A stretch of 64,000 nt of DNA from Cryptosporidium bovis. Lineage: Eukaryota; Apicomplexa; Conoidasida; Eucoccidiorida; Cryptosporidiidae. The notes under the pieces were generated by a model that saw nothing but the letters and a program-made list of their open reading frames with translations, was not told the DNA's origin and ran no database searches. The translations under genes and the position numbers were made by a program. Shown piece after piece: positions 1 through 64,000 of this stretch; position 1 is the first letter of the stretch, and each line of letters begins with the position of its first letter. The stretch is from positions 1 through 64,000 of the forward strand of contig VHIT02000052.1 of the NCBI GenBank assembly GCA_009768925.2, in the 5' to 3' direction.

Positions 1-3000
1 AATGATTTTAAGTGGTCCAGCGACATTCCCTGTTTGAATTATTTCATTTATAAACTTTGTTATGATTGGATCACTTGGTTCATTATTTATAGAAATGCAA
101 TTAAGCTTATCTATTGTTTCACTAGTTTTGTATTTCTCTAGTAGCTCGTTAGCGAATCTAGTTATTTTTTCAAATTCGATAAAATTATTCTTGTAAGTCT
201 CAAACATCAATGTTTGAGGTGGTGGTAATTCAACAACTATTTTGCCTATATGTGATGCCTTCTGCAAGTATTTTAACGCCTCAAGAGTGGAGGATTCCAT
301 TTTAAATGTTTTAACTGGCAAAATAGGATTATTTTGATATCTTTCCTTTAAATGATATCTTAAGAGCAAATCTCTTATATAATTTGGTTCATTTTTTACC
401 AACTCATCTATTTCTAGTCTTCTATATATCTTCTCTGGATATATTTCATTCGCTTCAAAGTCTGATAAGATGTTTCTTTTACCTAATTCAATGAACGTAC
501 CACCTCTTTTCAGTTTCTTAAATGATTCATGAATAAATTCACCAGAAAGACAATTGAGAACAACATCTAATTCCGGCTTTTTTTTATATTTTCTAGATGC
601 AATCATCAAATATTGATTAAATTTTTCAATGAAAATGTTTGAATCTCTGGAACTCATTATATAATGTACACCTATTCCAGTCAACCACTCCCTCTTTGAC
701 TTTGAGGAACAAGTTGCAAAAATAATTGCTCCTATATTCAAGCAATATTGAACAGCAGCAATTCCTACTCCACCGGTCGCGGCGTGAATAAGAACAAAAT
801 CATTTCTTTTAACCTTATAGATATCATTAAATGATGCTTCAACTGTACAAAATATAACAGGTAGTGCTGCTGCTTCTTCAAATGTCAAATATTCTGGTTT
901 ATGAGTAATGAGCCTTGACGAGGTTACAATTTTTGTTTTGAAAGAGCCTTCTGCAAATCCCCAAACTTTGTCACCAATATAAAAATCATTTACATTTTCT
1001 CCCTTCTCTATTATTATACCAGAAAAGTCACTTCCGGGTTCCCCAGGGTCTCCAGGGTAGAGATTCATAATATTTAGTATATCCCTGAAATTTAATCCAA
1101 CGGCCTTTACTTGTATTTTTACTTGGTCTTTTTCCAAAACTGAGCTAAACTCTGGTTTTTTATTGTAATTTATTTTGAAATTTTTAAGTTCACCTCTTTT
1201 TTCCAGTTTATATGCAAATTCCTCTACTCCAAATGAATCAATTTCAATTTTAAGCAATGAGAAACCAATATATGTTGTTTTTTCACCCAATAATTTAAAT
1301 CTCCGGATAACAATATGGTTGAATTCGGTGTATATGGGCAGATTGTTTGAGATAATTTTTTCGATACTGTGAATCCCAAATAAAATTAGTTCATTTATAT
1401 CTTCATATGATTCCACATCAATAACATTTATTTTAGTATTTTTCTTTGAAGACAATTGACTAATATACGCCCAAAAAATGTTCTCCTTAGGGATATTTTC
1501 TATTTTTCTCATACCAATTGGTATTGCATTTTTTGTAACCACGTAAATAGATGTGTTATCATTTATTTTTGTGAGTATTTTTTCGATTTCATCTATCTTA
1601 CATTCACAGAATATAATGTTTTTATTATTAGATATAGTTTCATTATTTGAGATTAATACGGAATTAACTGTATCTTTAAGTTCAAGATTAAAAAAGGGAA
1701 AGTTTTCTTCTCCTGTAAATAGAGTATATTTTTCAACTTTACACTTTTTTATTTCATCTAACTCAGAAGTAACTATTGGTCTCCAATCCAATTTTTCACT
1801 TATTGTGTTCTTTTCTGGAAAAACAGTTAATCCTTCATTTTCATTGTTTACTTTGTTTTCAACAAAATTATTACTTTCAGGTTTTAGTATTGCAGCTTCT
1901 ATTTTTATAAGATTCATATTTAATATTTCAATTAATACACCTCCGTTTTCATTAACTAAATAAACGTCACAACAAACCTTATTTTCATCCTTGGTTATAA
2001 TTTTTACGATAGAATAAATTCCTATGTATGATTTCTCACAACTGACTTTTGTTTCGCCAATACTTAATGGAATAAAGATTTCTTTGACATTATTTAAAAG
2101 TAAAAAACCACCTAAGACCTGAAATGCAGAATCAAGAATCCAGGGGGATATATAAAATGGATAATTTTCTTCCATATTTGAAGTATTTATTTTACCATAT
2201 GCAATATCATTTCCAACACAGACATATTCTAATGATTGATATAATCCCGAGTAATTGTAACCTGATTTATCAAATAAATTATACAGCTCATTCTTATATA
2301 TGGTTCTTCCTAAACACGTTTCTTTGAGATTCTCTAAAGAATATGAATTGTCAAGCATAATTTTATAATCACCCTCGAGGTCAATCATAATGCTTGTATT
2401 ACATTTGCAATGATTATTCTTTTCAGAATAAATTGATAAATTTCCAGAGTTTATGTTAATTCCTCCCTTTATCGAATTGTCATTTAGTTCATCAATAATT
2501 ATTGGTGATCTTATCTCTAATTCTTTAATAATCACTGGTGACGATTTAATGATTCCAATTCTTGACTCAAAGTCTAAATTTTCAAGGTTCTTAAAAGAAC
2601 GGAACTTTTCAATTCTATTTTCACTATTTTTTTCTGTAAAGTAAATGGGATTATCACCTATTGCAATATCAATAGAAGCCATTTTGCAGATAGATACTAT
2701 GATCTCTAGAATCCCCGAAGCAGGAAAAAGTATTGACCCAGAAATAACATGTCCTTTGATATATTTGAAAGATTTAGCACCTGAAATACAATACACAAAC
2801 TCTTCATCTTCCTTTTCCTTTGTTGAAATAAATGGATGAAATCTCGGTGTCCAAGGGAAATAATTTCCTTCTTGAATGTATGAATATTCTTCGTTTTCTA
2901 TTTCCCAAATGTAATTTATATCTTCACCTTCTTCAAGGATTGCATGAGAATTAGTTCCACCGAAACCAAAAGAAGAGACCCCGGAACGAAGTTTTACATC

Positions 3001-6000
3001 ATTGGTTATTCCTATTTCACTGAAATGTGAACCATTTGCTGAAGTTGGGAAAATAACATTATTTCCATCTATATTTATTGGTAATTTTTTGATATGAGTG
3101 TTCAGATCCTGTAAATTTGCAATCCCGGGGAAGTATCTTTTAGACATGACCAATAAGACTTTTAACAATCCTGCTAACCCGGCAACACCTTCCAAATGTC
3201 CAATATTAGACTTTATAGCTCCAACAACAAGTTTATGAAGAATTTTTCCTTTAGAAACTAATGAATTTTTTTCAGAATTAAATAGTGTTAAAATTCCACC
3301 TGCTTCAATTGGGTCACCCAAAGGTGTACCTGTCCCATGAGACTCGAAATAATTGATTTCAGACGGAAGTAAATTTGAATTATCGAGACAATTTTTTATC
3401 ACCGATATTTGCGACGATTTTTTTGGTGCTGTTAATGTTGATGTTTTACCATCCTGATTTACAGATGTTGCGAGAATCTTGGCTATTTTTTTATTCGCAA
3501 TCGAAGAGTGTTGAATACAAATCATAATACAGCCTTCTCCTCTAACAAATCCATCAGCATTTTCATCAAAAGGTGCACATTTTCCAGAAGTTGATAACAT
3601 TTTTGATTTACAAAGTGTGACATAAACATTTGGATTCAAGATAAGGTTTACTCCAGATACAATTGCTGTCGAAATATTATTTTGTCCCATATGATTAATG
3701 GCGATATCAAGAGCAACTAGACTTGATGAACATGCAGTGTCAACAGTTATTGATGGGCCAGTGAAGTTATTGTAGAAAGAAATTCGGTTTGCCAGTATTG
3801 ATGGTGATGCACCTGTTCCAGAAAAAACAGAAGATTTATCTGAATTTGAAATTAATTGACTCCAGTCATTGGAGCAACAACCAACATACACTCCAACATT
3901 ATTGTCTGGAATAACGGTATTACTAATAATTTTTTTGCAGTTTCTGAGAAGCAATCTTTGTTGTGGGTCCATGAATTCTACTTCTTTTTGTGAAATCTTG
4001 ACAGAACTTGTATCCAAGTATTCGGATCCTATTAAAAACCCTCCTATATCTGTGTAGTAATTTCTAGTTTTAAGTATTGAAGAAACTGATTTATGTTCAT
4101 GAAAACAAAATGTATTCCATCTCTCATGTGGAACCGATGAGAACTTGTTTTTACCACTTACAAGATCACCCCATAATTCCTTGAATGGATTAATCTTTAT
4201 AAATCCTGGTAAATGTGCATTTAGTGAAGAGATAACAAGTTCGCAGTCTTTTCCTTTCGTATTTGTTTTTGAATAAATATTATATGAATCAACAACGTTA
4301 CCATTTTTTAAAAGATCTATATGCTCAATTAATAAGCGTAATGTAGGGTAGTCAAATATCAATGATGCTGGCAATTCCATATTAAATTCTTTAGAAAGTG
4401 CTTCACTTATTTCAACTGCTTTCATAGATTCAATTCCTGAAGAAAGTAACGGATCATCTAATTCAGGAAAATTGTTTTCACCTATAATTGAATCGAATAC
4501 TGACTTAATTTTTTCTAATATAAAATTTGGAATTTCATTTTCGCTAAATACAGAATGATAATCTGAATCATCATTTGTATTTAATTCTACAATTTTATTC
4601 TTTAGTTCTATATCATAAATCTTGTCTACTAGTATAAAACTGTTTAACTCGCCATCTATTATCATTTGTTTTGTTTTTGATCTCTGAACTTTTCCACTTG
4701 ATGTTTTCGGAATTCTTCTTTCTTTAATTAATATTATTCTACTTGGCTCAATCCCGATATTATTTACAACATTTTTCGAAATAGCAGTGATTATTTCTTC
4801 AGGATGTGTTTTTTCTTTTTTAAATATTAAATTTTCAAAAATATGTCTTATACTTTTATTCCTAGGTAATTCAATTGATTCACTTCTTATTTCAGTGGCA
4901 ATTGCAAGCTTTTCCTCTTTTTCTATTTCAATTGAAAAGGCAACTGAACATCCTGGCCTTATAAGTGGGTGTGAATTATCCAATACTTCTTCAATATCTT
5001 GTGGATAATAATTTTTCCCTCTTATTATTATCAAGTCCTTCTGTCTTCCAACAACAAATATCTGATCATTATTAATAAATCCAAGATCTCCTGTTTTTAG
5101 ATATGTAGTTTTCTCATTTTTGGGATTATTTGGGACTGCAAAAAATATCTCCTTTGTAAGTTCTTTAGAAAGAGAGTAACCTGCACCCTTACTTTTAGAT
5201 GAAACCCATATTTCACCGACATGATTTTCAGGAAGAATGGTTTTCTTATTTGGACAAACAACAATAATATCATCTTCAGTTGTAATTTTATGACCACATG
5301 ATACAATATATTTTTTTTCAACTTCCTTATTGTAATCATTAATATCCGGTTTTCTCAAAAATCTACAATCATCACATTCACAATGCAAAAATGACTCATC
5401 AGTTATTGATATTTTCATTCCAGGCTTTAGAGAATCGCTTTTTAATGATAGTATTCTTGGAAACAACATATTCATTTTTTTAAGCCCAGAAATTATTAAT
5501 GTATTTTCTGCCATACCATATGCAGGGAGAAAAGAAGAGGAACAGAATCCAACTTCTGCAAACTTTTTTGAAAATCTTGAGAGTGTTCCTGCTCTTATGG
5601 GCTCAGAACCACTTAAAATACCACCATGTTTTAAGCAATTCAACCCTCCATATTTTTTTATTTCGTTTAACTCATCATCTGTTATCTTTCTGCATACATA
5701 ATCAAATGCAAAGTTTGGTGCTGCTGTTGCAGCAACTTTATATTTCGATATTGCTTTTAGCCAGAGAGATGGTTTTTTAATAAATGAAAATGGTGAAAGC
5801 AATATTGATTCTGAACCTATTATTACAGTACTAACAATAAATCCAACAAGGCCCATATCATGATACATTGGCAACCATGACATTCCTCTTAAGTTATGCC
5901 CAAATCTACTGACAAATTTATCTCTGGTATTTATAATATTCTTCAAGATATAATTTATTTCATTATAATCGAATTTGTCGTTAAGTTCAAATTCGGTTTC

Positions 6001-6732
6001 AATTTTTTTGTATTCTGAAAAGTGGTATGACTTCATACAAAGAACAGAATTGTAGAATAATGAGCCATGAGTTACAATTACACCTTTTGGGTTTCCTGTT
6101 GATCCAGAAGTAAATTGAATGAATGCACATTCAGAAGGTTCACAATAAGGTTTTTTATATTTAATACAATTATCATTCAAATTGTCATAATTGTAATTAG
6201 AACTTTTTCTTTCTAAGTCATTTTCCTCAATATCAATGATTTTTTTATCGATATTATCCTTAAGTATTTTATCAGTTGAATACCAGCTGATTGCATTCCA
6301 AAGTGGTTCATTGAAATATTTAAATTTGAATAAGGAAATAATTCTGTTGTATGATGAATGAGTTAGACATGTAGTTGCCTGACTCATATCTACAATTTTT
6401 CTTAATCTTTCTACTTGAGATTTGTTATTTGGATCAGCTGGATAAACAGGTATTGCAACAATTCCACTAGCAAGACAAGCATAGAATGAGTAGATAAAGT
6501 CTAAACCAGGAGAATAACATAATATTATTCGATCTCCTTTTTTTAGACACAACTCGTTTGTCAGGAAGTTAGAAATAAATCTAACTGAGTCCCATAAGCA
6601 CTTGTAGGTAATAACCGACTCTTCATTTCCCTGATCATTTAACCAAACAAATGCATTCTTTTCTGGATGTTTCTTATAAAAATGCTCAACTTGGTTAATG
6701 ATCCTATCGTTAAAGTTGTTAGTATCTAACAT
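1..6732 (-). CDS. PKS1: Type I polyketide synthase PKS1, N-terminal part (runs off the left edge)
   Basis: The minus strand is open from the ATG at 6732 to base 1 (2244 codons), so this is the 5' part of a giant multidomain gene. The order visible is a fatty acyl-AMP ligase (about 6720-4660), with TSGSTGNPKG near 6081-6112, TGDLGF near 5090, the FAAL-type GRQKDLIIIRG and PQDIE run, and KTSSGKVQRS near 4700. Next is an acyl carrier protein whose attachment serine sits in GIESM (codon 4428-4426). A ketosynthase (about 4260-2935) follows, with catalytic Cys in DTACSSSL (codon 3732-3730), HGTGT and NIGHLEG. Then comes a dehydratase (GHVISGSILFPASG, ILDSAFQ), a KR structural-like linker (KLDWRPI), and an enoyl reductase with LIHAATGGVG near 810-770. 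No acyltransferase GHSxG block is present between KS and DH. The layout is that of the Cryptosporidium PKS/FAS loading unit, which loads a fatty acid onto ACP for extension. The 3' modules lie outside the window. Confidence 0.93.
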   Translation of the reverse strand, partial: MLDTNNFNDRIINQVEHFYKKHPEKNAFVWLNDQGNEESVITYKCLWDSVRFISNFLTNELCLKKGDRIILCYSPGLDFIYSFYACLASGIVAIPVYPADPNNKSQVERLRKIVDMSQATTCLTHSSYNRIISLFKFKYFNEPLWNAISWYSTDKILKDNIDKKIIDIEENDLERKSSNYNYDNLNDNCIKYKKPYCEPSECAFIQFTSGSTGNPKGVIVTHGSLFYNSVLCMKSYHFSEYKKIETEFELNDKFDYNEINYILKNIINTRDKFVSRFGHNLRGMSWLPMYHDMGLVGFIVSTVIIGSESILLSPFSFIKKPSLWLKAISKYKVAATAAPNFAFDYVCRKITDDELNEIKKYGGLNCLKHGGILSGSEPIRAGTLSRFSKKFAEVGFCSSSFLPAYGMAENTLIISGLKKMNMLFPRILSLKSDSLKPGMKISITDESFLHCECDDCRFLRKPDINDYNKEVEKKYIVSCGHKITTEDDIIVVCPNKKTILPENHVGEIWVSSKSKGAGYSLSKELTKEIFFAVPNNPKNEKTTYLKTGDLGFINNDQIFVVGRQKDLIIIRGKNYYPQDIEEVLDNSHPLIRPGCSVAFSIEIEKEEKLAIATEIRSESIELPRNKSIRHIFENLIFKKEKTHPEEIITAISKNVVNNIGIEPSRIILIKERRIPKTSSGKVQRSKTKQMIIDGELNSFILVDKIYDIELKNKIVELNTNDDSDYHSVFSENEIPNFILEKIKSVFDSIIGENNFPELDDPLLSSGIESMKAVEISEALSKEFNMELPASLIFDYPTLRLLIEHIDLLKNGNVVDSYNIYSKTNTKGKDCELVISSLNAHLPGFIKINPFKELWGDLVSGKNKFSSVPHERWNTFCFHEHKSVSSILKTRNYYTDIGGFLIGSEYLDTSSVKISQKEVEFMDPQQRLLLRNCKKIISNTVIPDNNVGVYVGCCSNDWSQLISNSDKSSVFSGTGASPSILANRISFYNNFTGPSITVDTACSSSLVALDIAINHMGQNNISTAIVSGVNLILNPNVYVTLCKSKMLSTSGKCAPFDENADGFVRGEGCIMICIQHSSIANKKIAKILATSVNQDGKTSTLTAPKKSSQISVIKNCLDNSNLLPSEINYFESHGTGTPLGDPIEAGGILTLFNSEKNSLVSKGKILHKLVVGAIKSNIGHLEGVAGLAGLLKVLLVMSKRYFPGIANLQDLNTHIKKLPINIDGNNVIFPTSANGSHFSEIGITNDVKLRSGVSSFGFGGTNSHAILEEGEDINYIWEIENEEYSYIQEGNYFPWTPRFHPFISTKEKEDEEFVYCISGAKSFKYIKGHVISGSILFPASGILEIIVSICKMASIDIAIGDNPIYFTEKNSENRIEKFRSFKNLENLDFESRIGIIKSSPVIIKELEIRSPIIIDELNDNSIKGGININSGNLSIYSEKNNHCKCNTSIMIDLEGDYKIMLDNSYSLENLKETCLGRTIYKNELYNLFDKSGYNYSGLYQSLEYVCVGNDIAYGKINTSNMEENYPFYISPWILDSAFQVLGGFLLLNNVKEIFIPLSIGETKVSCEKSYIGIYSIVKIITKDENKVCCDVYLVNENGGVLIEILNMNLIKIEAAILKPESNNFVENKVNNENEGLTVFPEKNTISEKLDWRPIVTSELDEIKKCKVEKYTLFTGEENFPFFNLELKDTVNSVLISNNETISNNKNIIFCECKIDEIEKILTKINDNTSIYVVTKNAIPIGMRKIENIPKENIFWAYISQLSSKKNTKINVIDVESYEDINELILFGIHSIEKIISNNLPIYTEFNHIVIRRFKLLGEKTTYIGFSLLKIEIDSFGVEEFAYKLEKRGELKNFKINYNKKPEFSSVLEKDQVKIQVKAVGLNFRDILNIMNLYPGDPGEPGSDFSGIIIEKGENVNDFYIGDKVWGFAEGSFKTKIVTSSRLITHKPEYLTFEEAAALPVIFCTVEASFNDIYKVKRNDFVLIHAATGGVGIAAVQYCLNIGAIIFATCSSKSKREWLTGIGVHYIMSSRDSNIFIEKFNQYLMIASRKYKKKPELDVVLNCLSGEFIHESFKKLKRGGTFIELGKRNILSDFEANEIYPEKIYRRLEIDELVKNEPNYIRDLLLRYHLKERYQNNPILPVKTFKMESSTLEALKYLQKASHIGKIVVELPPPQTLMFETYKNNFIEFEKITRFANELLEKYKTSETIDKLNCISINNEPSDPIITKFINEIIQTGNVAGPLKII

Positions 6733-7216
6733 TTCTAAAAAATAGTCTTTTTATGAGAAATTTGAAAATAATTAAAATTCACTCTTCTGCAAGTTACCTT
6801 TTGCAAATATGCCATAACCTATTCCTCACACTGCGGCACTATAAACTCGAAAAGATTAATTACTGCATAATTACATTGCACAATAAAATTACACGGATAA
6901 AAAAAAAAGTCGTTATTATTATTTTTTCTATATTTTGTTAGGTTTTGAGTAGATTACATTGCAAAAGAAAATTACAAGCGACAATGTTTTTAATATTGAT
7001 CTAATGAAAGGTATTTTTTTTGGAAAATGAAGAGGAACTTCATTGTAATATCTAAAATAGAAAGAATAAAAAAGTTAAATTTTGCAGTTGCCATATCAAT
7101 TTATATAATTATTGTTAATAAATGCACTTTTTTTACTTTTCATTTTTAAATATATTGAGAAAAAATTACCAGTGGAACCCGCGTCTTTTTTTTATAGTTA
7201 AATTCCCATTTATAGG
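6733..7216. promoter_or_regulatory. Divergent intergenic region between PKS1 and the membrane protein
   Basis: These 484 bases separate two genes transcribed away from each other, so both promoters should lie here. The DNA is very AT-rich with A and T homopolymers. I see no convincing ORF, tRNA or repeat in it. The single 62-codon ORF around 6753-6941 is low complexity and has no support. Confidence 0.5.
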
Positions 7217-9274
7217 ATGTTTAAAAGTAAACACAGAAAAGATAGAGAAGAACAGGAAGATGAATTCTCCTTATGCGTGAACAACAAAAGTCTCCAGCTT
7301 CTAACATTTTTTTCAAGTTTGAAACCATTGCTTTATTGGTGCACGATAAGTTCAGTTTTTTCATTTCTCACAATTATTATAAACTACAAACAATCCGGAG
7401 AGGTGCTCATTAACTCATTTGTTGTATTATTTTATGGGTTCACTGGACAGTTGGTTTTTTTCTTATTGCTTCTAAGTAGGATAATAAATATAACTAGTGA
7501 ACAATACTTGACTGCATCTATTACATTATTTAATGATTTGATATTAACAATTCCGAGATATGTACTCTGGGAATTGATTTTCACATCAAGATGGATCTGG
7601 TTATGCTTACATTATTTTTCTGCAACATATTCGATAGTTAAATTGTGGAGTTTGTCAACATTCTTTTCATTTGAACTAACTCCATTCCTAGGAATATTTT
7701 TTTTTACAACTAGCGGTTTATCTTTCATTCGTTACTTTGGCAAAAATCAAAATGTTTTTCTCATATCTTCGCAAAAATATATCAAACATTCGTCCAAATT
7801 GGATTTTTCTGACGACAATTTCTATTTGAAAGACTATTTCAAGTTTATCAAGTGTTTAATTATAGAAGGTGGTGAAGGAGGCATCTCTAATATATTAATT
7901 ATTACTGGTTTATCATATTTAGTTACATTTCCATTATATATAACCGGAATTGGTATTCCTGGAGTTTTAAGTTTTTTTCAATTTATAATTAAGTTGTTAA
8001 CATTTGATGTTGTTTTTTCTAAGAAAATAGACGGAACTTTGTCCACGGTATTTCTAAAGTTTCTTACTTCATTTCTTGTTGTGGCGTTTTACTGGTATTG
8101 TGTTGAGTTACAATCGTCCAACTTCAGATCATTGGTATTTTCGGGGATACCAGAGAAGATTTTGCCACAAACTTCAATTTTTAATGGGAATAAAACATCA
8201 AACAAGTTTATTCCTACTGGAGGTTTCATGAAATTTGTTGATAATATAAACAAAAGAGTTTTATTCAGAAAGAAAAAAGGATTTACTCCAGGAAAAGCAA
8301 TATACAATGCTTGTATTTTCCTTTGTTCAATACTATCCTTTTCTAGCTTCTTTATAATATTGTTCTTCTATATTCGAAGTAAAATATTGAGTGGAAAAAA
8401 TTACAAAAAAAGAGGTGTTGAGCGTAATCAAATGAATATTTTTGAAGAGTGGTTGGAATACGAATATAGAACATTACGTGTTATTGAAAGGTTACAGAAA
8501 CAACTTGAAAACATTTTTTCTACTGTCCTTTTATTGGATTCCTCGGTACACACAAAGTTCACTGCAGTTGCAAACGTTGATTTACAGATAGATATACAGT
8601 CAATTCTGGGACTCGATAGAAAGTTTTTACCCTCTCACCTAAAGATTGACAATTGGTTCTTAAAACATAACGAAATTGACAAAATGAGAGAAAATAATAA
8701 CAATATTGTTAGAGGCATGAATGATTGGTGGTGCTGTAATATTCTACTTTCGAGAAAGCTAAACAATCCCTTTGTTTCAAGCTCAAATATTGAAAGAGCA
8801 ATCTCCCCAAACTGGAATATTTCAAATTCGATAGTCAGCCAAAGAAATGAAATTTTTATGTTTTTACTGAATAAAATGAAAAATGAGTCCCTACAGAATA
8901 AGAACGAAGGAGAAAGAACAAACAAATTATACCCAAAAAACAAAGATATTTCCAGTGATGAAGTTATGACACAAACATTGTTTTTGATGCAAGAAATGGC
9001 TTTAAATACAATAGACCTATGTGTACTACATATTTATTGTTATCATCGTTTCTTGGCAAAAAGCTGTGCCATAAATGGGCTTAGAAACGAAATAAGCTTA
9101 AACCATATTCATCAGTTCATAAATATTTCATCGGAAGTTAGAAATCAAATAAATTGTGCAGCAGAGGTGGGGATACTTAGTTCACCATACATACACCCAA
9201 CATTTGAACAAGATATATTTAGGTTATTTAGAAGTTTGGATGATTCTGTGGAGCTCTTGACATTTATAATTTAA
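7217..9274 (+). CDS. Multi-pass membrane protein, possible Ndc1-like topology
   Basis: A 685-residue protein I do not recognise by clear motif. The first ~380 residues carry about six to seven hydrophobic segments, for example residues about 28-55, 65-90, 120-140, 150-175, 225-245, 270-290 and 355-380. The last ~300 residues look soluble and helical. Its size and a membrane N-terminal half followed by a soluble C-terminal half resemble the transmembrane nucleoporin Ndc1, but this rests on topology only. There is no signal peptide-like N-terminus: it starts with a charged stretch (MFKSKHRKDREEQEDE). The gene is divergent from PKS1 and followed 129 bases later by another plus-strand gene. A transporter-like or uncharacterised apicomplexan membrane protein is equally possible. 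Confidence 0.85.
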   Translation: MFKSKHRKDREEQEDEFSLCVNNKSLQLLTFFSSLKPLLYWCTISSVFSFLTIIINYKQSGEVLINSFVVLFYGFTGQLVFFLLLLSRIINITSEQYLTASITLFNDLILTIPRYVLWELIFTSRWIWLCLHYFSATYSIVKLWSLSTFFSFELTPFLGIFFFTTSGLSFIRYFGKNQNVFLISSQKYIKHSSKLDFSDDNFYLKDYFKFIKCLIIEGGEGGISNILIITGLSYLVTFPLYITGIGIPGVLSFFQFIIKLLTFDVVFSKKIDGTLSTVFLKFLTSFLVVAFYWYCVELQSSNFRSLVFSGIPEKILPQTSIFNGNKTSNKFIPTGGFMKFVDNINKRVLFRKKKGFTPGKAIYNACIFLCSILSFSSFFIILFFYIRSKILSGKNYKKRGVERNQMNIFEEWLEYEYRTLRVIERLQKQLENIFSTVLLLDSSVHTKFTAVANVDLQIDIQSILGLDRKFLPSHLKIDNWFLKHNEIDKMRENNNNIVRGMNDWWCCNILLSRKLNNPFVSSSNIERAISPNWNISNSIVSQRNEIFMFLLNKMKNESLQNKNEGERTNKLYPKNKDISSDEVMTQTLFLMQEMALNTIDLCVLHIYCYHRFLAKSCAINGLRNEISLNHIHQFINISSEVRNQINCAAEVGILSSPYIHPTFEQDIFRLFRSLDDSVELLTFII

Positions 9275-9403
9275 TTTACGTTCAAACTAAATTTAGATCA
9301 GTTGTGGCTAAAACTTCGCGCTTTTTCGACGTGACATTAAAGGGATTTTCACGCATGTCATTAGTGGACTCAGATTGATTTATTTCAATTTTGTAAAACA
9401 ACA

Positions 9404-10681
9404 ATGATGTTTTCACAAAAGGAAAATTTAAACTCTAACTTAAATAGTGGAAAGTTCAATAACTCATCTGTTCCATTTTCAATCACAATTAATGAACTAA
9501 CTGAAAAGGCAGCGAAAGTACGGTCATTGCTGGAGAGAAGACAGAGAAATGATGCTATAAAGGAATTAATTTCAGTTTCAAGAGGGGAGTTGATGTCAAT
9601 AAATAATATTAAGTCTGAAATAATGAGTGAACATAGGGAATCATTAGAGAAAATTATTGGAATTGTTGAAAAAAAAGTAGATGACTATTTAATAAAAAAT
9701 GAAGCTTTCATTAAATTAAATATCGATCAATGTATTGAGAAAAACAATGAAGTAGTTAATAAAAATTTAGAAAACTTTTTGAAGAGAGTCATATCCTCAA
9801 TTGATTCCATTAACACTAGTAATGACAAATTATGTTTGACTATTGAGGAGCAGAAAAGCAGTGTTGAAAATCATTTCACTGAATTAAATAAATCGATAGA
9901 TGATAAAAATGATTACATTAACAATATTATTAAAATTGAGCTCAGGAATAGGAATGAAAAAGAAAATGGCTTATATCTTTCTCAACTAAGAGTAATTCAG
10001 AAACAGTACGAATTAATAATAAGGGATTTGAGAAAAAAAAATGCGGTTTTGGAGAATGAAATAGAGTCGAAATTAATTTATGAAAAAGAGTTAGAAGAGA
10101 ACATAAAGTTGATTAATATTAAAGTAGGGGAACTTTCAAATTTAATTAACGAAAAGAATGTTGAGATATCCACTCTGAGTTCAAAACTCGATAAATTACG
10201 AGATGAAAATACTAATTTGACAGAAGACATTAGAAGGCTTAAAATAAGGAACGATGGAATGATTAATATATTTAGAGAACAAATAGAATTGTCTAAAAAA
10301 AGATATATTTCCTTTGGAAAAGGCATTTATAGTCTGGAATTTGTTCTTAATAATATTAGGTATAGACAAATAGAGACTGCCTTTACTGACATAAGAGATT
10401 ATTCAAACGTTTTGAACTCAACTAAACCAACTGATCAAGCAAAGTCACATAATAAAATGGAACCTCTCCATAGATTAATTGATGAGAGTAATCTTTACAG
10501 TTTAATTAAAGTTGAGAAGGAAATAAAAGAACAAGAAAAAGAGCAGAACATGATAAACAGATTGCTGGATTTCATAGGAGAAGATAATTTTTTCCAATTA
10601 ATTAGTTTTGTTAGTATAATTAGTAAAAAAAATAATGAAGTGTTAAGAATAGCATTTCTAAATTTGAAATTCAATAGTTAG
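9404..10681 (+). CDS. Coiled-coil protein, function unknown
   Basis: A 425-residue protein rich in Glu, Lys, Asn and Ile. Long heptad-like stretches between about residues 40 and 300 indicate extended coiled coils, and there is no signal peptide or membrane segment. A second ATG follows the first directly, so the start could be either. It ends 24 bases from the stop of the convergent sugar-type transporter. Upstream, the 129-base gap contains a GC-rich patch (TTCGCGC near 9315) like the E2F-type motif reported in Cryptosporidium promoters. No known family is recognised; a cytoskeletal or centrosomal scaffold would be a guess. Confidence 0.85.
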   Translation: MMFSQKENLNSNLNSGKFNNSSVPFSITINELTEKAAKVRSLLERRQRNDAIKELISVSRGELMSINNIKSEIMSEHRESLEKIIGIVEKKVDDYLIKNEAFIKLNIDQCIEKNNEVVNKNLENFLKRVISSIDSINTSNDKLCLTIEEQKSSVENHFTELNKSIDDKNDYINNIIKIELRNRNEKENGLYLSQLRVIQKQYELIIRDLRKKNAVLENEIESKLIYEKELEENIKLINIKVGELSNLINEKNVEISTLSSKLDKLRDENTNLTEDIRRLKIRNDGMINIFREQIELSKKRYISFGKGIYSLEFVLNNIRYRQIETAFTDIRDYSNVLNSTKPTDQAKSHNKMEPLHRLIDESNLYSLIKVEKEIKEQEKEQNMINRLLDFIGEDNFFQLISFVSIISKKNNEVLRIAFLNLKFNS

Positions 10682-10705
10682 GACTTGTTCGAGTAACAGT
10701 ATATT

Positions 10706-12247
10706 TTAAGTTATATATGAATCTCTTAGAACTTGATCTGAATATTCAATGTATTTATAATTTATTATTGAAATTGAAACCAATGAAAAAAATGTTAAAA
10801 ATGCATATATAAATGTCATTATAGGTATTGGTAATAATTCGATTAAAATAGTTGACAATGCAGCAGTTAACCAAAAAAATACAAGTATAAATGGAATAAA
10901 TGCAGAATAAAGTTGTTTGGGCAGGTTATTTGATATTATTTTTGACATTGTTGGGATAATTCCAAAACCATATGAAGTAATTGATACTATGAATGCTATT
11001 GACACTATTTTGTTAACAATGCTACCTTGGTTATAATAATAAAGAAAAAAACATATTGATGTAAGAGATAGGAGATTCAGGACCAGACCAAACAAAAGAA
11101 GCCTCTTGCTCCCAATATAAACTTCGAAAAAAATACCAGAGAAAGTAAATATAACCAAGAAACATCCATTTAGAGCTATAATTATAGCTGATAAATCGTG
11201 GTTAATATTTAAGTATCGTGTAAAAATTTTACTACTAGTAACTAACGGCACAAAACCAGTAGATATTCCAGTGAATACAACAATTAAAATGAAGATTAAA
11301 GTCATTCTAAGAGATGGATCAACAAGTATTTGAAGAAGATTAGACCTTGGTACATCATTCCCACCCTCATCCAAAAGCTTCTTGATTATTTTTCTTGTGT
11401 CATTGACTCCGTATATTTCTCTCGCAATCTCTTCTGCTCTACTGATATCTCCAATTTTAATGTAATGTAACGGAGTCTCATCGAAATTCTTAAAAAAAGA
11501 GATAATTAGTAAAGATGCTGATATAATAAAAGGTATTAAGAACAGTGTTCTTACTGAAATAGTTGAACATAGATAATATTTATGTAATTTAGTGACTATT
11601 TCATTATGATTTGGATATTCCAATAATCCCTCGTGATAATTCTGAAGACCATTAAGTAAATTATAGTTGAAGTTAACAATGAGTTGTTTTTTAATGAAGT
11701 ATTTAATAAAAGACGGTATTATATTGCTAAGCAAGTAACTCAACAAGATACCACAACAAAACATTACCTTGTGTAAAGCTAAACATAAATTTTGATTCTG
11801 TTTGTTAGTGAGTTCTTGAATGTATGAAGGGGTCAACAAAAATGAGATTCCAGTCCCAATTCCAGATATAAATCTTCCAAGTGAAAATATTAACAACTCT
11901 TTTTTGACACAAAGAAAAGAACCTAAGGCAAACAATGAGAATGTAACCAATAAAGTTTTAACCTTCCCAAAGCGGTTTGTAATAAATGTTACAATTAAAG
12001 ACCCAATAGAAGAACCAAAAAAAATTGAAGAATTGAGAACTATCATGACGGGCCTCTCTATTCTTGTACTTACTGTTATTCTCAAAGCCTCGTGGTTCTT
12101 GATAAAACGTAAGGAACCCGGGATAAGATAATGAACTAACATTTCCCTCTGTACATTCGTCACACCAAACGAATATCCAACAATTAGCGACAACAAACCT
12201 ACTACAAGTAAGCGTTTTTGGCAGTAACTGAAGAAGGAAAATTTCAT
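10706..12247 (-). CDS. Major facilitator superfamily transporter, sugar-porter type
   Basis: A 513-residue protein with about twelve hydrophobic segments split by a central cytosolic loop. Near residue 90 the sequence NRFGKVKTL follows TM2 and occupies the family A-loop position. GRFISGIGTG matches the TM4 signature of sugar porters. After TM6 the run FDETPLHYI and a following A-rich helix take the place of the usual PESPRWL block, so substrate cannot be inferred closely. It probably sits in the parasite plasma membrane or an organelle and imports hexoses or related small solutes. It starts 87 bases downstream of the alpha-tubulin stop on the same strand, so its promoter must be very short or lie within the tubulin 3' end. 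Confidence 0.85.
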   Translation of the reverse strand: MKFSFFSYCQKRLLVVGLLSLIVGYSFGVTNVQREMLVHYLIPGSLRFIKNHEALRITVSTRIERPVMIVLNSSIFFGSSIGSLIVTFITNRFGKVKTLLVTFSLFALGSFLCVKKELLIFSLGRFISGIGTGISFLLTPSYIQELTNKQNQNLCLALHKVMFCCGILLSYLLSNIIPSFIKYFIKKQLIVNFNYNLLNGLQNYHEGLLEYPNHNEIVTKLHKYYLCSTISVRTLFLIPFIISASLLIISFFKNFDETPLHYIKIGDISRAEEIAREIYGVNDTRKIIKKLLDEGGNDVPRSNLLQILVDPSLRMTLIFILIVVFTGISTGFVPLVTSSKIFTRYLNINHDLSAIIIALNGCFLVIFTFSGIFFEVYIGSKRLLLFGLVLNLLSLTSICFFLYYYNQGSIVNKIVSIAFIVSITSYGFGIIPTMSKIISNNLPKQLYSAFIPFILVFFWLTAALSTILIELLPIPIMTFIYAFLTFFSLVSISIINYKYIEYSDQVLRDSYIT

Positions 12248-12334
12248 GGTTCAAAGAGAAGTCAGACTAAAAATTAGGCGGTAAAGGTTAACATTGCCTA
12301 TCATCTAACGAGTAAATACAAAACTATTAGAGGC

Positions 12335-13699
12335 TTAGAAATCACCTTCATAGTGCACTTCTTCATCATCCCCATCAGCAACTTCAATACCAACTTCTTC
12401 ATAGTCCTTTTCCAGGGCCGCAAGGTCTTCTCTCGCCTCACTAAATTCGCCTTCCTCCATTCCTTCACCAACATACCAGTGAACGAATGCCCTCTTGGAG
12501 TACATCAAATCAAACTTATGGTCCATTCTATTGAAAACCTCCGCAATTGCAGTGGAATTTGAGATCATGCAACACGCACGCATCACCTTCGCAAGGTCAC
12601 CTCCAGGTACCACAGTTGGTGGTTGATAATTAATTCCACACTTGAAACCAGTTGGACACCAGTCTACAAACTGAATAGTTCTCTTTGTCTTTATGGTGGC
12701 AACTGCAGCATTGGTATCCTTGGGTACAACATCGCCTCTATACATGAGACAACACGCCATATATTTCCCATGTCTTGGATCACATTTAGCCATTTGATTT
12801 TGCGGTTCAAATACTGCATTTGTAATTTCCGCTACGCTTAACTGCTCGTGGAAAGCCTTCTCCGCAGAAATAATAGGAGCGTACGAAGAAAGCATAAAAT
12901 GAATTCTCGGATATGGAACCAAATTAGTTTGGAACTCAGTAATGTCTACATTTAGGGCACCATCAAAACGCAAGGAGGCCGTCAAGGAAGATATAACTTG
13001 CGCTATTAGGCGATTTAAATTGGTATACGCTGGCTGCTCAATATTCAAGTTTCTTCTGCAGATGTCATATATTGCCTCATTATCCAACATTACTGCAACA
13101 TCTGCATGTTCTAAGAGAGAGTGGGTTGACAAAACAGCATTATACGGTTCGACAACGGCAGTGCTTAATTGGGGTGACGGCCATGTACAGAAATTTAGCT
13201 TGGATTTTTTTCCATAGTCAACTGATAGTCTCTCAAGCAAAAGAGTTCCAAGTCCAGCACCGGTTCCGCCACCTACGGCGTTGAACATAAGGAAACCTTG
13301 AAGCCCTGTACAGTTATCCGCCAACTTGCGAATTCTATCAAGACAAACTTCCAATATTTCCTTACCGACTGTATAATGCCCCCTGGCAAAGTTATTTGCA
13401 GCGTCTTCTTTTCCGCTAATGAGCTGCTCAGGATGGAACAATTGCCTGTATGTCCCACTTCTTATTTCGTCGACAACAGTCGGTTCAAGATCAACAAAAA
13501 CAGCTCTCGGAACATGTTTACCTGCCCCAGTCTCGCTAAAGAACGTGTTGAAGGCATCATCAGAAATTCCCATATTCTGTTCCGACATAGGCATTGTTCC
13601 ATCAGGATTAATGCCATGCTCTAAACAAAACAACTCCCAACAAGCATTACCTATCTGAATTCCTGCCTGCCCAACGTGTATTGAAATAACTTCACGCAT
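12335..13699 (-). CDS. TUBA: Alpha-tubulin
   Basis: A 454-residue single-exon alpha-tubulin beginning [20 protein letters not shown]. It has the GTP-binding GGGTGAG loop near residue 141 and full length for the family, so it pairs with beta-tubulin to form microtubules of the spindle and subpellicular array. Local GC is clearly higher than in neighbouring genes, as expected for a highly expressed gene. Two features are unusual. Residue 40 is Glu (codon 13582-13580) within the run PMSEQNMG, so the lysine that is acetylated in most alpha-tubulins is absent. The C-terminus ends EGDF, with Phe instead of the usual Tyr. The start is the only one compatible with the conserved MRE N-terminus. Confidence 0.98.
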
Positions 13700-13979
13700 T
13701 TTAACAAAACAACCTTAAGTGTTATATACAGTGATTTCAAAGCAGTATTCTGAGAAGAAACCAATGATGAGGTGTCTTCAGAGAATTGCGTTTAATCTGT
13801 GGTCCAACTAATAAACACAAAACGGCCCTTTAATAACTAGTGTGGGGTTGTCCACTCTAATGTGGGGTTAGGGCAATTGCGGGATAAGGCGGGAAATGAT
13901 TTTTCTTAATACTACAGGGATACTGAATTAGTTTAGGCGGATATTTTTGCAAGATTCAGTACTAAACATTGTTAGGATT
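13700..13979 (-). promoter_or_regulatory. Alpha-tubulin upstream region with repeated G-box and E2F-like site
   Basis: Upstream of the alpha-tubulin ATG, TGTGGGGTT occurs at 13841-13849 and again at 13861-13869, exactly 20 bases apart. GGCGGGAAA follows at 13888-13896. The last matches the E2F-type motif known to be enriched in Cryptosporidium promoters; the G-rich repeats resemble the G-box class. Functional assignment is inference from motif match and position about 145-195 bases upstream of the start codon. Confidence 0.5.
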
Positions 13980-14759
13980 CTAAGTTGTTTCTAATAATCT
14001 ACATATTTTAGCGTACACTCTAGCCTTCTTTCTAAATTTTACACTGGTCATTGCCGAAATAATGTGTAACATCCCAGACAATTTCAATAAGAATAACCCG
14101 CAAAGTTTGTGAATTTCCTGTGTCTCGGTAACATGCTTATTTTGATTTTTACATTGATCTTTATTCATTATATGCTGTCCGTATATGCCTTGTGCAATAG
14201 TTCCAAGTTCATTTGTTTCTTCTGTTTGTAATTCGGCGGATTCGTTCGCAAGATTCATTTGAACAAATCCCGCCTTCAACATCCTCCTTAGCATGAAATT
14301 ACACCCCAGTATATTCCTCTTTGTAATAATTATTGAGTTAACATCTTTCTGCCCATTTTCCATCATGCATCTGTCAATTTCAATATATGAGGAAATGTAA
14401 TCTAGGAATTCAAACCTTGGAGTTATTAATACCTCACTGGTTATGCTTTTTACAGGGTGAATAAAAAATAACCAAGGCCTAGATAATTTTATTAGAGTTG
14501 ATTCTTTACTTTCAGTCAACTCTTTTGGTGGGTTAGTGATACAAACTCTGCAATCTTCTCTTGAGAGGAGAGTAATAATCAACTGCCAGGATGCTGTTAT
14601 AGGCACATTCAACCCAAGAGCAATGATTTTTTCTTCAAACTTATTTAACTTATAGTTTACATTATTTTCAATATTTTCACCTCTGGCAAATATTAAATTA
14701 ATAACAAAAACAAAATACAAACAAAATATCAAATTTTTGTAACTTTTCTTCTTTCCCAT
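13980..14759 (-). CDS. Secreted protein of unknown function
   Basis: A 259-residue protein starting with a lysine patch and a strongly hydrophobic stretch (residues about 10-26) ending before GENIENN, a good signal peptide. The mature part contains several cysteines, including a CRVC pair near residue 74, and no further convincing membrane anchor. I recognise no domain. In this organism group such small secreted, single-exon proteins are often lineage-specific and may be exported to the parasite surface or host interface, but nothing in the sequence proves that. The gene is on the same strand as alpha-tubulin and has a ~1 kb empty region upstream. Confidence 0.75.
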   Translation of the reverse strand: MGKKKSYKNLIFCLYFVFVINLIFARGENIENNVNYKLNKFEEKIIALGLNVPITASWQLIITLLSREDCRVCITNPPKELTESKESTLIKLSRPWLFFIHPVKSITSEVLITPRFEFLDYISSYIEIDRCMMENGQKDVNSIIITKRNILGCNFMLRRMLKAGFVQMNLANESAELQTEETNELGTIAQGIYGQHIMNKDQCKNQNKHVTETQEIHKLCGLFLLKLSGMLHIISAMTSVKFRKKARVYAKICRLLETT

Positions 14760-15753
14760 TTTATTTGAATTTTGTCGCCATGGAATTCGGGAAAAAAATT
14801 AGATCTAAAAAAAGTCTTTGACGATAATTGTAATTTCAATAAATAAATAAATAGTGTCTTGAGTTTTTAGTTAAAAAAACCTCCCCCAGAAAAATATAGT
14901 CATTAAAAATGGACATTTAAACTTCTTTAACTGATGTTCTAAAAATACTCATTACGCTAATTTAGGCTTCACTGGTGAGTTATCTTCTATTATATGGGAA
15001 TCCTTGCTCCTAGCGACTTTTTTTTATTTCATGATAATTAAGTATTTTTTGCTATTTTAATATATAAAACAATAAGATGTTATGGTGATTTCAATTACAA
15101 AATCATGTTTTATCCTCAAGTTAGGATGTAAAGTATATCTAATATTAATACATTCTTCTGGCACCAACACATTTCTCGGAGTTGTTTTAGTTTTTTTTTC
15201 AGTTGTTGATCTAGTTTACTTTTGATTCTTTATTTGTTGACTTTACAAAAACAGTGATAACGCACAAAGGAAAGTTTCATTTTGATTTTAATATTAACAA
15301 TTATAACTAAATTACTGGATATTCTAATGAATGATTACTGTGTATATATAATGATTTCATATTTTATTCAAACACAGTTGAGTTTTTTTATTTGTAGATT
15401 TTGAATTAAAAGACGTTGTTTGCTATTGGTAGAGTTACTTAAATCAAAGAACAGTGCATGATTCTCATATTAATTTTAGTTCTTGTTTAAAGTGTTTGGT
15501 AGGAAGCAGAAAAAAAGTCATATTAAAATGATGTCTATTTTCCAGTTATTATGGAAATATAAATGTCATTAACTTTTCAAGAGAGGATACTCCAACCAAT
15601 AAATGGTAATAAAAATGGTTTTTTCAGTTTTTTTTTATTAAGGTGAAATTAACGTTTATACGTGGTTAAAAGTGGCGAGTCCAATGGTAGCTTGCGAAAA
15701 GAGTTTCTCAGTGGACAGATAAAGAAATATTACAGAACTTAACGAAGATGAAC
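14760..15753. other. Long AT-rich intergenic region without a supported gene
   Basis: Almost 1 kb without an ORF above about 60 codons, unusually long for this compact genome. It contains T-rich and A-rich runs. A slightly more GC-rich patch at about 15660-15720 lies just beyond the 3' end of the minus-strand EMG1 gene and may belong to its 3' UTR. The left part should carry the promoter of the secreted protein at 14759. I see no tRNA, rRNA or tandem repeat. Confidence 0.5.
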
Positions 15754-16554
15754 TTAACAAATGCCCCATAAATATTCAAATTCATTGCATAATTTTAAGC
15801 AACACAAAGCAGCAGAAAGAGGATATGAGCTAATGCTAATTAATTCTTCAACATACTTGCAATTTTTTATTGGATCACCATATGCAACCGCACCTATAAA
15901 AAACGTTATTGCAGTTGATTTGAAAGTTTTACAATTATTACTATAATCATAAGTTCCAGTAATCTTTGTCCTTAAATTATTCAATTTCCCATTAATAGAT
16001 AGTCCAAACCTCTTGCTACCTGCTGGTAGTATTTTTTCCAAATCATTCTTTATTATTTGCATCAAAACGATGTTTTCCTCTGTTGCAATGACTTTTCTCT
16101 TGACCAATAAATTAACCATTAAGATTGAAAACTCCTTGAAACTTCTTGGAATAGTTATTTGCGGATTAATCTCAATTAATATGTTTCCCGTAGTTCTGAT
16201 ATAAACGAGTAGTTTGCCACTCTTATTTAAAGGCGAGTCTAATAATGCGAGTAGGCATTGATGAACTATGTCTGGTCTAATATTCAATAATAATTCTTCC
16301 TTTGAAAATATATTCTGTTTGCAGGATGAGTAGTATTCTTCTATCCTATTCCTTTGGTGATCAATTCCACTTAAAAGCTCCAGTGATTTATTTTTTTTTT
16401 CGAAGAGTTCCAAACAACTACAAAAAATGTGTAAAAAGTAGGAAAAAAAATCATAAAAAAGTTAAACTTACGCCTGATCGAGAACAACAAACAACTTCTG
16501 CTCGTTTTTCCATTTTGAAATATCTCTAGGAACTTGGATAGTGTTTGAAAACAT
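15754..16554 (-). CDS. EMG1: EMG1/NEP1, 18S rRNA N1-pseudouridine methyltransferase
   Basis: A two-exon gene. Exon 1 is 16554-16472, the intron is 16471-16418 (54 nt, GTAAGT...TTTGTAG) and exon 2 is 16417-15754, giving 248 residues. The splice restores the family N-terminus (KLFVVLDQACLELFEKKNK); without it the ORF begins too late. Family hallmarks are present: RPDIVHQCLLALLDSPLNK, NPQITIPRSFKEF, a glycine-rich FFIGAVAYGD, and the SAM-binding knot end ISSYPLSAALCCLKLC. EMG1 is a SPOUT methyltransferase acting as a dimer in nucleolar small-subunit assembly. It is head-to-head with a second EMG1-like gene 88 bases away, and this is the copy that keeps the active-site features. Confidence 0.93.
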
Positions 16555-16642
16555 TTTTTTTTCAAAATAATTGAGGTGAATAGGTCAAAGGTTGATGGGC
16601 GCTCCTATCTTTAATTTTAGATTCCTATAGAAAGAAGGATTA
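16555..16642. promoter_or_regulatory. 88-bp bidirectional promoter between the two EMG1 genes
   Basis: Only 88 bases separate the two start codons, so both divergent genes must be driven from here. The segment holds AGGTGAATAGGT and a GGGCGC core (near 16598-16603) similar to E2F-like sites. No sequence symmetry between the two halves is obvious by eye. Confidence 0.55.
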
Positions 16643-17419
16643 ATGGAAGAAATAGTTCGTAGGAATAAAATAAGAAAAATACCATCAGATAAATCCACCT
16701 TTGAAGGTACAAAAATAAGTGTCTTATTGTTAAATGCGTAAGTTTCAATTTTTTTTTCACGACATTCGTAATTAAACCTTCACTCTTTTAGAACGTTGTA
16801 TGTTAACAAAAATAAAAATGAAAAAAAGGAGTTGATTACTGTGATGAACTTAATTGAGAAAAAAAGTCAATCGTTTAAGGAAAAAGAAGTGAGACCGGAC
16901 ATAATACATAATTCTCTTTTGATGCTACTTGACAGTCCACTTTGTAAGGCAGGGTACCTATCAGAAATCATTATTCTTAATGAGGATGGGAAAGTAATAA
17001 GGGTCGATCCAAAATTTCGTGTTCCAAGGTCATTTAAGGTATTTAGTAAAGTATTTTCAGAGTTTCTTTCGTCGCCAACAGGAGAGCTCAGGCTTCCAGA
17101 TGGAATGGTAATTTTAAATACTATAAATAAAACAATAGAAGAATGTTTATCGAACGCAGAAATAGTGGTCGGATTTTCAAGAGTTGCAAGGAGGGAGAGC
17201 CTTCAAAGGTTTATGAGAGAGAAGATCAAAAGTATAATTAATAATGGGGGTATACAGAAGTTAATTTTTGTTGTTGGTGCAACATCTAAGGGCTCTACTT
17301 GTGACAGCTACAGTTCCTTTTATTCACATTACATATCTATTTGTGATATTAGTATGCCAACATATATATGTTGTTCAAAAATATGTGGCGAATTGGAGGA
17401 GATACTTGGGATACTTTGA
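16643..17419 (+). CDS. Divergent EMG1/NEP1 paralogue, probably degenerate in SAM binding
   Basis: A two-exon gene. Exon 1 is 16643-16737, the intron is 16738-16791 (54 nt, GTAAGT...TTTTAG) and exon 2 is 16792-17419, giving 240 residues. The intron splits an Ala codon in phase 2 at the same alignment point as in the neighbouring EMG1 (VLLLNA|TLYVNKNK against VVLDQA|CLELFEKK). RPDIIHNSLLMLLDSPLCKAG-type and VPRSFKVF blocks are retained, and FVVGATSKGS keeps the knot glycine. The segment that in the partner reads SSYPLSAAL is CDISMPTYI here, so the SAM-contacting loop is not conserved. This looks like an old duplicate turned into a non-catalytic or altered subunit, perhaps a heterodimer partner. 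It ends 23 bases from a convergent small gene. Confidence 0.88.
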
Positions 17420-17442
17420 AGAATTTAAATCCACTTCCCTCA

Positions 17443-17676
17443 TTACTCTGTTTGTGTTTGAATTAATTTAGAATGAATCTCATACGCCTGACACTCCTTT
17501 TCGTAGTAGAACAATACAGGAACACAGAGTGTAAGAACGGAAGTTACACCGATCCAAATAATTTGTCTTCCGGAAGCTGTACCCTTTTCCATAAGAGAAT
17601 AAAATTTATCCTAAAAGAGGGAATTAAAGTGAAGTTCTCTCAGCAAAAAAATGTTACTTACCTTAAATATTGACAT
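17443..17676 (-). CDS. 60-residue single-pass membrane protein, two exons
   Basis: Exon 1 is 17676-17662 (five codons), the intron is 17661-17611 (51 nt, GTAAGT...TTTTAG) and exon 2 is 17610-17443. The product starts MSIFKDKFYSLMEKGTASGR. One hydrophobic helix (about residues 22-39, IIWIGVTSVLTLCVPVLF) is followed by a short polar tail with one Cys. The length and single helix recall small subunits or assembly factors of organelle or ER membrane complexes, but I recognise no family. Support comes from the intact frame over a consensus intron, moderately higher GC than the flanks, and a tidy convergent end with the EMG1 paralogue. An alternative unspliced start at the internal Met would give a 54-residue protein with the same helix. 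Confidence 0.65.
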
Positions 17677-17799
17677 TCTTTCTCATAAAATGAAACCGAA
17701 AATCGTAATATATCCTGCGGTAACGCGTTATTTGTGGCGGAATACCTTAAAGAGTAGGTGTTTTTTTTCTAATTTTATAGTACTAATAATCTATGGTTT

Positions 17800-18741
17800 C
17801 TATTGCAATTTTTTAGATAGATCATTTATCGTTTTTGCTTTGTATGTTTCATACCAGTCAAGTGTTCTCAAAATTATTTGTGAGATTGGAATATTTTCTG
17901 ATGGTTTATCCTTTGGTTTATCTATTTTTGAAACTACTTGAATTTCCGCAAGTTTTCTCGACAAGAACCATAAATCCATGCTCTCACTATAAATTCTGGG
18001 ATATTCATCTTCTAAATGATCTATGTCCGCACTTTTAGAGTTCTCTATATTGTAGTCAGGTGCATTAGAATTGTTATCTTCTTTGTCCAATTTGCTTTCT
18101 GGAGTGATTTGTCTAATTTCGTCAATAAAGTAGTTGTCTATTTGGGAGCAAATTTCGTTTCTTTCAATAGAAGATTCAGTGTTGTCTTCATTTCTGATCT
18201 TTATGTGGTTTGGCTTATTTTCAACGGCATTAAATTGTATACGATTATAATCATCAATGACGTTTGGCCTTGTACATGAACAAAATGATATTTTTTTACG
18301 AGTTATTATTTTATCACTTTTTTTTTTAACTTTTGTAGATATTTTTGTCACTTTTTTCTTAATTTTGTGATAGTTTTCTTTTGTGAATAGGCTTTGATAG
18401 CTCATTTGATTATTTATTGAATTTTTTGGTTTAGCACTAAATTTGTTGCCATTTTCTGTTGAAGATTTAGTATTAATTCTAATTTGGTTTTTATTTTTTT
18501 TCTTTGAAAGAAACTTGCTCATGTCACTTTTGGAAATAACGCTATCACTTTCATATTCACAACCTTCATTGTATATTTTCGTATTCCGATAATAGAGTTT
18601 AGCATTTAACTTTGAATCATATTCATCTGAAATGTCATACACTGCTTTAATAGGAAGAACTGACCAATCTTGTTCAGATTTAAAAGATATTTTCGAAATC
18701 TCAGATTTCATATTAATTTCAAGAGTTATGTAAATTTGCAA
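17800..18741 (-). CDS. Basic, low-complexity hypothetical protein
   Basis: A 313-residue protein rich in Lys, Ser, Asn, Asp and Ile with no signal peptide or membrane segment. A lysine-rich patch (KKKVTKISTKVKKKSDK, around residues 128-145) is followed by a CSC motif and an acidic C-terminal half. No domain is recognised. An internal Met ten residues downstream is a possible alternative start. It lies 123 bases upstream of the small membrane protein on the same strand and is divergent from the large secreted protein at 19085. Confidence 0.7.
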   Translation of the reverse strand: MQIYITLEINMKSEISKISFKSEQDWSVLPIKAVYDISDEYDSKLNAKLYYRNTKIYNEGCEYESDSVISKSDMSKFLSKKKNKNQIRINTKSSTENGNKFSAKPKNSINNQMSYQSLFTKENYHKIKKKVTKISTKVKKKSDKIITRKKISFCSCTRPNVIDDYNRIQFNAVENKPNHIKIRNEDNTESSIERNEICSQIDNYFIDEIRQITPESKLDKEDNNSNAPDYNIENSKSADIDHLEDEYPRIYSESMDLWFLSRKLAEIQVVSKIDKPKDKPSENIPISQIILRTLDWYETYKAKTINDLSKKLQ

Positions 18742-19084
18742 TTTATAACAAATATAAAAAAATGATAAAATCCACTAAAATAACTACAAAATATTTACTC
18801 TCATAATCCTTTTTATCTTTAGTAAATAAAAGCTTTACTTATCACACAGATTCTCACACTAAATATTGGAAAAAAATAAGACAAAATGTAAGATACAAAA
18901 TATAGTTTTAGTTTAGCGAATCTGAAGTTTTAAACATAAAGATTTATAACTTCATCCATTAATTTTCGTACTTTATGTAGTGTTCTTGTTTATACGTGTG
19001 CCCTATTTATTATCCAAACAACTATTCTTGGCAGATGGCGCATTTATCAAATTGTCATATACTGCCCAATGAAAGGAGGATAAA
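18742..19084. promoter_or_regulatory. Divergent intergenic region
   Basis: This 343-base spacer lies between two genes reading outward. It is AT-rich apart from a short patch near 19025-19045 (GGCAGATGGCGCATT) close to the plus-strand start. No ORF or RNA gene is supported. It presumably contains both promoters. Confidence 0.4.
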
Positions 19085-22000
19085 ATGATATATAAGGTTA
19101 TATTGCTACTTTTGGAGTTGTTAACTTGTTTTAGTTATATTTTGTGTGACTGTAGTAGATATGGTCGCTACAAATATTGTAATGGTTTTACTGATAAAGA
19201 TAAAGTCAAATTTTTTGATGTTTCAGTATCTTTTGCACCTGAGGTTGAAACATTTTCATTGATTAAGGAACACATTAGGGTTATTAGAGAGTACATTGAA
19301 AGTTCAGATGAGTTTAATATGGATAATGCTACCAAACATAATGATACAAGCTATCAGATTGAAGATGAAATATTGTTTATGGAGTCATTTATTTCTTCAT
19401 TTTCCTTACAGTCAAATATTACAACCCCATTTTCAACAAATGGAGTTACAATAAATGCAGCTTTAGAAGAAATAAATAATTGCAAGCTAACAAATATATT
19501 TGAAGTTAATACTGATGATATGGGTGAATCGATTAAAAACCACTTGATTACAAAAGTAATTCCAGAATTCGACTATATTAATAGGACTATCTCGGTAATA
19601 CCATGGAATGTAGTAAATAATACGATTTACAGTGTAGTTCCTGAAATTCAAAGAATGGCATATAAATTGTCATTAATTTTCACAGCAATTAGCACGAATA
19701 TTGATTTAATTAGATTTTATTCGGGTAATAGGGATGTGAAAAAATCCCAATGGGAGGCACTACAAATGGCTTCACTCTCAAGAGGATATTCAAGATACAT
19801 TATTGAGACTCTACCTTTAGCATCATCATTGATTTTGATTTCTCCAAACTCTGAAGATAACTTTTCATTTATTTCTGAAATGGGCATGAATTTATCTTTA
19901 GAGTATCCAAAAAAATTAATTGATAAAATGAAATTCATAAACTCTGAACTGAAGAGTGATTTCAATTGTATTGAATTTTTCAGAGATAGCGACACAAAAA
20001 AGACATGCATAGTTTGCTCAACTTTGTTTCTAACTCTATTTTTTCGCCTTCAATGCCATTTTTTGGAAACTGGAGTTTCTAGAGAGGTAATTCTCGGAAT
20101 AAGATTGATTGAAGAGACAAAGTCTCATTTAAATCAACTTTATAACTTTGCATTGTCAATTTGGAATAGTTATTACTACAAATTGCATGAAAGCAACTCA
20201 CACTATACACCTCCAAAGCCTTATATTTCATGGATGGCATTAAAGTTGAAGCTGTATGATCAATTCAGGATTATTATGAATTTTCACAAAAAAATTGAAC
20301 AATCATCCACCTTAGATTTGCACATTAATTCTTCGTTTTCAAAGAAGGAAAAGAGAGACACAGAAATAAACAATTATATAGAACTTAAAGTTATGGACTC
20401 CATTTTAAACCTAGATGGATTGAAAAAATGTGAGATGGAAACGATTGAAAAGATTACAGATACATATAATAAGATTGTTGCTGTAAGTGAATACTCTCCA
20501 AGAGATATTTTATTTGGTTCGAGTAACAAGTTGAGTAATTCATTAAATGCTGTTTCAATAATTATTGGAGCTTTTACAGATGGTGAGTTTATAAATTATA
20601 GCATTGAAAATATAAAAGATAAAAAACACGAACTTACAAGCAAAGAATGTGGAACTTTACATCGTGAAATTAACCACATTGATTCTAAGCCTTCAGAATT
20701 CATTGAAATATTTAATAAGTATTTATATTGTAAATATAAATTAGACATTCAAATAAGCTATCAATTTTCTTTGAAAAATAGATTTGAAATAGTAAAACGT
20801 GCTTTGAGAAAAATTACAATTTACACAAGGAATTTACTATTTGACAAATTAAGAGAGAGAAAAAACAATATTGAGGTTGAAGAATTTCCCAAATTTCATA
20901 TTCAATTTGTAAAGCTTCTATCACAGTTTCAAATTATTTTAGGTATGGCGAAAATAATTAGAACAAAACTGAAGGCTGTTTCTAAAAATTTAAGTGGGCT
21001 AATTCCTGAAGTCGAGTATTGCGTGTCGAGTCTTGAAAAATATAAGATGAAACTTGCAAGCCATATATTTAATAGGGAACATTACTATCGCAGAAAGGGA
21101 ATAAATAAGGATAAACATAACATTACTTATTTACTTTCACCACTTACAACTTCACTTGGTCCTTCTATTATTGATTCCACCGGAAATAATTTAAAAAAAT
21201 CAATAAATGAGTTAAGATATAAAATATCATTATTAGATAAGTTCGTAACCCTTTCAAGAAACATTTTAATTGGAAGAAGGGGTTTTCTTCAGAATTCTGT
21301 GCAAAACCATAACAAAAACTTGTTAATTTACTCTACAGCTCTTAGGATTTATGATAATAAGGATGAACTTTATATTGCCAGTGAATTTACAAAGGCTGTG
21401 TATAGAACATTAAAGAAGGTAATAAAAACAGTAGCAGAGCCTTTGAATGTTAATAACAGTGAAATGAATTCTAATTTTATTGACTTTGGGGCAAGTGGTT
21501 CATGCAATTATAAGAATGAAATTTTATCACTAAAAAATTCCGAGTATTTGGGTTGCAGATTGTATGTAAAAATTGTTGAAATGATTCAAGTTGATGAGTT
21601 GTACAATCTTATTCAGAAACAAATAATAACAACAGATAATACAGAGAGAAAAATATATTTTGAAATTAGTGGGCTATTTGATGAAATATGGCCAAATTTT
21701 GAGGTTAAAGGTAAAAAACAGAATTTTAAAAGACTTTCTTCAAAATCGTATCTTTTGAAGTCTCTTCTCGAGAATATGACTATCTTCTATGGATTATCAA
21801 AGAATTTATTGGTACCATACACACGTGGAATCTATAATTTTTCATGTTTATTCGATTTCCTCGTTGGTAGTATAGAAACTATTGAAGATTCCACAAAGGA
21901 GATTCCAATAATATATTTACGTAAGAGCTCGAAAATGAGACTGAAAAAGATAGGTTTGTTCATTAAGGCAATTTTTGCGAGAAAAGAAAGAATAAAAAGA

Positions 22001-22540
22001 CAGAAAAGGAAAAATCTAGAGAAGGAAATAAAAAAACTAGGAAAGGTGTTACTTGGATTGGAACCATATGTAATCAATATTGATACTTCATTTAAAGTGA
22101 ACGTAGAAAGTTTGAGTTTTATAAAAATTGAAACAATGAATGTGATAAAAAAGCTTTTTCATCTGTATATTCACTGTATTTATTCCACACTCAAAAAAAT
22201 TATTTCAACTGGAATAACCAACAAACACATTACATCCGAAGTTGGGGAGGAATGGAGCCATTTTGTTCAACAGTTAAATTTTATTAAAAATTCGACGTTA
22301 AATCAATTGAGTATTATCCTGGTAAGTTTTTATTTCATAATATTACAAGTTATTATAACTATTTTTAAAGCCACTTTTCATTCAGAATTTAGAGATTAGA
22401 AACGCGGCAAGTAAACTGACTAAACAAGTTATGATTAATCAGGTGAGGTTAAAAAAAAAGGTGAAAGGGGAATAAATAACTTTTGATTTTAGGGAAAACT
22501 CATATCTCAAATAGAGAGCTACAAAGAAAACTGGCTTTAG
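19085..22540 (+). CDS. Large secreted helical protein with two 3' mini-introns
   Basis: The protein starts with a clear signal peptide (MIYKVILLLLELLTCFSYIL, cleavage near CDCSRYG). I resolve the 3' end as three exons: 19085-22321, 22386-22442 and 22493-22540. The introns are 22322-22385 (64 nt, GTAAGT...TTCAG) and 22443-22492 (50 nt, GTGAGG...TTTTAG), both phase 0, for 1113 residues ending KENWL. Without splicing the frame ends in an artificial hydrophobic tail read from intron sequence. The body is rich in helices, polar residues and scattered cysteines, with a basic region near residues 950-990 (KARKERIKRQKRK-like). No family is recognised. It may be a parasite secretory or invasion-stage protein, by inference from the signal peptide only. 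Confidence 0.8.
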
Positions 22541-22653
22541 ATTTTTGTATTAAAACAATAAATAGGTTGTTGATGTAGATAGTCCGTGCACACTACGTAT
22601 CTTGCGGTAAACGAGTGTACGCAAACAAGAAACTTTTTGTTCAATTTGGAATA

Positions 22654-23538
22654 ATGAAGGGAGAAAAAGTGACAATTATAAATGGAGAAGTATGCAGGGG
22701 TACAAATAACACCGGGAGGAGTAATCAAAATGATGCTTCATTGCTTCTCCCGTTAAATAATAGTTCAGGACAGGTGCAAGAAAGGAGTTTTCTTTCAAGG
22801 GAATTTTTTGGAATTTCGATACTTTTTTTTGCACTAGTCATGTCATTTTTATCCGTCGGGATTCTACTGCTCTTCTTCAAGAGTGCTCTTCTTACGTATT
22901 TATTCCACTTTTTGACCTTCATTACTTCATTATTTATGAGTGAATATTTTCGCACTTACGTTGCTTATAGATTAATTACCGATAACATAGAGGAGAAGAA
23001 TAGGTTGAAGTCATTTCTTTCCTTGAATCCAATGTTACTGTTATCCTCAATAGACTATATATCACTTACTATGATGTTGGCTACTTTTGTGCTTCTAGGA
23101 ATGCCTATGTTGAGCGTAAATCAAACTGTAAAATACGAGAAATTGAATCCAAATTGGAAGAGGTCGATAGTGGCACTTTCTGGGCCTTTTTCATTCTTAT
23201 TGTTCGGTGGACTTTTCGGTATAATTTACAATGTTGAGGTGCTTTGCTCAAATTTACACCATTTTGAAGGATCGATATCTCAAGCCCTTTATTTGGGCGC
23301 AAGGTTATTGGCATTTTTAACTATAATAAATGTTTTGCCATTTCCACCGATAACCGATGGGTTTATGGCGACTTCACCTTACTTACCTGATTGGGTGAAT
23401 TTAGAGATTTCAAACGCGAGAAATACAATATTGTTCTTTATATTATGTACCTTACTTTTTATTTTCATTGCTCAGTCAAAATTGGTAGCTGATATTGTAG
23501 ATATCGTTGTTTCAAATTTGTACATGATAAAAATTTAG
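22654..23538 (+). CDS. M50 (site-2 protease-like) membrane pseudoprotease
   Basis: A 294-residue protein from the ATG at 22654, with a polar N-terminus and about six membrane helices. The layout matches bacterial-type M50 peptidases: a helix that should carry HExxH, an LNP block (SLNPMLLLSSIDY, residues 123-135), a SGPFSFLLFG segment (176-185), and NVLPFPPITDG (226-236) that supplies the third zinc ligand Asp in active members. At the HExxH position it reads SEYFR (96-100), so both zinc-binding histidines are absent while Asp235 is kept. It is therefore probably a catalytically dead member, analogous in concept to iRhoms or other pseudoproteases that bind membrane clients. The 54-codon-earlier GTG is not used. 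Confidence 0.75.
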   Translation: MKGEKVTIINGEVCRGTNNTGRSNQNDASLLLPLNNSSGQVQERSFLSREFFGISILFFALVMSFLSVGILLLFFKSALLTYLFHFLTFITSLFMSEYFRTYVAYRLITDNIEEKNRLKSFLSLNPMLLLSSIDYISLTMMLATFVLLGMPMLSVNQTVKYEKLNPNWKRSIVALSGPFSFLLFGGLFGIIYNVEVLCSNLHHFEGSISQALYLGARLLAFLTIINVLPFPPITDGFMATSPYLPDWVNLEISNARNTILFFILCTLLFIFIAQSKLVADIVDIVVSNLYMIKI

Positions 23539-23686
23539 AAAAAAAACTAACCTGTATTATTTTGTAGCGTTATTTTACATCTTCATTTTTAGTTTTTCTT
23601 TTTGGTCTTCATTGTGGAAATTGCTTTTCATTCGCGCCAGATGACAAAACTTTATTTGTGTTCTTTCGGCCTATGAAAAAGCATCT

Positions 23687-24829
23687 ATGACAAATCAAGG
23701 TAAGCTCATACATTTTGAGGTAGAACCAGTTAAACATGGTGATGAAGCAGATCGAAACGCAGATATAAGATTTGAAGACATTCCTGTTGAATGTGTTTGC
23801 CCTTTTTGTAGGGAGGAGGTCGTAACACAAGTTGAGTTAGAGAGTTCCTGGTTCACATATTTTGCTTCCTTTACGTTATTCTTATTATTTGGATGGATAA
23901 GCTGCCCAATTTTACCTTTGATATGGTCTCTTATCCAAGATTCAGTTCATACTTGCCCAAGGTGTTTAAATAAGATTTCAAGAAACAGGCGTTTTAAATG
24001 CCCTTCAATAAAATCAGAGATTATGACTTTAAGATGTGGAAGTTGTGCCGTTGTATTAACTAGGAAGTATGTGCTGACAATTGTATCTATTTTTCTTACT
24101 ATTATTGTGTTCACTACTCTAAGAACCATTTTAAGAACATATGGACTTCCGGATGTTGAGCACGGCCCTCCAATTGAAAATACTTGGATGATGTTTATAG
24201 AATCTTGTGGTGTGAAGTCATATTTAGGAAACCCGATTCGCGCAGTAAAGGAGTTTGAAGATAATTACCAATATAAAACCATTTCTTGGACTGGGAGAGT
24301 TATCAAGGTTCAGGAAGGGTTTTGGAGAAAACATTTTATTTATATAGGAATGAACCCACCACAGGTCGTGACAAATACAGGAACTCCGGTACCAGACTTA
24401 GGACTTACATTTAATGAAGAACTATTCCCACAAATTTCTAAGATAAAGGCAGGCGACTTGATTGACTTTAATGCAACTTTGGTTGAGTTCGGAAAGCGTG
24501 GACATCCTCACTTTGGCCAAATGTGGAATTTTACCAAGGCAGAAGATGAATTGAACATCATTGACTTTTTACTGCCTAAACAAAAGAGTTTGTTACTTAT
24601 GATTCCATTGATTGAGATGATGAATCAACTTAGTGATCAACTCGCAAGGCCAACAAGCATTCAAGATGGGATACAAAGATTACCTGAGCCATTGAATGAC
24701 TATGATGATGGTATGAATTCAGATGATAGATTATTACAAGTGAATGTTAATATAGAACGGGAGCCAGGTGACCTTCTAGAGAAGAAGGTATTAAAGTCTG
24801 AAAACGAACGTGATCCCGGTAATAAATAG
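23687..24829 (+). CDS. LITAF-type zinc-ribbon membrane protein with C-terminal OB-like domain
   Basis: A 380-residue protein. Residues about 36-95 match the LITAF/SIMPLE domain: CPFC (38-41), a hydrophobic membrane-inserting stretch, then HTCPRC (88-93), the two halves binding one zinc. A further CGSC pair and a second hydrophobic helix follow (about 128-150). The C-terminal part (about 165-300) has the pattern FEDNYQYKTISWTGRVIKV and later GDLIDFNATL, which suggests an OB-like beta-barrel and distantly recalls the wolframin C-terminus. LITAF proteins sit on endosomal or lysosomal membranes. A typical LITAF protein is about 160 residues, so this is an extended architecture. The upstream gap includes TTCGCGCC near 23630. 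Confidence 0.75.
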   Translation: MTNQGKLIHFEVEPVKHGDEADRNADIRFEDIPVECVCPFCREEVVTQVELESSWFTYFASFTLFLLFGWISCPILPLIWSLIQDSVHTCPRCLNKISRNRRFKCPSIKSEIMTLRCGSCAVVLTRKYVLTIVSIFLTIIVFTTLRTILRTYGLPDVEHGPPIENTWMMFIESCGVKSYLGNPIRAVKEFEDNYQYKTISWTGRVIKVQEGFWRKHFIYIGMNPPQVVTNTGTPVPDLGLTFNEELFPQISKIKAGDLIDFNATLVEFGKRGHPHFGQMWNFTKAEDELNIIDFLLPKQKSLLLMIPLIEMMNQLSDQLARPTSIQDGIQRLPEPLNDYDDGMNSDDRLLQVNVNIEREPGDLLEKKVLKSENERDPGNK

Positions 24830-25070
24830 GCTTTTTTTAAGCTACTTACAATTCTGATAACTTCATATAACAAACTTTTTATCATCTAGTTCACAATGAG
24901 AAAATTAGAAGACACCAATTTATTCCACTTTGGCTTTGCGTAGGTTAGATATTTACGACCTAAATCTAACTAAAGGAGGCAGTGAATTACAAAAAACAGT
25001 TTTAGAAGTGAAAAACAAGAGAGTAGTTAGAAATAAACTAGTCTAGGTGTTCATTATACATAATATTAAA

Positions 25071-26339
25071 TTAATATTTCTTTTTTGATGAACGCGATAT
25101 TGAATACGATTCCAGTTTCTCAGAATCAGTTACACCGCGAAGTCTTGTGTGTTTTACTTGTTTATTTTCTTTGACTTGTTTAATCCGACTTTTAGTTCCA
25201 AGAAAGGAAATTTTTAAACGATCACATATGGAGTTTATAATGACAATAGAGAAGTCGAAAATATAGAGTGTATTCCAAATAGAAATAAAGATAAGTATTA
25301 AAAATTGAAATTCTGAAAAGTGGTCTATAATTATATTTCCAAACAAAAGTATAACTGATGAAAAATAAAATGGGATTAATGGCCAGTGAATAAAGGGTAA
25401 TTGCTCTTGAGTAAATGAAGATACATTCATCTTTAACGCTATTGCCGAAGTGCTTGTTGTAATTATAAATACACATAAATTAGGATATATTACACAGACA
25501 CCAGAAAACAAAAACAATACTTGGAAAAGTACATGGCACAATGTTCCACAAATCTCTAACGACGCGTTCCACCTATGACTAGAGGTCTTAAATGTACCAA
25601 AGCCTGCTTTTATGTCGTTTATAAGAGTGTATATGCCAGTAAAAATTAAAATAAGAATAAATATGTCAAGCAACTTTATGTTGAAGAATAGTTGATATGA
25701 CGATATTTTGGCACCAAAAATAGATGAAAAAATGAGAAACAATATGATTAAGGTTTGACTTTCAGTTACACCCAAGTAATCAGAAGATGAACAACGAAAG
25801 ACTTTGCAGTGGTTCTCCAACCATATGAAAGATAATAACTTCAGCTGAACTATAGTTAAAAAAGCGAAGTATTTGTAACCCCATCCCATTCTACAGGCAG
25901 TGGAGAATATATTTGTAAAGAAAATAGTTGTGAATGAATCTAAACCATGATCAAGGAGTTGCCCCAGTGGAGAACTTATGTTTAATCTTCTTGCATGCTT
26001 ACCATCAACTGCGTCAAGAGTCTGATATAAAAATAACAGGAATCCGATCACTAAAGAAGTATTAATAGGGATTTGACAATTCAACGTAGGGCAGTGAATT
26101 GAAATTATGATCTGTGCAAAGAGAGAGCATAAGAAACCAAATATGGTCAAAAGATTTGGTGAAACAGAAACTGGAATTATTTTTTCAAAAGATTCCCAAA
26201 AAGGATTCATTAGAGAGTCCATAAAAGTTGACCCAGTACTTTTGTAACAGTACGATTCTATATTCTTTAACCCATTTTCTGTAATATACCTCCCAAAAAT
26301 GCCATTTTTTGAGTTCCTCCTCCTTAGATACATGACCAT
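25071..26339 (-). CDS. CDP-alcohol phosphatidyltransferase (ethanolamine/choline phosphotransferase)
   Basis: A 422-residue integral membrane enzyme. The catalytic motif DG-x2-AR-x8-G-x3-D-x3-D is complete: D112, G113, A116, R117, G126, D130 and D134. The N-terminal MNPFWESFEKIIP and VSPNLLTIFGF resemble eukaryotic EPT/CEPT proteins, which transfer phosphoethanolamine or phosphocholine from the CDP form to diacylglycerol in the ER, the last Kennedy-pathway step. About eight to ten helices follow. The C-terminal 40 residues are basic and polar. Sequence alone does not choose between ethanolamine and choline. It is divergent from the ER DnaJ gene. Confidence 0.92.
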   Translation of the reverse strand: MVMYLRRRNSKNGIFGRYITENGLKNIESYCYKSTGSTFMDSLMNPFWESFEKIIPVSVSPNLLTIFGFLCSLFAQIIISIHCPTLNCQIPINTSLVIGFLLFLYQTLDAVDGKHARRLNISSPLGQLLDHGLDSFTTIFFTNIFSTACRMGWGYKYFAFLTIVQLKLLSFIWLENHCKVFRCSSSDYLGVTESQTLIILFLIFSSIFGAKISSYQLFFNIKLLDIFILILIFTGIYTLINDIKAGFGTFKTSSHRWNASLEICGTLCHVLFQVLFLFSGVCVIYPNLCVFIITTSTSAIALKMNVSSFTQEQLPFIHWPLIPFYFSSVILLFGNIIIDHFSEFQFLILIFISIWNTLYIFDFSIVIINSICDRLKISFLGTKSRIKQVKENKQVKHTRLRGVTDSEKLESYSISRSSKKKY

Positions 26340-26687
26340 TTTTCTATAGAAGAAAGTGTTATGATATACTACCGCTCATTTGTAAATAAATAATATAATT
26401 ACTTGACGTGTATTTTTGGGAAAGGTGTGAAAAGTTGTGCATTGGATGCTTTGCAATTCAATTGAGAGGAGAAATTATTTTTTCTTATTAGTTTACTTAA
26501 TTCTACCTTCATATGGTAAAATCACATAGAAATAATAGGATTCCTGACAAAGGGAGTAGAAAATCACAAATAGCCGTAGTTTTTTTGGGGGGGGGGAAGC
26601 AGTTGAAATTCATGGGTGGGGTGAAGAAATAAACTTCCCGCAAAAAAATTAGGTACCTGTGTATTTAACTATTTAATATTTATACAT
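26340..26687. promoter_or_regulatory. Divergent promoter region with a poly-G tract
   Basis: These 348 bases lie between the phosphotransferase and DnaJ starts. A run of ten G stands at about 26587-26596 and is preceded by T-rich sequence. TTCCCGC lies at 26635-26641, about 47 bases upstream of the DnaJ ATG, and is the reverse form of the GGCGGGAA E2F-like motif. No ORF is supported. Confidence 0.45.
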
Positions 26688-27770
26688 ATGATGAAGGAGT
26701 TACTCTTTTTATTGGTTTCACTGATATACATATTTGATGTTGCTATAGGGAATTCATACTATGATATTCTGGGTGTGGGTAGAGACGCTTCAGACACAGA
26801 AATTAAGAAGGCATATCGTCAGATGAGCCTTAAGTATCACCCAGATAGAAATACGTCTCCCGATGCATCTGAAAAATTCAAGGAAATAGCCACTGCGTAT
26901 GAAGTACTTATTGACCCTGGTAAGAGAGGTATCTATGATAGATATGGAGAAGAAGGATTGAGACAACAGGGTGACGGATTCCAAGCAACAGATCCATTTG
27001 ATTTATTTTCTATGGGCTTTGGAAACTTATTTGGAATGGGTGGGAAAGGTGGTACTGAAACAGCCAGAGTTCCAGACACTGTCTTAAAAGTGTTTTTGTC
27101 ACTTGAACAATTGTTCTTTGGTGAATTACTAACAGTTTCATTTAGCAGACCTGTTGTTTGTATTAACGCAAATGACTGCTTAAGTAATAGAAAGGATTGT
27201 GCAGGGCCAGGAACAAAGGTATTTACACAGCAGATGGGACCAGGATTTATGGTACAACACCAGGTAAATGACCCATCTTGCATCGGAAGAAAAAAAGGGT
27301 GGGATAAGAATTGCAAGCAATGCCCAAATGGTCCAACGGAGATAGAGACTGCACACTTAACAGTTTATATAGATCCAGGAATGCATTCAGGTGACACCAT
27401 AAGATTCGAAGGTTCTGGAGAGCAAAGGCTTACCTATGAACCAGGTGATCTTATTGTTGCCATATTTGAAGTTGAAGACAAGCGTTACAAACGGGTTGGA
27501 AACGATTTACATACTTCAATGGAAATTAGTTTGTCTGACGCACTGCTTGGATTCTCTCTTCCATTAAAATTTATAAATGGAAAAGACATAATTATAGAGA
27601 GAAAGGAAATTACTTCATATGGAGACGTGATCAAGGTAGAGAAGAAAGGAATGCCCATTAGAAATACAAACGACTTCGGTGACCTGTTCGTAACTCTGAA
27701 GTTTAAAATGCCTTCAAAACTGAGTGAGGAGCAAAAGAATCTGATTAAACAGGCAAATCTAGGCAATTAA
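26688..27770 (+). CDS. ER-luminal DnaJ (Hsp40) co-chaperone, ERdj3/DNAJB11-like
   Basis: A 360-residue protein with an N-terminal signal peptide (residues 1-21) and a J domain (about 22-88) carrying the Hsp70-stimulating HPD (51-53) in KYHPDRN. A Gly/Phe-poor linker rich in FG and GG follows. The C-terminal substrate-binding beta domains contain a small set of cysteines (CINANDC, CAGPG, CIGRKK, CKQCPNG). The compact Cys insert, not the four CxxCxGxG repeats of type I proteins, fits the ERdj3 class that assists BiP. There is no KDEL-type signal; it ends QANLGN. Two adjacent ATGs allow a one-residue shift in start. It stops 20 bases before the convergent amino-acid transporter stop. Confidence 0.92.
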
Positions 27771-27790
27771 TTCATTAATGAACCGGCTAT

Positions 27791-29446
27791 CTAAATAACG
27801 GCTAATATGGAGGCGGTGAAACAACCTAACGAACATATAAGCGTCAGGACAACGAGTATAATTTTTATATAATATTTATTCCAGGGGAGGTCATAATTAA
27901 ATAACCTCAAATATACCAATAAAGGGAAGATGAGGCACATTATCGTCTCAAAGAACCCAGTTGCGACTTCGACGAGCAAGAGCAAGTCATGTAACACAGT
28001 GGCTATGAAAATGGAGGAAGACAGGAAAATAAGCACAATTACTCCTCTGAGCTTTATGCCAACATGTTCTTTAAGTTTGATAGGTTTTTCTTTTATTGCA
28101 TTCAAACTTGAGGTCGTTCTTTCAATCCCCATTTCCAGCTCATTATGCTCTAGACCCTCGTAGATCATTGCTTGTGATGTTCTTGATGCAGTTACATTTG
28201 AACCTACATTGCCTTCGTATTTAATTTGTAATCGAGGGCTATGTTCCTCAATTATAGGGACATTACTCTGAGATGGGTGATGGAGGTTCGCATTTTTCTC
28301 ATTGGAATGAAATATATCCTCTGGATCATAGTTGTTTTGTTTGGACAAATTTACGTCTACTCCAGATTTTACCAATAAAATCTGGTCATTGGAGGTTTCA
28401 ATTTCGGTCCTACCTCCAACTACAAGAATTATATTAAGTAGGGATGAAACCGCTGCGTGTAGAGAGAGTGTACATGCAACCAGGTTTGAAATACTCAAGA
28501 AGATCTTGGATAAAACGACCAAGGTACTATCATTGTTATAGTTAAGCGCTACACTTTGCATCGTTGACTCTCCAAATGTTAGATATGAAAAGACGGAAAT
28601 AATAGAGAAAAGCATAAAGCTCGAGAATGAGACTGTGCTAGAAAGCACAAGTATTCTTTTTGTAGTCGGATTTGTCAATTCATACCCAGTTGCTGGGGAG
28701 TTTTCGTGGTTAGAAAACGCGAAGCATGAAATTGTCAACATCTTCGTGCAGGAGACGAGACCAACGTCGCTCTTCCACCAAATAACATTTCCACGCTCAA
28801 GTGAACTAGGAAAGCTATAATAATACTTAATTACTGTAATCGAAAAAAAAATAACTGCAATTAATGATATCCAACTTATATATCTAGTTGTTTGTAGCTC
28901 CTTTTTCAAAGAAAAAGGAAACATCAATGCTGCACAAATCACCATTAAAAAAACCCGATTGTAAGATATCCCCGTAGGGGATATATAAGTTGAAAATGGT
29001 GGAAGTACTTGCTCAATGCAAGAACACCAAATAATCAAAAAACATGGAAGTGTGATTGCCATGGCAAAAAATATTGGTAAATTAACTAATAGTGCAATAG
29101 TCCTTTTATACTTATGTAGTCTTTCTGAATTTGCATTTTCCTCTGTTTCTTTACTTCCTGGGACTTGTAACAGGGAAACCTTTAATAGTGTATTACCGTA
29201 ATTGTCTGCCGAGAGAATTGCGGCGGAATTAATTAAAATAAATTGTGTTAATGAGAGGATTAAACAGGAGAAAAACATTATTAAGAGACCAATAACTATT
29301 CCTGTTTCTTTCATACAACATGGGAGCAGCAGAGCCGCCGAGGGTGAAATGGATGCCCATAGTACAACAATACTTTGTGTTAGAGAACCCTTACATAAAT
29401 ATTCATTCTTAAAAAATGACTTAATGGACTGGTTTTTATTATTCAT
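27791..29446 (-). CDS. Amino acid transporter, AAAP family
   Basis: A 551-residue protein with about eleven membrane helices. The first helix pair (SLTQSIVVLWASISPSAALL, then GIVIGLLIMFF) and the segment CFAFSNHENS in the middle fit the amino acid/auxin permease family (Aa_trans). A hydrophilic loop of about 120 residues (about 345-467), rich in Ser, Asn and Glu, interrupts the helices in the C-terminal third and is longer than usual. It probably moves amino acids across the plasma membrane or a vacuolar membrane, which matters for an organism with little amino-acid synthesis. The substrate is not predictable. Confidence 0.85.
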   Translation of the reverse strand: MNNKNQSIKSFFKNEYLCKGSLTQSIVVLWASISPSAALLLPCCMKETGIVIGLLIMFFSCLILSLTQFILINSAAILSADNYGNTLLKVSLLQVPGSKETEENANSERLHKYKRTIALLVNLPIFFAMAITLPCFLIIWCSCIEQVLPPFSTYISPTGISYNRVFLMVICAALMFPFSLKKELQTTRYISWISLIAVIFFSITVIKYYYSFPSSLERGNVIWWKSDVGLVSCTKMLTISCFAFSNHENSPATGYELTNPTTKRILVLSSTVSFSSFMLFSIISVFSYLTFGESTMQSVALNYNNDSTLVVLSKIFLSISNLVACTLSLHAAVSSLLNIILVVGGRTEIETSNDQILLVKSGVDVNLSKQNNYDPEDIFHSNEKNANLHHPSQSNVPIIEEHSPRLQIKYEGNVGSNVTASRTSQAMIYEGLEHNELEMGIERTTSSLNAIKEKPIKLKEHVGIKLRGVIVLIFLSSSIFIATVLHDLLLLVEVATGFFETIMCLIFPLLVYLRLFNYDLPWNKYYIKIILVVLTLICSLGCFTASILAVI

Positions 29447-29666
29447 TAATATTCTAGTTCCTTTTGAAGTTGAGTTTCTCTATAGGTCGAGAGGGCGGAA
29501 TAGACAAAGGTAAATGAAAGAAACACCGCCAGGGTATTTTTAACAGATTCAGTAATTAAGCACTGTAAAAGGCACTTTTTTTGCTATATATTGACCGATA
29601 CATGAATCTTCTGCCGAGATGGAGTAAATTTAACTCATAAGTGCAAATATATCTCAATTTTCCAAT

Positions 29667-29852
29667 TCATTCCTTCATTGCTATTTCTTTTCTAATCTCA
29701 ATTATCAAATCTGCAAGCGTTTCAGGATAAACACCCAATTCAATAAGCCTGATTAAGATTAACATTGATTCTCTGTCCAAACCAGTATTTAAAAGTTTAG
29801 ATAAGTCTGATAGTGTGTCTAGGATCTCCGTATTTATATCGAGTCGATTCAT
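29667..29852 (-). CDS. MZT1: MOZART1, gamma-tubulin complex recruitment factor
   Basis: A complete 61-residue single-exon protein. The core SKLLNTGLDRESMLILIRLI and ELGVYPETLADLIIEIRKE match MOZART1 closely, including the LNTGLD and G-x-x-PE-LA signatures. MZT1 binds the N-terminal extensions of gamma-tubulin complex proteins and allows microtubule nucleation at spindle poles. Length is near the lower end of the family (typically 70-80 residues), with little beyond the three-helix core. Same strand as PWP1, which lies upstream across a 433-base spacer. Confidence 0.92.
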   Translation of the reverse strand: MNRLDINTEILDTLSDLSKLLNTGLDRESMLILIRLIELGVYPETLADLIIEIRKEIAMKE

Positions 29853-30285
29853 GTTTTAAAGGTTTGTGTAAGAGCAATAAATTCACAAGGTGTTGTAGCT
29901 TAATGCGCCATAAGCGCCTAACTAGAATTGGCGTGGATGAGGAGGGTCAGAAGGGGGAAGAAAAACGGCTTTAATTGGATCCTCAGGTTAAGAAGATTGC
30001 TTCAATGGCATAAATTGACCTAAGTGATAGATATTAACTTATACTCCTAGAATTTGCATGTAGTCTGGAATAATTGTTATTCTTAATTGACAAGAAGAGT
30101 TTTTAAGGTGATTCGAATTGAAACGATTTAATATGAATCAAAGAATTCATATGAATTAAATAAGAGTGAGATAGCATTAACGACAAGCAGTGCGAGCGTG
30201 CCAATTCCTGAAAAAAATAATTCGGGGGGGGGGGGTGAGGATTGATTTAGAAAAGTCTTACATTAGAACTATGAATATAGATAAA
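29853..30285. other. Intergenic region with a GC-rich patch and a poly-G tract
   Basis: This 433-base spacer between the MZT1 start and the PWP1 stop has no ORF. A patch at about 29888-29962 is far more GC-rich than its surroundings and can form short stems (for example GCTTA at 29898-29902 with TAAGC at 29911-29915, and a CGCC/GGCG pair). A run of about twelve G occupies 30224-30235. The patch could be a structured RNA, part of the MZT1 promoter or a 3' UTR. No tRNA cloverleaf can be drawn. Confidence 0.4.
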
Positions 30286-31581
30286 CTATTTACAGCAAAA
30301 ATTCTTTACCACCTGCTTTTCTTGTGCAACATTCCAAAGGACTACAAATTCCCCTCCAAATGCTATTAATGCATCTTCATCAGGGCAACTTGTAGATGTA
30401 AATATCCTTCCGCCTTTTAGTGACTTCTCAATTATGGGATTATTCATATTAGATAAATTCCAAATCTTGGCAGTACCATCAAAACCTGAGCTAACGAGTA
30501 GGTTCGGAATTGATGTGCAACAAATTGAGGTTATTGGTTTCATATTAAAGTTTCCAGGTATAGAAAAGATATTTTTCACGTTGTTTCCTGAGATGACTCT
30601 GAGATCATATCCAGAAATATATCCGTTTTCAGTAGAGATTATTACAGAGTCCCCATTTCCATAAATATTTGCTTCTGGAACAATGATCGATTCAGGATCA
30701 CCCTTCTCTTTCTCATAGACAATTTTAAGACTACTTTTCCCGTCCCTTATGTCTATTAGCTGTATAGTTCTGTCATAATCAGCTGTGATAAGTACGTTGT
30801 TTTCAGTATGATGCCAATTTACACATTGAACTTTGCTGGTGCAGTTATTATATGTATTTACACACTCATTCTCGAGTATATCCCATATTTTAAGTGATTT
30901 GTCTGCGGAACCAGATGCAAGAATTTTGGCGTTTCTTGGATGGGATGCCAAAGACATAACTGCGTCAGAGTGTCCGTTATCATCCTTATTTTTTTTCACA
31001 GAAATTGTAGAAATTGGATAAATTGAATCAACACAGTCTAAGTTCCAAATATTGATTTCGCCACTAAAGGATCCAACGGCAAGTAAATTGTTATTGGAGT
31101 TGAAAGAACCCAATGTTATCCACTCTGAACAGAGTGGATAATCTCCAATTAAAGTATCATGGTGCACATAAAAACTCCCATCTTCAACCGAATATAAGTA
31201 TACCTGTAATGTTGATGTATCATCTTCAATGGATGTGGCAGCAAGAAGTGAATCACCTTCTCTAATGTTAAGTGCTTCATCATCAGAAAATTCACCCTTC
31301 TTTAAGTAAGGGTCCTTGTTGCTAGTTAATAAACTTTTTTCAACATGATGAAAAAAGTTGTCGCCATATTGACAGATTAATTCAGAATCTAAATCTTCAA
31401 ATTCAGAATATTTTCCAGCAAAACCGTAATCACTCTTTAATTCAACATCTCCAGTACTGTGCTCATTTAAGTATCTTTCTATATCCTCATCATTCATACA
31501 ATAATGGGAGTTTCTTATTGGGGACTCCTTTGCATATCCTCTGGGAACCCATGACAGAGAACTTATTGCGTTACTGTCCAT
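30286..31581 (-). CDS. PWP1: PWP1, periodic tryptophan WD-repeat ribosome biogenesis factor
   Basis: A 431-residue protein. Its N-terminus has SSLSWVPRGYAKESP, the PWP1 signature, followed by an acidic region and then at least five WD repeats (for example GHSDAVMSLASHPR...KSLKIWDIL, VQCVNWHHTENN...RTIQLIDIRDG, ITSICCTSIPN...GTAKIWNLS). PWP1 is a nucleolar WD40 protein needed for pre-rRNA transcription and large-subunit maturation. It is slightly shorter than the human protein (about 500 residues). It is divergent from IMP4 across 121 bases, so two ribosome-assembly genes share one promoter region. Confidence 0.93.
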   Translation of the reverse strand: MDSNAISSLSWVPRGYAKESPIRNSHYCMNDEDIERYLNEHSTGDVELKSDYGFAGKYSEFEDLDSELICQYGDNFFHHVEKSLLTSNKDPYLKKGEFSDDEALNIREGDSLLAATSIEDDTSTLQVYLYSVEDGSFYVHHDTLIGDYPLCSEWITLGSFNSNNNLLAVGSFSGEINIWNLDCVDSIYPISTISVKKNKDDNGHSDAVMSLASHPRNAKILASGSADKSLKIWDILENECVNTYNNCTSKVQCVNWHHTENNVLITADYDRTIQLIDIRDGKSSLKIVYEKEKGDPESIIVPEANIYGNGDSVIISTENGYISGYDLRVISGNNVKNIFSIPGNFNMKPITSICCTSIPNLLVSSGFDGTAKIWNLSNMNNPIIEKSLKGGRIFTSTSCPDEDALIAFGGEFVVLWNVAQEKQVVKNFCCK

Positions 31582-31702
31582 CTAAAAAAAAAAGAAATGA
31601 CTTACGGATTTTGTCAACTTTAACTCCGGGGCAATCCCGCATTGTCTCTACCTCGCGGTGTTCCAAAAAAAGAAAGGCAAAAGAAATATTAAGTGATTTG
31701 AA
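31582..31702. promoter_or_regulatory. 121-bp bidirectional promoter of PWP1 and IMP4
   Basis: Both genes start outward from this short segment. It contains a GC-rich core, CGGGGCAATCCCGC at about 31627-31640, an imperfect inverted repeat (GGGG...CCC), in otherwise AT-rich DNA. It probably co-regulates two nucleolar factors. Confidence 0.55.
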
Positions 31703-32569
31703 ATGATCAGAAGGAATGCAAGACAAAGAAAGGAGTATCTTTTTTCAAAAGATGTGGAACTATTGAGAAAAAAAAAATTAGAGAGAACCGCTAAATTGAA
31801 AGAGGCAATTGAAGGTGGGAGGCAGATTCCAACAGAACTTCGAGGAATTTCTGACAAATTGTTAGAAGACATTGACTTGACGGACATTTCAGCTAGTCAA
31901 AAATCATTTATTGATAATGAATACATATCTATTGGACCGCACGAACCGAAAATACTAGTTACTACTTCCAGGAATCCAAGCAATAGGTTAATACAGTTTG
32001 TTAAGGAATTATGCTTAGTTATTCCAAACAGCTCTAGAATAAATAGAGGTGGTCATGTATTGAGGGAATTTAGCGATCTCTGTAGATCAAATGGGGCAAC
32101 TGATCTCATTGTTGTTCATGAACATAGAGGGGAGCCAGACAGTATGGTTGTTTCCCATTTTCCACACGGGCCAACAGCCTATTTTTCACTTAATGAAGTC
32201 ATTTTGAGGCACGACCTACCGAATAAACTATCGAATTTACCTCAGAGTAACCCACATTTAGTATTTCAAGACTTCAATACAGACCTTGGCCGAAGAGTCT
32301 GTGATATTCTGAAACACCTATTCCCTTCTTCAACAGACAAATCACAGAGAGTAATTTCATTTGTCAATATTAATGACCAAATTACTTTTCGCAATTATGT
32401 CTGGAAAAAAGAGGATGATAAGCAAACAGGGAACTTACAGATTGTAGAATTAGGTCCTAGATTTAGGCTTAGACTTTACAAAATTGAACTTGGTACAATT
32501 GAAATGAGAAATCTATCAACAGAATGGGTTCATAGACCATTCTTTAACAAAAGAAAGCTTTTGTTATGA
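31703..32569 (+). CDS. IMP4: IMP4, U3 snoRNP Brix-domain protein
   Basis: A 288-residue protein, the usual IMP4 length. The N-terminal basic helix (MIRRNARQRKEYLFSKDVE, then IPTELR) is typical of IMP4. The Brix/IMP4 domain follows from about residue 80: KILVTTSRNPSNRL, NRGGHVLREFSDLC, DLIVVHEHRGEPDSM, SHFPHGPTAYFSL, and near the end the GPRFRLRLYKIELGT block that defines the family. IMP4 works with IMP3 and MPP10 to pair U3 snoRNA with pre-rRNA in the small-subunit processome. Its stop lies 11 bases from the stop of the convergent coiled-coil gene. Confidence 0.97.
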   Translation: MIRRNARQRKEYLFSKDVELLRKKKLERTAKLKEAIEGGRQIPTELRGISDKLLEDIDLTDISASQKSFIDNEYISIGPHEPKILVTTSRNPSNRLIQFVKELCLVIPNSSRINRGGHVLREFSDLCRSNGATDLIVVHEHRGEPDSMVVSHFPHGPTAYFSLNEVILRHDLPNKLSNLPQSNPHLVFQDFNTDLGRRVCDILKHLFPSSTDKSQRVISFVNINDQITFRNYVWKKEDDKQTGNLQIVELGPRFRLRLYKIELGTIEMRNLSTEWVHRPFFNKRKLLL

Positions 32570-32580
32570 CGTCAAAACAA

Positions 32581-35520
32581 CTAATTATATACATTTTTTT
32601 CTATCCACATCATTCTGGCCTTTGCAGCTTTATTTCGACTTTCGTGAGCATCTTCAAGTATTATTCTTGAAACTTCTGCCTCAGACACCCAACATTGACT
32701 AGTATCAGTCAAGTGGTCAGATAATTCCTTGTTTATTTCTTCTTTGTTCTTAGAAGGATTAATCCTTTTTAATAATACTGTTGAGGGAATGCCAATTTTC
32801 TCTAATTCTGTTGTGTTCTCTTCTATTATTTCCAAAACACTCTTCTGGCCATTTGCCCTCAATATATCTTCAAGGTGTTTTAGTTTTTCAGAAAGATTCC
32901 TAAATCTTCTAGTCTGTTCCAAAATATCTATATAGGCCATTTCACACTGTGCAGACAGAGAGGCTTCAATATCAAAAAAAGTTGATTTTCCACAGTTAAT
33001 TGATTGTGGTTCTAAGAAATCATTGATAATTGATTCTTGCCGTTCGAAGCTTTCCCTTTTACTAGTTAAGTAGTTGCTCGAGGGTGCCGTTGTGGTTTGC
33101 AATATTTGTTGTAATTCGAGTGGTGGGAGATTACCGTTGACTTCAGGTGCTATATTACTCTTGAGTTTTGATGAATATAAATCTATAAAGTCTACTAATT
33201 CATCAATATTTACTTTACCAGTATTTTGAATGCCACCTATTTCTTGAATTGCAGCGATTTCATTTTTAAGTTTTCCCATGGAATTTTCAAAATGTTGTTT
33301 TTCTGATTCTATGGTCTCTTTTAAAGAAATAATTTCATTGTTGAGTGCAATCTTCTCAAATATTAGTTCTTGAATCATCTTTTTCTGTTCGAGGACTTCT
33401 TCAAGTAAATTTTGATTTTCCATTTCAATTAATTTATTTTTACCTTCAATATTAATTATTTCATTCTCATATTTTTCTTTAATTTCCCTTTCACAAATAT
33501 TAATTCGTTCAATATTCTCTTTTTTAAGCCGATTGTTTGTCAGATCAATCTCCTTTCTAAGGTCTGCATTTTCATTCTCTTTAATCACCAACTCTCTTTT
33601 TATTTCATGATAATCTCTCTTTATCTTTTCCAGATACTCTTTCTCTTTCATTTCAATTATATATCTATTTTTGAGTTCTTTATTTATTTCATATTTCTCA
33701 TTTTCTATTTTGAAATTACAAGCTTCCAATCTAGAGATTTTTTGTTCATTCTCATCTTTAACTAACTTTTCGTTTTCCAGTTCTTTTAAGAGTTGTTCGT
33801 TTTCCTTTTTTATTGATTCTAACTCCAAGTCCTTTTTCATAATAATTTGAAATTGATTTGATAGTGCATCATTTAACTCTTTGTTTTCTCTCACTAGTGA
33901 TTTTAACTTCGAATCATAGTCATCAGTCCTATTATTCATTTCTTTGACCTTTTGTTTTGTTTCATTAAGTTCGACAAATGTTTGACCAAGTCTACTTAAA
34001 GCATTGTTTAGATCTGAAGACTTTAATTCAATTTCATCTTTATATTTTTTAATTTCTAAATCAAGTAAAGCTACCTTCTCACGAGAATCGTTTATTGTTT
34101 TTTTTTCTTCGTTAAACTTTTCTTGGTATTCTACTACCTCTAATTGCAAAAAGTTATTTTTTTCTTCCAATTCACCTATTTTAGCACGATAGCATTCAAG
34201 AATTGATTGTATAATAGAATTTTCTTTTGTTTTTCTTTCAATGTTGCCTTTTAATTCAATTAAATTTGATTCGAGTCTTTTATTTTCCTCAGAAAGTAAT
34301 GTCATATTCTTATGAAGTTGTTCTTCCTGTCTTCTTTTGTCCTTTAATATATCTTTTAAAAAAATGAGTTCTTCATTTAATGACTTATTATCCACACAAT
34401 TATGGGACTTTGCTTCGTTTATTTTGTCAAGTACACCTATATTCTCTAACTTAGAAATGAAATTCTCAAGTTCCTTTGATTTATTATTTACTTTTTCCAG
34501 CTCAGCTGTTGATTGTTTATATTTTTCTTCCAATGAGATCAAGGAATTCATGAGATTGGTATTTTCCATTTCAATATGTGAATTATTGGTTTTTATCCGA
34601 GATTCAAGGTCTTCTTTTTCGCTTAATAATTTTTTTTTTTCATCAATTAATTTACAATTCTCGTTTTTTAACAACTGTAATGAATCAGTCAATTTCATAA
34701 TCAAAGATTTTTTTTCAGCAATCTCACTTTTTCGTCTTATATTAAATTCATAGATTTTATTCGCTTCACGTGATAGCTTTTCAAAAACACTTGACCCACT
34801 GTTTACGTAATCTGTAAATTCCACCTTTAATTGTAGGTACATCATTTTAATTGAAGCTTCAACTTTTTTGGCTTGTCGAATTCTTCTTATCAACCACAAA
34901 TTTAATTGATAAATTCTTTCAATCGATACACAATTATGAAGACTCATTAAAGGTACCTCATTGCTAGAGTGTGATGGAATTTTTTTAACAGTTGTCTCAT
35001 TTAAATTTATCTTGCTTTCGAATATAGAGTCAGTCGAATTATTGGGTTGGTTACTTAATAAGTCGGCATCATTCTGAAAATAAGGAATACTAGCATAATT
35101 TAATTGATAATTAGATGAATCAAATACTTTCAAATTATTTGGAAAATTGTAAAAAAATTCTGACTTAGATCCTTGATTAAACACAACTTTTTTAAGGACC
35201 TCCACATCCTTTTGTAATGATTGCCCTTCCTTCACGGTTTGTGCCAATTCCTTCAAGAGTTCGTTAGTTGTTTTAGATGAATCACTTTTTAGATCTTCAT
35301 CCAGGTTATTTGTAGTAAATTTTCTTTCTTTTTTATTAGATCTACTTGGTGTATATTTCTTATCGTCAGTTTTTTTGGAATCGCGTTTAGGTGTGAAAAA
35401 TGATTTATCTTCTTTATTCGCATTTTCAGATCTCAAATCCCTTGAAAAGTTTAACTTTGGATCGTTCAAATGCGATTTTAAAATAAAATCAAAAAAATTA
35501 TCATGTGCTGATTTATACAT
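32581..35520 (-). CDS. Long coiled-coil protein, function unknown
   Basis: A 979-residue protein. Residues 1-100 are basic and polar, residues about 200-780 form a nearly uninterrupted Lys/Glu/Asn-rich coiled coil, and the last ~200 residues are more complex, ending with a basic helix (KAARMMWIEKNVYN-like). There is no membrane segment or catalytic motif. The architecture fits a cytoskeletal, centrosomal or tethering protein. I do not recognise orthologues. The N-terminus is fixed by the first ATG after several in-frame stops. Confidence 0.85.
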   Translation of the reverse strand: MYKSAHDNFFDFILKSHLNDPKLNFSRDLRSENANKEDKSFFTPKRDSKKTDDKKYTPSRSNKKERKFTTNNLDEDLKSDSSKTTNELLKELAQTVKEGQSLQKDVEVLKKVVFNQGSKSEFFYNFPNNLKVFDSSNYQLNYASIPYFQNDADLLSNQPNNSTDSIFESKINLNETTVKKIPSHSSNEVPLMSLHNCVSIERIYQLNLWLIRRIRQAKKVEASIKMMYLQLKVEFTDYVNSGSSVFEKLSREANKIYEFNIRRKSEIAEKKSLIMKLTDSLQLLKNENCKLIDEKKKLLSEKEDLESRIKTNNSHIEMENTNLMNSLISLEEKYKQSTAELEKVNNKSKELENFISKLENIGVLDKINEAKSHNCVDNKSLNEELIFLKDILKDKRRQEEQLHKNMTLLSEENKRLESNLIELKGNIERKTKENSIIQSILECYRAKIGELEEKNNFLQLEVVEYQEKFNEEKKTINDSREKVALLDLEIKKYKDEIELKSSDLNNALSRLGQTFVELNETKQKVKEMNNRTDDYDSKLKSLVRENKELNDALSNQFQIIMKKDLELESIKKENEQLLKELENEKLVKDENEQKISRLEACNFKIENEKYEINKELKNRYIIEMKEKEYLEKIKRDYHEIKRELVIKENENADLRKEIDLTNNRLKKENIERINICEREIKEKYENEIINIEGKNKLIEMENQNLLEEVLEQKKMIQELIFEKIALNNEIISLKETIESEKQHFENSMGKLKNEIAAIQEIGGIQNTGKVNIDELVDFIDLYSSKLKSNIAPEVNGNLPPLELQQILQTTTAPSSNYLTSKRESFERQESIINDFLEPQSINCGKSTFFDIEASLSAQCEMAYIDILEQTRRFRNLSEKLKHLEDILRANGQKSVLEIIEENTTELEKIGIPSTVLLKRINPSKNKEEINKELSDHLTDTSQCWVSEAEVSRIILEDAHESRNKAAKARMMWIEKNVYN

Positions 35521-35873
35521 TAGTCAGTTTTTATTAATCTCATGCAATTTACAAAAATTTCAATACATGCACGTGGAGTCAGACCCCTCATTGCGCAATA
35601 TACCGCCACTTTTTAGCAAATGGAAGGAGTTCTTTGTGAATTATAATAAACAGATTTTCTGCAAAGAAAAAAAAACTCATCACAGCATATCTAATTTTTA
35701 AGTAAAACAAGATAGTGTTACTAGATCAAAATTACAAAGATTTGTTAGTCTATTTTTCAAACCATAGTAGAATAATCCTAACATTAAGTATTTATCAAAT
35801 ATTGAGGTACTTCTTGAATTAAATCTCAAAATGTCAGTGTCATCTTTTAGATCATAAGCAAATATATAATTAA
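35521..35873. other. Intergenic region, nothing recognised
   Basis: A 353-base AT-rich spacer between two minus-strand genes. It must contain the promoter of the coiled-coil gene and the 3' UTR of the Ca2+-ATPase. A short GC-richer patch at about 35570-35615 (CACGTGGAGTCAGACCCC) stands out but matches nothing I know. Confidence 0.4.
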
Positions 35874-38800
35874 TCATATGGCTATGTGATAATCACCTAA
35901 ATTTGATTCTGACCCCTTAAGATTCCTTTCCGCTAATAATTTTGCTCTAATTCTTCTTCTTTCCACGACTTTTCGGTATAGTGGCTTTGGTACTAACTCA
36001 TCAAATGCCATATTTAAGAATCCCGCACCTATTGCTATGATATACATCCACCAGTAAATAGTATAGGTTCCAAATATTTGTTGCAATCCAGGTGTGAAGG
36101 TGACAATCAACGTACTACTTGCACTAAGACTACATGCAAAGTGAAGCCAGGGATTGTTAAACAATGGTATTGTGAACCAATCCCACGTTCTCACAGTATA
36201 TGCACGTAACATTTCGCAAAACACGGCAGCAATGAACGATGCTGTTCTGCCCCTGATGGTTCCAAATGCAACTAAATCTATATAATCCGGACCTACAGTG
36301 CCTTTCGGAGGAATGCACCAACCATTTTCACCAGTTACACATCCAAGCCCAAGAATTTCCGCCTTTTCATATATTTCTTTAATATAAGTAATATCTGAAG
36401 GTGAGAGAAATGAATTTGCTTCACCTGCTACAACTCCCAATACCTGTTCCATTCTATTTGTAAGAGGATTGAAGAAATCGATATTTGTGACCCAACCTGT
36501 TTTGTTAATATTTATTAGATTTAACCTCCACTCGCGGGTTTGACAGAAATATCTGCCCTCAGAACTATGAAGACAAAGGGACTCTATTGAACTTCTCTGA
36601 AAAACTCCGAGAGATGAATACATTGAGATAATTAACACTGCTAGAACACAAATGGCTTCAAATATCGCATGTGGGATATTTGCAAAGATCCACCAATCTC
36701 TTGTCATTATTGGACTTTTCTTTGGCCTAGGAGGAACCTTCATCATTTCTGGATTTGGAGGATCAACACTTAATGCAACTGCAGGGCCACCATCTGACAT
36801 CAAATTCAAAAATAGTATTTGAAGTGCTGCAATAGGTATTGGTAGTTGTGCTGCGATCGCAACAGACAAATATAATATTTCGCCAATGTTCGTACCTAAC
36901 AAAAACGCGACGAATTTTTGTACATTTGAATATATTTTCCTACCTTCTTCAATTGCATTAACTATGGTAATAAAGTTGTCGTCAAGAAGTACCATTTCAG
37001 ACGCTCCCTTCGCAACCTCAGTCCCACTTATTCCCATTGAAACACCAATGTCTGCTGCTTTCAAAGCAGGCGCATCGTTTACACCATCGCCCGTCATTGC
37101 TACAACCTCGCCCTGTCTCTGTAAAGAACGAACAATTGCAATTTTATCCTCTGGTTGTGCTCTACAAAAAACACTTACAGAAGATACTATTTTATCAAAT
37201 TCTTCATTCTCTAGGTGTGGTTTTGACGCATCACCGTTTTCATGTAATTGATTACAGACAATTGACCCAGAAGTTGTATTCAAATCGTTAAATTTACTCA
37301 CATGAGACTTCTTGTATACATGCTCGTCTGCAAGCAGCCCTATTGATTTTGCTATTGCACATGCTGTAGGTTGTTGATCTCCTGTAATCATAATTACGCG
37401 TACCCCAGCTTCACAACATTTAGTTATTGCCTTCTCAACTCCATGTCTCGGTGGGTCAAGAGAACCAACCAGTCCTAATAATGCTAATTCATTTCTTTCT
37501 AAGACCAACTTAAGCCTTTTATCGCTGCATTCTTCAGAAATAAGATCTAGAAATTCCTCACTAGTTAAAGGTAAAATTGCTACCCCAAGAACTCTAAGTG
37601 CCTCGCTACTAAGAAGCCTATTTACGTCTTCTATTTCTTTTATTTCTTGAGGCCTTATTCGTTCAGACATGTTTATTTGAATAATTTGATCTTCATCTTT
37701 CCATACTGTATCCGACATATACCCTACATGTTTCACTAGTCTGTCGGGGGCTCCCTTGATTATAGCTACATGTGTAAATATCCCGGAATCTAGGTTATCT
37801 ACTGTTCTTGAGTACCGCAAACATTGGGCGTCTGAGGGATTGGTTTGGTCAGTGTATTTTTTATTTTCTTTCTTTGTCTCATTACAGAATATTATGTCTC
37901 CAAACCGATTGGGAATAGGAAGGGAATGTACAGTCATCATCATTTTTCTTGAAGATGTAAAAGGAACCTCAGCTGATGAAATTCTCTTGTAATTCATTTC
38001 GCAATATATGTCTTGGTTAATTTCATCACAAAGCAAATTGTTTTCTACTGACTCATATGATACATCTCTGTTTTCTGTTGAGCGATGAAAGTCATCCACT
38101 ACAGCTGCATCTGGAGAACTTCCCGTTGTTGCAATTTCTGTTGGGACTGCTTTGTCAATCATATTTCCATATTGCTGATTTAAAATATGCCTCCGTGAGG
38201 AGTTGTTCTCATTAATGGACGTATCAAATATATATTCTCCCTCTTCGTGACCCATTTCTGCAAATTTTTTAAATCCAAATGATGCCTTTGCGGCAGCAAC
38301 AATTAATGCTCCTTCGCTCATATTCCCTCTTGTTTTCCATGATTTTCCTTCATTGTCAAACAGTAATACAGTCCCATAGCTATTCAAATACCCTGCAAGT
38401 AAAGTGCTTCTTACACATTTCGTATACGGCAAGTCGTTATTCAAAGGGTCACCGTAATCTATACATACAGAATTGTAATTTACATATTTAAATGGAACCT
38501 TAGAATTTTGTTTAATGCCGTAACCTTGTTCAATTTCATCACACTCTATTATTTCCAATGTCTTGGTTTTATTGAACGTTGCTAGGTCGAGTATTTCTTC
38601 CTTTATATTTTGAGTAAGTGAAGACGACAAAAAAATTCCACCGTTGGGATCATTTCCTCTCGTTGGGTAGAAAGAAAATAAGGATGTATTGCTATCTTGT
38701 GTAACACTGTTAGTGAACTCAGTTGTTGGATTGCCATTACCAAGATCAAAATTACTGCTTTTTCTTGAAAATGTCGCTAACTTCACTGCTGTCATCTTAC

Positions 38801-40469
38801 CTTCAGTAAGTGTTCCTGTTTTGTCACTACAAATTACAGAACAACAACCCAAGGTCTCCACTGCAGGAAGTTTTCTAATGTTGGCCTTTCTTCTGCACAT
38901 TTCAGAACACCCTATTGATAAGCAAATAGTTACAACCATAGGTAATCCTTCTGGAATGGAAGAAACAGCAAACCCAACAGCGACGAGTATAATGCTAAAA
39001 ACAGGATTGCTATTTGGGTGGGAGGGATCCTTGTAATTTGTTAAAAGTGCAACAATTACAATTATTATCAAAACAAATAAAGACATGAATCCGATAAAGC
39101 CACCAAGTCTGTTTAATCCAATCTGAAGTGGAGTTCCATTACTTGAGCTGCTTTGTGCAAGCTTCAATTGCTGAGCTATTCTTCCTATTTGAGTATTCAT
39201 CCCAGTAAGCACCACAATTGCTTTCCCAGTTCCATTTGTTACTGCTGTTGAAGCAAAGCATAGATTAGTTGGGAATGGACTCTGAAGATCGGTATTTATT
39301 AGATGTTTCGATACATCTTCCGACTCTCCTGTTAATAAGGCCTCATTACACCTTATTTCTGTTGCTTCTACAAGCCTAACGTCAGCCGGAACGCTATCAC
39401 CCGTTCTTAATAGAATAACATCCCCCGGTACGAGTTTTGAGGCAGGGATGACATTAACAACTCCAGATCTTATTATTGTACACTTCGGTGAAGAAAGATC
39501 CGCAAGTTTTGCAAGTGCATTAGATGCACTATTTTCCATGTATGTTGCGAGACTGGCATTAATCAAAACAATAAATATTATTCCAACTCCTTCTACCCAC
39601 TCCTGGAAAGCAAGAGAAACGATTCCTGCTATTAACAAAAGTGATACTACTAATGATGTGAATTGACTTAAAAATATTTTCCATATTGGCTCTAGCTTCT
39701 CTTTCTGAAGTTCATTTGGTCCATACTTACTTTCTAAAAGTCCATTAGCAAAACACTCATCAAGTCCAGTAGTTAGATCAGTAGACAACTCGTTTGCCAA
39801 GGAATTCAATTCAATATGACTCCAATATTGAATAGATTTCTGTTGTTCATTCTCTTCTAAAGTTTGTTCCAAAGCTTTAGAAATGAACTCTGGATTCTTT
39901 TTTCTTGCTTCTTCTATTGTTTCAGGTAACATTTGGGTAGACATGCTCAACTTGTTAATTATCATATCCTGAACAGCCGTCTCATTATATTGCAAATCTG
40001 GTAGACTAGTAATAACATCAGAACTTAATTGTTTCCCAAAATGATTGTTTTCATTTGAATAGACAAAACGATGCAACAAATTCCTGCTTGCTAACAAATT
40101 TATCCTATTTTGAATAAATGCATGGGGGTTTGGAGAACAAGTATCTGGGTTTGGTTCTTCATCTGCAACTTCTGCATGGAGTAAGTGCTTTCCATTTGGG
40201 GTCATATCTACAAAGACGCTAGCAGTTGAATTTGGGGACATAATGCGTGAAGAAGGAGATGAATTACTTCCATTTAATTGGTAAACAGATGTGTTTTGTG
40301 ACAAATGAATCGTATTTTTTAGTGCAGACTGGGTGGTCATTTCCAATTTTCTCTCATTCCTCCTATTAAAAATAGAATAGAGCGTATTTTGAGTCGACAT
40401 CGTGCTCTTAGAGGATCGCGTAGCTTGGTTCTGCAAATTCGAGTCAAAAGAATCATTGCTTCCTGTCAT
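35874..40469 (-). CDS. P-type Ca2+-transporting ATPase (type IIA-like), CpATPase1-like
   Basis: A 1531-residue ion pump. It has TGES in the actuator domain, PEGLP in M4, CSDKTGTLTEGKM with the phosphorylated Asp549 (codon 38825-38823), KGAPD in the nucleotide domain and TGDGVNDAPAL at the hinge. Calcium ligands of SERCA are conserved in type: Glu of PEGLP, N and E in M5 (TNIGE), N, S and D in M6 (NLMSD), and E in M8 (CEMLRAY). It should pump Ca2+ into an internal store or out of the cell. At ~1530 residues it is much longer than SERCA (~1000), because of an N-terminal extension of ~215 residues and large low-complexity insertions in the nucleotide-binding domain (about residues 575-790). Length matches my memory of the described Cryptosporidium CpATPase1. 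Confidence 0.95.
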   Translation of the reverse strand: MTGSNDSFDSNLQNQATRSSKSTMSTQNTLYSIFNRRNERKLEMTTQSALKNTIHLSQNTSVYQLNGSNSSPSSRIMSPNSTASVFVDMTPNGKHLLHAEVADEEPNPDTCSPNPHAFIQNRINLLASRNLLHRFVYSNENNHFGKQLSSDVITSLPDLQYNETAVQDMIINKLSMSTQMLPETIEEARKKNPEFISKALEQTLEENEQQKSIQYWSHIELNSLANELSTDLTTGLDECFANGLLESKYGPNELQKEKLEPIWKIFLSQFTSLVVSLLLIAGIVSLAFQEWVEGVGIIFIVLINASLATYMENSASNALAKLADLSSPKCTIIRSGVVNVIPASKLVPGDVILLRTGDSVPADVRLVEATEIRCNEALLTGESEDVSKHLINTDLQSPFPTNLCFASTAVTNGTGKAIVVLTGMNTQIGRIAQQLKLAQSSSSNGTPLQIGLNRLGGFIGFMSLFVLIIIVIVALLTNYKDPSHPNSNPVFSIILVAVGFAVSSIPEGLPMVVTICLSIGCSEMCRRKANIRKLPAVETLGCCSVICSDKTGTLTEGKMTAVKLATFSRKSSNFDLGNGNPTTEFTNSVTQDSNTSLFSFYPTRGNDPNGGIFLSSSLTQNIKEEILDLATFNKTKTLEIIECDEIEQGYGIKQNSKVPFKYVNYNSVCIDYGDPLNNDLPYTKCVRSTLLAGYLNSYGTVLLFDNEGKSWKTRGNMSEGALIVAAAKASFGFKKFAEMGHEEGEYIFDTSINENNSSRRHILNQQYGNMIDKAVPTEIATTGSSPDAAVVDDFHRSTENRDVSYESVENNLLCDEINQDIYCEMNYKRISSAEVPFTSSRKMMMTVHSLPIPNRFGDIIFCNETKKENKKYTDQTNPSDAQCLRYSRTVDNLDSGIFTHVAIIKGAPDRLVKHVGYMSDTVWKDEDQIIQINMSERIRPQEIKEIEDVNRLLSSEALRVLGVAILPLTSEEFLDLISEECSDKRLKLVLERNELALLGLVGSLDPPRHGVEKAITKCCEAGVRVIMITGDQQPTACAIAKSIGLLADEHVYKKSHVSKFNDLNTTSGSIVCNQLHENGDASKPHLENEEFDKIVSSVSVFCRAQPEDKIAIVRSLQRQGEVVAMTGDGVNDAPALKAADIGVSMGISGTEVAKGASEMVLLDDNFITIVNAIEEGRKIYSNVQKFVAFLLGTNIGEILYLSVAIAAQLPIPIAALQILFLNLMSDGGPAVALSVDPPNPEMMKVPPRPKKSPIMTRDWWIFANIPHAIFEAICVLAVLIISMYSSLGVFQRSSIESLCLHSSEGRYFCQTREWRLNLININKTGWVTNIDFFNPLTNRMEQVLGVVAGEANSFLSPSDITYIKEIYEKAEILGLGCVTGENGWCIPPKGTVGPDYIDLVAFGTIRGRTASFIAAVFCEMLRAYTVRTWDWFTIPLFNNPWLHFACSLSASSTLIVTFTPGLQQIFGTYTIYWWMYIIAIGAGFLNMAFDELVPKPLYRKVVERRRIRAKLLAERNLKGSESNLGDYHIAI

Positions 40470-40629
40470 GAAGAGTAAAAAAATTAAAAAAAACTAATAA
40501 AGCTATCTGTTTCAATTCTTTCAGGAATCTGGCGTGTTAAATTATAGATTGAAGTGTGCTCGATTTCGAGAACATAATTTTTTTTCAAAAAAAAAACCAA
40601 GCGCTAGAAAATTAAAGATAGAACAATGG

Positions 40630-41069
40630 TCAATTCAATCTTTTCGTGGCCCTCCCTCTTGTACTTCGAAAATCATTCCTATTCCTACCTCTACTACCGG
40701 GCCTCGCAGACTCCCTTTGACTCATTTCAGTCTTAGCAGTGACAATGTTCTCATCATCCATTCTAATAAATTTGATGTTGTTTCCGCGAATATAACATTC
40801 AATCATTTTGCTAAATGAATTTCCGCCCTTTGACGTGCATATAACATTGAAAAGTGATATGTTCATAAATCCGTCGACACCAGTTAAAATTCCCGAATAA
40901 GTTTCACCATTCTTAAGCTCCACCAACTGAAGGCAGTTAATATTTCAAAAAATGATCAATACAACTTACTACAGGTTTATGATGTGCTGCTTTAATGACA
41001 GACAAAGGTAGCTACCACAAAACTAGTAAATAAATATGGAGAAATAATAAAAAAGGAACTTACCACCAT
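40630..41069 (-). CDS. LSM4: LSm4, three exons including a six-base first coding exon
   Basis: The Sm fold reads LVELKNGETYSGILTG, then GFMNISLFNVICTSKGG, then ECYIRGNNIKFIR, followed by an RG-rich tail, all typical of LSm4. The N-terminus needs splicing. Exon 1 is 41069-41064 (ATG GTG), intron 41063-41012 (52 nt), exon 2 is 41011-40970 (LPLSVIKAAHHKPV), intron 40969-40927 (43 nt) and exon 3 is 40926-40630, giving 114 residues. The restored start LPLSVIKAA is the conserved helix of the family. LSm4 is part of LSm1-7 (mRNA decay) and LSm2-8 (U6 snRNA). GCGGGAAA at 41121-41128 lies about 50 bases upstream. Confidence 0.9.
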
Positions 41070-41134
41070 ATCAAAGCTAAATTTAAATCTGAAGACAAAA
41101 ATAAACAAAGAGAAATCTGAGCGGGAAAGAAGCC

Positions 41135-43069
41135 TTAGTTCCATGTTTCTACGTAAATCCTACCCTCCCTGAACAATTTCTCGAAAAATTTTGAGTCATT
41201 GTGGATGTTTAGTAAAATTGACGCTATTTCACTTTTTACCCCGGATGTGAAATCTCTATTCCCACAAATGAATACGATTGTGTCGTTATTACATAAGGTA
41301 TCCCTTACTAATTCCCTCCTTTCATATATTAGGTCCCTAACATGTTTGTTTTCTGATTTTGAAAGTGCAATAAATATATCTGTCAATACTCCAGTATCTC
41401 TAAGTGTCCCCAGTTCGTCTTCGTATAAGATCTGTTCACTTGTCTTGCAGCCGTAAAATAAGTACGAATGGGTCATGCATGTTTGTTTTTTCCTATATAG
41501 AATAAATTTACGCTCATTTAAAAGTGCTCTTATTGGAGCAATACCACTACCATGTGAAAATAGCAACATTGGAACTGTTATCTTTTTCAACTCAAGTTTT
41601 GAGGTTCTAATTAATCCAAGAACTGGTTCTATTTGATTCACATTTAGTAAATAATTCGAACATAAACCTTCAAAGTACCTTACTTTCTCTTCTTTTAAGA
41701 AAGATAAAGAATTATCAAAATATATTGGGCCTTTAATATATGTGCTAATAGTCAATTCAATTACTTTCGGCGAACAAATAGAGGAGGAGGAAATTGAATA
41801 ACTTCTAAACTTTTGTTTCATCCCATGAAATAATAAAAATTTTTCAATAGGAACTGGAACCAAACTTTTCATGAAGTTTTCAATAAACCATTTAAAAGAG
41901 CACTTATATTTAGACCTGAATTCATTATAGTAACTGTTATTTGTTATAAATTCGACTTCATCTGAATTTAAATATGGAAAGAATTGTGAAATCGAATCTT
42001 GTGAAGGTAATGTCACCAAATCAAAGTAATAAGTTAATATATGTTTTAAGGTACAATAACTCGGGAATGGAACTTCAACGTCTGCTAATTTTTCATTCTT
42101 TGGTATAAAACTAACAATAGTATTTTCCAAAATTGCAATGTCCTTGATTCCTAGAATTTTATCTGAAAAGAAGAGTAATGTATTAGTTGGATTTGCTGGG
42201 AGAATGTCAATAATATCAAATGTTTGATACCTCAAATAAGTCGGTAGTCTCAATTTCAAGTTAAATGCATATTTACTATAAATATCATCAATTCTATATT
42301 TAAAAAGAATGGATCTAGATTCAATACAGAATTCTGATAAATGAAAATATCCATCAGAAATGTGGCAATTTCCCTTGTAGTTGAAGTTACGTATCTCGCA
42401 ATCATTTATTAGACAAATAATATTATCTCCACTATGAGACTCATTTACAGATGTTGCTTTTGCAATATTAATACCAATGTCCCTTTCAATTTTCTCTGAA
42501 AAAGTGCTGTTCCACCACAGTACTAAGTCGTTTTCGTTTCCATTAATTTCATCCAATTTTGCAATTTCAGAATACTTTATACCACCGAGTCTATGAATAT
42601 ATCTATCTAAGTTAATTGCTGCCTTATTGAAATTATAGTCATATATTGAACTTCCAAGACCAATCACCGTATATTTAACATCTAAAAAAATTTTTTTATT
42701 TATTTTCATCATACTTTTCAAAAACTTGACAAATTTTAAAGATGTATAGGGAAAACTACCATTTCCAGAAGTCGATATAACGAATATGAAAACATTTTTT
42801 CTGCAGAATTCAAAGTCTTTATTGAGAATACAGTTTATTTCGTATATATCTGCCTCAACATTATTGCTTTCTAGGAGTGCTTTTAAAATTTCTGAGATAT
42901 GTCTGGAGTTGCCTGTTTCTGTAGAGTAAAATATTATAAATCGTTTCGCAGCACCATGTATGGAATTAACTACAGGTATAGCATTAAATTCTCTTACAAA
43001 TAAGCATAATCCAACAAAAATGCTGCAAATTGAAACTATTCTCGGAATGCTTTCAGGGTTGACAATCAT
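41135..43069 (-). CDS. Diflavin reductase, NADPH-cytochrome P450 reductase type, membrane-anchored
   Basis: A 644-residue protein. A hydrophobic N-terminal anchor (about residues 10-28) precedes an FMN domain with FYSTETGNSRHISE and STSGNGSFP. An FAD domain carries the RSYS motif (FRSYSISSSS), and an NADPH domain carries HGSGIAPIRALL, FYGCKTSEQIL and CGNRDFTSGV. It ends ETWN, with the near-terminal aromatic Trp of P450 reductases. It should pass electrons from NADPH through FAD and FMN to a haem or iron-sulfur partner at a membrane. Cryptosporidium is known for lacking P450 enzymes, so the electron acceptor is unclear. The TM anchor argues against the soluble Tah18/NDOR1 type. Domains are divergent but complete. 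Confidence 0.9.
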   Translation of the reverse strand: MIVNPESIPRIVSICSIFVGLCLFVREFNAIPVVNSIHGAAKRFIIFYSTETGNSRHISEILKALLESNNVEADIYEINCILNKDFEFCRKNVFIFVISTSGNGSFPYTSLKFVKFLKSMMKINKKIFLDVKYTVIGLGSSIYDYNFNKAAINLDRYIHRLGGIKYSEIAKLDEINGNENDLVLWWNSTFSEKIERDIGINIAKATSVNESHSGDNIICLINDCEIRNFNYKGNCHISDGYFHLSEFCIESRSILFKYRIDDIYSKYAFNLKLRLPTYLRYQTFDIIDILPANPTNTLLFFSDKILGIKDIAILENTIVSFIPKNEKLADVEVPFPSYCTLKHILTYYFDLVTLPSQDSISQFFPYLNSDEVEFITNNSYYNEFRSKYKCSFKWFIENFMKSLVPVPIEKFLLFHGMKQKFRSYSISSSSICSPKVIELTISTYIKGPIYFDNSLSFLKEEKVRYFEGLCSNYLLNVNQIEPVLGLIRTSKLELKKITVPMLLFSHGSGIAPIRALLNERKFILYRKKQTCMTHSYLFYGCKTSEQILYEDELGTLRDTGVLTDIFIALSKSENKHVRDLIYERRELVRDTLCNNDTIVFICGNRDFTSGVKSEIASILLNIHNDSKFFEKLFREGRIYVETWN

Positions 43070-43224
43070 TTATTCTTAAAATCAATTCTCTATAAACGCG
43101 CGTATGAAATATTGAAAAATAATAGATCAATAAAAGCTTCTAAAATACCTTAATGTTTAGGAACACATTGGTTCAAGTTTGCACAATCAATTGTACTATC
43201 AAGTGCATATTTTTATAGTTTAGT

Positions 43225-43431
43225 TCAGTTTAGTCCCTTATACTGATTGGAGTTTCTTCTTTTTACTGCATATCTCCACCATCTTTGTAATATGACGGCT
43301 GCTCTCTCTCTCGTGTACATTATTCCCAAAACAAGAATATTTAGTGTTTCATTCCAGCGTAATTTCCACCTCCTGTATGCTCTCTGGAGAATGATAGATG
43401 ATTTTGTCTCCAAATCAGTTTCGACAACCAT
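43225..43431 (-). CDS. 68-residue IQ-motif microprotein
   Basis: A short ORF whose product contains two IQ-like motifs: IILQRAYRRWKLRW (about residues 13-26) and VILQRWWRYAVKRR (about 46-59), with basic Arg/Trp-rich surroundings. Such motifs bind calmodulin or myosin light chains. The protein is almost only two IQ helices. It could be a real small calmodulin-binding protein or the last exon of a longer gene whose upstream exons I could not trace. Upstream there are no strong coding signals for about 400 bases. Confidence 0.5.
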   Translation of the reverse strand: MVVETDLETKSSIILQRAYRRWKLRWNETLNILVLGIMYTRERAAVILQRWWRYAVKRRNSNQYKGLN

Positions 43432-43846
43432 TTTTTTTCCTGTTCGTTTACTTGTGAGGCGGTTGCACCAACAAATGAAATATAAATAAAGTAATTATTA
43501 ACAACGGTTCATATACGTTCATTAAATATTATCGGTTTCATAAAAAATTAAAAACGCCGCACAACAAACTAAATTTGTTCTTTTACTATTTAAATCATTT
43601 AAGCTATTTTTAATTAGTTTAACAGATAACATGCACCATTACCAGGGTTGATTATTTTCAACTATTCTTGACGCATAAACTAAGTAACCTAGCAGAAATT
43701 TCAATTTGTTAATAACTACTATAGTTAAATTGTCGCTTTTTTACATTTAATAAAAAAAATTTTAATAAATTATTTTCCCTCATTCTTTGAGCGGATGTTT
43801 TTAAATTTTTTTAAGACGCTAGAACAAATTTACATCATTATTATGT
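43432..43846. promoter_or_regulatory. Divergent intergenic region upstream of the Sec7 gene
   Basis: 415 bases of AT-rich sequence with long T and A runs just before the Sec7 ATG. It should contain promoters for the IQ protein and the ARF-GEF. No ORF or RNA gene is supported. Confidence 0.4.
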
Positions 43847-46800
43847 ATGACGGATATTGAACGCCAATTTAATACTACTTGGGTAAGTAGGAAGGATTCT
43901 CCTAATGAAATTGATAGTGGACAAAATATTACATTGTTAAGATGTATTAAAACAGAGATACGAAACATTATCACCTCACTCAAATTATACAAACATGGTA
44001 CTGACAGTTCAAGATATAACAAAGAGGTCATTGAAAATTTAGATTTTTCAGTCACATATCAATTTCAGTCCCTTTTAGAAAATGTTTTGGTATCTAACAA
44101 ATTCACTATTGAATATGGAAGATTAGATCCTTTTCTAGAAGTAATTCAGTCGCCTGAATTTGGAGGTAATATAACAGCGTCAGTTCTAAACGCCATTGAT
44201 CAATTTGTTTTCCACGGGATTATATATATTGATGATGCGAACAAGCATTCATCGACTAACAAACTTATTGAGAGCATATTAAACTGTAGATTTACAGCAT
44301 CAGGTATTGAATCTGATGAAATAGCACTTCAAAAACTTCTAAATCTCTTGGTAAACGTCGTAGATTCAGAATTTGGAGAGTTTATTTCTTCTGAAAACTT
44401 AATAAAATGTGTATTAAAGTGTTTTCAAATTTCAAGACAACCAAGATCAACACTTTTACTGAGGTCATTTGGTGAAAGTTCTATACAAAAGTTAATTATC
44501 TCTATTTTATCTAGGCTTGGAAGGAAACAAATCAGCGAAAAAGAGGATTGCAGTGTGACCTTAATCAGAATAATTAATTTCTTATCAATGTTATCATTTT
44601 ATGGACTTCAGCTTACTCAATACAATGCATCAAAAATAAGGGATACGAAGAAAGAAGAAGTTTTGAAGATAATAAAAAAAACAATACAAATGGATGGCTT
44701 GGATAGTAGTTCGACTCTTGAGATACGCAGAATGGGCCTAAACCTATTAAATATAGCTATTGAGAGTGGTGGAGAGCAACTAAGTAGATTCCCGGAATTT
44801 TTGTTGTTAATTCAGGAACTATGCATAAACCTGTTATTGTTTTCGTTGAGAGAATTATCTATGTTACAGTTCACATTTAGATGTCTATTCACTATTTTTT
44901 CTAACTTTAGATCTCATATAAAATTACAGATGGAACTTTGTCTAACTACACTTCACATTAGAATTGCAAATAGCGGAATAAATAAGATTGACCTTATTCC
45001 AATTAATATTCAAGATTTTTGTTTTTCGTTGGAACAAAGAGAACTTGCACTCAATTCCTTGATTGAAATATCCAAAGACCCACCTTTTGTCTGCGAAATT
45101 TTCCAGAATTATGATTGCAATATTTATTGTGGAAATGTATTTCAGGCAATTGCAAGAACATTTGTTAACCAATTTAAGTTCGAATACAAGCACCAGAGTA
45201 AGAAGAGCAACAAAACAACTAAAACATTAACAATATTTCAACGTCTGGGTTTTAATGGATTAATGAATGTTTTGAAAGGTATTTATACGGAGATAAAAAA
45301 CATTCACAAAAATTTTTCTACAAACAATGATAAAACAAGTGATGAAATAAATTTTCAGCTCTTTTTACTAAAACAAAAGAACATAAAGGTTAATCTCATT
45401 AAATGCTGCGATTTATTTAATGAAGATCCCACCAATTTTTTGGAAAAATTTAATGAAATTGGTATTTTCAATAGTACAATTACTCCGATCGAACTAGCAA
45501 AATTTTTTAGATATGCTCCCAATATCGATTATTGCATTCTTGGTGAATATCTTTCGAAAAACAAGGATTGGAATGGCAGTGTAAGATCAGCATTTATGTC
45601 CACATTTGACTTTTCTGGCAAGACAGTCGTTATGTCACTTCGTGAAGTATTAGGGACATTTAAATTACCTGGTGAGTCACAACAAATAGAGAGAATAATG
45701 GAATCCTTTTCACACGAGTTTTTTTCACAACAAAAAATCATCAATGATTGTGATTCAAACAATACTGATTTTGGCATTAATAACAATACTCCAAGAATAA
45801 TAAATATTTTTGAAGATGGTTGTAATGAAAAAAAAAGCATAGTACTGGATAATAGTGACACAATTTTTATTCTAAGCTATTCTATTATAATGCTAAATAC
45901 AGATTTACACAACGTTCAAGTGAAGCACAAAATGACAGTTGATGATTTTATAAAGAATAACAGAGGAATTAACAATGGATCGGATTTGCCAAGAGAATTC
46001 TTGGTTTCTATTTTCGATGAAATAAAGCATAATGGCATTAAATTACATGAAAATCATGGTTTAATAGGCAAGCAAAACAGCCGTCAAGGTTCAAATATTG
46101 ACACTGGAATTTGGGATACTTGGTTAAAAAAACACTCTTTAAATAAAGTTTCGTTAGATTTTTGCGATGGAGAAATTAAGAAAGAAGTGACATGCATCAG
46201 CATTTACGAGGAGATGCTAAATATTCTTATTGAAATGGGGTTAGTAGAATGTATTATTAATTGTTTTGAAAATTCTTCGGATATTCAAATGTTATTTAAA
46301 TGCATTAATGGAATACTTGAGTTAGTGCATTTGTGTCACATTTTTTCAAAAAATAACGTTATTAATGATCTGATTGAGCGTATCAGTAAATTTATCAATT
46401 TAGAACTATCAGCAAAATCACAACTCATTATACCTATATTTTTACATATTGTTAGGATAACAATAAATAAATGGGATAAAGATTCTCCGTGGCATACATT
46501 GTTCACTGTTTTATTCATGCTAAATTCACTCAAATTGTTTCCACAAAAGTATATTGAATTCGAAGAACTAACAGACAACCAAGGTAAGGTTATTTCTAGT
46601 TATTCGAACATACAATACCCGAGGTTATGCTTTACAACAAGGACAATGACCTTTGGAATAACAAATGGATTTGAGTATTTTGTAGAATTAGCTAAAAGTG
46701 CAAATAAAAATAATGTTGAAAGGAACTTAGATCAACCTGGATCTAATTCAAGTTTAAAAATAAATAAGAACTCCTTTTCATGGTCTGAAAGATTTATTAG

Positions 46801-49252
46801 GTCATCATCATTGAATAATAGTAATTGGCTCGGTGACATTACAAACATATTATTTCGTTCCATTGAAGAAGATGACGAAGAAAATATCAAATTTGCTTCG
46901 GAACCTCCAAAAATTTTCGATTCAATAATACAATTTATTATTGAGGAGGACACAATGTTTCCAAGCAGATATTATGGCAAAGATATCCCAACCCCCTCTG
47001 AAATAATTCTGTCTTGGATAATAAATGGAAGCTCACCATACTTGGCTATTTCTATTTATTCTATAATAATAAATTCCATAATTTGGGAGGTCGATGTTTT
47101 GCCAATTATTTCATATAAAAGTAGACTCATTGATTCAAAAATCACAAATTCAAATATGCCATCAATATCTACAGGTAATTCATGGGAAATGCTTTCTCAC
47201 TACATTTCAGAATCACAAAAGATATACAATATCTTGATAAATGGTTTGAAATCAATTAAAATTGAAGATTGTCGAAAAATAATAGATGTTTTAATGGAAA
47301 TTGTAGACCAATTCCCATTTTCTGAGAGGAATATTAATAACTCAAACACGGCGACTTTGAACACTTCTACTATTAGTCAAAATGTTGGTTCTGAAAACAA
47401 TCAAAACATTGAACAAGAAATATTCTACCTTGATTGGGGGCCACTTCTAATAACAGAAAAAAAGAAGATTTTGAATTTCAGAAAAATTTCAGATCCATTA
47501 ATTTCAATAGGAATAATAATGTCTATTGTTATAATTAATATTTCTGACAATTCTCAAAGAGAAGTAGCAAATGATAATGAGTTTTTAACTTCTAGTGTTT
47601 GGGAGGAAGTTTTCAGTTTCTTTCAAAAGAATATGATGAGGTATTCAATATTTACTTGTTTCAATAAACTTGATAACATGGACAAAGTTCAGACTAATCA
47701 AAGTGTTATTAAGGATTTAGAGGGTACCCAGGAATTCCCTAGATCTCTTTCTCGTTCTGACTACATGTTTGCAGAGAGAATTATTACAAATTCTCTTGTT
47801 TTACTAATCCATCTCAGTAGGGTACAAAGTGTACAATCGCAAAAACTAACATCGATATTACAGCTCTTATTGCAACTCCATCCGATAATTTTCAGCTTGA
47901 ACTCGGAAAAGATCATTGCTACTATTCAAATAATAATGCGCACAGAAAAAAAAGCACAGTTAATAGAGTCAGATAAAACAACAGTAAGTAACTCTGGAGA
48001 TTGGTTCCCTAGCGAAGACTCAATTTTGTTGATGTTGGGAATACTACAAAGAATGGTATACGTTCCCCCTATCTCTTCTTTAGAGAATATACATAAAATC
48101 CCAGAGTTCTATCCTGGAAAGCTCTCAGATCCACAAATATTGGTTTTATCATCCCTTGAATGTATTGGTATGTGGTTATATAATCCAAAATACTCTTCAT
48201 TATTATTTAATAATATCTCATTGATTATTCAGACACTTATTACATTTGCAATATTCACACCAACAACATTGAATGGTCGTGTTGTATTCTCTCCTTTAGA
48301 AAATGAAAGTAATGTTGAACATAATTATGATGCTAATTTACAAGCAATTTCATTAACTTTCTCATTACTTTCAGTATTTACAAATCAGGACAGTAAAGTT
48401 CTTATTACTCAGGTCGTACATACACTTTGCATTGCTGCATCATTTGGTCCAAATACTGTGAGGAACCACACAATGAATCGTATTCAACAAACCCTTGGGT
48501 CTCTTCACTTGGATAGTTTTTGGTTTATTAGTGACCCCTGGATTTGGTTTGAACTCATCGATTCATGTTTCATACCTCTAATTACATTCGATTTCAGATT
48601 CCCATTTTATAATAGTTTGGATGTGGAGGATGATAATACATCTTTACTTCTGTCTCAATACTTTACTCCTACTGTTGCTCAACTAGTTCTTGGTGCAGAT
48701 ACTGTTTATAATAGGCAAGTACATTCAGTTACAATAGTTTCAAAAATAATTCTTACAAGGATAGATCTGTTGTTAGAACCACTCGAGTTTTCTAACAAGA
48801 ATCAATTAGAGTCTAAAATTTGTGATGTTAAGTCTGATGAAGAGCACTCGAACAAAAGATTTTTATTATTGGTCCCCGTACTCATTATTTTTGTGAATGT
48901 GCTTGTTCAGAATACAGCCGGGAACTCATCCGTATTTTTTTCGGAAACACTAAAGAACATTATATTGGTTGTGTTAAGCACTAATATCAATGCATCTTAT
49001 GATGTGTTGGTTACAAATGCAGTAAATTATCTACAGAAGTTGGGGGTTAAACACTGCGAAACTGATCTAGTTAGTATTTTAGAAAACTCAGCCGAAGGCG
49101 ATATTTTTTGGATAATTAAAAGTATTGTTGACTTCTTAGTAAGACCCACACTACCAGATATTGCTTCTGAGATAATAGGAGTAGTAGAGGATATACACGC
49201 ACAAGTAAATAGCATTGAGTCGAATGGAGTGTTAGTTCACAAGGAGTCCTAA
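43847..49252 (+). CDS. Large ARF guanine-nucleotide exchange factor with Sec7 domain (GBF/BIG class)
   Basis: A single-exon 1801-residue protein. The Sec7 domain lies at about residues 520-730. It has the catalytic glutamic finger in FKLPGES (Glu610, codon 45674-45676) and the hydrophobic-groove block YSIIMLNTDLHNVQVKHKM followed by FIKNNRGINNG and LPREFLVSIFDEI. Long helical regions on both sides fit the DCB-HUS and HDS repeats of Golgi ARF-GEFs. It should activate ARF on Golgi or trans-Golgi membranes for vesicle coat assembly. The Tyr-x5-Asn/Asp-Met pattern in the groove is the kind found in brefeldin A-sensitive members, so sensitivity is likely. Asn-rich inserts break the Sec7 domain (about residues 625-665). 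Family members run about 1400-2000 residues. Confidence 0.95.
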   Translation: MTDIERQFNTTWVSRKDSPNEIDSGQNITLLRCIKTEIRNIITSLKLYKHGTDSSRYNKEVIENLDFSVTYQFQSLLENVLVSNKFTIEYGRLDPFLEVIQSPEFGGNITASVLNAIDQFVFHGIIYIDDANKHSSTNKLIESILNCRFTASGIESDEIALQKLLNLLVNVVDSEFGEFISSENLIKCVLKCFQISRQPRSTLLLRSFGESSIQKLIISILSRLGRKQISEKEDCSVTLIRIINFLSMLSFYGLQLTQYNASKIRDTKKEEVLKIIKKTIQMDGLDSSSTLEIRRMGLNLLNIAIESGGEQLSRFPEFLLLIQELCINLLLFSLRELSMLQFTFRCLFTIFSNFRSHIKLQMELCLTTLHIRIANSGINKIDLIPINIQDFCFSLEQRELALNSLIEISKDPPFVCEIFQNYDCNIYCGNVFQAIARTFVNQFKFEYKHQSKKSNKTTKTLTIFQRLGFNGLMNVLKGIYTEIKNIHKNFSTNNDKTSDEINFQLFLLKQKNIKVNLIKCCDLFNEDPTNFLEKFNEIGIFNSTITPIELAKFFRYAPNIDYCILGEYLSKNKDWNGSVRSAFMSTFDFSGKTVVMSLREVLGTFKLPGESQQIERIMESFSHEFFSQQKIINDCDSNNTDFGINNNTPRIINIFEDGCNEKKSIVLDNSDTIFILSYSIIMLNTDLHNVQVKHKMTVDDFIKNNRGINNGSDLPREFLVSIFDEIKHNGIKLHENHGLIGKQNSRQGSNIDTGIWDTWLKKHSLNKVSLDFCDGEIKKEVTCISIYEEMLNILIEMGLVECIINCFENSSDIQMLFKCINGILELVHLCHIFSKNNVINDLIERISKFINLELSAKSQLIIPIFLHIVRITINKWDKDSPWHTLFTVLFMLNSLKLFPQKYIEFEELTDNQGKVISSYSNIQYPRLCFTTRTMTFGITNGFEYFVELAKSANKNNVERNLDQPGSNSSLKINKNSFSWSERFIRSSSLNNSNWLGDITNILFRSIEEDDEENIKFASEPPKIFDSIIQFIIEEDTMFPSRYYGKDIPTPSEIILSWIINGSSPYLAISIYSIIINSIIWEVDVLPIISYKSRLIDSKITNSNMPSISTGNSWEMLSHYISESQKIYNILINGLKSIKIEDCRKIIDVLMEIVDQFPFSERNINNSNTATLNTSTISQNVGSENNQNIEQEIFYLDWGPLLITEKKKILNFRKISDPLISIGIIMSIVIINISDNSQREVANDNEFLTSSVWEEVFSFFQKNMMRYSIFTCFNKLDNMDKVQTNQSVIKDLEGTQEFPRSLSRSDYMFAERIITNSLVLLIHLSRVQSVQSQKLTSILQLLLQLHPIIFSLNSEKIIATIQIIMRTEKKAQLIESDKTTVSNSGDWFPSEDSILLMLGILQRMVYVPPISSLENIHKIPEFYPGKLSDPQILVLSSLECIGMWLYNPKYSSLLFNNISLIIQTLITFAIFTPTTLNGRVVFSPLENESNVEHNYDANLQAISLTFSLLSVFTNQDSKVLITQVVHTLCIAASFGPNTVRNHTMNRIQQTLGSLHLDSFWFISDPWIWFELIDSCFIPLITFDFRFPFYNSLDVEDDNTSLLLSQYFTPTVAQLVLGADTVYNRQVHSVTIVSKIILTRIDLLLEPLEFSNKNQLESKICDVKSDEEHSNKRFLLLVPVLIIFVNVLVQNTAGNSSVFFSETLKNIILVVLSTNINASYDVLVTNAVNYLQKLGVKHCETDLVSILENSAEGDIFWIIKSIVDFLVRPTLPDIASEIIGVVEDIHAQVNSIESNGVLVHKES

Positions 49253-49460
49253 CTATCTTATTTATTTACTTGGTTCTAAGAATGTCATTAGTTTATATTA
49301 GGTTTTCTCTATAAATACACTAAAATAGTTGTCAAAATCTAAATAAGTTGATATTTACGAAATGATTTTGGGGGAACTCATTTATAGAACAAGCGGGTTT
49401 TTTGCTTACTGATATTCTTATAGAGTATCAATTTATTTATGAATTGCTGTTTTATTAGTT

Positions 49461-50201
49461 ATGTCGTCTATAATGGAAGGGGATTTAGAAGCTCATGTAT
49501 CAAGTACTTTGGATAAGTCACATTTGTGTGATTTCGAGATTAAGGTTAGGCATGGTTTCATAAGACGTGTATATAGCTTACTTTCAATTAACCTTGCTAT
49601 TACATTTGGAATTGTTTTGTTCTTCTCGCTCTTTAACCCTGCATCAATATGGCTATTTGAAAATTACTGGATTAGCATAGTTTCCTCTGTTTTATCTCTA
49701 TTAATAATTATAATAGTTTCATTCTTTCCGGGGATAGCAAGAAATCACTATTATGGATTCATAATGCTAAATATATTGTCACTATTATTTGGATTAACCA
49801 TTTCTGCATTGGCAATATGTGTGGAGAAGATGTCAGTACTCATATCATGCGGAATTACAATCTCTATATTTATTTTTCTAACATTTTTTGCACTACAAGT
49901 AAAGTATGATTTCACAGGATGGGGACCTTATATATTGATTGGGGTTTTGATTTTATTTGTTTATGGTTTAGTATTGGTGTTTACACCTAAGAATAATACT
50001 GCATACACTGTATTTGGTGGAATAGGTGTGACTGTATTCTCTTTCTACATTATTTACGATACCCAGAAAATTATTGGAGGCAAACATAGAAAATTTCAAT
50101 TCGGAACAGATGACTACATTTTCGCAACTGCTTCTCTATATCTAGATATTGTATATGTCTTTACATATATATTAACTATATTCAGTTCATTTGATAGATA
50201 A
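49461..50201 (+). CDS. BAX inhibitor-1/Lifeguard (TMBIM) family membrane protein
   Basis: A 246-residue protein with seven membrane helices. A short cytosolic N-terminus contains RHGFIRRVYSLLSINLAIT, typical of the Lifeguard subgroup. The C-terminal signature YDTQKIIGG followed by DDYIFATASLYLDIVYVFTY is well conserved. TMBIM proteins form Ca2+-leak channels in ER, Golgi or plasma membrane and modulate cell death and Ca2+ homeostasis. The acidic residues of the last helices are kept. An alternative Met at codon 5 is possible. Its stop is 55 bases from the convergent ATR stop. Confidence 0.92.
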   Translation: MSSIMEGDLEAHVSSTLDKSHLCDFEIKVRHGFIRRVYSLLSINLAITFGIVLFFSLFNPASIWLFENYWISIVSSVLSLLIIIIVSFFPGIARNHYYGFIMLNILSLLFGLTISALAICVEKMSVLISCGITISIFIFLTFFALQVKYDFTGWGPYILIGVLILFVYGLVLVFTPKNNTAYTVFGGIGVTVFSFYIIYDTQKIIGGKHRKFQFGTDDYIFATASLYLDIVYVFTYILTIFSSFDR

Positions 50202-50256
50202 CACTGTTTTAATTCATAACTGATACTTTTCGAATGCAATTTGTTGTAAAATATTT

Positions 50257-53200
50257 TTAAAGTTGTGGCATCCAACCTACATACATTTGTGAAAGATTTC
50301 GTTTGCACTTTGCTGAATTGATAAGTTCATGGACTTGGCTTTCAACTGAGAGGCCGAGACCTCTTTCATGTAGTGATCTTCTTTGTGAACCATTCACTTT
50401 GCACATTTCTCCTGCTTTTTTTCCAATTTGAGGTGAGCAATCTACCATTCCATTTAATTTTCGGTGAATTGTTCTAAGGTGTGAGTGGCCTTTAGCGGCA
50501 GCAATAAATGAGATGGGATCAACTCCACCTCCAATATTTGCTATTTGTGATGTTTTCCCGGGTCTCATCCATTCAATTAGAGGATCATGAATAAATGCCT
50601 CGAGAAACGTCATAATAAAAGATTTGTTGAATGGACTTCTAAATATATTCATTGCAGAGATACATGCGCCAGTGAAGGTGCCCTCTACACCACAACTACC
50701 CATAGCAATAACAATGTTAGGTGTTAATCTAAATGGCACTATTTCCGGAACTTCAAGCAGGAATCCCTTTCCAAAAAGGCAATCGAAATCAACATGTACA
50801 ATATCACCCGAGCTTGTATCAATAAGGATATTTTCAGCATGCCTATCACCTAATCCAACTATATAACCGAACATTGACCAGGCCGCCGTACTCCTAGTGT
50901 ATTTTTGTTTCGCAGAAAGCCAATTATAGCTGGATTTAGTACTAAATTTTTTAAAGAACCAGTTGTGTAGAATTGGTGGGTATTTTGGTAATATTTCTTC
51001 GCAGTAAATCTTGTATAGCTTTTCCGGATAAATTGAGTTATGCCTTAAAATATCCTGCGTTTCCATTAACTGACGATGAAATTTCGAATTTCCAAGGAGT
51101 TCCTTCCATTCAGTCATCACAATACTTCCGAGTGTTGTTACGTTTGGAACCCATTCAATGATTCCAGTGACCTCTGACAGTGGTATCACCGAAAATGTCT
51201 TTAAAGATAAGTCTTTGAAGTTAATTGACATTCGCTCGTTAATTAGCTGAGCAAGTTCCATTAAACGCATGTCTTTTCTTAGGTCTCCACGCTTCTCATT
51301 CTTTACTAAATAATAGTATATTTCTCCATCAGAGCCTATTAATCCTATTTTCTTAGGTTTCTGTTTGCTTGGTAATATAATAATATTATCTTCAATTCCA
51401 CAGATACTAACTATTTCAGAAAACTCATCCTTTGTATTACTAATGGCTCGTGATGATAAAAAAGCTTTATCAATTTTATTTTGTTGGCCTTCAGTAAAAG
51501 GTAAAAATTGTGAGAACAAAACATTTTTTGTTTGACTCACAGGTAAAAAATGGGAACGCAGTTGTCTTTGTGTCGGAATAATCATGTACTTTGACTTATT
51601 CATGTTCTTCATAGAATGGTAAAGTGTTTGGAAATCTGTACGTAAACTCATTGATTTATTTATGCTTTTGGTTGACTTTTCTCCCTTAAATGATGTAGGG
51701 ACATTCCCTGTACTCATATCCATCGCCAAAACCGACAAATTATCAAATAATCTAGTATATTCATCAATTATTAAGGAGCATTCATCTCCCCCCACTGTTG
51801 GAAATTTTTCATTCGTTTCATAAAGCGTCTTTGATATTTTTAGGATCTCAAATGCCGTATTTTTACGATCTGTACAATTGCTCTTTAGCATTGACACAAA
51901 GAACCACCCTGCTTGTCGTGGCAATGCCCGGATTATTCTTGCAACTAGTGGTTGTATTATAAATGACCCAAGTCCTGGGTGTTGAGATCTGCTTAGAAGT
52001 TGTGGCAGAACAATGTACCAAAGTGACGGAGGAAGAGTAAACAGCTCCCTTCTTATTTTACTCAATGAATCAGGGAAAGAATTAACATTTTCATCAGCTA
52101 AAATACGCTCAATTTTTTGTGGTTGAACCAATGCCCCGAGCTTAAGTAAAATGTTTGAATGGTTGAATATTAAAAAGAGCACCCTTGAAAGTGAGGGATA
52201 AATAAACATGTTTCCGCATTTTAGGCAATTTAGATACATGATTATACATAATAATATAATTTCATCACATTTAATTAGTGAACCCAAATTGTTTCCAATA
52301 TTCGAGTTTATATTAGTTTTGATGTTGTTTTCAGTTTCAATATTTGAAATTATTAAGTGAAAATAGCTATCTAGATAATTTGCAAATTGAAAGTAAGTTT
52401 TCTCGCAGTTAGACCGATATTCTACCGTCTTTTTGAAGATATTTATTATGTTTTCCGGTGAAACTGTTGATGATTTAATTGCCCAGTCTAGGTATACAAG
52501 GTTGATTTCAGATAAAGTATTACTATCAATTAAATATTGTGTATTGTTTATTAATTCGTACAAGTGAATTGCTTTTCTCACTTGATTATTCTGAAATAGT
52601 TTAAATAAATATGTTACGGCGAGGGATCGGTTTAAAGAGGTAATGTAAATGTTTCTATCATTTTTCTCCCATTCATCTAGTAGCTTTCTTTCTAGTTCGG
52701 TCCAACTTGTATTAGTCCTCAGTCCTAAAATGTGCTCAAAATAATTTATCGTAATTGATTTGTTTATTTGAATTATTCCAGGAACGCTTTCACTGAATGA
52801 GGGTAAAAATAATTTATTAAAATTGAATTCCGTCAACCCAATAATTGAAGGAACTCTATTATTTACACATGTTATATTTTGATTGTTCATACCTGACCCA
52901 TTTTCAATAATTTCAAATGAATCCAAGAAGTTTACATACGAAATTGATTTGTGTAAAAAATGTATCTTACTTTTTTCAAGTACGAGTAAAATTGAAAATG
53001 AAGCCAAATCAAAACCAGAAATTTCTAATCCAAGTTTTGCATGTGAAAGAATAGAATGCTTTATTGAGTAATTTGACTGTGCATTATCGACTCGGTTTAC
53101 AAATAACTCAGTCATTGAAAACCAAAGAGGTTTTTCAGATGAAATTAATGGATTGCTTGAGATGCACTGTACCGAAAGTTGATTATTTATTTCCGCGGAT

Positions 53201-56200
53201 ATAAAATTATATATGTATTCAATATCCATTAAAATATGTAAATTTTCCAGGATGTTAGATGATGTGAAGTGAGAATCCCTCCAGAAAATATTATTTTTAG
53301 TAAATAGTAAATTTCTGGTTTTTTCAAGTGAAGACTTAAAGGATTCACATACTTTATTTTTTTGTAAATAAGCCTCATTTCTGTTATTTTTTAAAAAATA
53401 GAGGTGTAACAAGAGCCTTCCGTAATATATATCAAATTTTTGTGTAATTACATCAATATTTGAAGGAATAAAAAAGTTCAAGTAATCATTATCAGACGAG
53501 TCATTTTGTATATTGAAATAATTGTCGTTATTAAAATCAGATAAAAAAGTATCCAAATATTCCCAACTTCCTAACGTATAGCATGCCTCAAGGGCCTCAG
53601 AAATAAACAATGAATGATTAGATATAATATCACTTGGCTTTGATTCTGTTAAGTTTGAATCTATAGTTCGTTTATTCCTAGATTGTATCAGAGTATTCAA
53701 AACTATCTTTGGAAGTCCTGCCTTTATCAAACAACGAAGATAGCACTTTGTTATGATCGTATTTCTACCTGTAATATTTAATAATATGCTTTCATATATC
53801 GTTGCAGCCTTAAGATAGTCTTCCATAAGAAATGACTCAATCAATTGTTTACCTATTACTCCCTCGGAGGCTGCGGAGATTTGTTCATAAATGCTCATTG
53901 TACCCAATAAATTTTCGATATCATTTATACCAAGATAACATTGAAAAGGTAAATACAAAATATGAGTATTTAAACTTTTCTTTTCACGTTCGGAGATATT
54001 AGGTAGATTAATATACGTATTGAAGCATGTTTTATAAAAATTGAGTGGATCTAAAGGGTCGAAATGCACAGTGGTAAACCCAGTTGTACCCAAATAGTCT
54101 ATGATATTTCCCGAGTAATTTATTTTTAAACCAAACTGAGATATAAAAGATAGATTTTTTTTGCCTATTTTACGCTTTTTTTTTGAATAATCGTTATTCA
54201 ACTGCTTCGTTAGTAAAAATCGTTCAAAGAGTAATAGAGCACGTGTATATGTCCTACATGACAATGCAGCCTGAATTAGAAGGCTTATAGGAATGTCAGT
54301 AATGAACTGCAAATTTGCAACAATTTTCAATATTGGATAATTTGTCAGTGTTGAAAAAAGCTTCATCCCAGGATTAAAATTCGTAGGTAAATGATTTTTA
54401 TCATTTATTATGTTTTTATATGATTTTCTTTCAGTAGTTTGATTATAAATATATCTCTCAAGTTCATTATCTGATTGGGATCCTATTTCATTATTTTTTT
54501 GAGGCAAGGTCTCCTTGGAACTATTTATTTTTGTCGCTTCTGCTAGAAGGGATAGTGTTGTACTACTAGGACTAATAACCCCTATAGAAGTTGATGAATC
54601 GGAGTTCTTATTCATTTCGTTATTCAATGTGTCAACACGAATACCGTCATTCGAATATAATTCAAGCAGAAAAGGCTCTAATAACGATTCATTAAACCAT
54701 GTTAATGTTTTGGGTACTTTGTATTGTATCAAGTGCTCATACAATTCAATTAAGTGTGTCATTACAATGAAAATAGATTCATATGTAACGTCTTGAAGTG
54801 GAACAGAGTTTGAGCAATAGTGTTGATTTATTTGCTGTTTATTTTTGCTACTTTTGCATATTTTACTATTTTCAAGGCCAGAAATAACAAGGGAACAGAG
54901 CTTACTCTTTAGTACTCGTATTTTTGAATGATCAAAAAACAGAATCATACATTCAATAGATATAAGAAGGATAATATTGAGAACATATGGGACACCCAAT
55001 GAAACAAGCCTGCAACCTTCAAGTAAAGTACAGATGTTCAGTATTGAATCAGGAATCTTAATTTCACTACTTGATTTTTTCTTAACGATAGACAACTCCT
55101 CATTTATTTGATCAAGACACCAAAAGTAAAATTCATAAACATTTTCTGTATTTTTGTCAATATTTTTGATTTGGCTAAGTAAATGTTTTTTTGTTCCTTG
55201 AATAATTCTATACTCTGTAGAAAGATAAGGGTGCAATATTTCTTGAATTTCTGGTTGAAACTTATTCCAATTTTTAAATTGATCTTCAGTATTTATTGAA
55301 TTATGACAACCAATATATTTTAATGTTTCTTGGATTGCATACGCTGCAACATTCCAGTGCGAGTATGTTATTAGATGGTTTTCAACGAGTTCAATGGCAA
55401 TTGTATCCAATTCTTTTATGAATATCGATTTTTTGATTGAGGGAAAGAGAAGTGAGTCGTCAAAGGAATTTTTATCGATTAATTTCCCATTTTGTGATGT
55501 ATTCATTTTATTTAAGTAATTAACTATATTAATATCAAAAGCACCAATAGAACCTATAATTCCTGCAATAATATTTTTCAAAAATGAGATACTTTTCTCA
55601 ATAGAATAATTCACCTTAGTAGATATAAGTATGCCAGAAAGAGAAATATTGTTCCTGAAGCCATGTTTTATTAAATTGTACCTTGAAATAATATCATCAT
55701 TTGAATGGCAATATATACTCTCGATATTAGATATATTCTGCTTCTGGAATATTAGAAGAGAATCATTACTTGCATTTGATACAATATTGGTACATTTTTC
55801 AAATAGTTGAAATATTCTGAATAGTGTATCATTCATATCCTTTTCATCATAAAGTAGCCAATAGGAAGAAATAGGAAACATCGTTAATATATCTTTTATT
55901 GAACCTAATAACTTCTCATACGTTATATGAGGAACATTCGGAGAGAGAAATTTAAGTGTCAAATCAATTCTTTTTTTGAAAGTGGCCATTAATAATTTAT
56001 TATATTCTGAATCGTAATCATTGTGATTACGATCTTTTGTGGTTTCCTGTGAACCATAATAATTACTAACAATAATTTTTCTAATAGAACTCCCAATTTC
56101 ATTTGGAACTACCGGAATCAGAGAAAAATACAAATTGTTTGTCCTTAGTACATTAAACAAAATTTTTTCGAGAAGTTTTTCGAAATAACTGCGAAAACGA

Positions 56201-59200
56201 GAGTCTCTGTGTGTTTCAATCATCAAATATATTTGATCAACTATTGGAGGTAGGAGCTGCAGAAAAATATCTTTTTCAAAATCCATATTTCTTTGTGTAT
56301 AATCAAATAGATAACTTATATATATTTCCCAGCTCTCGATTGATGAAGGATGTATACCTGATGTGTGCGTCAACCTAATAAGTAATTCAAGTAGTCTCGT
56401 TGCATATTTTTTGATATATTTCTTGGAAAAAAATAATAACAACGAAGTTGTTCTGAAAACTCTATACCAATACATCGAACAATAGTTGGGTTTTGGTGGC
56501 TCTTTGACAATAAATGATACAGGAAAAAATGTATGTTTTATACTGTTTATGTTAATAGATATCTTATCTAGAAAAATAGTTTTATTGTAAAATTCAAGAA
56601 ACCACATCAGATTTTTACCTATATAATTTTCAAGAATACCATCATTTGGGCTTTTGGAAAATTCTTCTGGTGAAATCCTTAGTTTTTTATTTTTTGATTT
56701 CAATTCATCCGAAATTGCACCTGACTCAAACAAAAGTACATTGATTATATTCGACAAACGAATACATTGTTCTATAAATAATTTATTACCTTTAATATTT
56801 AACGGCATCTCATCAATATTAAATTCCGGAGATTTAGTATTTCCGCTTTCTTCAGATAATTGATTAACCTCAAAACAAATGAAATCATCTAAATTTGTTT
56901 CTGACCAAAATAGACCTGCAATAGAAGTGTTTATTAACGTTCTTGGAAGTTCCAGATCACTCTCAACACTATCGATTTGTAATAATTTCGAATAAAAATC
57001 ATTCCTTTTCACCCTAAAATATAGCACTAAATCTTTGTTTGATTTTTTATATTCTGAATTTTCTAACACTGACAAAAAGAAATACGGCAGTAAAGTTACC
57101 AATTTATCATGTGAAAGTGCACTTGGTATAAATTTCCGTATGTAGCTTAAAATATGTATATTTGAAGTAAATTCAACCAAGGATCTATAAAATAAATTGG
57201 GAAGAATGTAATTAAATGCAGGGCCAAATAAAATAATGACACTATTTGGCTGTTGATGAAACTTCAAATCTAGGTAATGAAAGCACTTCGCTGAAATAAA
57301 TTTTTTTAATCCGGGTGAAATAGAAATGCTGGATAGAGTAGTATTTTGTTTCATTAATAAAGCGGAGAGAATTGTAAGTAAGTTGTAAGTAACATTTGAA
57401 TTACTTCTAAATTGATTAATTGTATTATATTTTTTCCCTGGTATTATTCCTTTTAGAAATTCTGTCAAGTCCTCCTTAGACCAGAACTTTTTCCAATTTG
57501 CTTCAATCCCTATATTAGATTTATTTAAAATATGTATTATCAACGAAAACAAGTTGGAAAATAATTTTTCATCAAATGTTGCAGACAAAAACATAAAATT
57601 CCAAATATTAAAATCAATATTTACAAAGTCTTGTAATCCAGGGGTGTCAGGAAGTTTCTGAACCATTGATTTTGAAATTTCAAAAATATTGGACAAAGAA
57701 CTCTCATATTTTGTCAAGCTTCTAGTAACTTTTTTCTCGAATTTTGTTATGTCCTGGAATTCATTGCTACACACCAAAAGAACGTGGGATAATGCATCAT
57801 GCCTGATAGAACTATCGATATTATTACTCCTATTACGGCTTAGCAAAAGTGTAATCCTGAAAAAATTTTCGTACTCTGAAAAAAGGTTCGTCGATGGGTC
57901 TGTGAGTTCCCTGGTAATGTTTGATATTCCAATTGGAGATGGTAACAACAATTCACTCGTCAGCAAATTAGTTCCTTCTAAAGGATCTTGGTCTAGCAAA
58001 ATAAACTTTTTTGATAAAAGTATAACTAGAGCTTTAAGGTGCAAATATGTGACATGTTTGTTATTTCCAAACAACCCAAGTCGCATAAATTCAAAGAAGT
58101 CCAAAGTTGTGCTTTTTAGTTTGTTATGAAGTAATTTTATATTGACTGAAACCAATAAAAAAAAATCATAGTTGCTATTTAAAATATCTCTAGGAATATC
58201 ATTAACTTTGTTCACCAGTTTCCTTATTAATGAATCATCAATATCATTTTTATTTTTATGTCTAAGGGAAATATCTATGGTTGATAAATAATCCTTTATT
58301 TCAGGTATAAAAACTGAATTATCGATATCTACTGATGTAGAAACAATCGAAAAGCACTTATTGCAGATAAATATCCCGTTTGTAGGTATAGAGGTTATAT
58401 TTTTATTGCAATTGGAACAAATAAGAATGTTTGGAAGAAAGCCAATTTTTTTCTCAGAGCAAGATTTGCCTTTGGATTTATTATGATAATAGTATGATAA
58501 CGAATCAAACGAACTTCCAAATGGAAAAAATGCTTCATTATTTAGTTCGATGTTATTAATTATAAACTCAGCCTCATCGAGAATTGAATTACAAATTTTA
58601 TCATTCGTATTTCTGAAGATAATTGTTGAAAGTGGTTTCATAACCTTCAATAGGATATGAGATGAATCATCAAAACTCAATTTTACTAATTCCTGTAAAA
58701 TTCTTTTAAGTACAAATTCGTTAATATTGTTTGAATGGATGCAATTAATCATTAAGAGATTTGTAATACAGTTCCATATTATGGAGGTAAATACGTTTTT
58801 GTCACATACCTCCAAATCTAACAGTGAAATTATTAAATTATCAACTGGATCTTTGCACTTCACTAGAATACGAAAGGATAATTCGGACAAAAAAATGCAT
58901 TGACTAATTCCCCACTTTGAGATATCTTTTTTAGTCAAATCAACTGTTCTGCAAAAGTGATTCAATAAATAAGAACCAAATTCGAAGCTAAAACCAAAAT
59001 TTAATTTGATGAGGCTTTCAGAAAGTATAAATGCAGTTGATATTGAATAAAAGGCTAAAGTAGAAATACTATCAAGGTAGAGACTTTCAGCTGTTAAATA
59101 TTTTGAGAGTATCATTTGAATATTCGCAATAAATATTGATAAATTAGATTCATTTATTTCAATTGAACATAATTCGAATATTTTGTAAACCAAACTATCT

Positions 59201-60585
59201 ATTTCAGTTTCAAATATTCCGGGTTTATTTGATTCGATTTTTAATATTAACGACTGAATATCAATTAAATTCAAAATAGATACTAGTAGTTTTGACTTCA
59301 TTATTAAACAAAAATCAGTTGTATTTATATAGTTTCCAGTAAATAGTTCTTTTTGAATCTTATTCTCTATTTTAGCGATTATTTGCTCTGTAAATGACGG
59401 CATCTTATTTAATATAAAATAAACTATAAATGCATAATATTCTCCAGCAGCATCTTGCGATTGAAAGTTTAACATTTCAAACCAGAAACTAAAAGCTTTT
59501 TCTAGTTGGTAACAATATGAAATCCTATTCATTTTACAAATAAATTCACCGTTAGGATTATATTTTCTTTGAAATCCATCAAAGTACCATATAGTAAAAT
59601 CTCCAACTAACTGAATACTTGAGTATTCGTCCAATAAAAAATCCCAATAATGTAAATCAGAGGTAATTAAAGTCCCATTTCCATATAAAATTTCTATTGC
59701 ACCCGTTTTATCTATTAAATGGAGGCTTGAATCATCTATCCTTGATTTAAAGTCATTTGTTAAAGTTTTTAATACCAATAAGTGAATCCCAAATAAATCT
59801 CTTTTGTTTTTAGTAATGGCTGAAACAAGGATATTCAACCATGCATAAATAAACCTATCTCTTGTTAAAGAGTATTGAAAGTATGGGGCATGTATTCTAA
59901 GTAAGCTTACAGTAATTCTTCCTAGTATAAACTGAGACCAAATATAATTGTTCGGAAATTTCAGTGCAATAGGTGCCTCATTTCCGTTGGACCATCCAGA
60001 ATAGCATGCTAACTTATTAATGAATGTATCATATATATCATGAATTAAAATATTTTTCATATCTGATTCATTTTTTTTTGTTATTTTGTTGAAATAGTAA
60101 ATGTTTCTCAATGTATCATCTATGAAGTCACGGCATAATGAACTATTTTCTGCAGACAAAAGCTTTAAAATAGTACATAATAAATCGATACAGCATTTGA
60201 CCATTTCAATGTATCTACTTCTTTTAATATGGATTATTTCACATTCACTTTTTGTGCTCGCAATATTAAATTCAACTGGTAGTTCAATTGTAAATACTTT
60301 AATGAGAATCCTATAGAACAATTGTCCAAGGCCACCAAATGGAAAAGAAACATGTCCAAAACTGCAACAGAGGCCTTTTAATGAAGAGTTAATACTTTTT
60401 ATTGTATTTAAACATTCTTCAGTATCGTCCCTTCCAAAAACATACTCCCTAATTCCCTCAAGTAAATACCTTCTTATAGTTCCAATACAATCACTATGGG
60501 AGTCTACAAATTCATCAAGATTGCGTTGAGTTTCTTCCGCATCTTTTAATGTATCAATAATACTAAATAATTCTGTTTTCTCCAT
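50257..60585 (-). CDS. ATR: ATR-type phosphatidylinositol 3-kinase-like protein kinase
   Basis: A single-exon 3442-residue protein. Its bulk is helical-repeat sequence, with a FAT region before the kinase. The kinase has the catalytic loop GLGDRHAENILI (Asp3247) and VDFDCLFGKG (Asp3266), then EVPEIVPFRLT as in ATR. The FATC tail of 33 residues (SVESQVHELI...LSQMYVGWMPQL) fits ATR (QMYIGW) better than TOR or ATM. ATR senses RPA-coated single-stranded DNA and replication stress and starts the S-phase checkpoint. It is about 800 residues longer than human ATR (2644), mostly from low-complexity Asn/Ser inserts. Near nucleotides 58350-58420 a C-x2-C-x14-C-x2-C zinc-ribbon-like motif stands in the helical region. 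It shares a 72-bp promoter with PDCD2. Confidence 0.93.
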   Translation of the reverse strand: MEKTELFSIIDTLKDAEETQRNLDEFVDSHSDCIGTIRRYLLEGIREYVFGRDDTEECLNTIKSINSSLKGLCCSFGHVSFPFGGLGQLFYRILIKVFTIELPVEFNIASTKSECEIIHIKRSRYIEMVKCCIDLLCTILKLLSAENSSLCRDFIDDTLRNIYYFNKITKKNESDMKNILIHDIYDTFINKLACYSGWSNGNEAPIALKFPNNYIWSQFILGRITVSLLRIHAPYFQYSLTRDRFIYAWLNILVSAITKNKRDLFGIHLLVLKTLTNDFKSRIDDSSLHLIDKTGAIEILYGNGTLITSDLHYWDFLLDEYSSIQLVGDFTIWYFDGFQRKYNPNGEFICKMNRISYCYQLEKAFSFWFEMLNFQSQDAAGEYYAFIVYFILNKMPSFTEQIIAKIENKIQKELFTGNYINTTDFCLIMKSKLLVSILNLIDIQSLILKIESNKPGIFETEIDSLVYKIFELCSIEINESNLSIFIANIQMILSKYLTAESLYLDSISTLAFYSISTAFILSESLIKLNFGFSFEFGSYLLNHFCRTVDLTKKDISKWGISQCIFLSELSFRILVKCKDPVDNLIISLLDLEVCDKNVFTSIIWNCITNLLMINCIHSNNINEFVLKRILQELVKLSFDDSSHILLKVMKPLSTIIFRNTNDKICNSILDEAEFIINNIELNNEAFFPFGSSFDSLSYYYHNKSKGKSCSEKKIGFLPNILICSNCNKNITSIPTNGIFICNKCFSIVSTSVDIDNSVFIPEIKDYLSTIDISLRHKNKNDIDDSLIRKLVNKVNDIPRDILNSNYDFFLLVSVNIKLLHNKLKSTTLDFFEFMRLGLFGNNKHVTYLHLKALVILLSKKFILLDQDPLEGTNLLTSELLLPSPIGISNITRELTDPSTNLFSEYENFFRITLLLSRNRSNNIDSSIRHDALSHVLLVCSNEFQDITKFEKKVTRSLTKYESSLSNIFEISKSMVQKLPDTPGLQDFVNIDFNIWNFMFLSATFDEKLFSNLFSLIIHILNKSNIGIEANWKKFWSKEDLTEFLKGIIPGKKYNTINQFRSNSNVTYNLLTILSALLMKQNTTLSSISISPGLKKFISAKCFHYLDLKFHQQPNSVIILFGPAFNYILPNLFYRSLVEFTSNIHILSYIRKFIPSALSHDKLVTLLPYFFLSVLENSEYKKSNKDLVLYFRVKRNDFYSKLLQIDSVESDLELPRTLINTSIAGLFWSETNLDDFICFEVNQLSEESGNTKSPEFNIDEMPLNIKGNKLFIEQCIRLSNIINVLLFESGAISDELKSKNKKLRISPEEFSKSPNDGILENYIGKNLMWFLEFYNKTIFLDKISININSIKHTFFPVSFIVKEPPKPNYCSMYWYRVFRTTSLLLFFSKKYIKKYATRLLELLIRLTHTSGIHPSSIESWEIYISYLFDYTQRNMDFEKDIFLQLLPPIVDQIYLMIETHRDSRFRSYFEKLLEKILFNVLRTNNLYFSLIPVVPNEIGSSIRKIIVSNYYGSQETTKDRNHNDYDSEYNKLLMATFKKRIDLTLKFLSPNVPHITYEKLLGSIKDILTMFPISSYWLLYDEKDMNDTLFRIFQLFEKCTNIVSNASNDSLLIFQKQNISNIESIYCHSNDDIISRYNLIKHGFRNNISLSGILISTKVNYSIEKSISFLKNIIAGIIGSIGAFDINIVNYLNKMNTSQNGKLIDKNSFDDSLLFPSIKKSIFIKELDTIAIELVENHLITYSHWNVAAYAIQETLKYIGCHNSINTEDQFKNWNKFQPEIQEILHPYLSTEYRIIQGTKKHLLSQIKNIDKNTENVYEFYFWCLDQINEELSIVKKKSSSEIKIPDSILNICTLLEGCRLVSLGVPYVLNIILLISIECMILFFDHSKIRVLKSKLCSLVISGLENSKICKSSKNKQQINQHYCSNSVPLQDVTYESIFIVMTHLIELYEHLIQYKVPKTLTWFNESLLEPFLLELYSNDGIRVDTLNNEMNKNSDSSTSIGVISPSSTTLSLLAEATKINSSKETLPQKNNEIGSQSDNELERYIYNQTTERKSYKNIINDKNHLPTNFNPGMKLFSTLTNYPILKIVANLQFITDIPISLLIQAALSCRTYTRALLLFERFLLTKQLNNDYSKKKRKIGKKNLSFISQFGLKINYSGNIIDYLGTTGFTTVHFDPLDPLNFYKTCFNTYINLPNISEREKKSLNTHILYLPFQCYLGINDIENLLGTMSIYEQISAASEGVIGKQLIESFLMEDYLKAATIYESILLNITGRNTIITKCYLRCLIKAGLPKIVLNTLIQSRNKRTIDSNLTESKPSDIISNHSLFISEALEACYTLGSWEYLDTFLSDFNNDNYFNIQNDSSDNDYLNFFIPSNIDVITQKFDIYYGRLLLHLYFLKNNRNEAYLQKNKVCESFKSSLEKTRNLLFTKNNIFWRDSHFTSSNILENLHILMDIEYIYNFISAEINNQLSVQCISSNPLISSEKPLWFSMTELFVNRVDNAQSNYSIKHSILSHAKLGLEISGFDLASFSILLVLEKSKIHFLHKSISYVNFLDSFEIIENGSGMNNQNITCVNNRVPSIIGLTEFNFNKLFLPSFSESVPGIIQINKSITINYFEHILGLRTNTSWTELERKLLDEWEKNDRNIYITSLNRSLAVTYLFKLFQNNQVRKAIHLYELINNTQYLIDSNTLSEINLVYLDWAIKSSTVSPENIINIFKKTVEYRSNCEKTYFQFANYLDSYFHLIISNIETENNIKTNINSNIGNNLGSLIKCDEIILLCIIMYLNCLKCGNMFIYPSLSRVLFLIFNHSNILLKLGALVQPQKIERILADENVNSFPDSLSKIRRELFTLPPSLWYIVLPQLLSRSQHPGLGSFIIQPLVARIIRALPRQAGWFFVSMLKSNCTDRKNTAFEILKISKTLYETNEKFPTVGGDECSLIIDEYTRLFDNLSVLAMDMSTGNVPTSFKGEKSTKSINKSMSLRTDFQTLYHSMKNMNKSKYMIIPTQRQLRSHFLPVSQTKNVLFSQFLPFTEGQQNKIDKAFLSSRAISNTKDEFSEIVSICGIEDNIIILPSKQKPKKIGLIGSDGEIYYYLVKNEKRGDLRKDMRLMELAQLINERMSINFKDLSLKTFSVIPLSEVTGIIEWVPNVTTLGSIVMTEWKELLGNSKFHRQLMETQDILRHNSIYPEKLYKIYCEEILPKYPPILHNWFFKKFSTKSSYNWLSAKQKYTRSTAAWSMFGYIVGLGDRHAENILIDTSSGDIVHVDFDCLFGKGFLLEVPEIVPFRLTPNIVIAMGSCGVEGTFTGACISAMNIFRSPFNKSFIMTFLEAFIHDPLIEWMRPGKTSQIANIGGGVDPISFIAAAKGHSHLRTIHRKLNGMVDCSPQIGKKAGEMCKVNGSQRRSLHERGLGLSVESQVHELINSAKCKRNLSQMYVGWMPQL

Positions 60586-60657
60586 TTTATGTTAACTTTG
60601 TTTCAGCACACAGTAATTTATTTCTTGCCGCAATATTTTTTTCTTAAAAAATTTAAA
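60586..60657. promoter_or_regulatory. 72-bp bidirectional promoter of ATR and PDCD2/TSR4
   Basis: Only 72 bases separate the ATR and PDCD2 start codons. The segment is AT-rich apart from TTGCCGC near 60627, a partial E2F-like core. Any promoter for either gene must extend into the other gene's coding sequence or be unusually small. Confidence 0.5.
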
Positions 60658-61730
60658 ATGAAAGATTTGATAATTGGATATTTTGGTGATAAAATTTCCC
60701 AATCAAAGCATAAACAAGATGTTTCATATACTATTAACAAGATTGGTGGTCTTCCGGTAAGTTTTGTTATCAATATCTGAAAGAAAGCATTAATTCTGTA
60801 AAGGACTTCATCAAAAGCGAAGGGTACAACGAAATTAAATGCGAAAAATGCGAAAAACCAATGATTTTCATTTTGCAACTGTAAGTATCATCGATTTAAA
60901 TTGAAATAAACAATTTATTTTGATTCAGGAATACGCAGTATTTATACAACAAAAGACGAATGATATATTTATTCTATTGTATTTCTTCCGAATGTGATAA
61001 GATATGGGCTGTATTTCGCTCAAATATGGAAATAAACACATTTAAATCATCAAGTGACAAACTAAATGAATTCAATGTAGATTCTGATGACTGGCTTTCT
61101 TCTGCCAAAATTGAAATAAATAAGAATAACTCTAATAGATATAATATTAATGGAGACAAACAGCTTGTTTCCAATTCGGGCAAAATGAATTGTAATAGCA
61201 ATGGCTATTTAATAAATTACATTCATGGTAACTCCATTGTTGATACTAAAGACACAGTTAAAGAGCTTTTAGGGAATTATATCCGCAATCAAGGAAATTC
61301 AACAGAGTTTCCAGAAACAAACGAAGCCTTTAGTGATTCTTCATCTGAATGCACAAACCCAGAGTATTCAGATCCGCTCTTAGTTGATGAAAGTCTTTAT
61401 GTAAATGACAAAAATAAATATATTCACAATTTTGGCCAGGAAATATCTAAGTTTCCCAGACAAGTTATAAGATATTGTTTTGGTGGCACACCACTCTTAG
61501 TAAAACCAATGAGGAACATTTACCTGCCCCCTTGTTCAATTTGTGGGTCAAAGAGAATATTTGAATTTCAAGTTATTTCAACAATAATATATGAATGGAG
61601 AAACGCCTTTGGAAGTAGTGACTTTTTTTCCAAAGACGACTCGGACTGGTCCACAGTATTGATTTTCACATGCGAGAACGACTGTCTTGTGGACCTAACT
61701 GAAGAAAAAATAATTATACAAAGTGTTTGA
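60658..61730 (+). CDS. PDCD2: PDCD2/TSR4 family protein, three exons
   Basis: Exons are 60658-60756, 60804-60880 and 60929-61730. Introns are 60757-60803 (47 nt) and 60881-60928 (48 nt). The product has 325 residues. The restored N-terminus reads NKIGGLPDFIK, then CEKCEKPMIFILQL, then YLFYCISSECDKIWAVFRS, the treble-clef CxxC pattern of PDCD2. The PDCD2_C domain follows: QVIRYCFGGTPLLV, PPCSICGSKRIFEFQV and an acidic end with TCENDC. The middle (about 75-210) is Asn/Ser-rich spacer. TSR4/PDCD2 is a dedicated chaperone for ribosomal protein uS5 (Rps2). The third exon alone lacks the zinc finger start, so splicing is needed. Confidence 0.93.
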
Positions 61731-61921
61731 TGTTCCTAAAACAGTGAAAATGAGAGTTAAAAGAACACCAAATTAAGGAATCTGTATAACTAAAAAAAAT
61801 AAAAGTGTTCAAGTAAGAATCACCTATAAATCACTAAAAAACAGATATTTCAGTGACCTTATCAACTAGAATCTAGCATGGCTTTTTCAGGAATAAAACT
61901 TAAATACCTTGTTGAAAATTA
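61731..61921. other. Convergent intergenic region
   Basis: 190 bases between two converging stops. AT-rich, holding the 3' ends of PDCD2 and the POT1-like gene. No other element is seen. Confidence 0.4.
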
Positions 61922-63952
61922 TTAATGAAGATTCTCAGTGAACATATTCATCCTTGTATTTATCTTTTCAATTAGTTTATCGTCGACTTTTCCACACACT
62001 TCTGCATTATACATATAACTTGATTTCAATTCAGAAAATCCGTTAGGGGAAGCAAAATTTCTTTTAAAAGAAATGGGGGATGTCCTGTTAGAAATTAACT
62101 TTACATCTCCCGACCAAAAAGGAAGCCTGGTGATCCTAGACTTGTTAGTTTCAATAACTGCAAATGGTCCGATGATATCATTATCTCTATAAGAATAATA
62201 ATTTCCCATAAGCAAAGAGGCATTCTTTATCCTAATCCAATCACCAGGTGATAATGGTTTCTTATTATTTAAAAAATACTCCCTCAAACCGTAATTAAAA
62301 GTACTTGACAATACAACTAAATAAAAGCTCTCAAAATTTAATTTTATTGTATCCTCCAATGTCACTTTGTCTTGATTTACATGTTCTGTAACAATCAGGC
62401 AGAACAATTCCCGTTCAAATGACTTTTTCCTATTTTCTATATATGGTTTACCATTTGAATCAAATGAAATAGATGATTCACTAATAAATTCAGGTAAGAA
62501 ACATATATCATTTACTAATACAATGACATCTCCATAAGCTCTGCAATTCGAATTTCTAGACTCATCCAAAAGAGATGAGAGTGATTTTGTGTATGGTGAC
62601 AAGGAATAGTAAGGAAATTCATGGAATAATTCATAAACCCATCTCTGTAACCTTAGAAGTTTTATGGAGTCATTTTTTGTAAAGGTTGTTTTTTGTTGCA
62701 TATTACCTGCTCTAAATGCATTTTCAACGGTAAAGTAACATTTTCCGGACTCTAAAATGTCTTCGTCACTATTGAAATCCATGTATAAAGTATCTAACTT
62801 TAAGTCATAAATAGTCCACACTCTGATTGAGGTATTTCTAAAATTGTAAGGTATGTCAATATACTTGCGTTTTGAAATCATGGGCTCTACCCTATGAACC
62901 CTAATAATATCACCCAAACTAATAATAGGGAGAGTATTAACATCACCATTGGTTGCAATTTCAAGCGAAATAGTTGGTATGGACTGATTTAGTTGTGGTT
63001 TATCATTATATCTATAAATTCCAGAAAGCAAATTTTCAAGAATTCCCCTGGTAAAGTTGTCAATTGGTACCAGCTCCATCACAGATGGATCTATGAGAGT
63101 GACATTTATGAATATATGTGTTTGATTCGTATTTGAACGTCTAGTAGGATTATTTCCTACTTCCAATACTACTCCATACAAATTTGTACTAATATTTGGT
63201 TTGATATCTGAAAGTTTCTCAATATATGCGTAATTGTTATTCTGAGGCTGTTTGCCAATACCTAAAAATGTTTTTCTCTTTTTGTTTAATTTCTCGATTT
63301 GAAAATCCAAAGTATTATCGGTATGCACTTCTTGAATTGTATCAGCACTATTCCTTGAACAGGCATTGGATTCTTTATCAAAAAATTCAGCTCTGTGATT
63401 TTGATTGTTACAATTATTCATATTGTTAAGAACATTGCTTTCTGAAAATTCGCCCCTATTATAAATTCGTGCCCAAGCAGGGAGATAAACGTTCCCCTTG
63501 CTACAAACAACAGCTGCATGAGTTAAAATAGCAGGTACATGTTCAAACCCTTTTCTCCAAACAGTCATGGAAGAATCCCTGTTATTGTTATTGTATTCAA
63601 AAATTATTAAATCGTTTTCAACTTTCACAAAAGCACCAATTATCTCTAGAACGTCGCCTTCCAAAATAAATGAGCAAGCAATCGACCATTCACTAAAACA
63701 AAGAATAGTAAAAAATAGGTCAACAGTTGGGCCGTCAGATAGGCTCTTTGTTAAAATTGATGTCCTGTATAATCTATTTGTGCATGTTAACTTAGCATTA
63801 ATCGCTATGTAACATCCATCGTTTCCATAATTTAATTGATATTTTGAATGTTGCCGTATAACGGAAATACCAGTAACCAATACTAGAAATCCATTTGATG
63901 GATTAACAGCACCTAATACTGGCTTACTTTTTTTGAAGGTTTCCCTATGCAT
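61922..63952 (-). CDS. POT1-like telomere single-strand-binding OB-fold protein (start uncertain)
   Basis: A 676-residue ORF. The central part (about residues 239-395) reads KLSDIKPNISTNLYGVVLEV, then FINVTLIDPS, and SLGDIIRVHRVEPMI, the pattern of the first OB fold of POT1/TEBP-alpha (Telo_bind family). Another OB-like region lies before it (about 15-160) and one after (about 450-640, e.g. GDVIVLVNDICFLPEF). POT1 binds the G-rich telomeric overhang and regulates telomerase. The start is not secure: ten bases of the frame upstream remain open (to about 63976), and TTTTCAG just before GG TTC TAC suggests a 3' splice site with an earlier exon outside the window. The ATG at 63952 is the first one available here. 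Confidence 0.75.
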   Translation of the reverse strand: MHRETFKKSKPVLGAVNPSNGFLVLVTGISVIRQHSKYQLNYGNDGCYIAINAKLTCTNRLYRTSILTKSLSDGPTVDLFFTILCFSEWSIACSFILEGDVLEIIGAFVKVENDLIIFEYNNNNRDSSMTVWRKGFEHVPAILTHAAVVCSKGNVYLPAWARIYNRGEFSESNVLNNMNNCNNQNHRAEFFDKESNACSRNSADTIQEVHTDNTLDFQIEKLNKKRKTFLGIGKQPQNNNYAYIEKLSDIKPNISTNLYGVVLEVGNNPTRRSNTNQTHIFINVTLIDPSVMELVPIDNFTRGILENLLSGIYRYNDKPQLNQSIPTISLEIATNGDVNTLPIISLGDIIRVHRVEPMISKRKYIDIPYNFRNTSIRVWTIYDLKLDTLYMDFNSDEDILESGKCYFTVENAFRAGNMQQKTTFTKNDSIKLLRLQRWVYELFHEFPYYSLSPYTKSLSSLLDESRNSNCRAYGDVIVLVNDICFLPEFISESSISFDSNGKPYIENRKKSFERELFCLIVTEHVNQDKVTLEDTIKLNFESFYLVVLSSTFNYGLREYFLNNKKPLSPGDWIRIKNASLLMGNYYSYRDNDIIGPFAVIETNKSRITRLPFWSGDVKLISNRTSPISFKRNFASPNGFSELKSSYMYNAEVCGKVDDKLIEKINTRMNMFTENLH

Positions 63953-64000
63953 ACAATATTCTTCTCCGTAGAACCCTGAAAACTATCGAATAAGCTAGTA

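Follow-up and report, generated by a model that had tools for sequence, protein, structure and literature searches.

An old pair of EMG1/NEP1 paralogs, head to head in Cryptosporidium bovis, as a putative heterodimer

EMG1/NEP1 is the 18S rRNA pseudouridine N1-methyltransferase; the original prediction holds that most eukaryotes carry a single copy. Known EMG1 has its active site where the two subunits meet. The two dimer seats are not equivalent in the yeast 90S particle, where the subunit that carries the helix-31 target is also the one docked on S5 and linker RNA. The protein is described as widely conserved and needed for small-subunit assembly, and its mutation is linked to Bowen-Conradi syndrome (PMC9508554, PMC4633970). 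Helices A and E are reported to form the dimer core (PMC4860837), and in yeast each of the substitutions R88A, R129A, R132A, and R136A is reported to abolish RNA binding (PMC6191724). The accessible part of a 2013 survey of SSU processome proteins gives Emg1 as generally present and names other paralog pairs, with no EMG1 pair among those in that part. Our literature searches (Cryptosporidium with Emg1 or Nep1; gene tags) found no paper on the EMG1 pair described here; copies of both types are already named, e.g., Mra1/NEP1-like, in some deposited annotations.

The nearest parallels for such a pair are enzymes with a dead paralog as partner. Trypanosoma prozymes, which activate AdoMetDC, deoxyhypusine synthase, and PRMT1 (PMC5201418, PMC6221367, PMC3663545, PMC10908127), are likewise paralogs of a parasite lineage that have lost catalytic residues beside an active sister, although they concern other enzymes, for which association and activation are reported. 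In METTL3-METTL14 and DNMT3A-DNMT3L, an inactive methyltransferase-like partner activates its sister (PMC10908127), but these belong to other fold classes than EMG1; the same review names SPOUT once and Nep1/EMG1 nowhere in its text. For yeast Ymr310c/Ygr283c (COG2106 SPOUT paralogs), a diverged SPOUT paralog has been proposed as a possible inactive partner (PMC1829167), although this is another SPOUT family and the role stands there as a proposal.

The window analyzed here is a stretch of 64,000 nucleotides from the cattle parasite Cryptosporidium bovis (contig VHIT02000052.1, positions 1 to 64,000), and within it two spliced EMG1/NEP1 genes stand head to head (Table 1). The original prediction, two EMG1-family genes on opposite strands 88 bp apart, agrees with the rebuilt gene models and Pfam matches, as does its claim of 54-nt phase-2 introns at the same Ala codon, which lies at an equal aligned position in both models. 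Both introns have the form GTAAGT...TAG and split the Ala codon after GC (GC-T in the minus copy, GC-A in the plus copy). Read-through of either gene by intron retention would meet an immediate stop, after 28 and 32 amino acids, and the splice models are further supported by the predicted structures of both proteins, in which exon 1 encodes the greater part of the fold's first strand. The minus model equals the deposited C. bovis protein FG379_003045 (P0014) across its length, and the plus model aligns without gaps to C. xiaoi protein P0001 across all 240 residues (97% identity). A six-frame search of the C. bovis genome (9.06 Mb, 43 contigs) gave two EMG1 candidates, which are this pair. The proteins match each other by BLASTP (E = 5e-21, 29% identity); the best DNA match between the coding parts was out of register (E = 0.065), and likeness between the introns was limited to the splice ends (for the interiors, shuffles were equally good in 20%). 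GGGCGC occurs in the 88 bp, but since the whole window has 2 occurrences against 1.58 expected, no shared-promoter motif is claimed.

Table 1. Features of the C. bovis EMG1/NEP1 pair, in window positions.
Feature	Positions	Strand	Details
Minus copy exon 1	16472..16554	-	83 nt; residues 1-27 and two bases of Ala28; deposited P0014 identical
Minus copy intron	16418..16471	-	54 nt, phase 2, GT..AG; predicted from sequence
Minus copy exon 2 with stop, EMG1/NEP1 domain	15754..16417	-	whole protein 248 aa
Minus SSYPLSAAL, presumed third SAM-binding bight, residues 224-232	15805..15831	-	role from family knowledge
Minus Thr116 where yeast has Arg129 (RNA contact lost)	16153..16155	-	alignment; yeast residue as reported in PMC6191724
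Intergenic stretch between ATGs, presumably a shared two-way promoter	16555..16642		88 bp; promoter role inferred
Plus copy exon 1	16643..16737	+	95 nt; residues 1-31 and two bases of Ala32; P0001-P0006 align over exon 1
Plus copy intron	16738..16791	+	54 nt, phase 2, GT..AG; predicted from sequence
Plus copy exon 2 with stop, EMG1/NEP1 domain	16792..17419	+	whole protein 240 aa
Plus Arg108 where yeast has Arg129 (RNA contact kept)	17018..17020	+	alignment
Plus CDISMPTYI, altered third SAM-binding bight, residues 216-224; Pro221 = yeast Ser233	17342..17368	+	alignment

Both proteins match Pfam EMG1 (PF03587; curated cut-off, 28.2 bits) over profile positions 1-197 of 197, the minus copy at 190.4 bits and the plus copy at 131.5 bits. 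AlphaFold2 single-chain models reached a pLDDT of 89.9 for the plus copy (modeled from C. xiaoi P0001, 97% identical to the C. bovis protein) and 91.1 for the minus copy. The extended SPOUT alpha/beta-knot fold is predicted in both, and the best PDB matches of both models are EMG1/Nep1 chains. Compared with described EMG1/NEP1 (PF03587; yeast 3OIJ/3OIN, human 5FAI), both copies share the whole domain, the fold, and the RPDI..LLDSPL and PR.F motifs, whereas Cryptosporidium differs in having two copies, of which the plus copy is altered in its third SAM bight and without R136, and the minus copy has neither R129 nor R136. The C. bovis genome also holds one match to PF04034, presumably the Tsr3 family, which acts on the same nucleotide as EMG1; an exact search of this genome for the helix-31 string gave 0 matches, and the rDNA may be missing from the assembly or may differ in sequence.

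The pair is old and kept, since both copies occur in nine named Cryptosporidium species or groups, with C. bovis itself and gastric C. andersoni included. A protein search with the plus query gave 13 matches, 10 of them of the plus type, with named rows from C. xiaoi, C. ryanae, C. ubiquitum, C. tyzzeri, chipmunk genotype I, C. canis, and C. felis, and with P0007-P0009 assigned to Cryptosporidium by likeness. The minus query gave rows from C. andersoni and from the same species as the plus query, the tyzzeri group being represented by C. parvum. The impression from the plus query that C. andersoni lacks a plus copy was wrong, as a profile search added one (P0133). Among the best 120 of 140 matches of the profile search, the next best beyond the Cryptosporidium rows scored 102 bits versus 257 for C. 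andersoni. The plus type was absent from a few probable gregarine rows. The two copies are given with contigs of equal length, which suggests a shared contig, for seven cases: xiaoi, ryanae, ubiquitum, chipmunk, felis, andersoni, and a 6,087-bp contig. In C. xiaoi, the locus tags of the two follow one another directly. The contigs given for the two copies differ in canis and in the tyzzeri/parvum group. Full-length plus models exist in eight species or groups, with 240 amino acids in seven (C. bovis model included) and 251 in C. andersoni. The deposited C. felis plus protein (P0010) starts at MLLDSPL and has 166 amino acids, and probably stems from a gene model that left out exon 1 and the beginning of exon 2.

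How the pair arose is less certain than its age. In three trees, the plus and minus copies each form one clade (bootstrap 100) in which the C. andersoni row splits first, so that the copies diverged before C. andersoni separated from the other sampled species. The trees do not join the two clades as sisters; the plus clade sits on a long stem apart from the minus clade, and the branch that parts it from the rest measures 1.7, 3.3, and 2.6 changes per column (in the second and third trees the midpoint root falls on this branch, and both parts were summed). In the first tree, the plus clade joined a long row, P0141 (Nematocida), in what was flagged as a long-branch join, and P0141 and other long rows were therefore omitted from the second tree. 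Forcing the plus and minus copies into one clade costs about 8 log-likelihood units, with a p-AU of 0.041 in the second tree and 0.066 in the third. Adding P0026 gave a p-AU of 0.139 (second tree), and a clade of both copies with P0026, P0043, and Babesia, three rows grouped from shared motifs, the last two of them long, was not rejected at 0.381 (third tree). Because the plus stem is long, any placement of this copy is unsure, and these trees may be compatible both with a duplication within the Cryptosporidium stem and with an earlier one in apicomplexans. The shared intron favors a spliced common ancestor. An inverted duplication after intron gain had been proposed, and two paralogs with matching introns are indeed found, but sister pairing inside Cryptosporidium is not given by the trees; given the long plus branch and the p-AU values of the sister pair, we do not accept a recent inverted duplication as proven.

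To describe what each copy has kept, we used the 179 other EMG1 rows that remained after 11 plus, 12 minus, and 4 short proteins had been removed from the 206 retrieved; these rows are related to each other and give counts that are not independent. SAM contacts of the EMG1 loops were assigned from family knowledge. By a sequence criterion, the third SAM bight in its ..YPLSA.. form is present in the minus copy and absent in the plus copy. The alignment places SSYPLSAAL (minus) and CDISMPTYI (plus) at one position, as originally claimed, and the full alignment, run as a possible refutation, did not rescue the plus loop, which is altered in all 12 rows. The yeast S233 position is P in 12/12 plus rows, S in 11/11 readable minus rows, and S or T in 178/179 others, with proline in 0/179. 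N105 is replaced by C in 12/12 plus rows (also C in 4/179 others) and L232 is changed in all of them, while R88, D90, D101, S102, and R132 are retained in both copies wherever readable. In bight 2 of the plus copy, G207, A208, and G212 are retained in the C. bovis group and C. andersoni, and G207 and G212 are both glycine in four rows; the bights of RlmH served as comparison for SAM-holding loops (PMC5430550). The C. andersoni plus loop, SISNYSMPASI, falls between the standard SNYPLSAAL and the intestinal SDISIPSYI, which looks like stepwise change of the loop.

Since its third SAM-binding bight is altered, the plus copy is probably not a methyltransferase on its own, and since the C. bovis protein keeps G207, A208, and G212, it may still bind some SAM. 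Like a prozyme, the plus copy is a long-kept paralog (clade bootstrap 100, C. andersoni row included); of the cofactor or catalytic residues, S233, L232, and N105 are changed, D101 and S102 are kept, and G207 and G212 persist in four rows. Plus residues 7-12 (window positions 16661-16678, plus strand) form a basic N-terminal RNKxRK stretch, which is kept in six other full-length plus rows of the alignment and partly in C. andersoni, and was not seen in the minus copy; it is a possible RNA or nucleolar signal. Altered C-terminal SAM-loop regions were also seen in the plant EMG1-like proteins P0204 (Reevesia pubescens) and P0197 (Xanthoceras sorbifolium), and degenerate EMG1 copies or models may thus exist outside Cryptosporidium too.

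Neither copy has all four RNA-contact arginines. The minus copy has two (R88 and R132 kept, R129 and R136 missing, each in 12/12 rows), and the plus copy three (R88 in 9/9 readable rows, R129 and R132 in 12/12). R136 is E in 12/12 minus rows and V, I, or L in 12/12 plus rows, so that even a heterodimer would lack it. Conservation of 90% or more among the 179 other rows is found in 43 columns. Both copies keep 24 of these and both have lost 4; the plus copy alone has lost 10 outright and 4 in part, and the minus copy alone has lost a single one, R129. The original prediction of a catalytic copy with a degenerate partner therefore holds for the altered plus SAM loop but not for the minus copy, where R129 and R136 are gone throughout, and a picture of an intact enzyme beside a degenerate one is too simple. 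R129 is absent from 4/179 other rows, including apicomplexan-like P0026 and P0043, both of which also lack R136; the Babesia EMG1 row retains R129. In the third tree, P0026 and P0043 group weakly with Babesia at 90/68, and this group next joins the minus clade at 94/100 (not starred). Because these two rows lack R129, its loss could be an older apicomplexan trait, and on these alignments it may be older than the plus copy and unrelated to it. R129 as a unique complementary loss is weakened accordingly, and a shift of the RNA contacts of EMG1 may be more widespread among apicomplexans.

Conservation within the plus copy is concentrated in its RNA-contact segments. Counted over the eight full-length plus rows, in segments picked after viewing the alignment, invariant columns make up 16/19 of the RPDI..LLDSP helix, 14/20 of the PR.F loop and helix, 2/14 of bight 2, and 5/11 of bight 3. 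For RNA-contact segments versus SAM bights, this amounts to 30/39 versus 7/25 (p 2e-4), whereas the same columns in the minus copy give 28/39 versus 18/25 (p 1.0), with 10/14 in bight 2. The RPDI..LLDSP helix is the most conserved plus stretch, no other of that length being as high. The C-terminal helix, which we assume to be helix E, the second dimer helix, is not unusually conserved in the plus copy (10/19 invariant; 54 of 222 alignment windows as high). Overall, 78/240 plus columns are invariant over 8 rows, and pairwise differences among plus proteins are 1.39 times those among minus proteins (mean, 28 pairs). Judged from these comparisons, the plus copy evolves faster than the minus copy yet is constrained.

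We propose, at a probability of about 0.5, that this old paralog pair forms a minus-plus heterodimer, with one donor-binding and one RNA-gripping subunit, that would replace the EMG1 homodimer. The minus subunit, as the methyl-donor-binding EMG1, would bind SAM; the plus subunit, which has kept the fold of EMG1 together with the helix and loop that contact RNA (R88, D90, R129, R132), would supply the RNA grip through R129 and fill the structural seat of the dimer. Both genes would be coexpressed from the shared 88 bp, and the plus copy would have lost SAM binding, with labor divided between the subunits. What the analysis shows directly are the two genes and their conservation, the changed residues, and the folds predicted for single chains. 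More tentatively, the heterodimer could be obligate with one composite active site, in which the minus subunit holds SAM without R129 and the plus subunit keeps R129 without SAM. Such a SPOUT-family prozyme pair would sit in the 90S particle in a single fixed orientation, given by its two unequal seats for EMG1. Against a heterodimer speak the unremarkable conservation of the assumed second dimer helix in the plus copy, P0026 and P0043 without R129, and trees without sister pairing.

Roles could also be divided without a heterodimer, which we consider less likely but the main alternative: the plus copy would be a noncatalytic RNA-binding assembly factor in a homodimer of its own, and a minus homodimer would methylate. 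Yeast EMG1 is said, in the title of a 2011 paper by Meyer, to be both an essential assembly factor and a methyltransferase. The three arginines and the conserved basic N terminus of the plus copy, the SAM loop kept by the minus copy, and P0026 and P0043, which suggest that EMG1 can do without R129 and R136, are in keeping with separate homodimers, but paralogs of an obligate dimer often still pair, as a matter of general knowledge, and the stretch most conserved in the plus copy is the RPDI..LLDSP helix; the unexceptional conservation of the assumed second dimer helix fits either arrangement alike. That both copies are active methyltransferases, the plus copy with a changed SAM pocket and a different target, would accord with the kept fold, the bight 2 residues retained in the C. 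bovis group and C. andersoni, and the C. andersoni loop SNYSMPASI, nearer the standard one; the proline at S233 in every plus row and the poorly conserved bight 2 make this improbable. Least credible of all is a decaying pseudogene: the plus proteins do differ more among themselves than the minus proteins, but full-length models persist in eight species or groups, with nearly a third of their columns invariant. If the preferred minus-plus heterodimer is real, a genus-wide two-subunit EMG1 would be a natural system that separates the catalytic from the structural job, and a SPOUT enzyme would join those using dead-paralog partners.

Seven open frames around the pair were compared with Pfam, and five had no match at E <= 0.001 (19085-22396 and, also on the plus strand, 7217-9271 and 9404-10678; 17803-18741 and 13983-14759 on the minus strand). 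The other two, both on the minus strand, encode a sugar transporter/MFS protein of 513 amino acids (10709-12247) and a tubulin-family protein (Tubulin and Tubulin_C; 12338-13699), the gene for which is separated from the EMG1 pair by one open frame.
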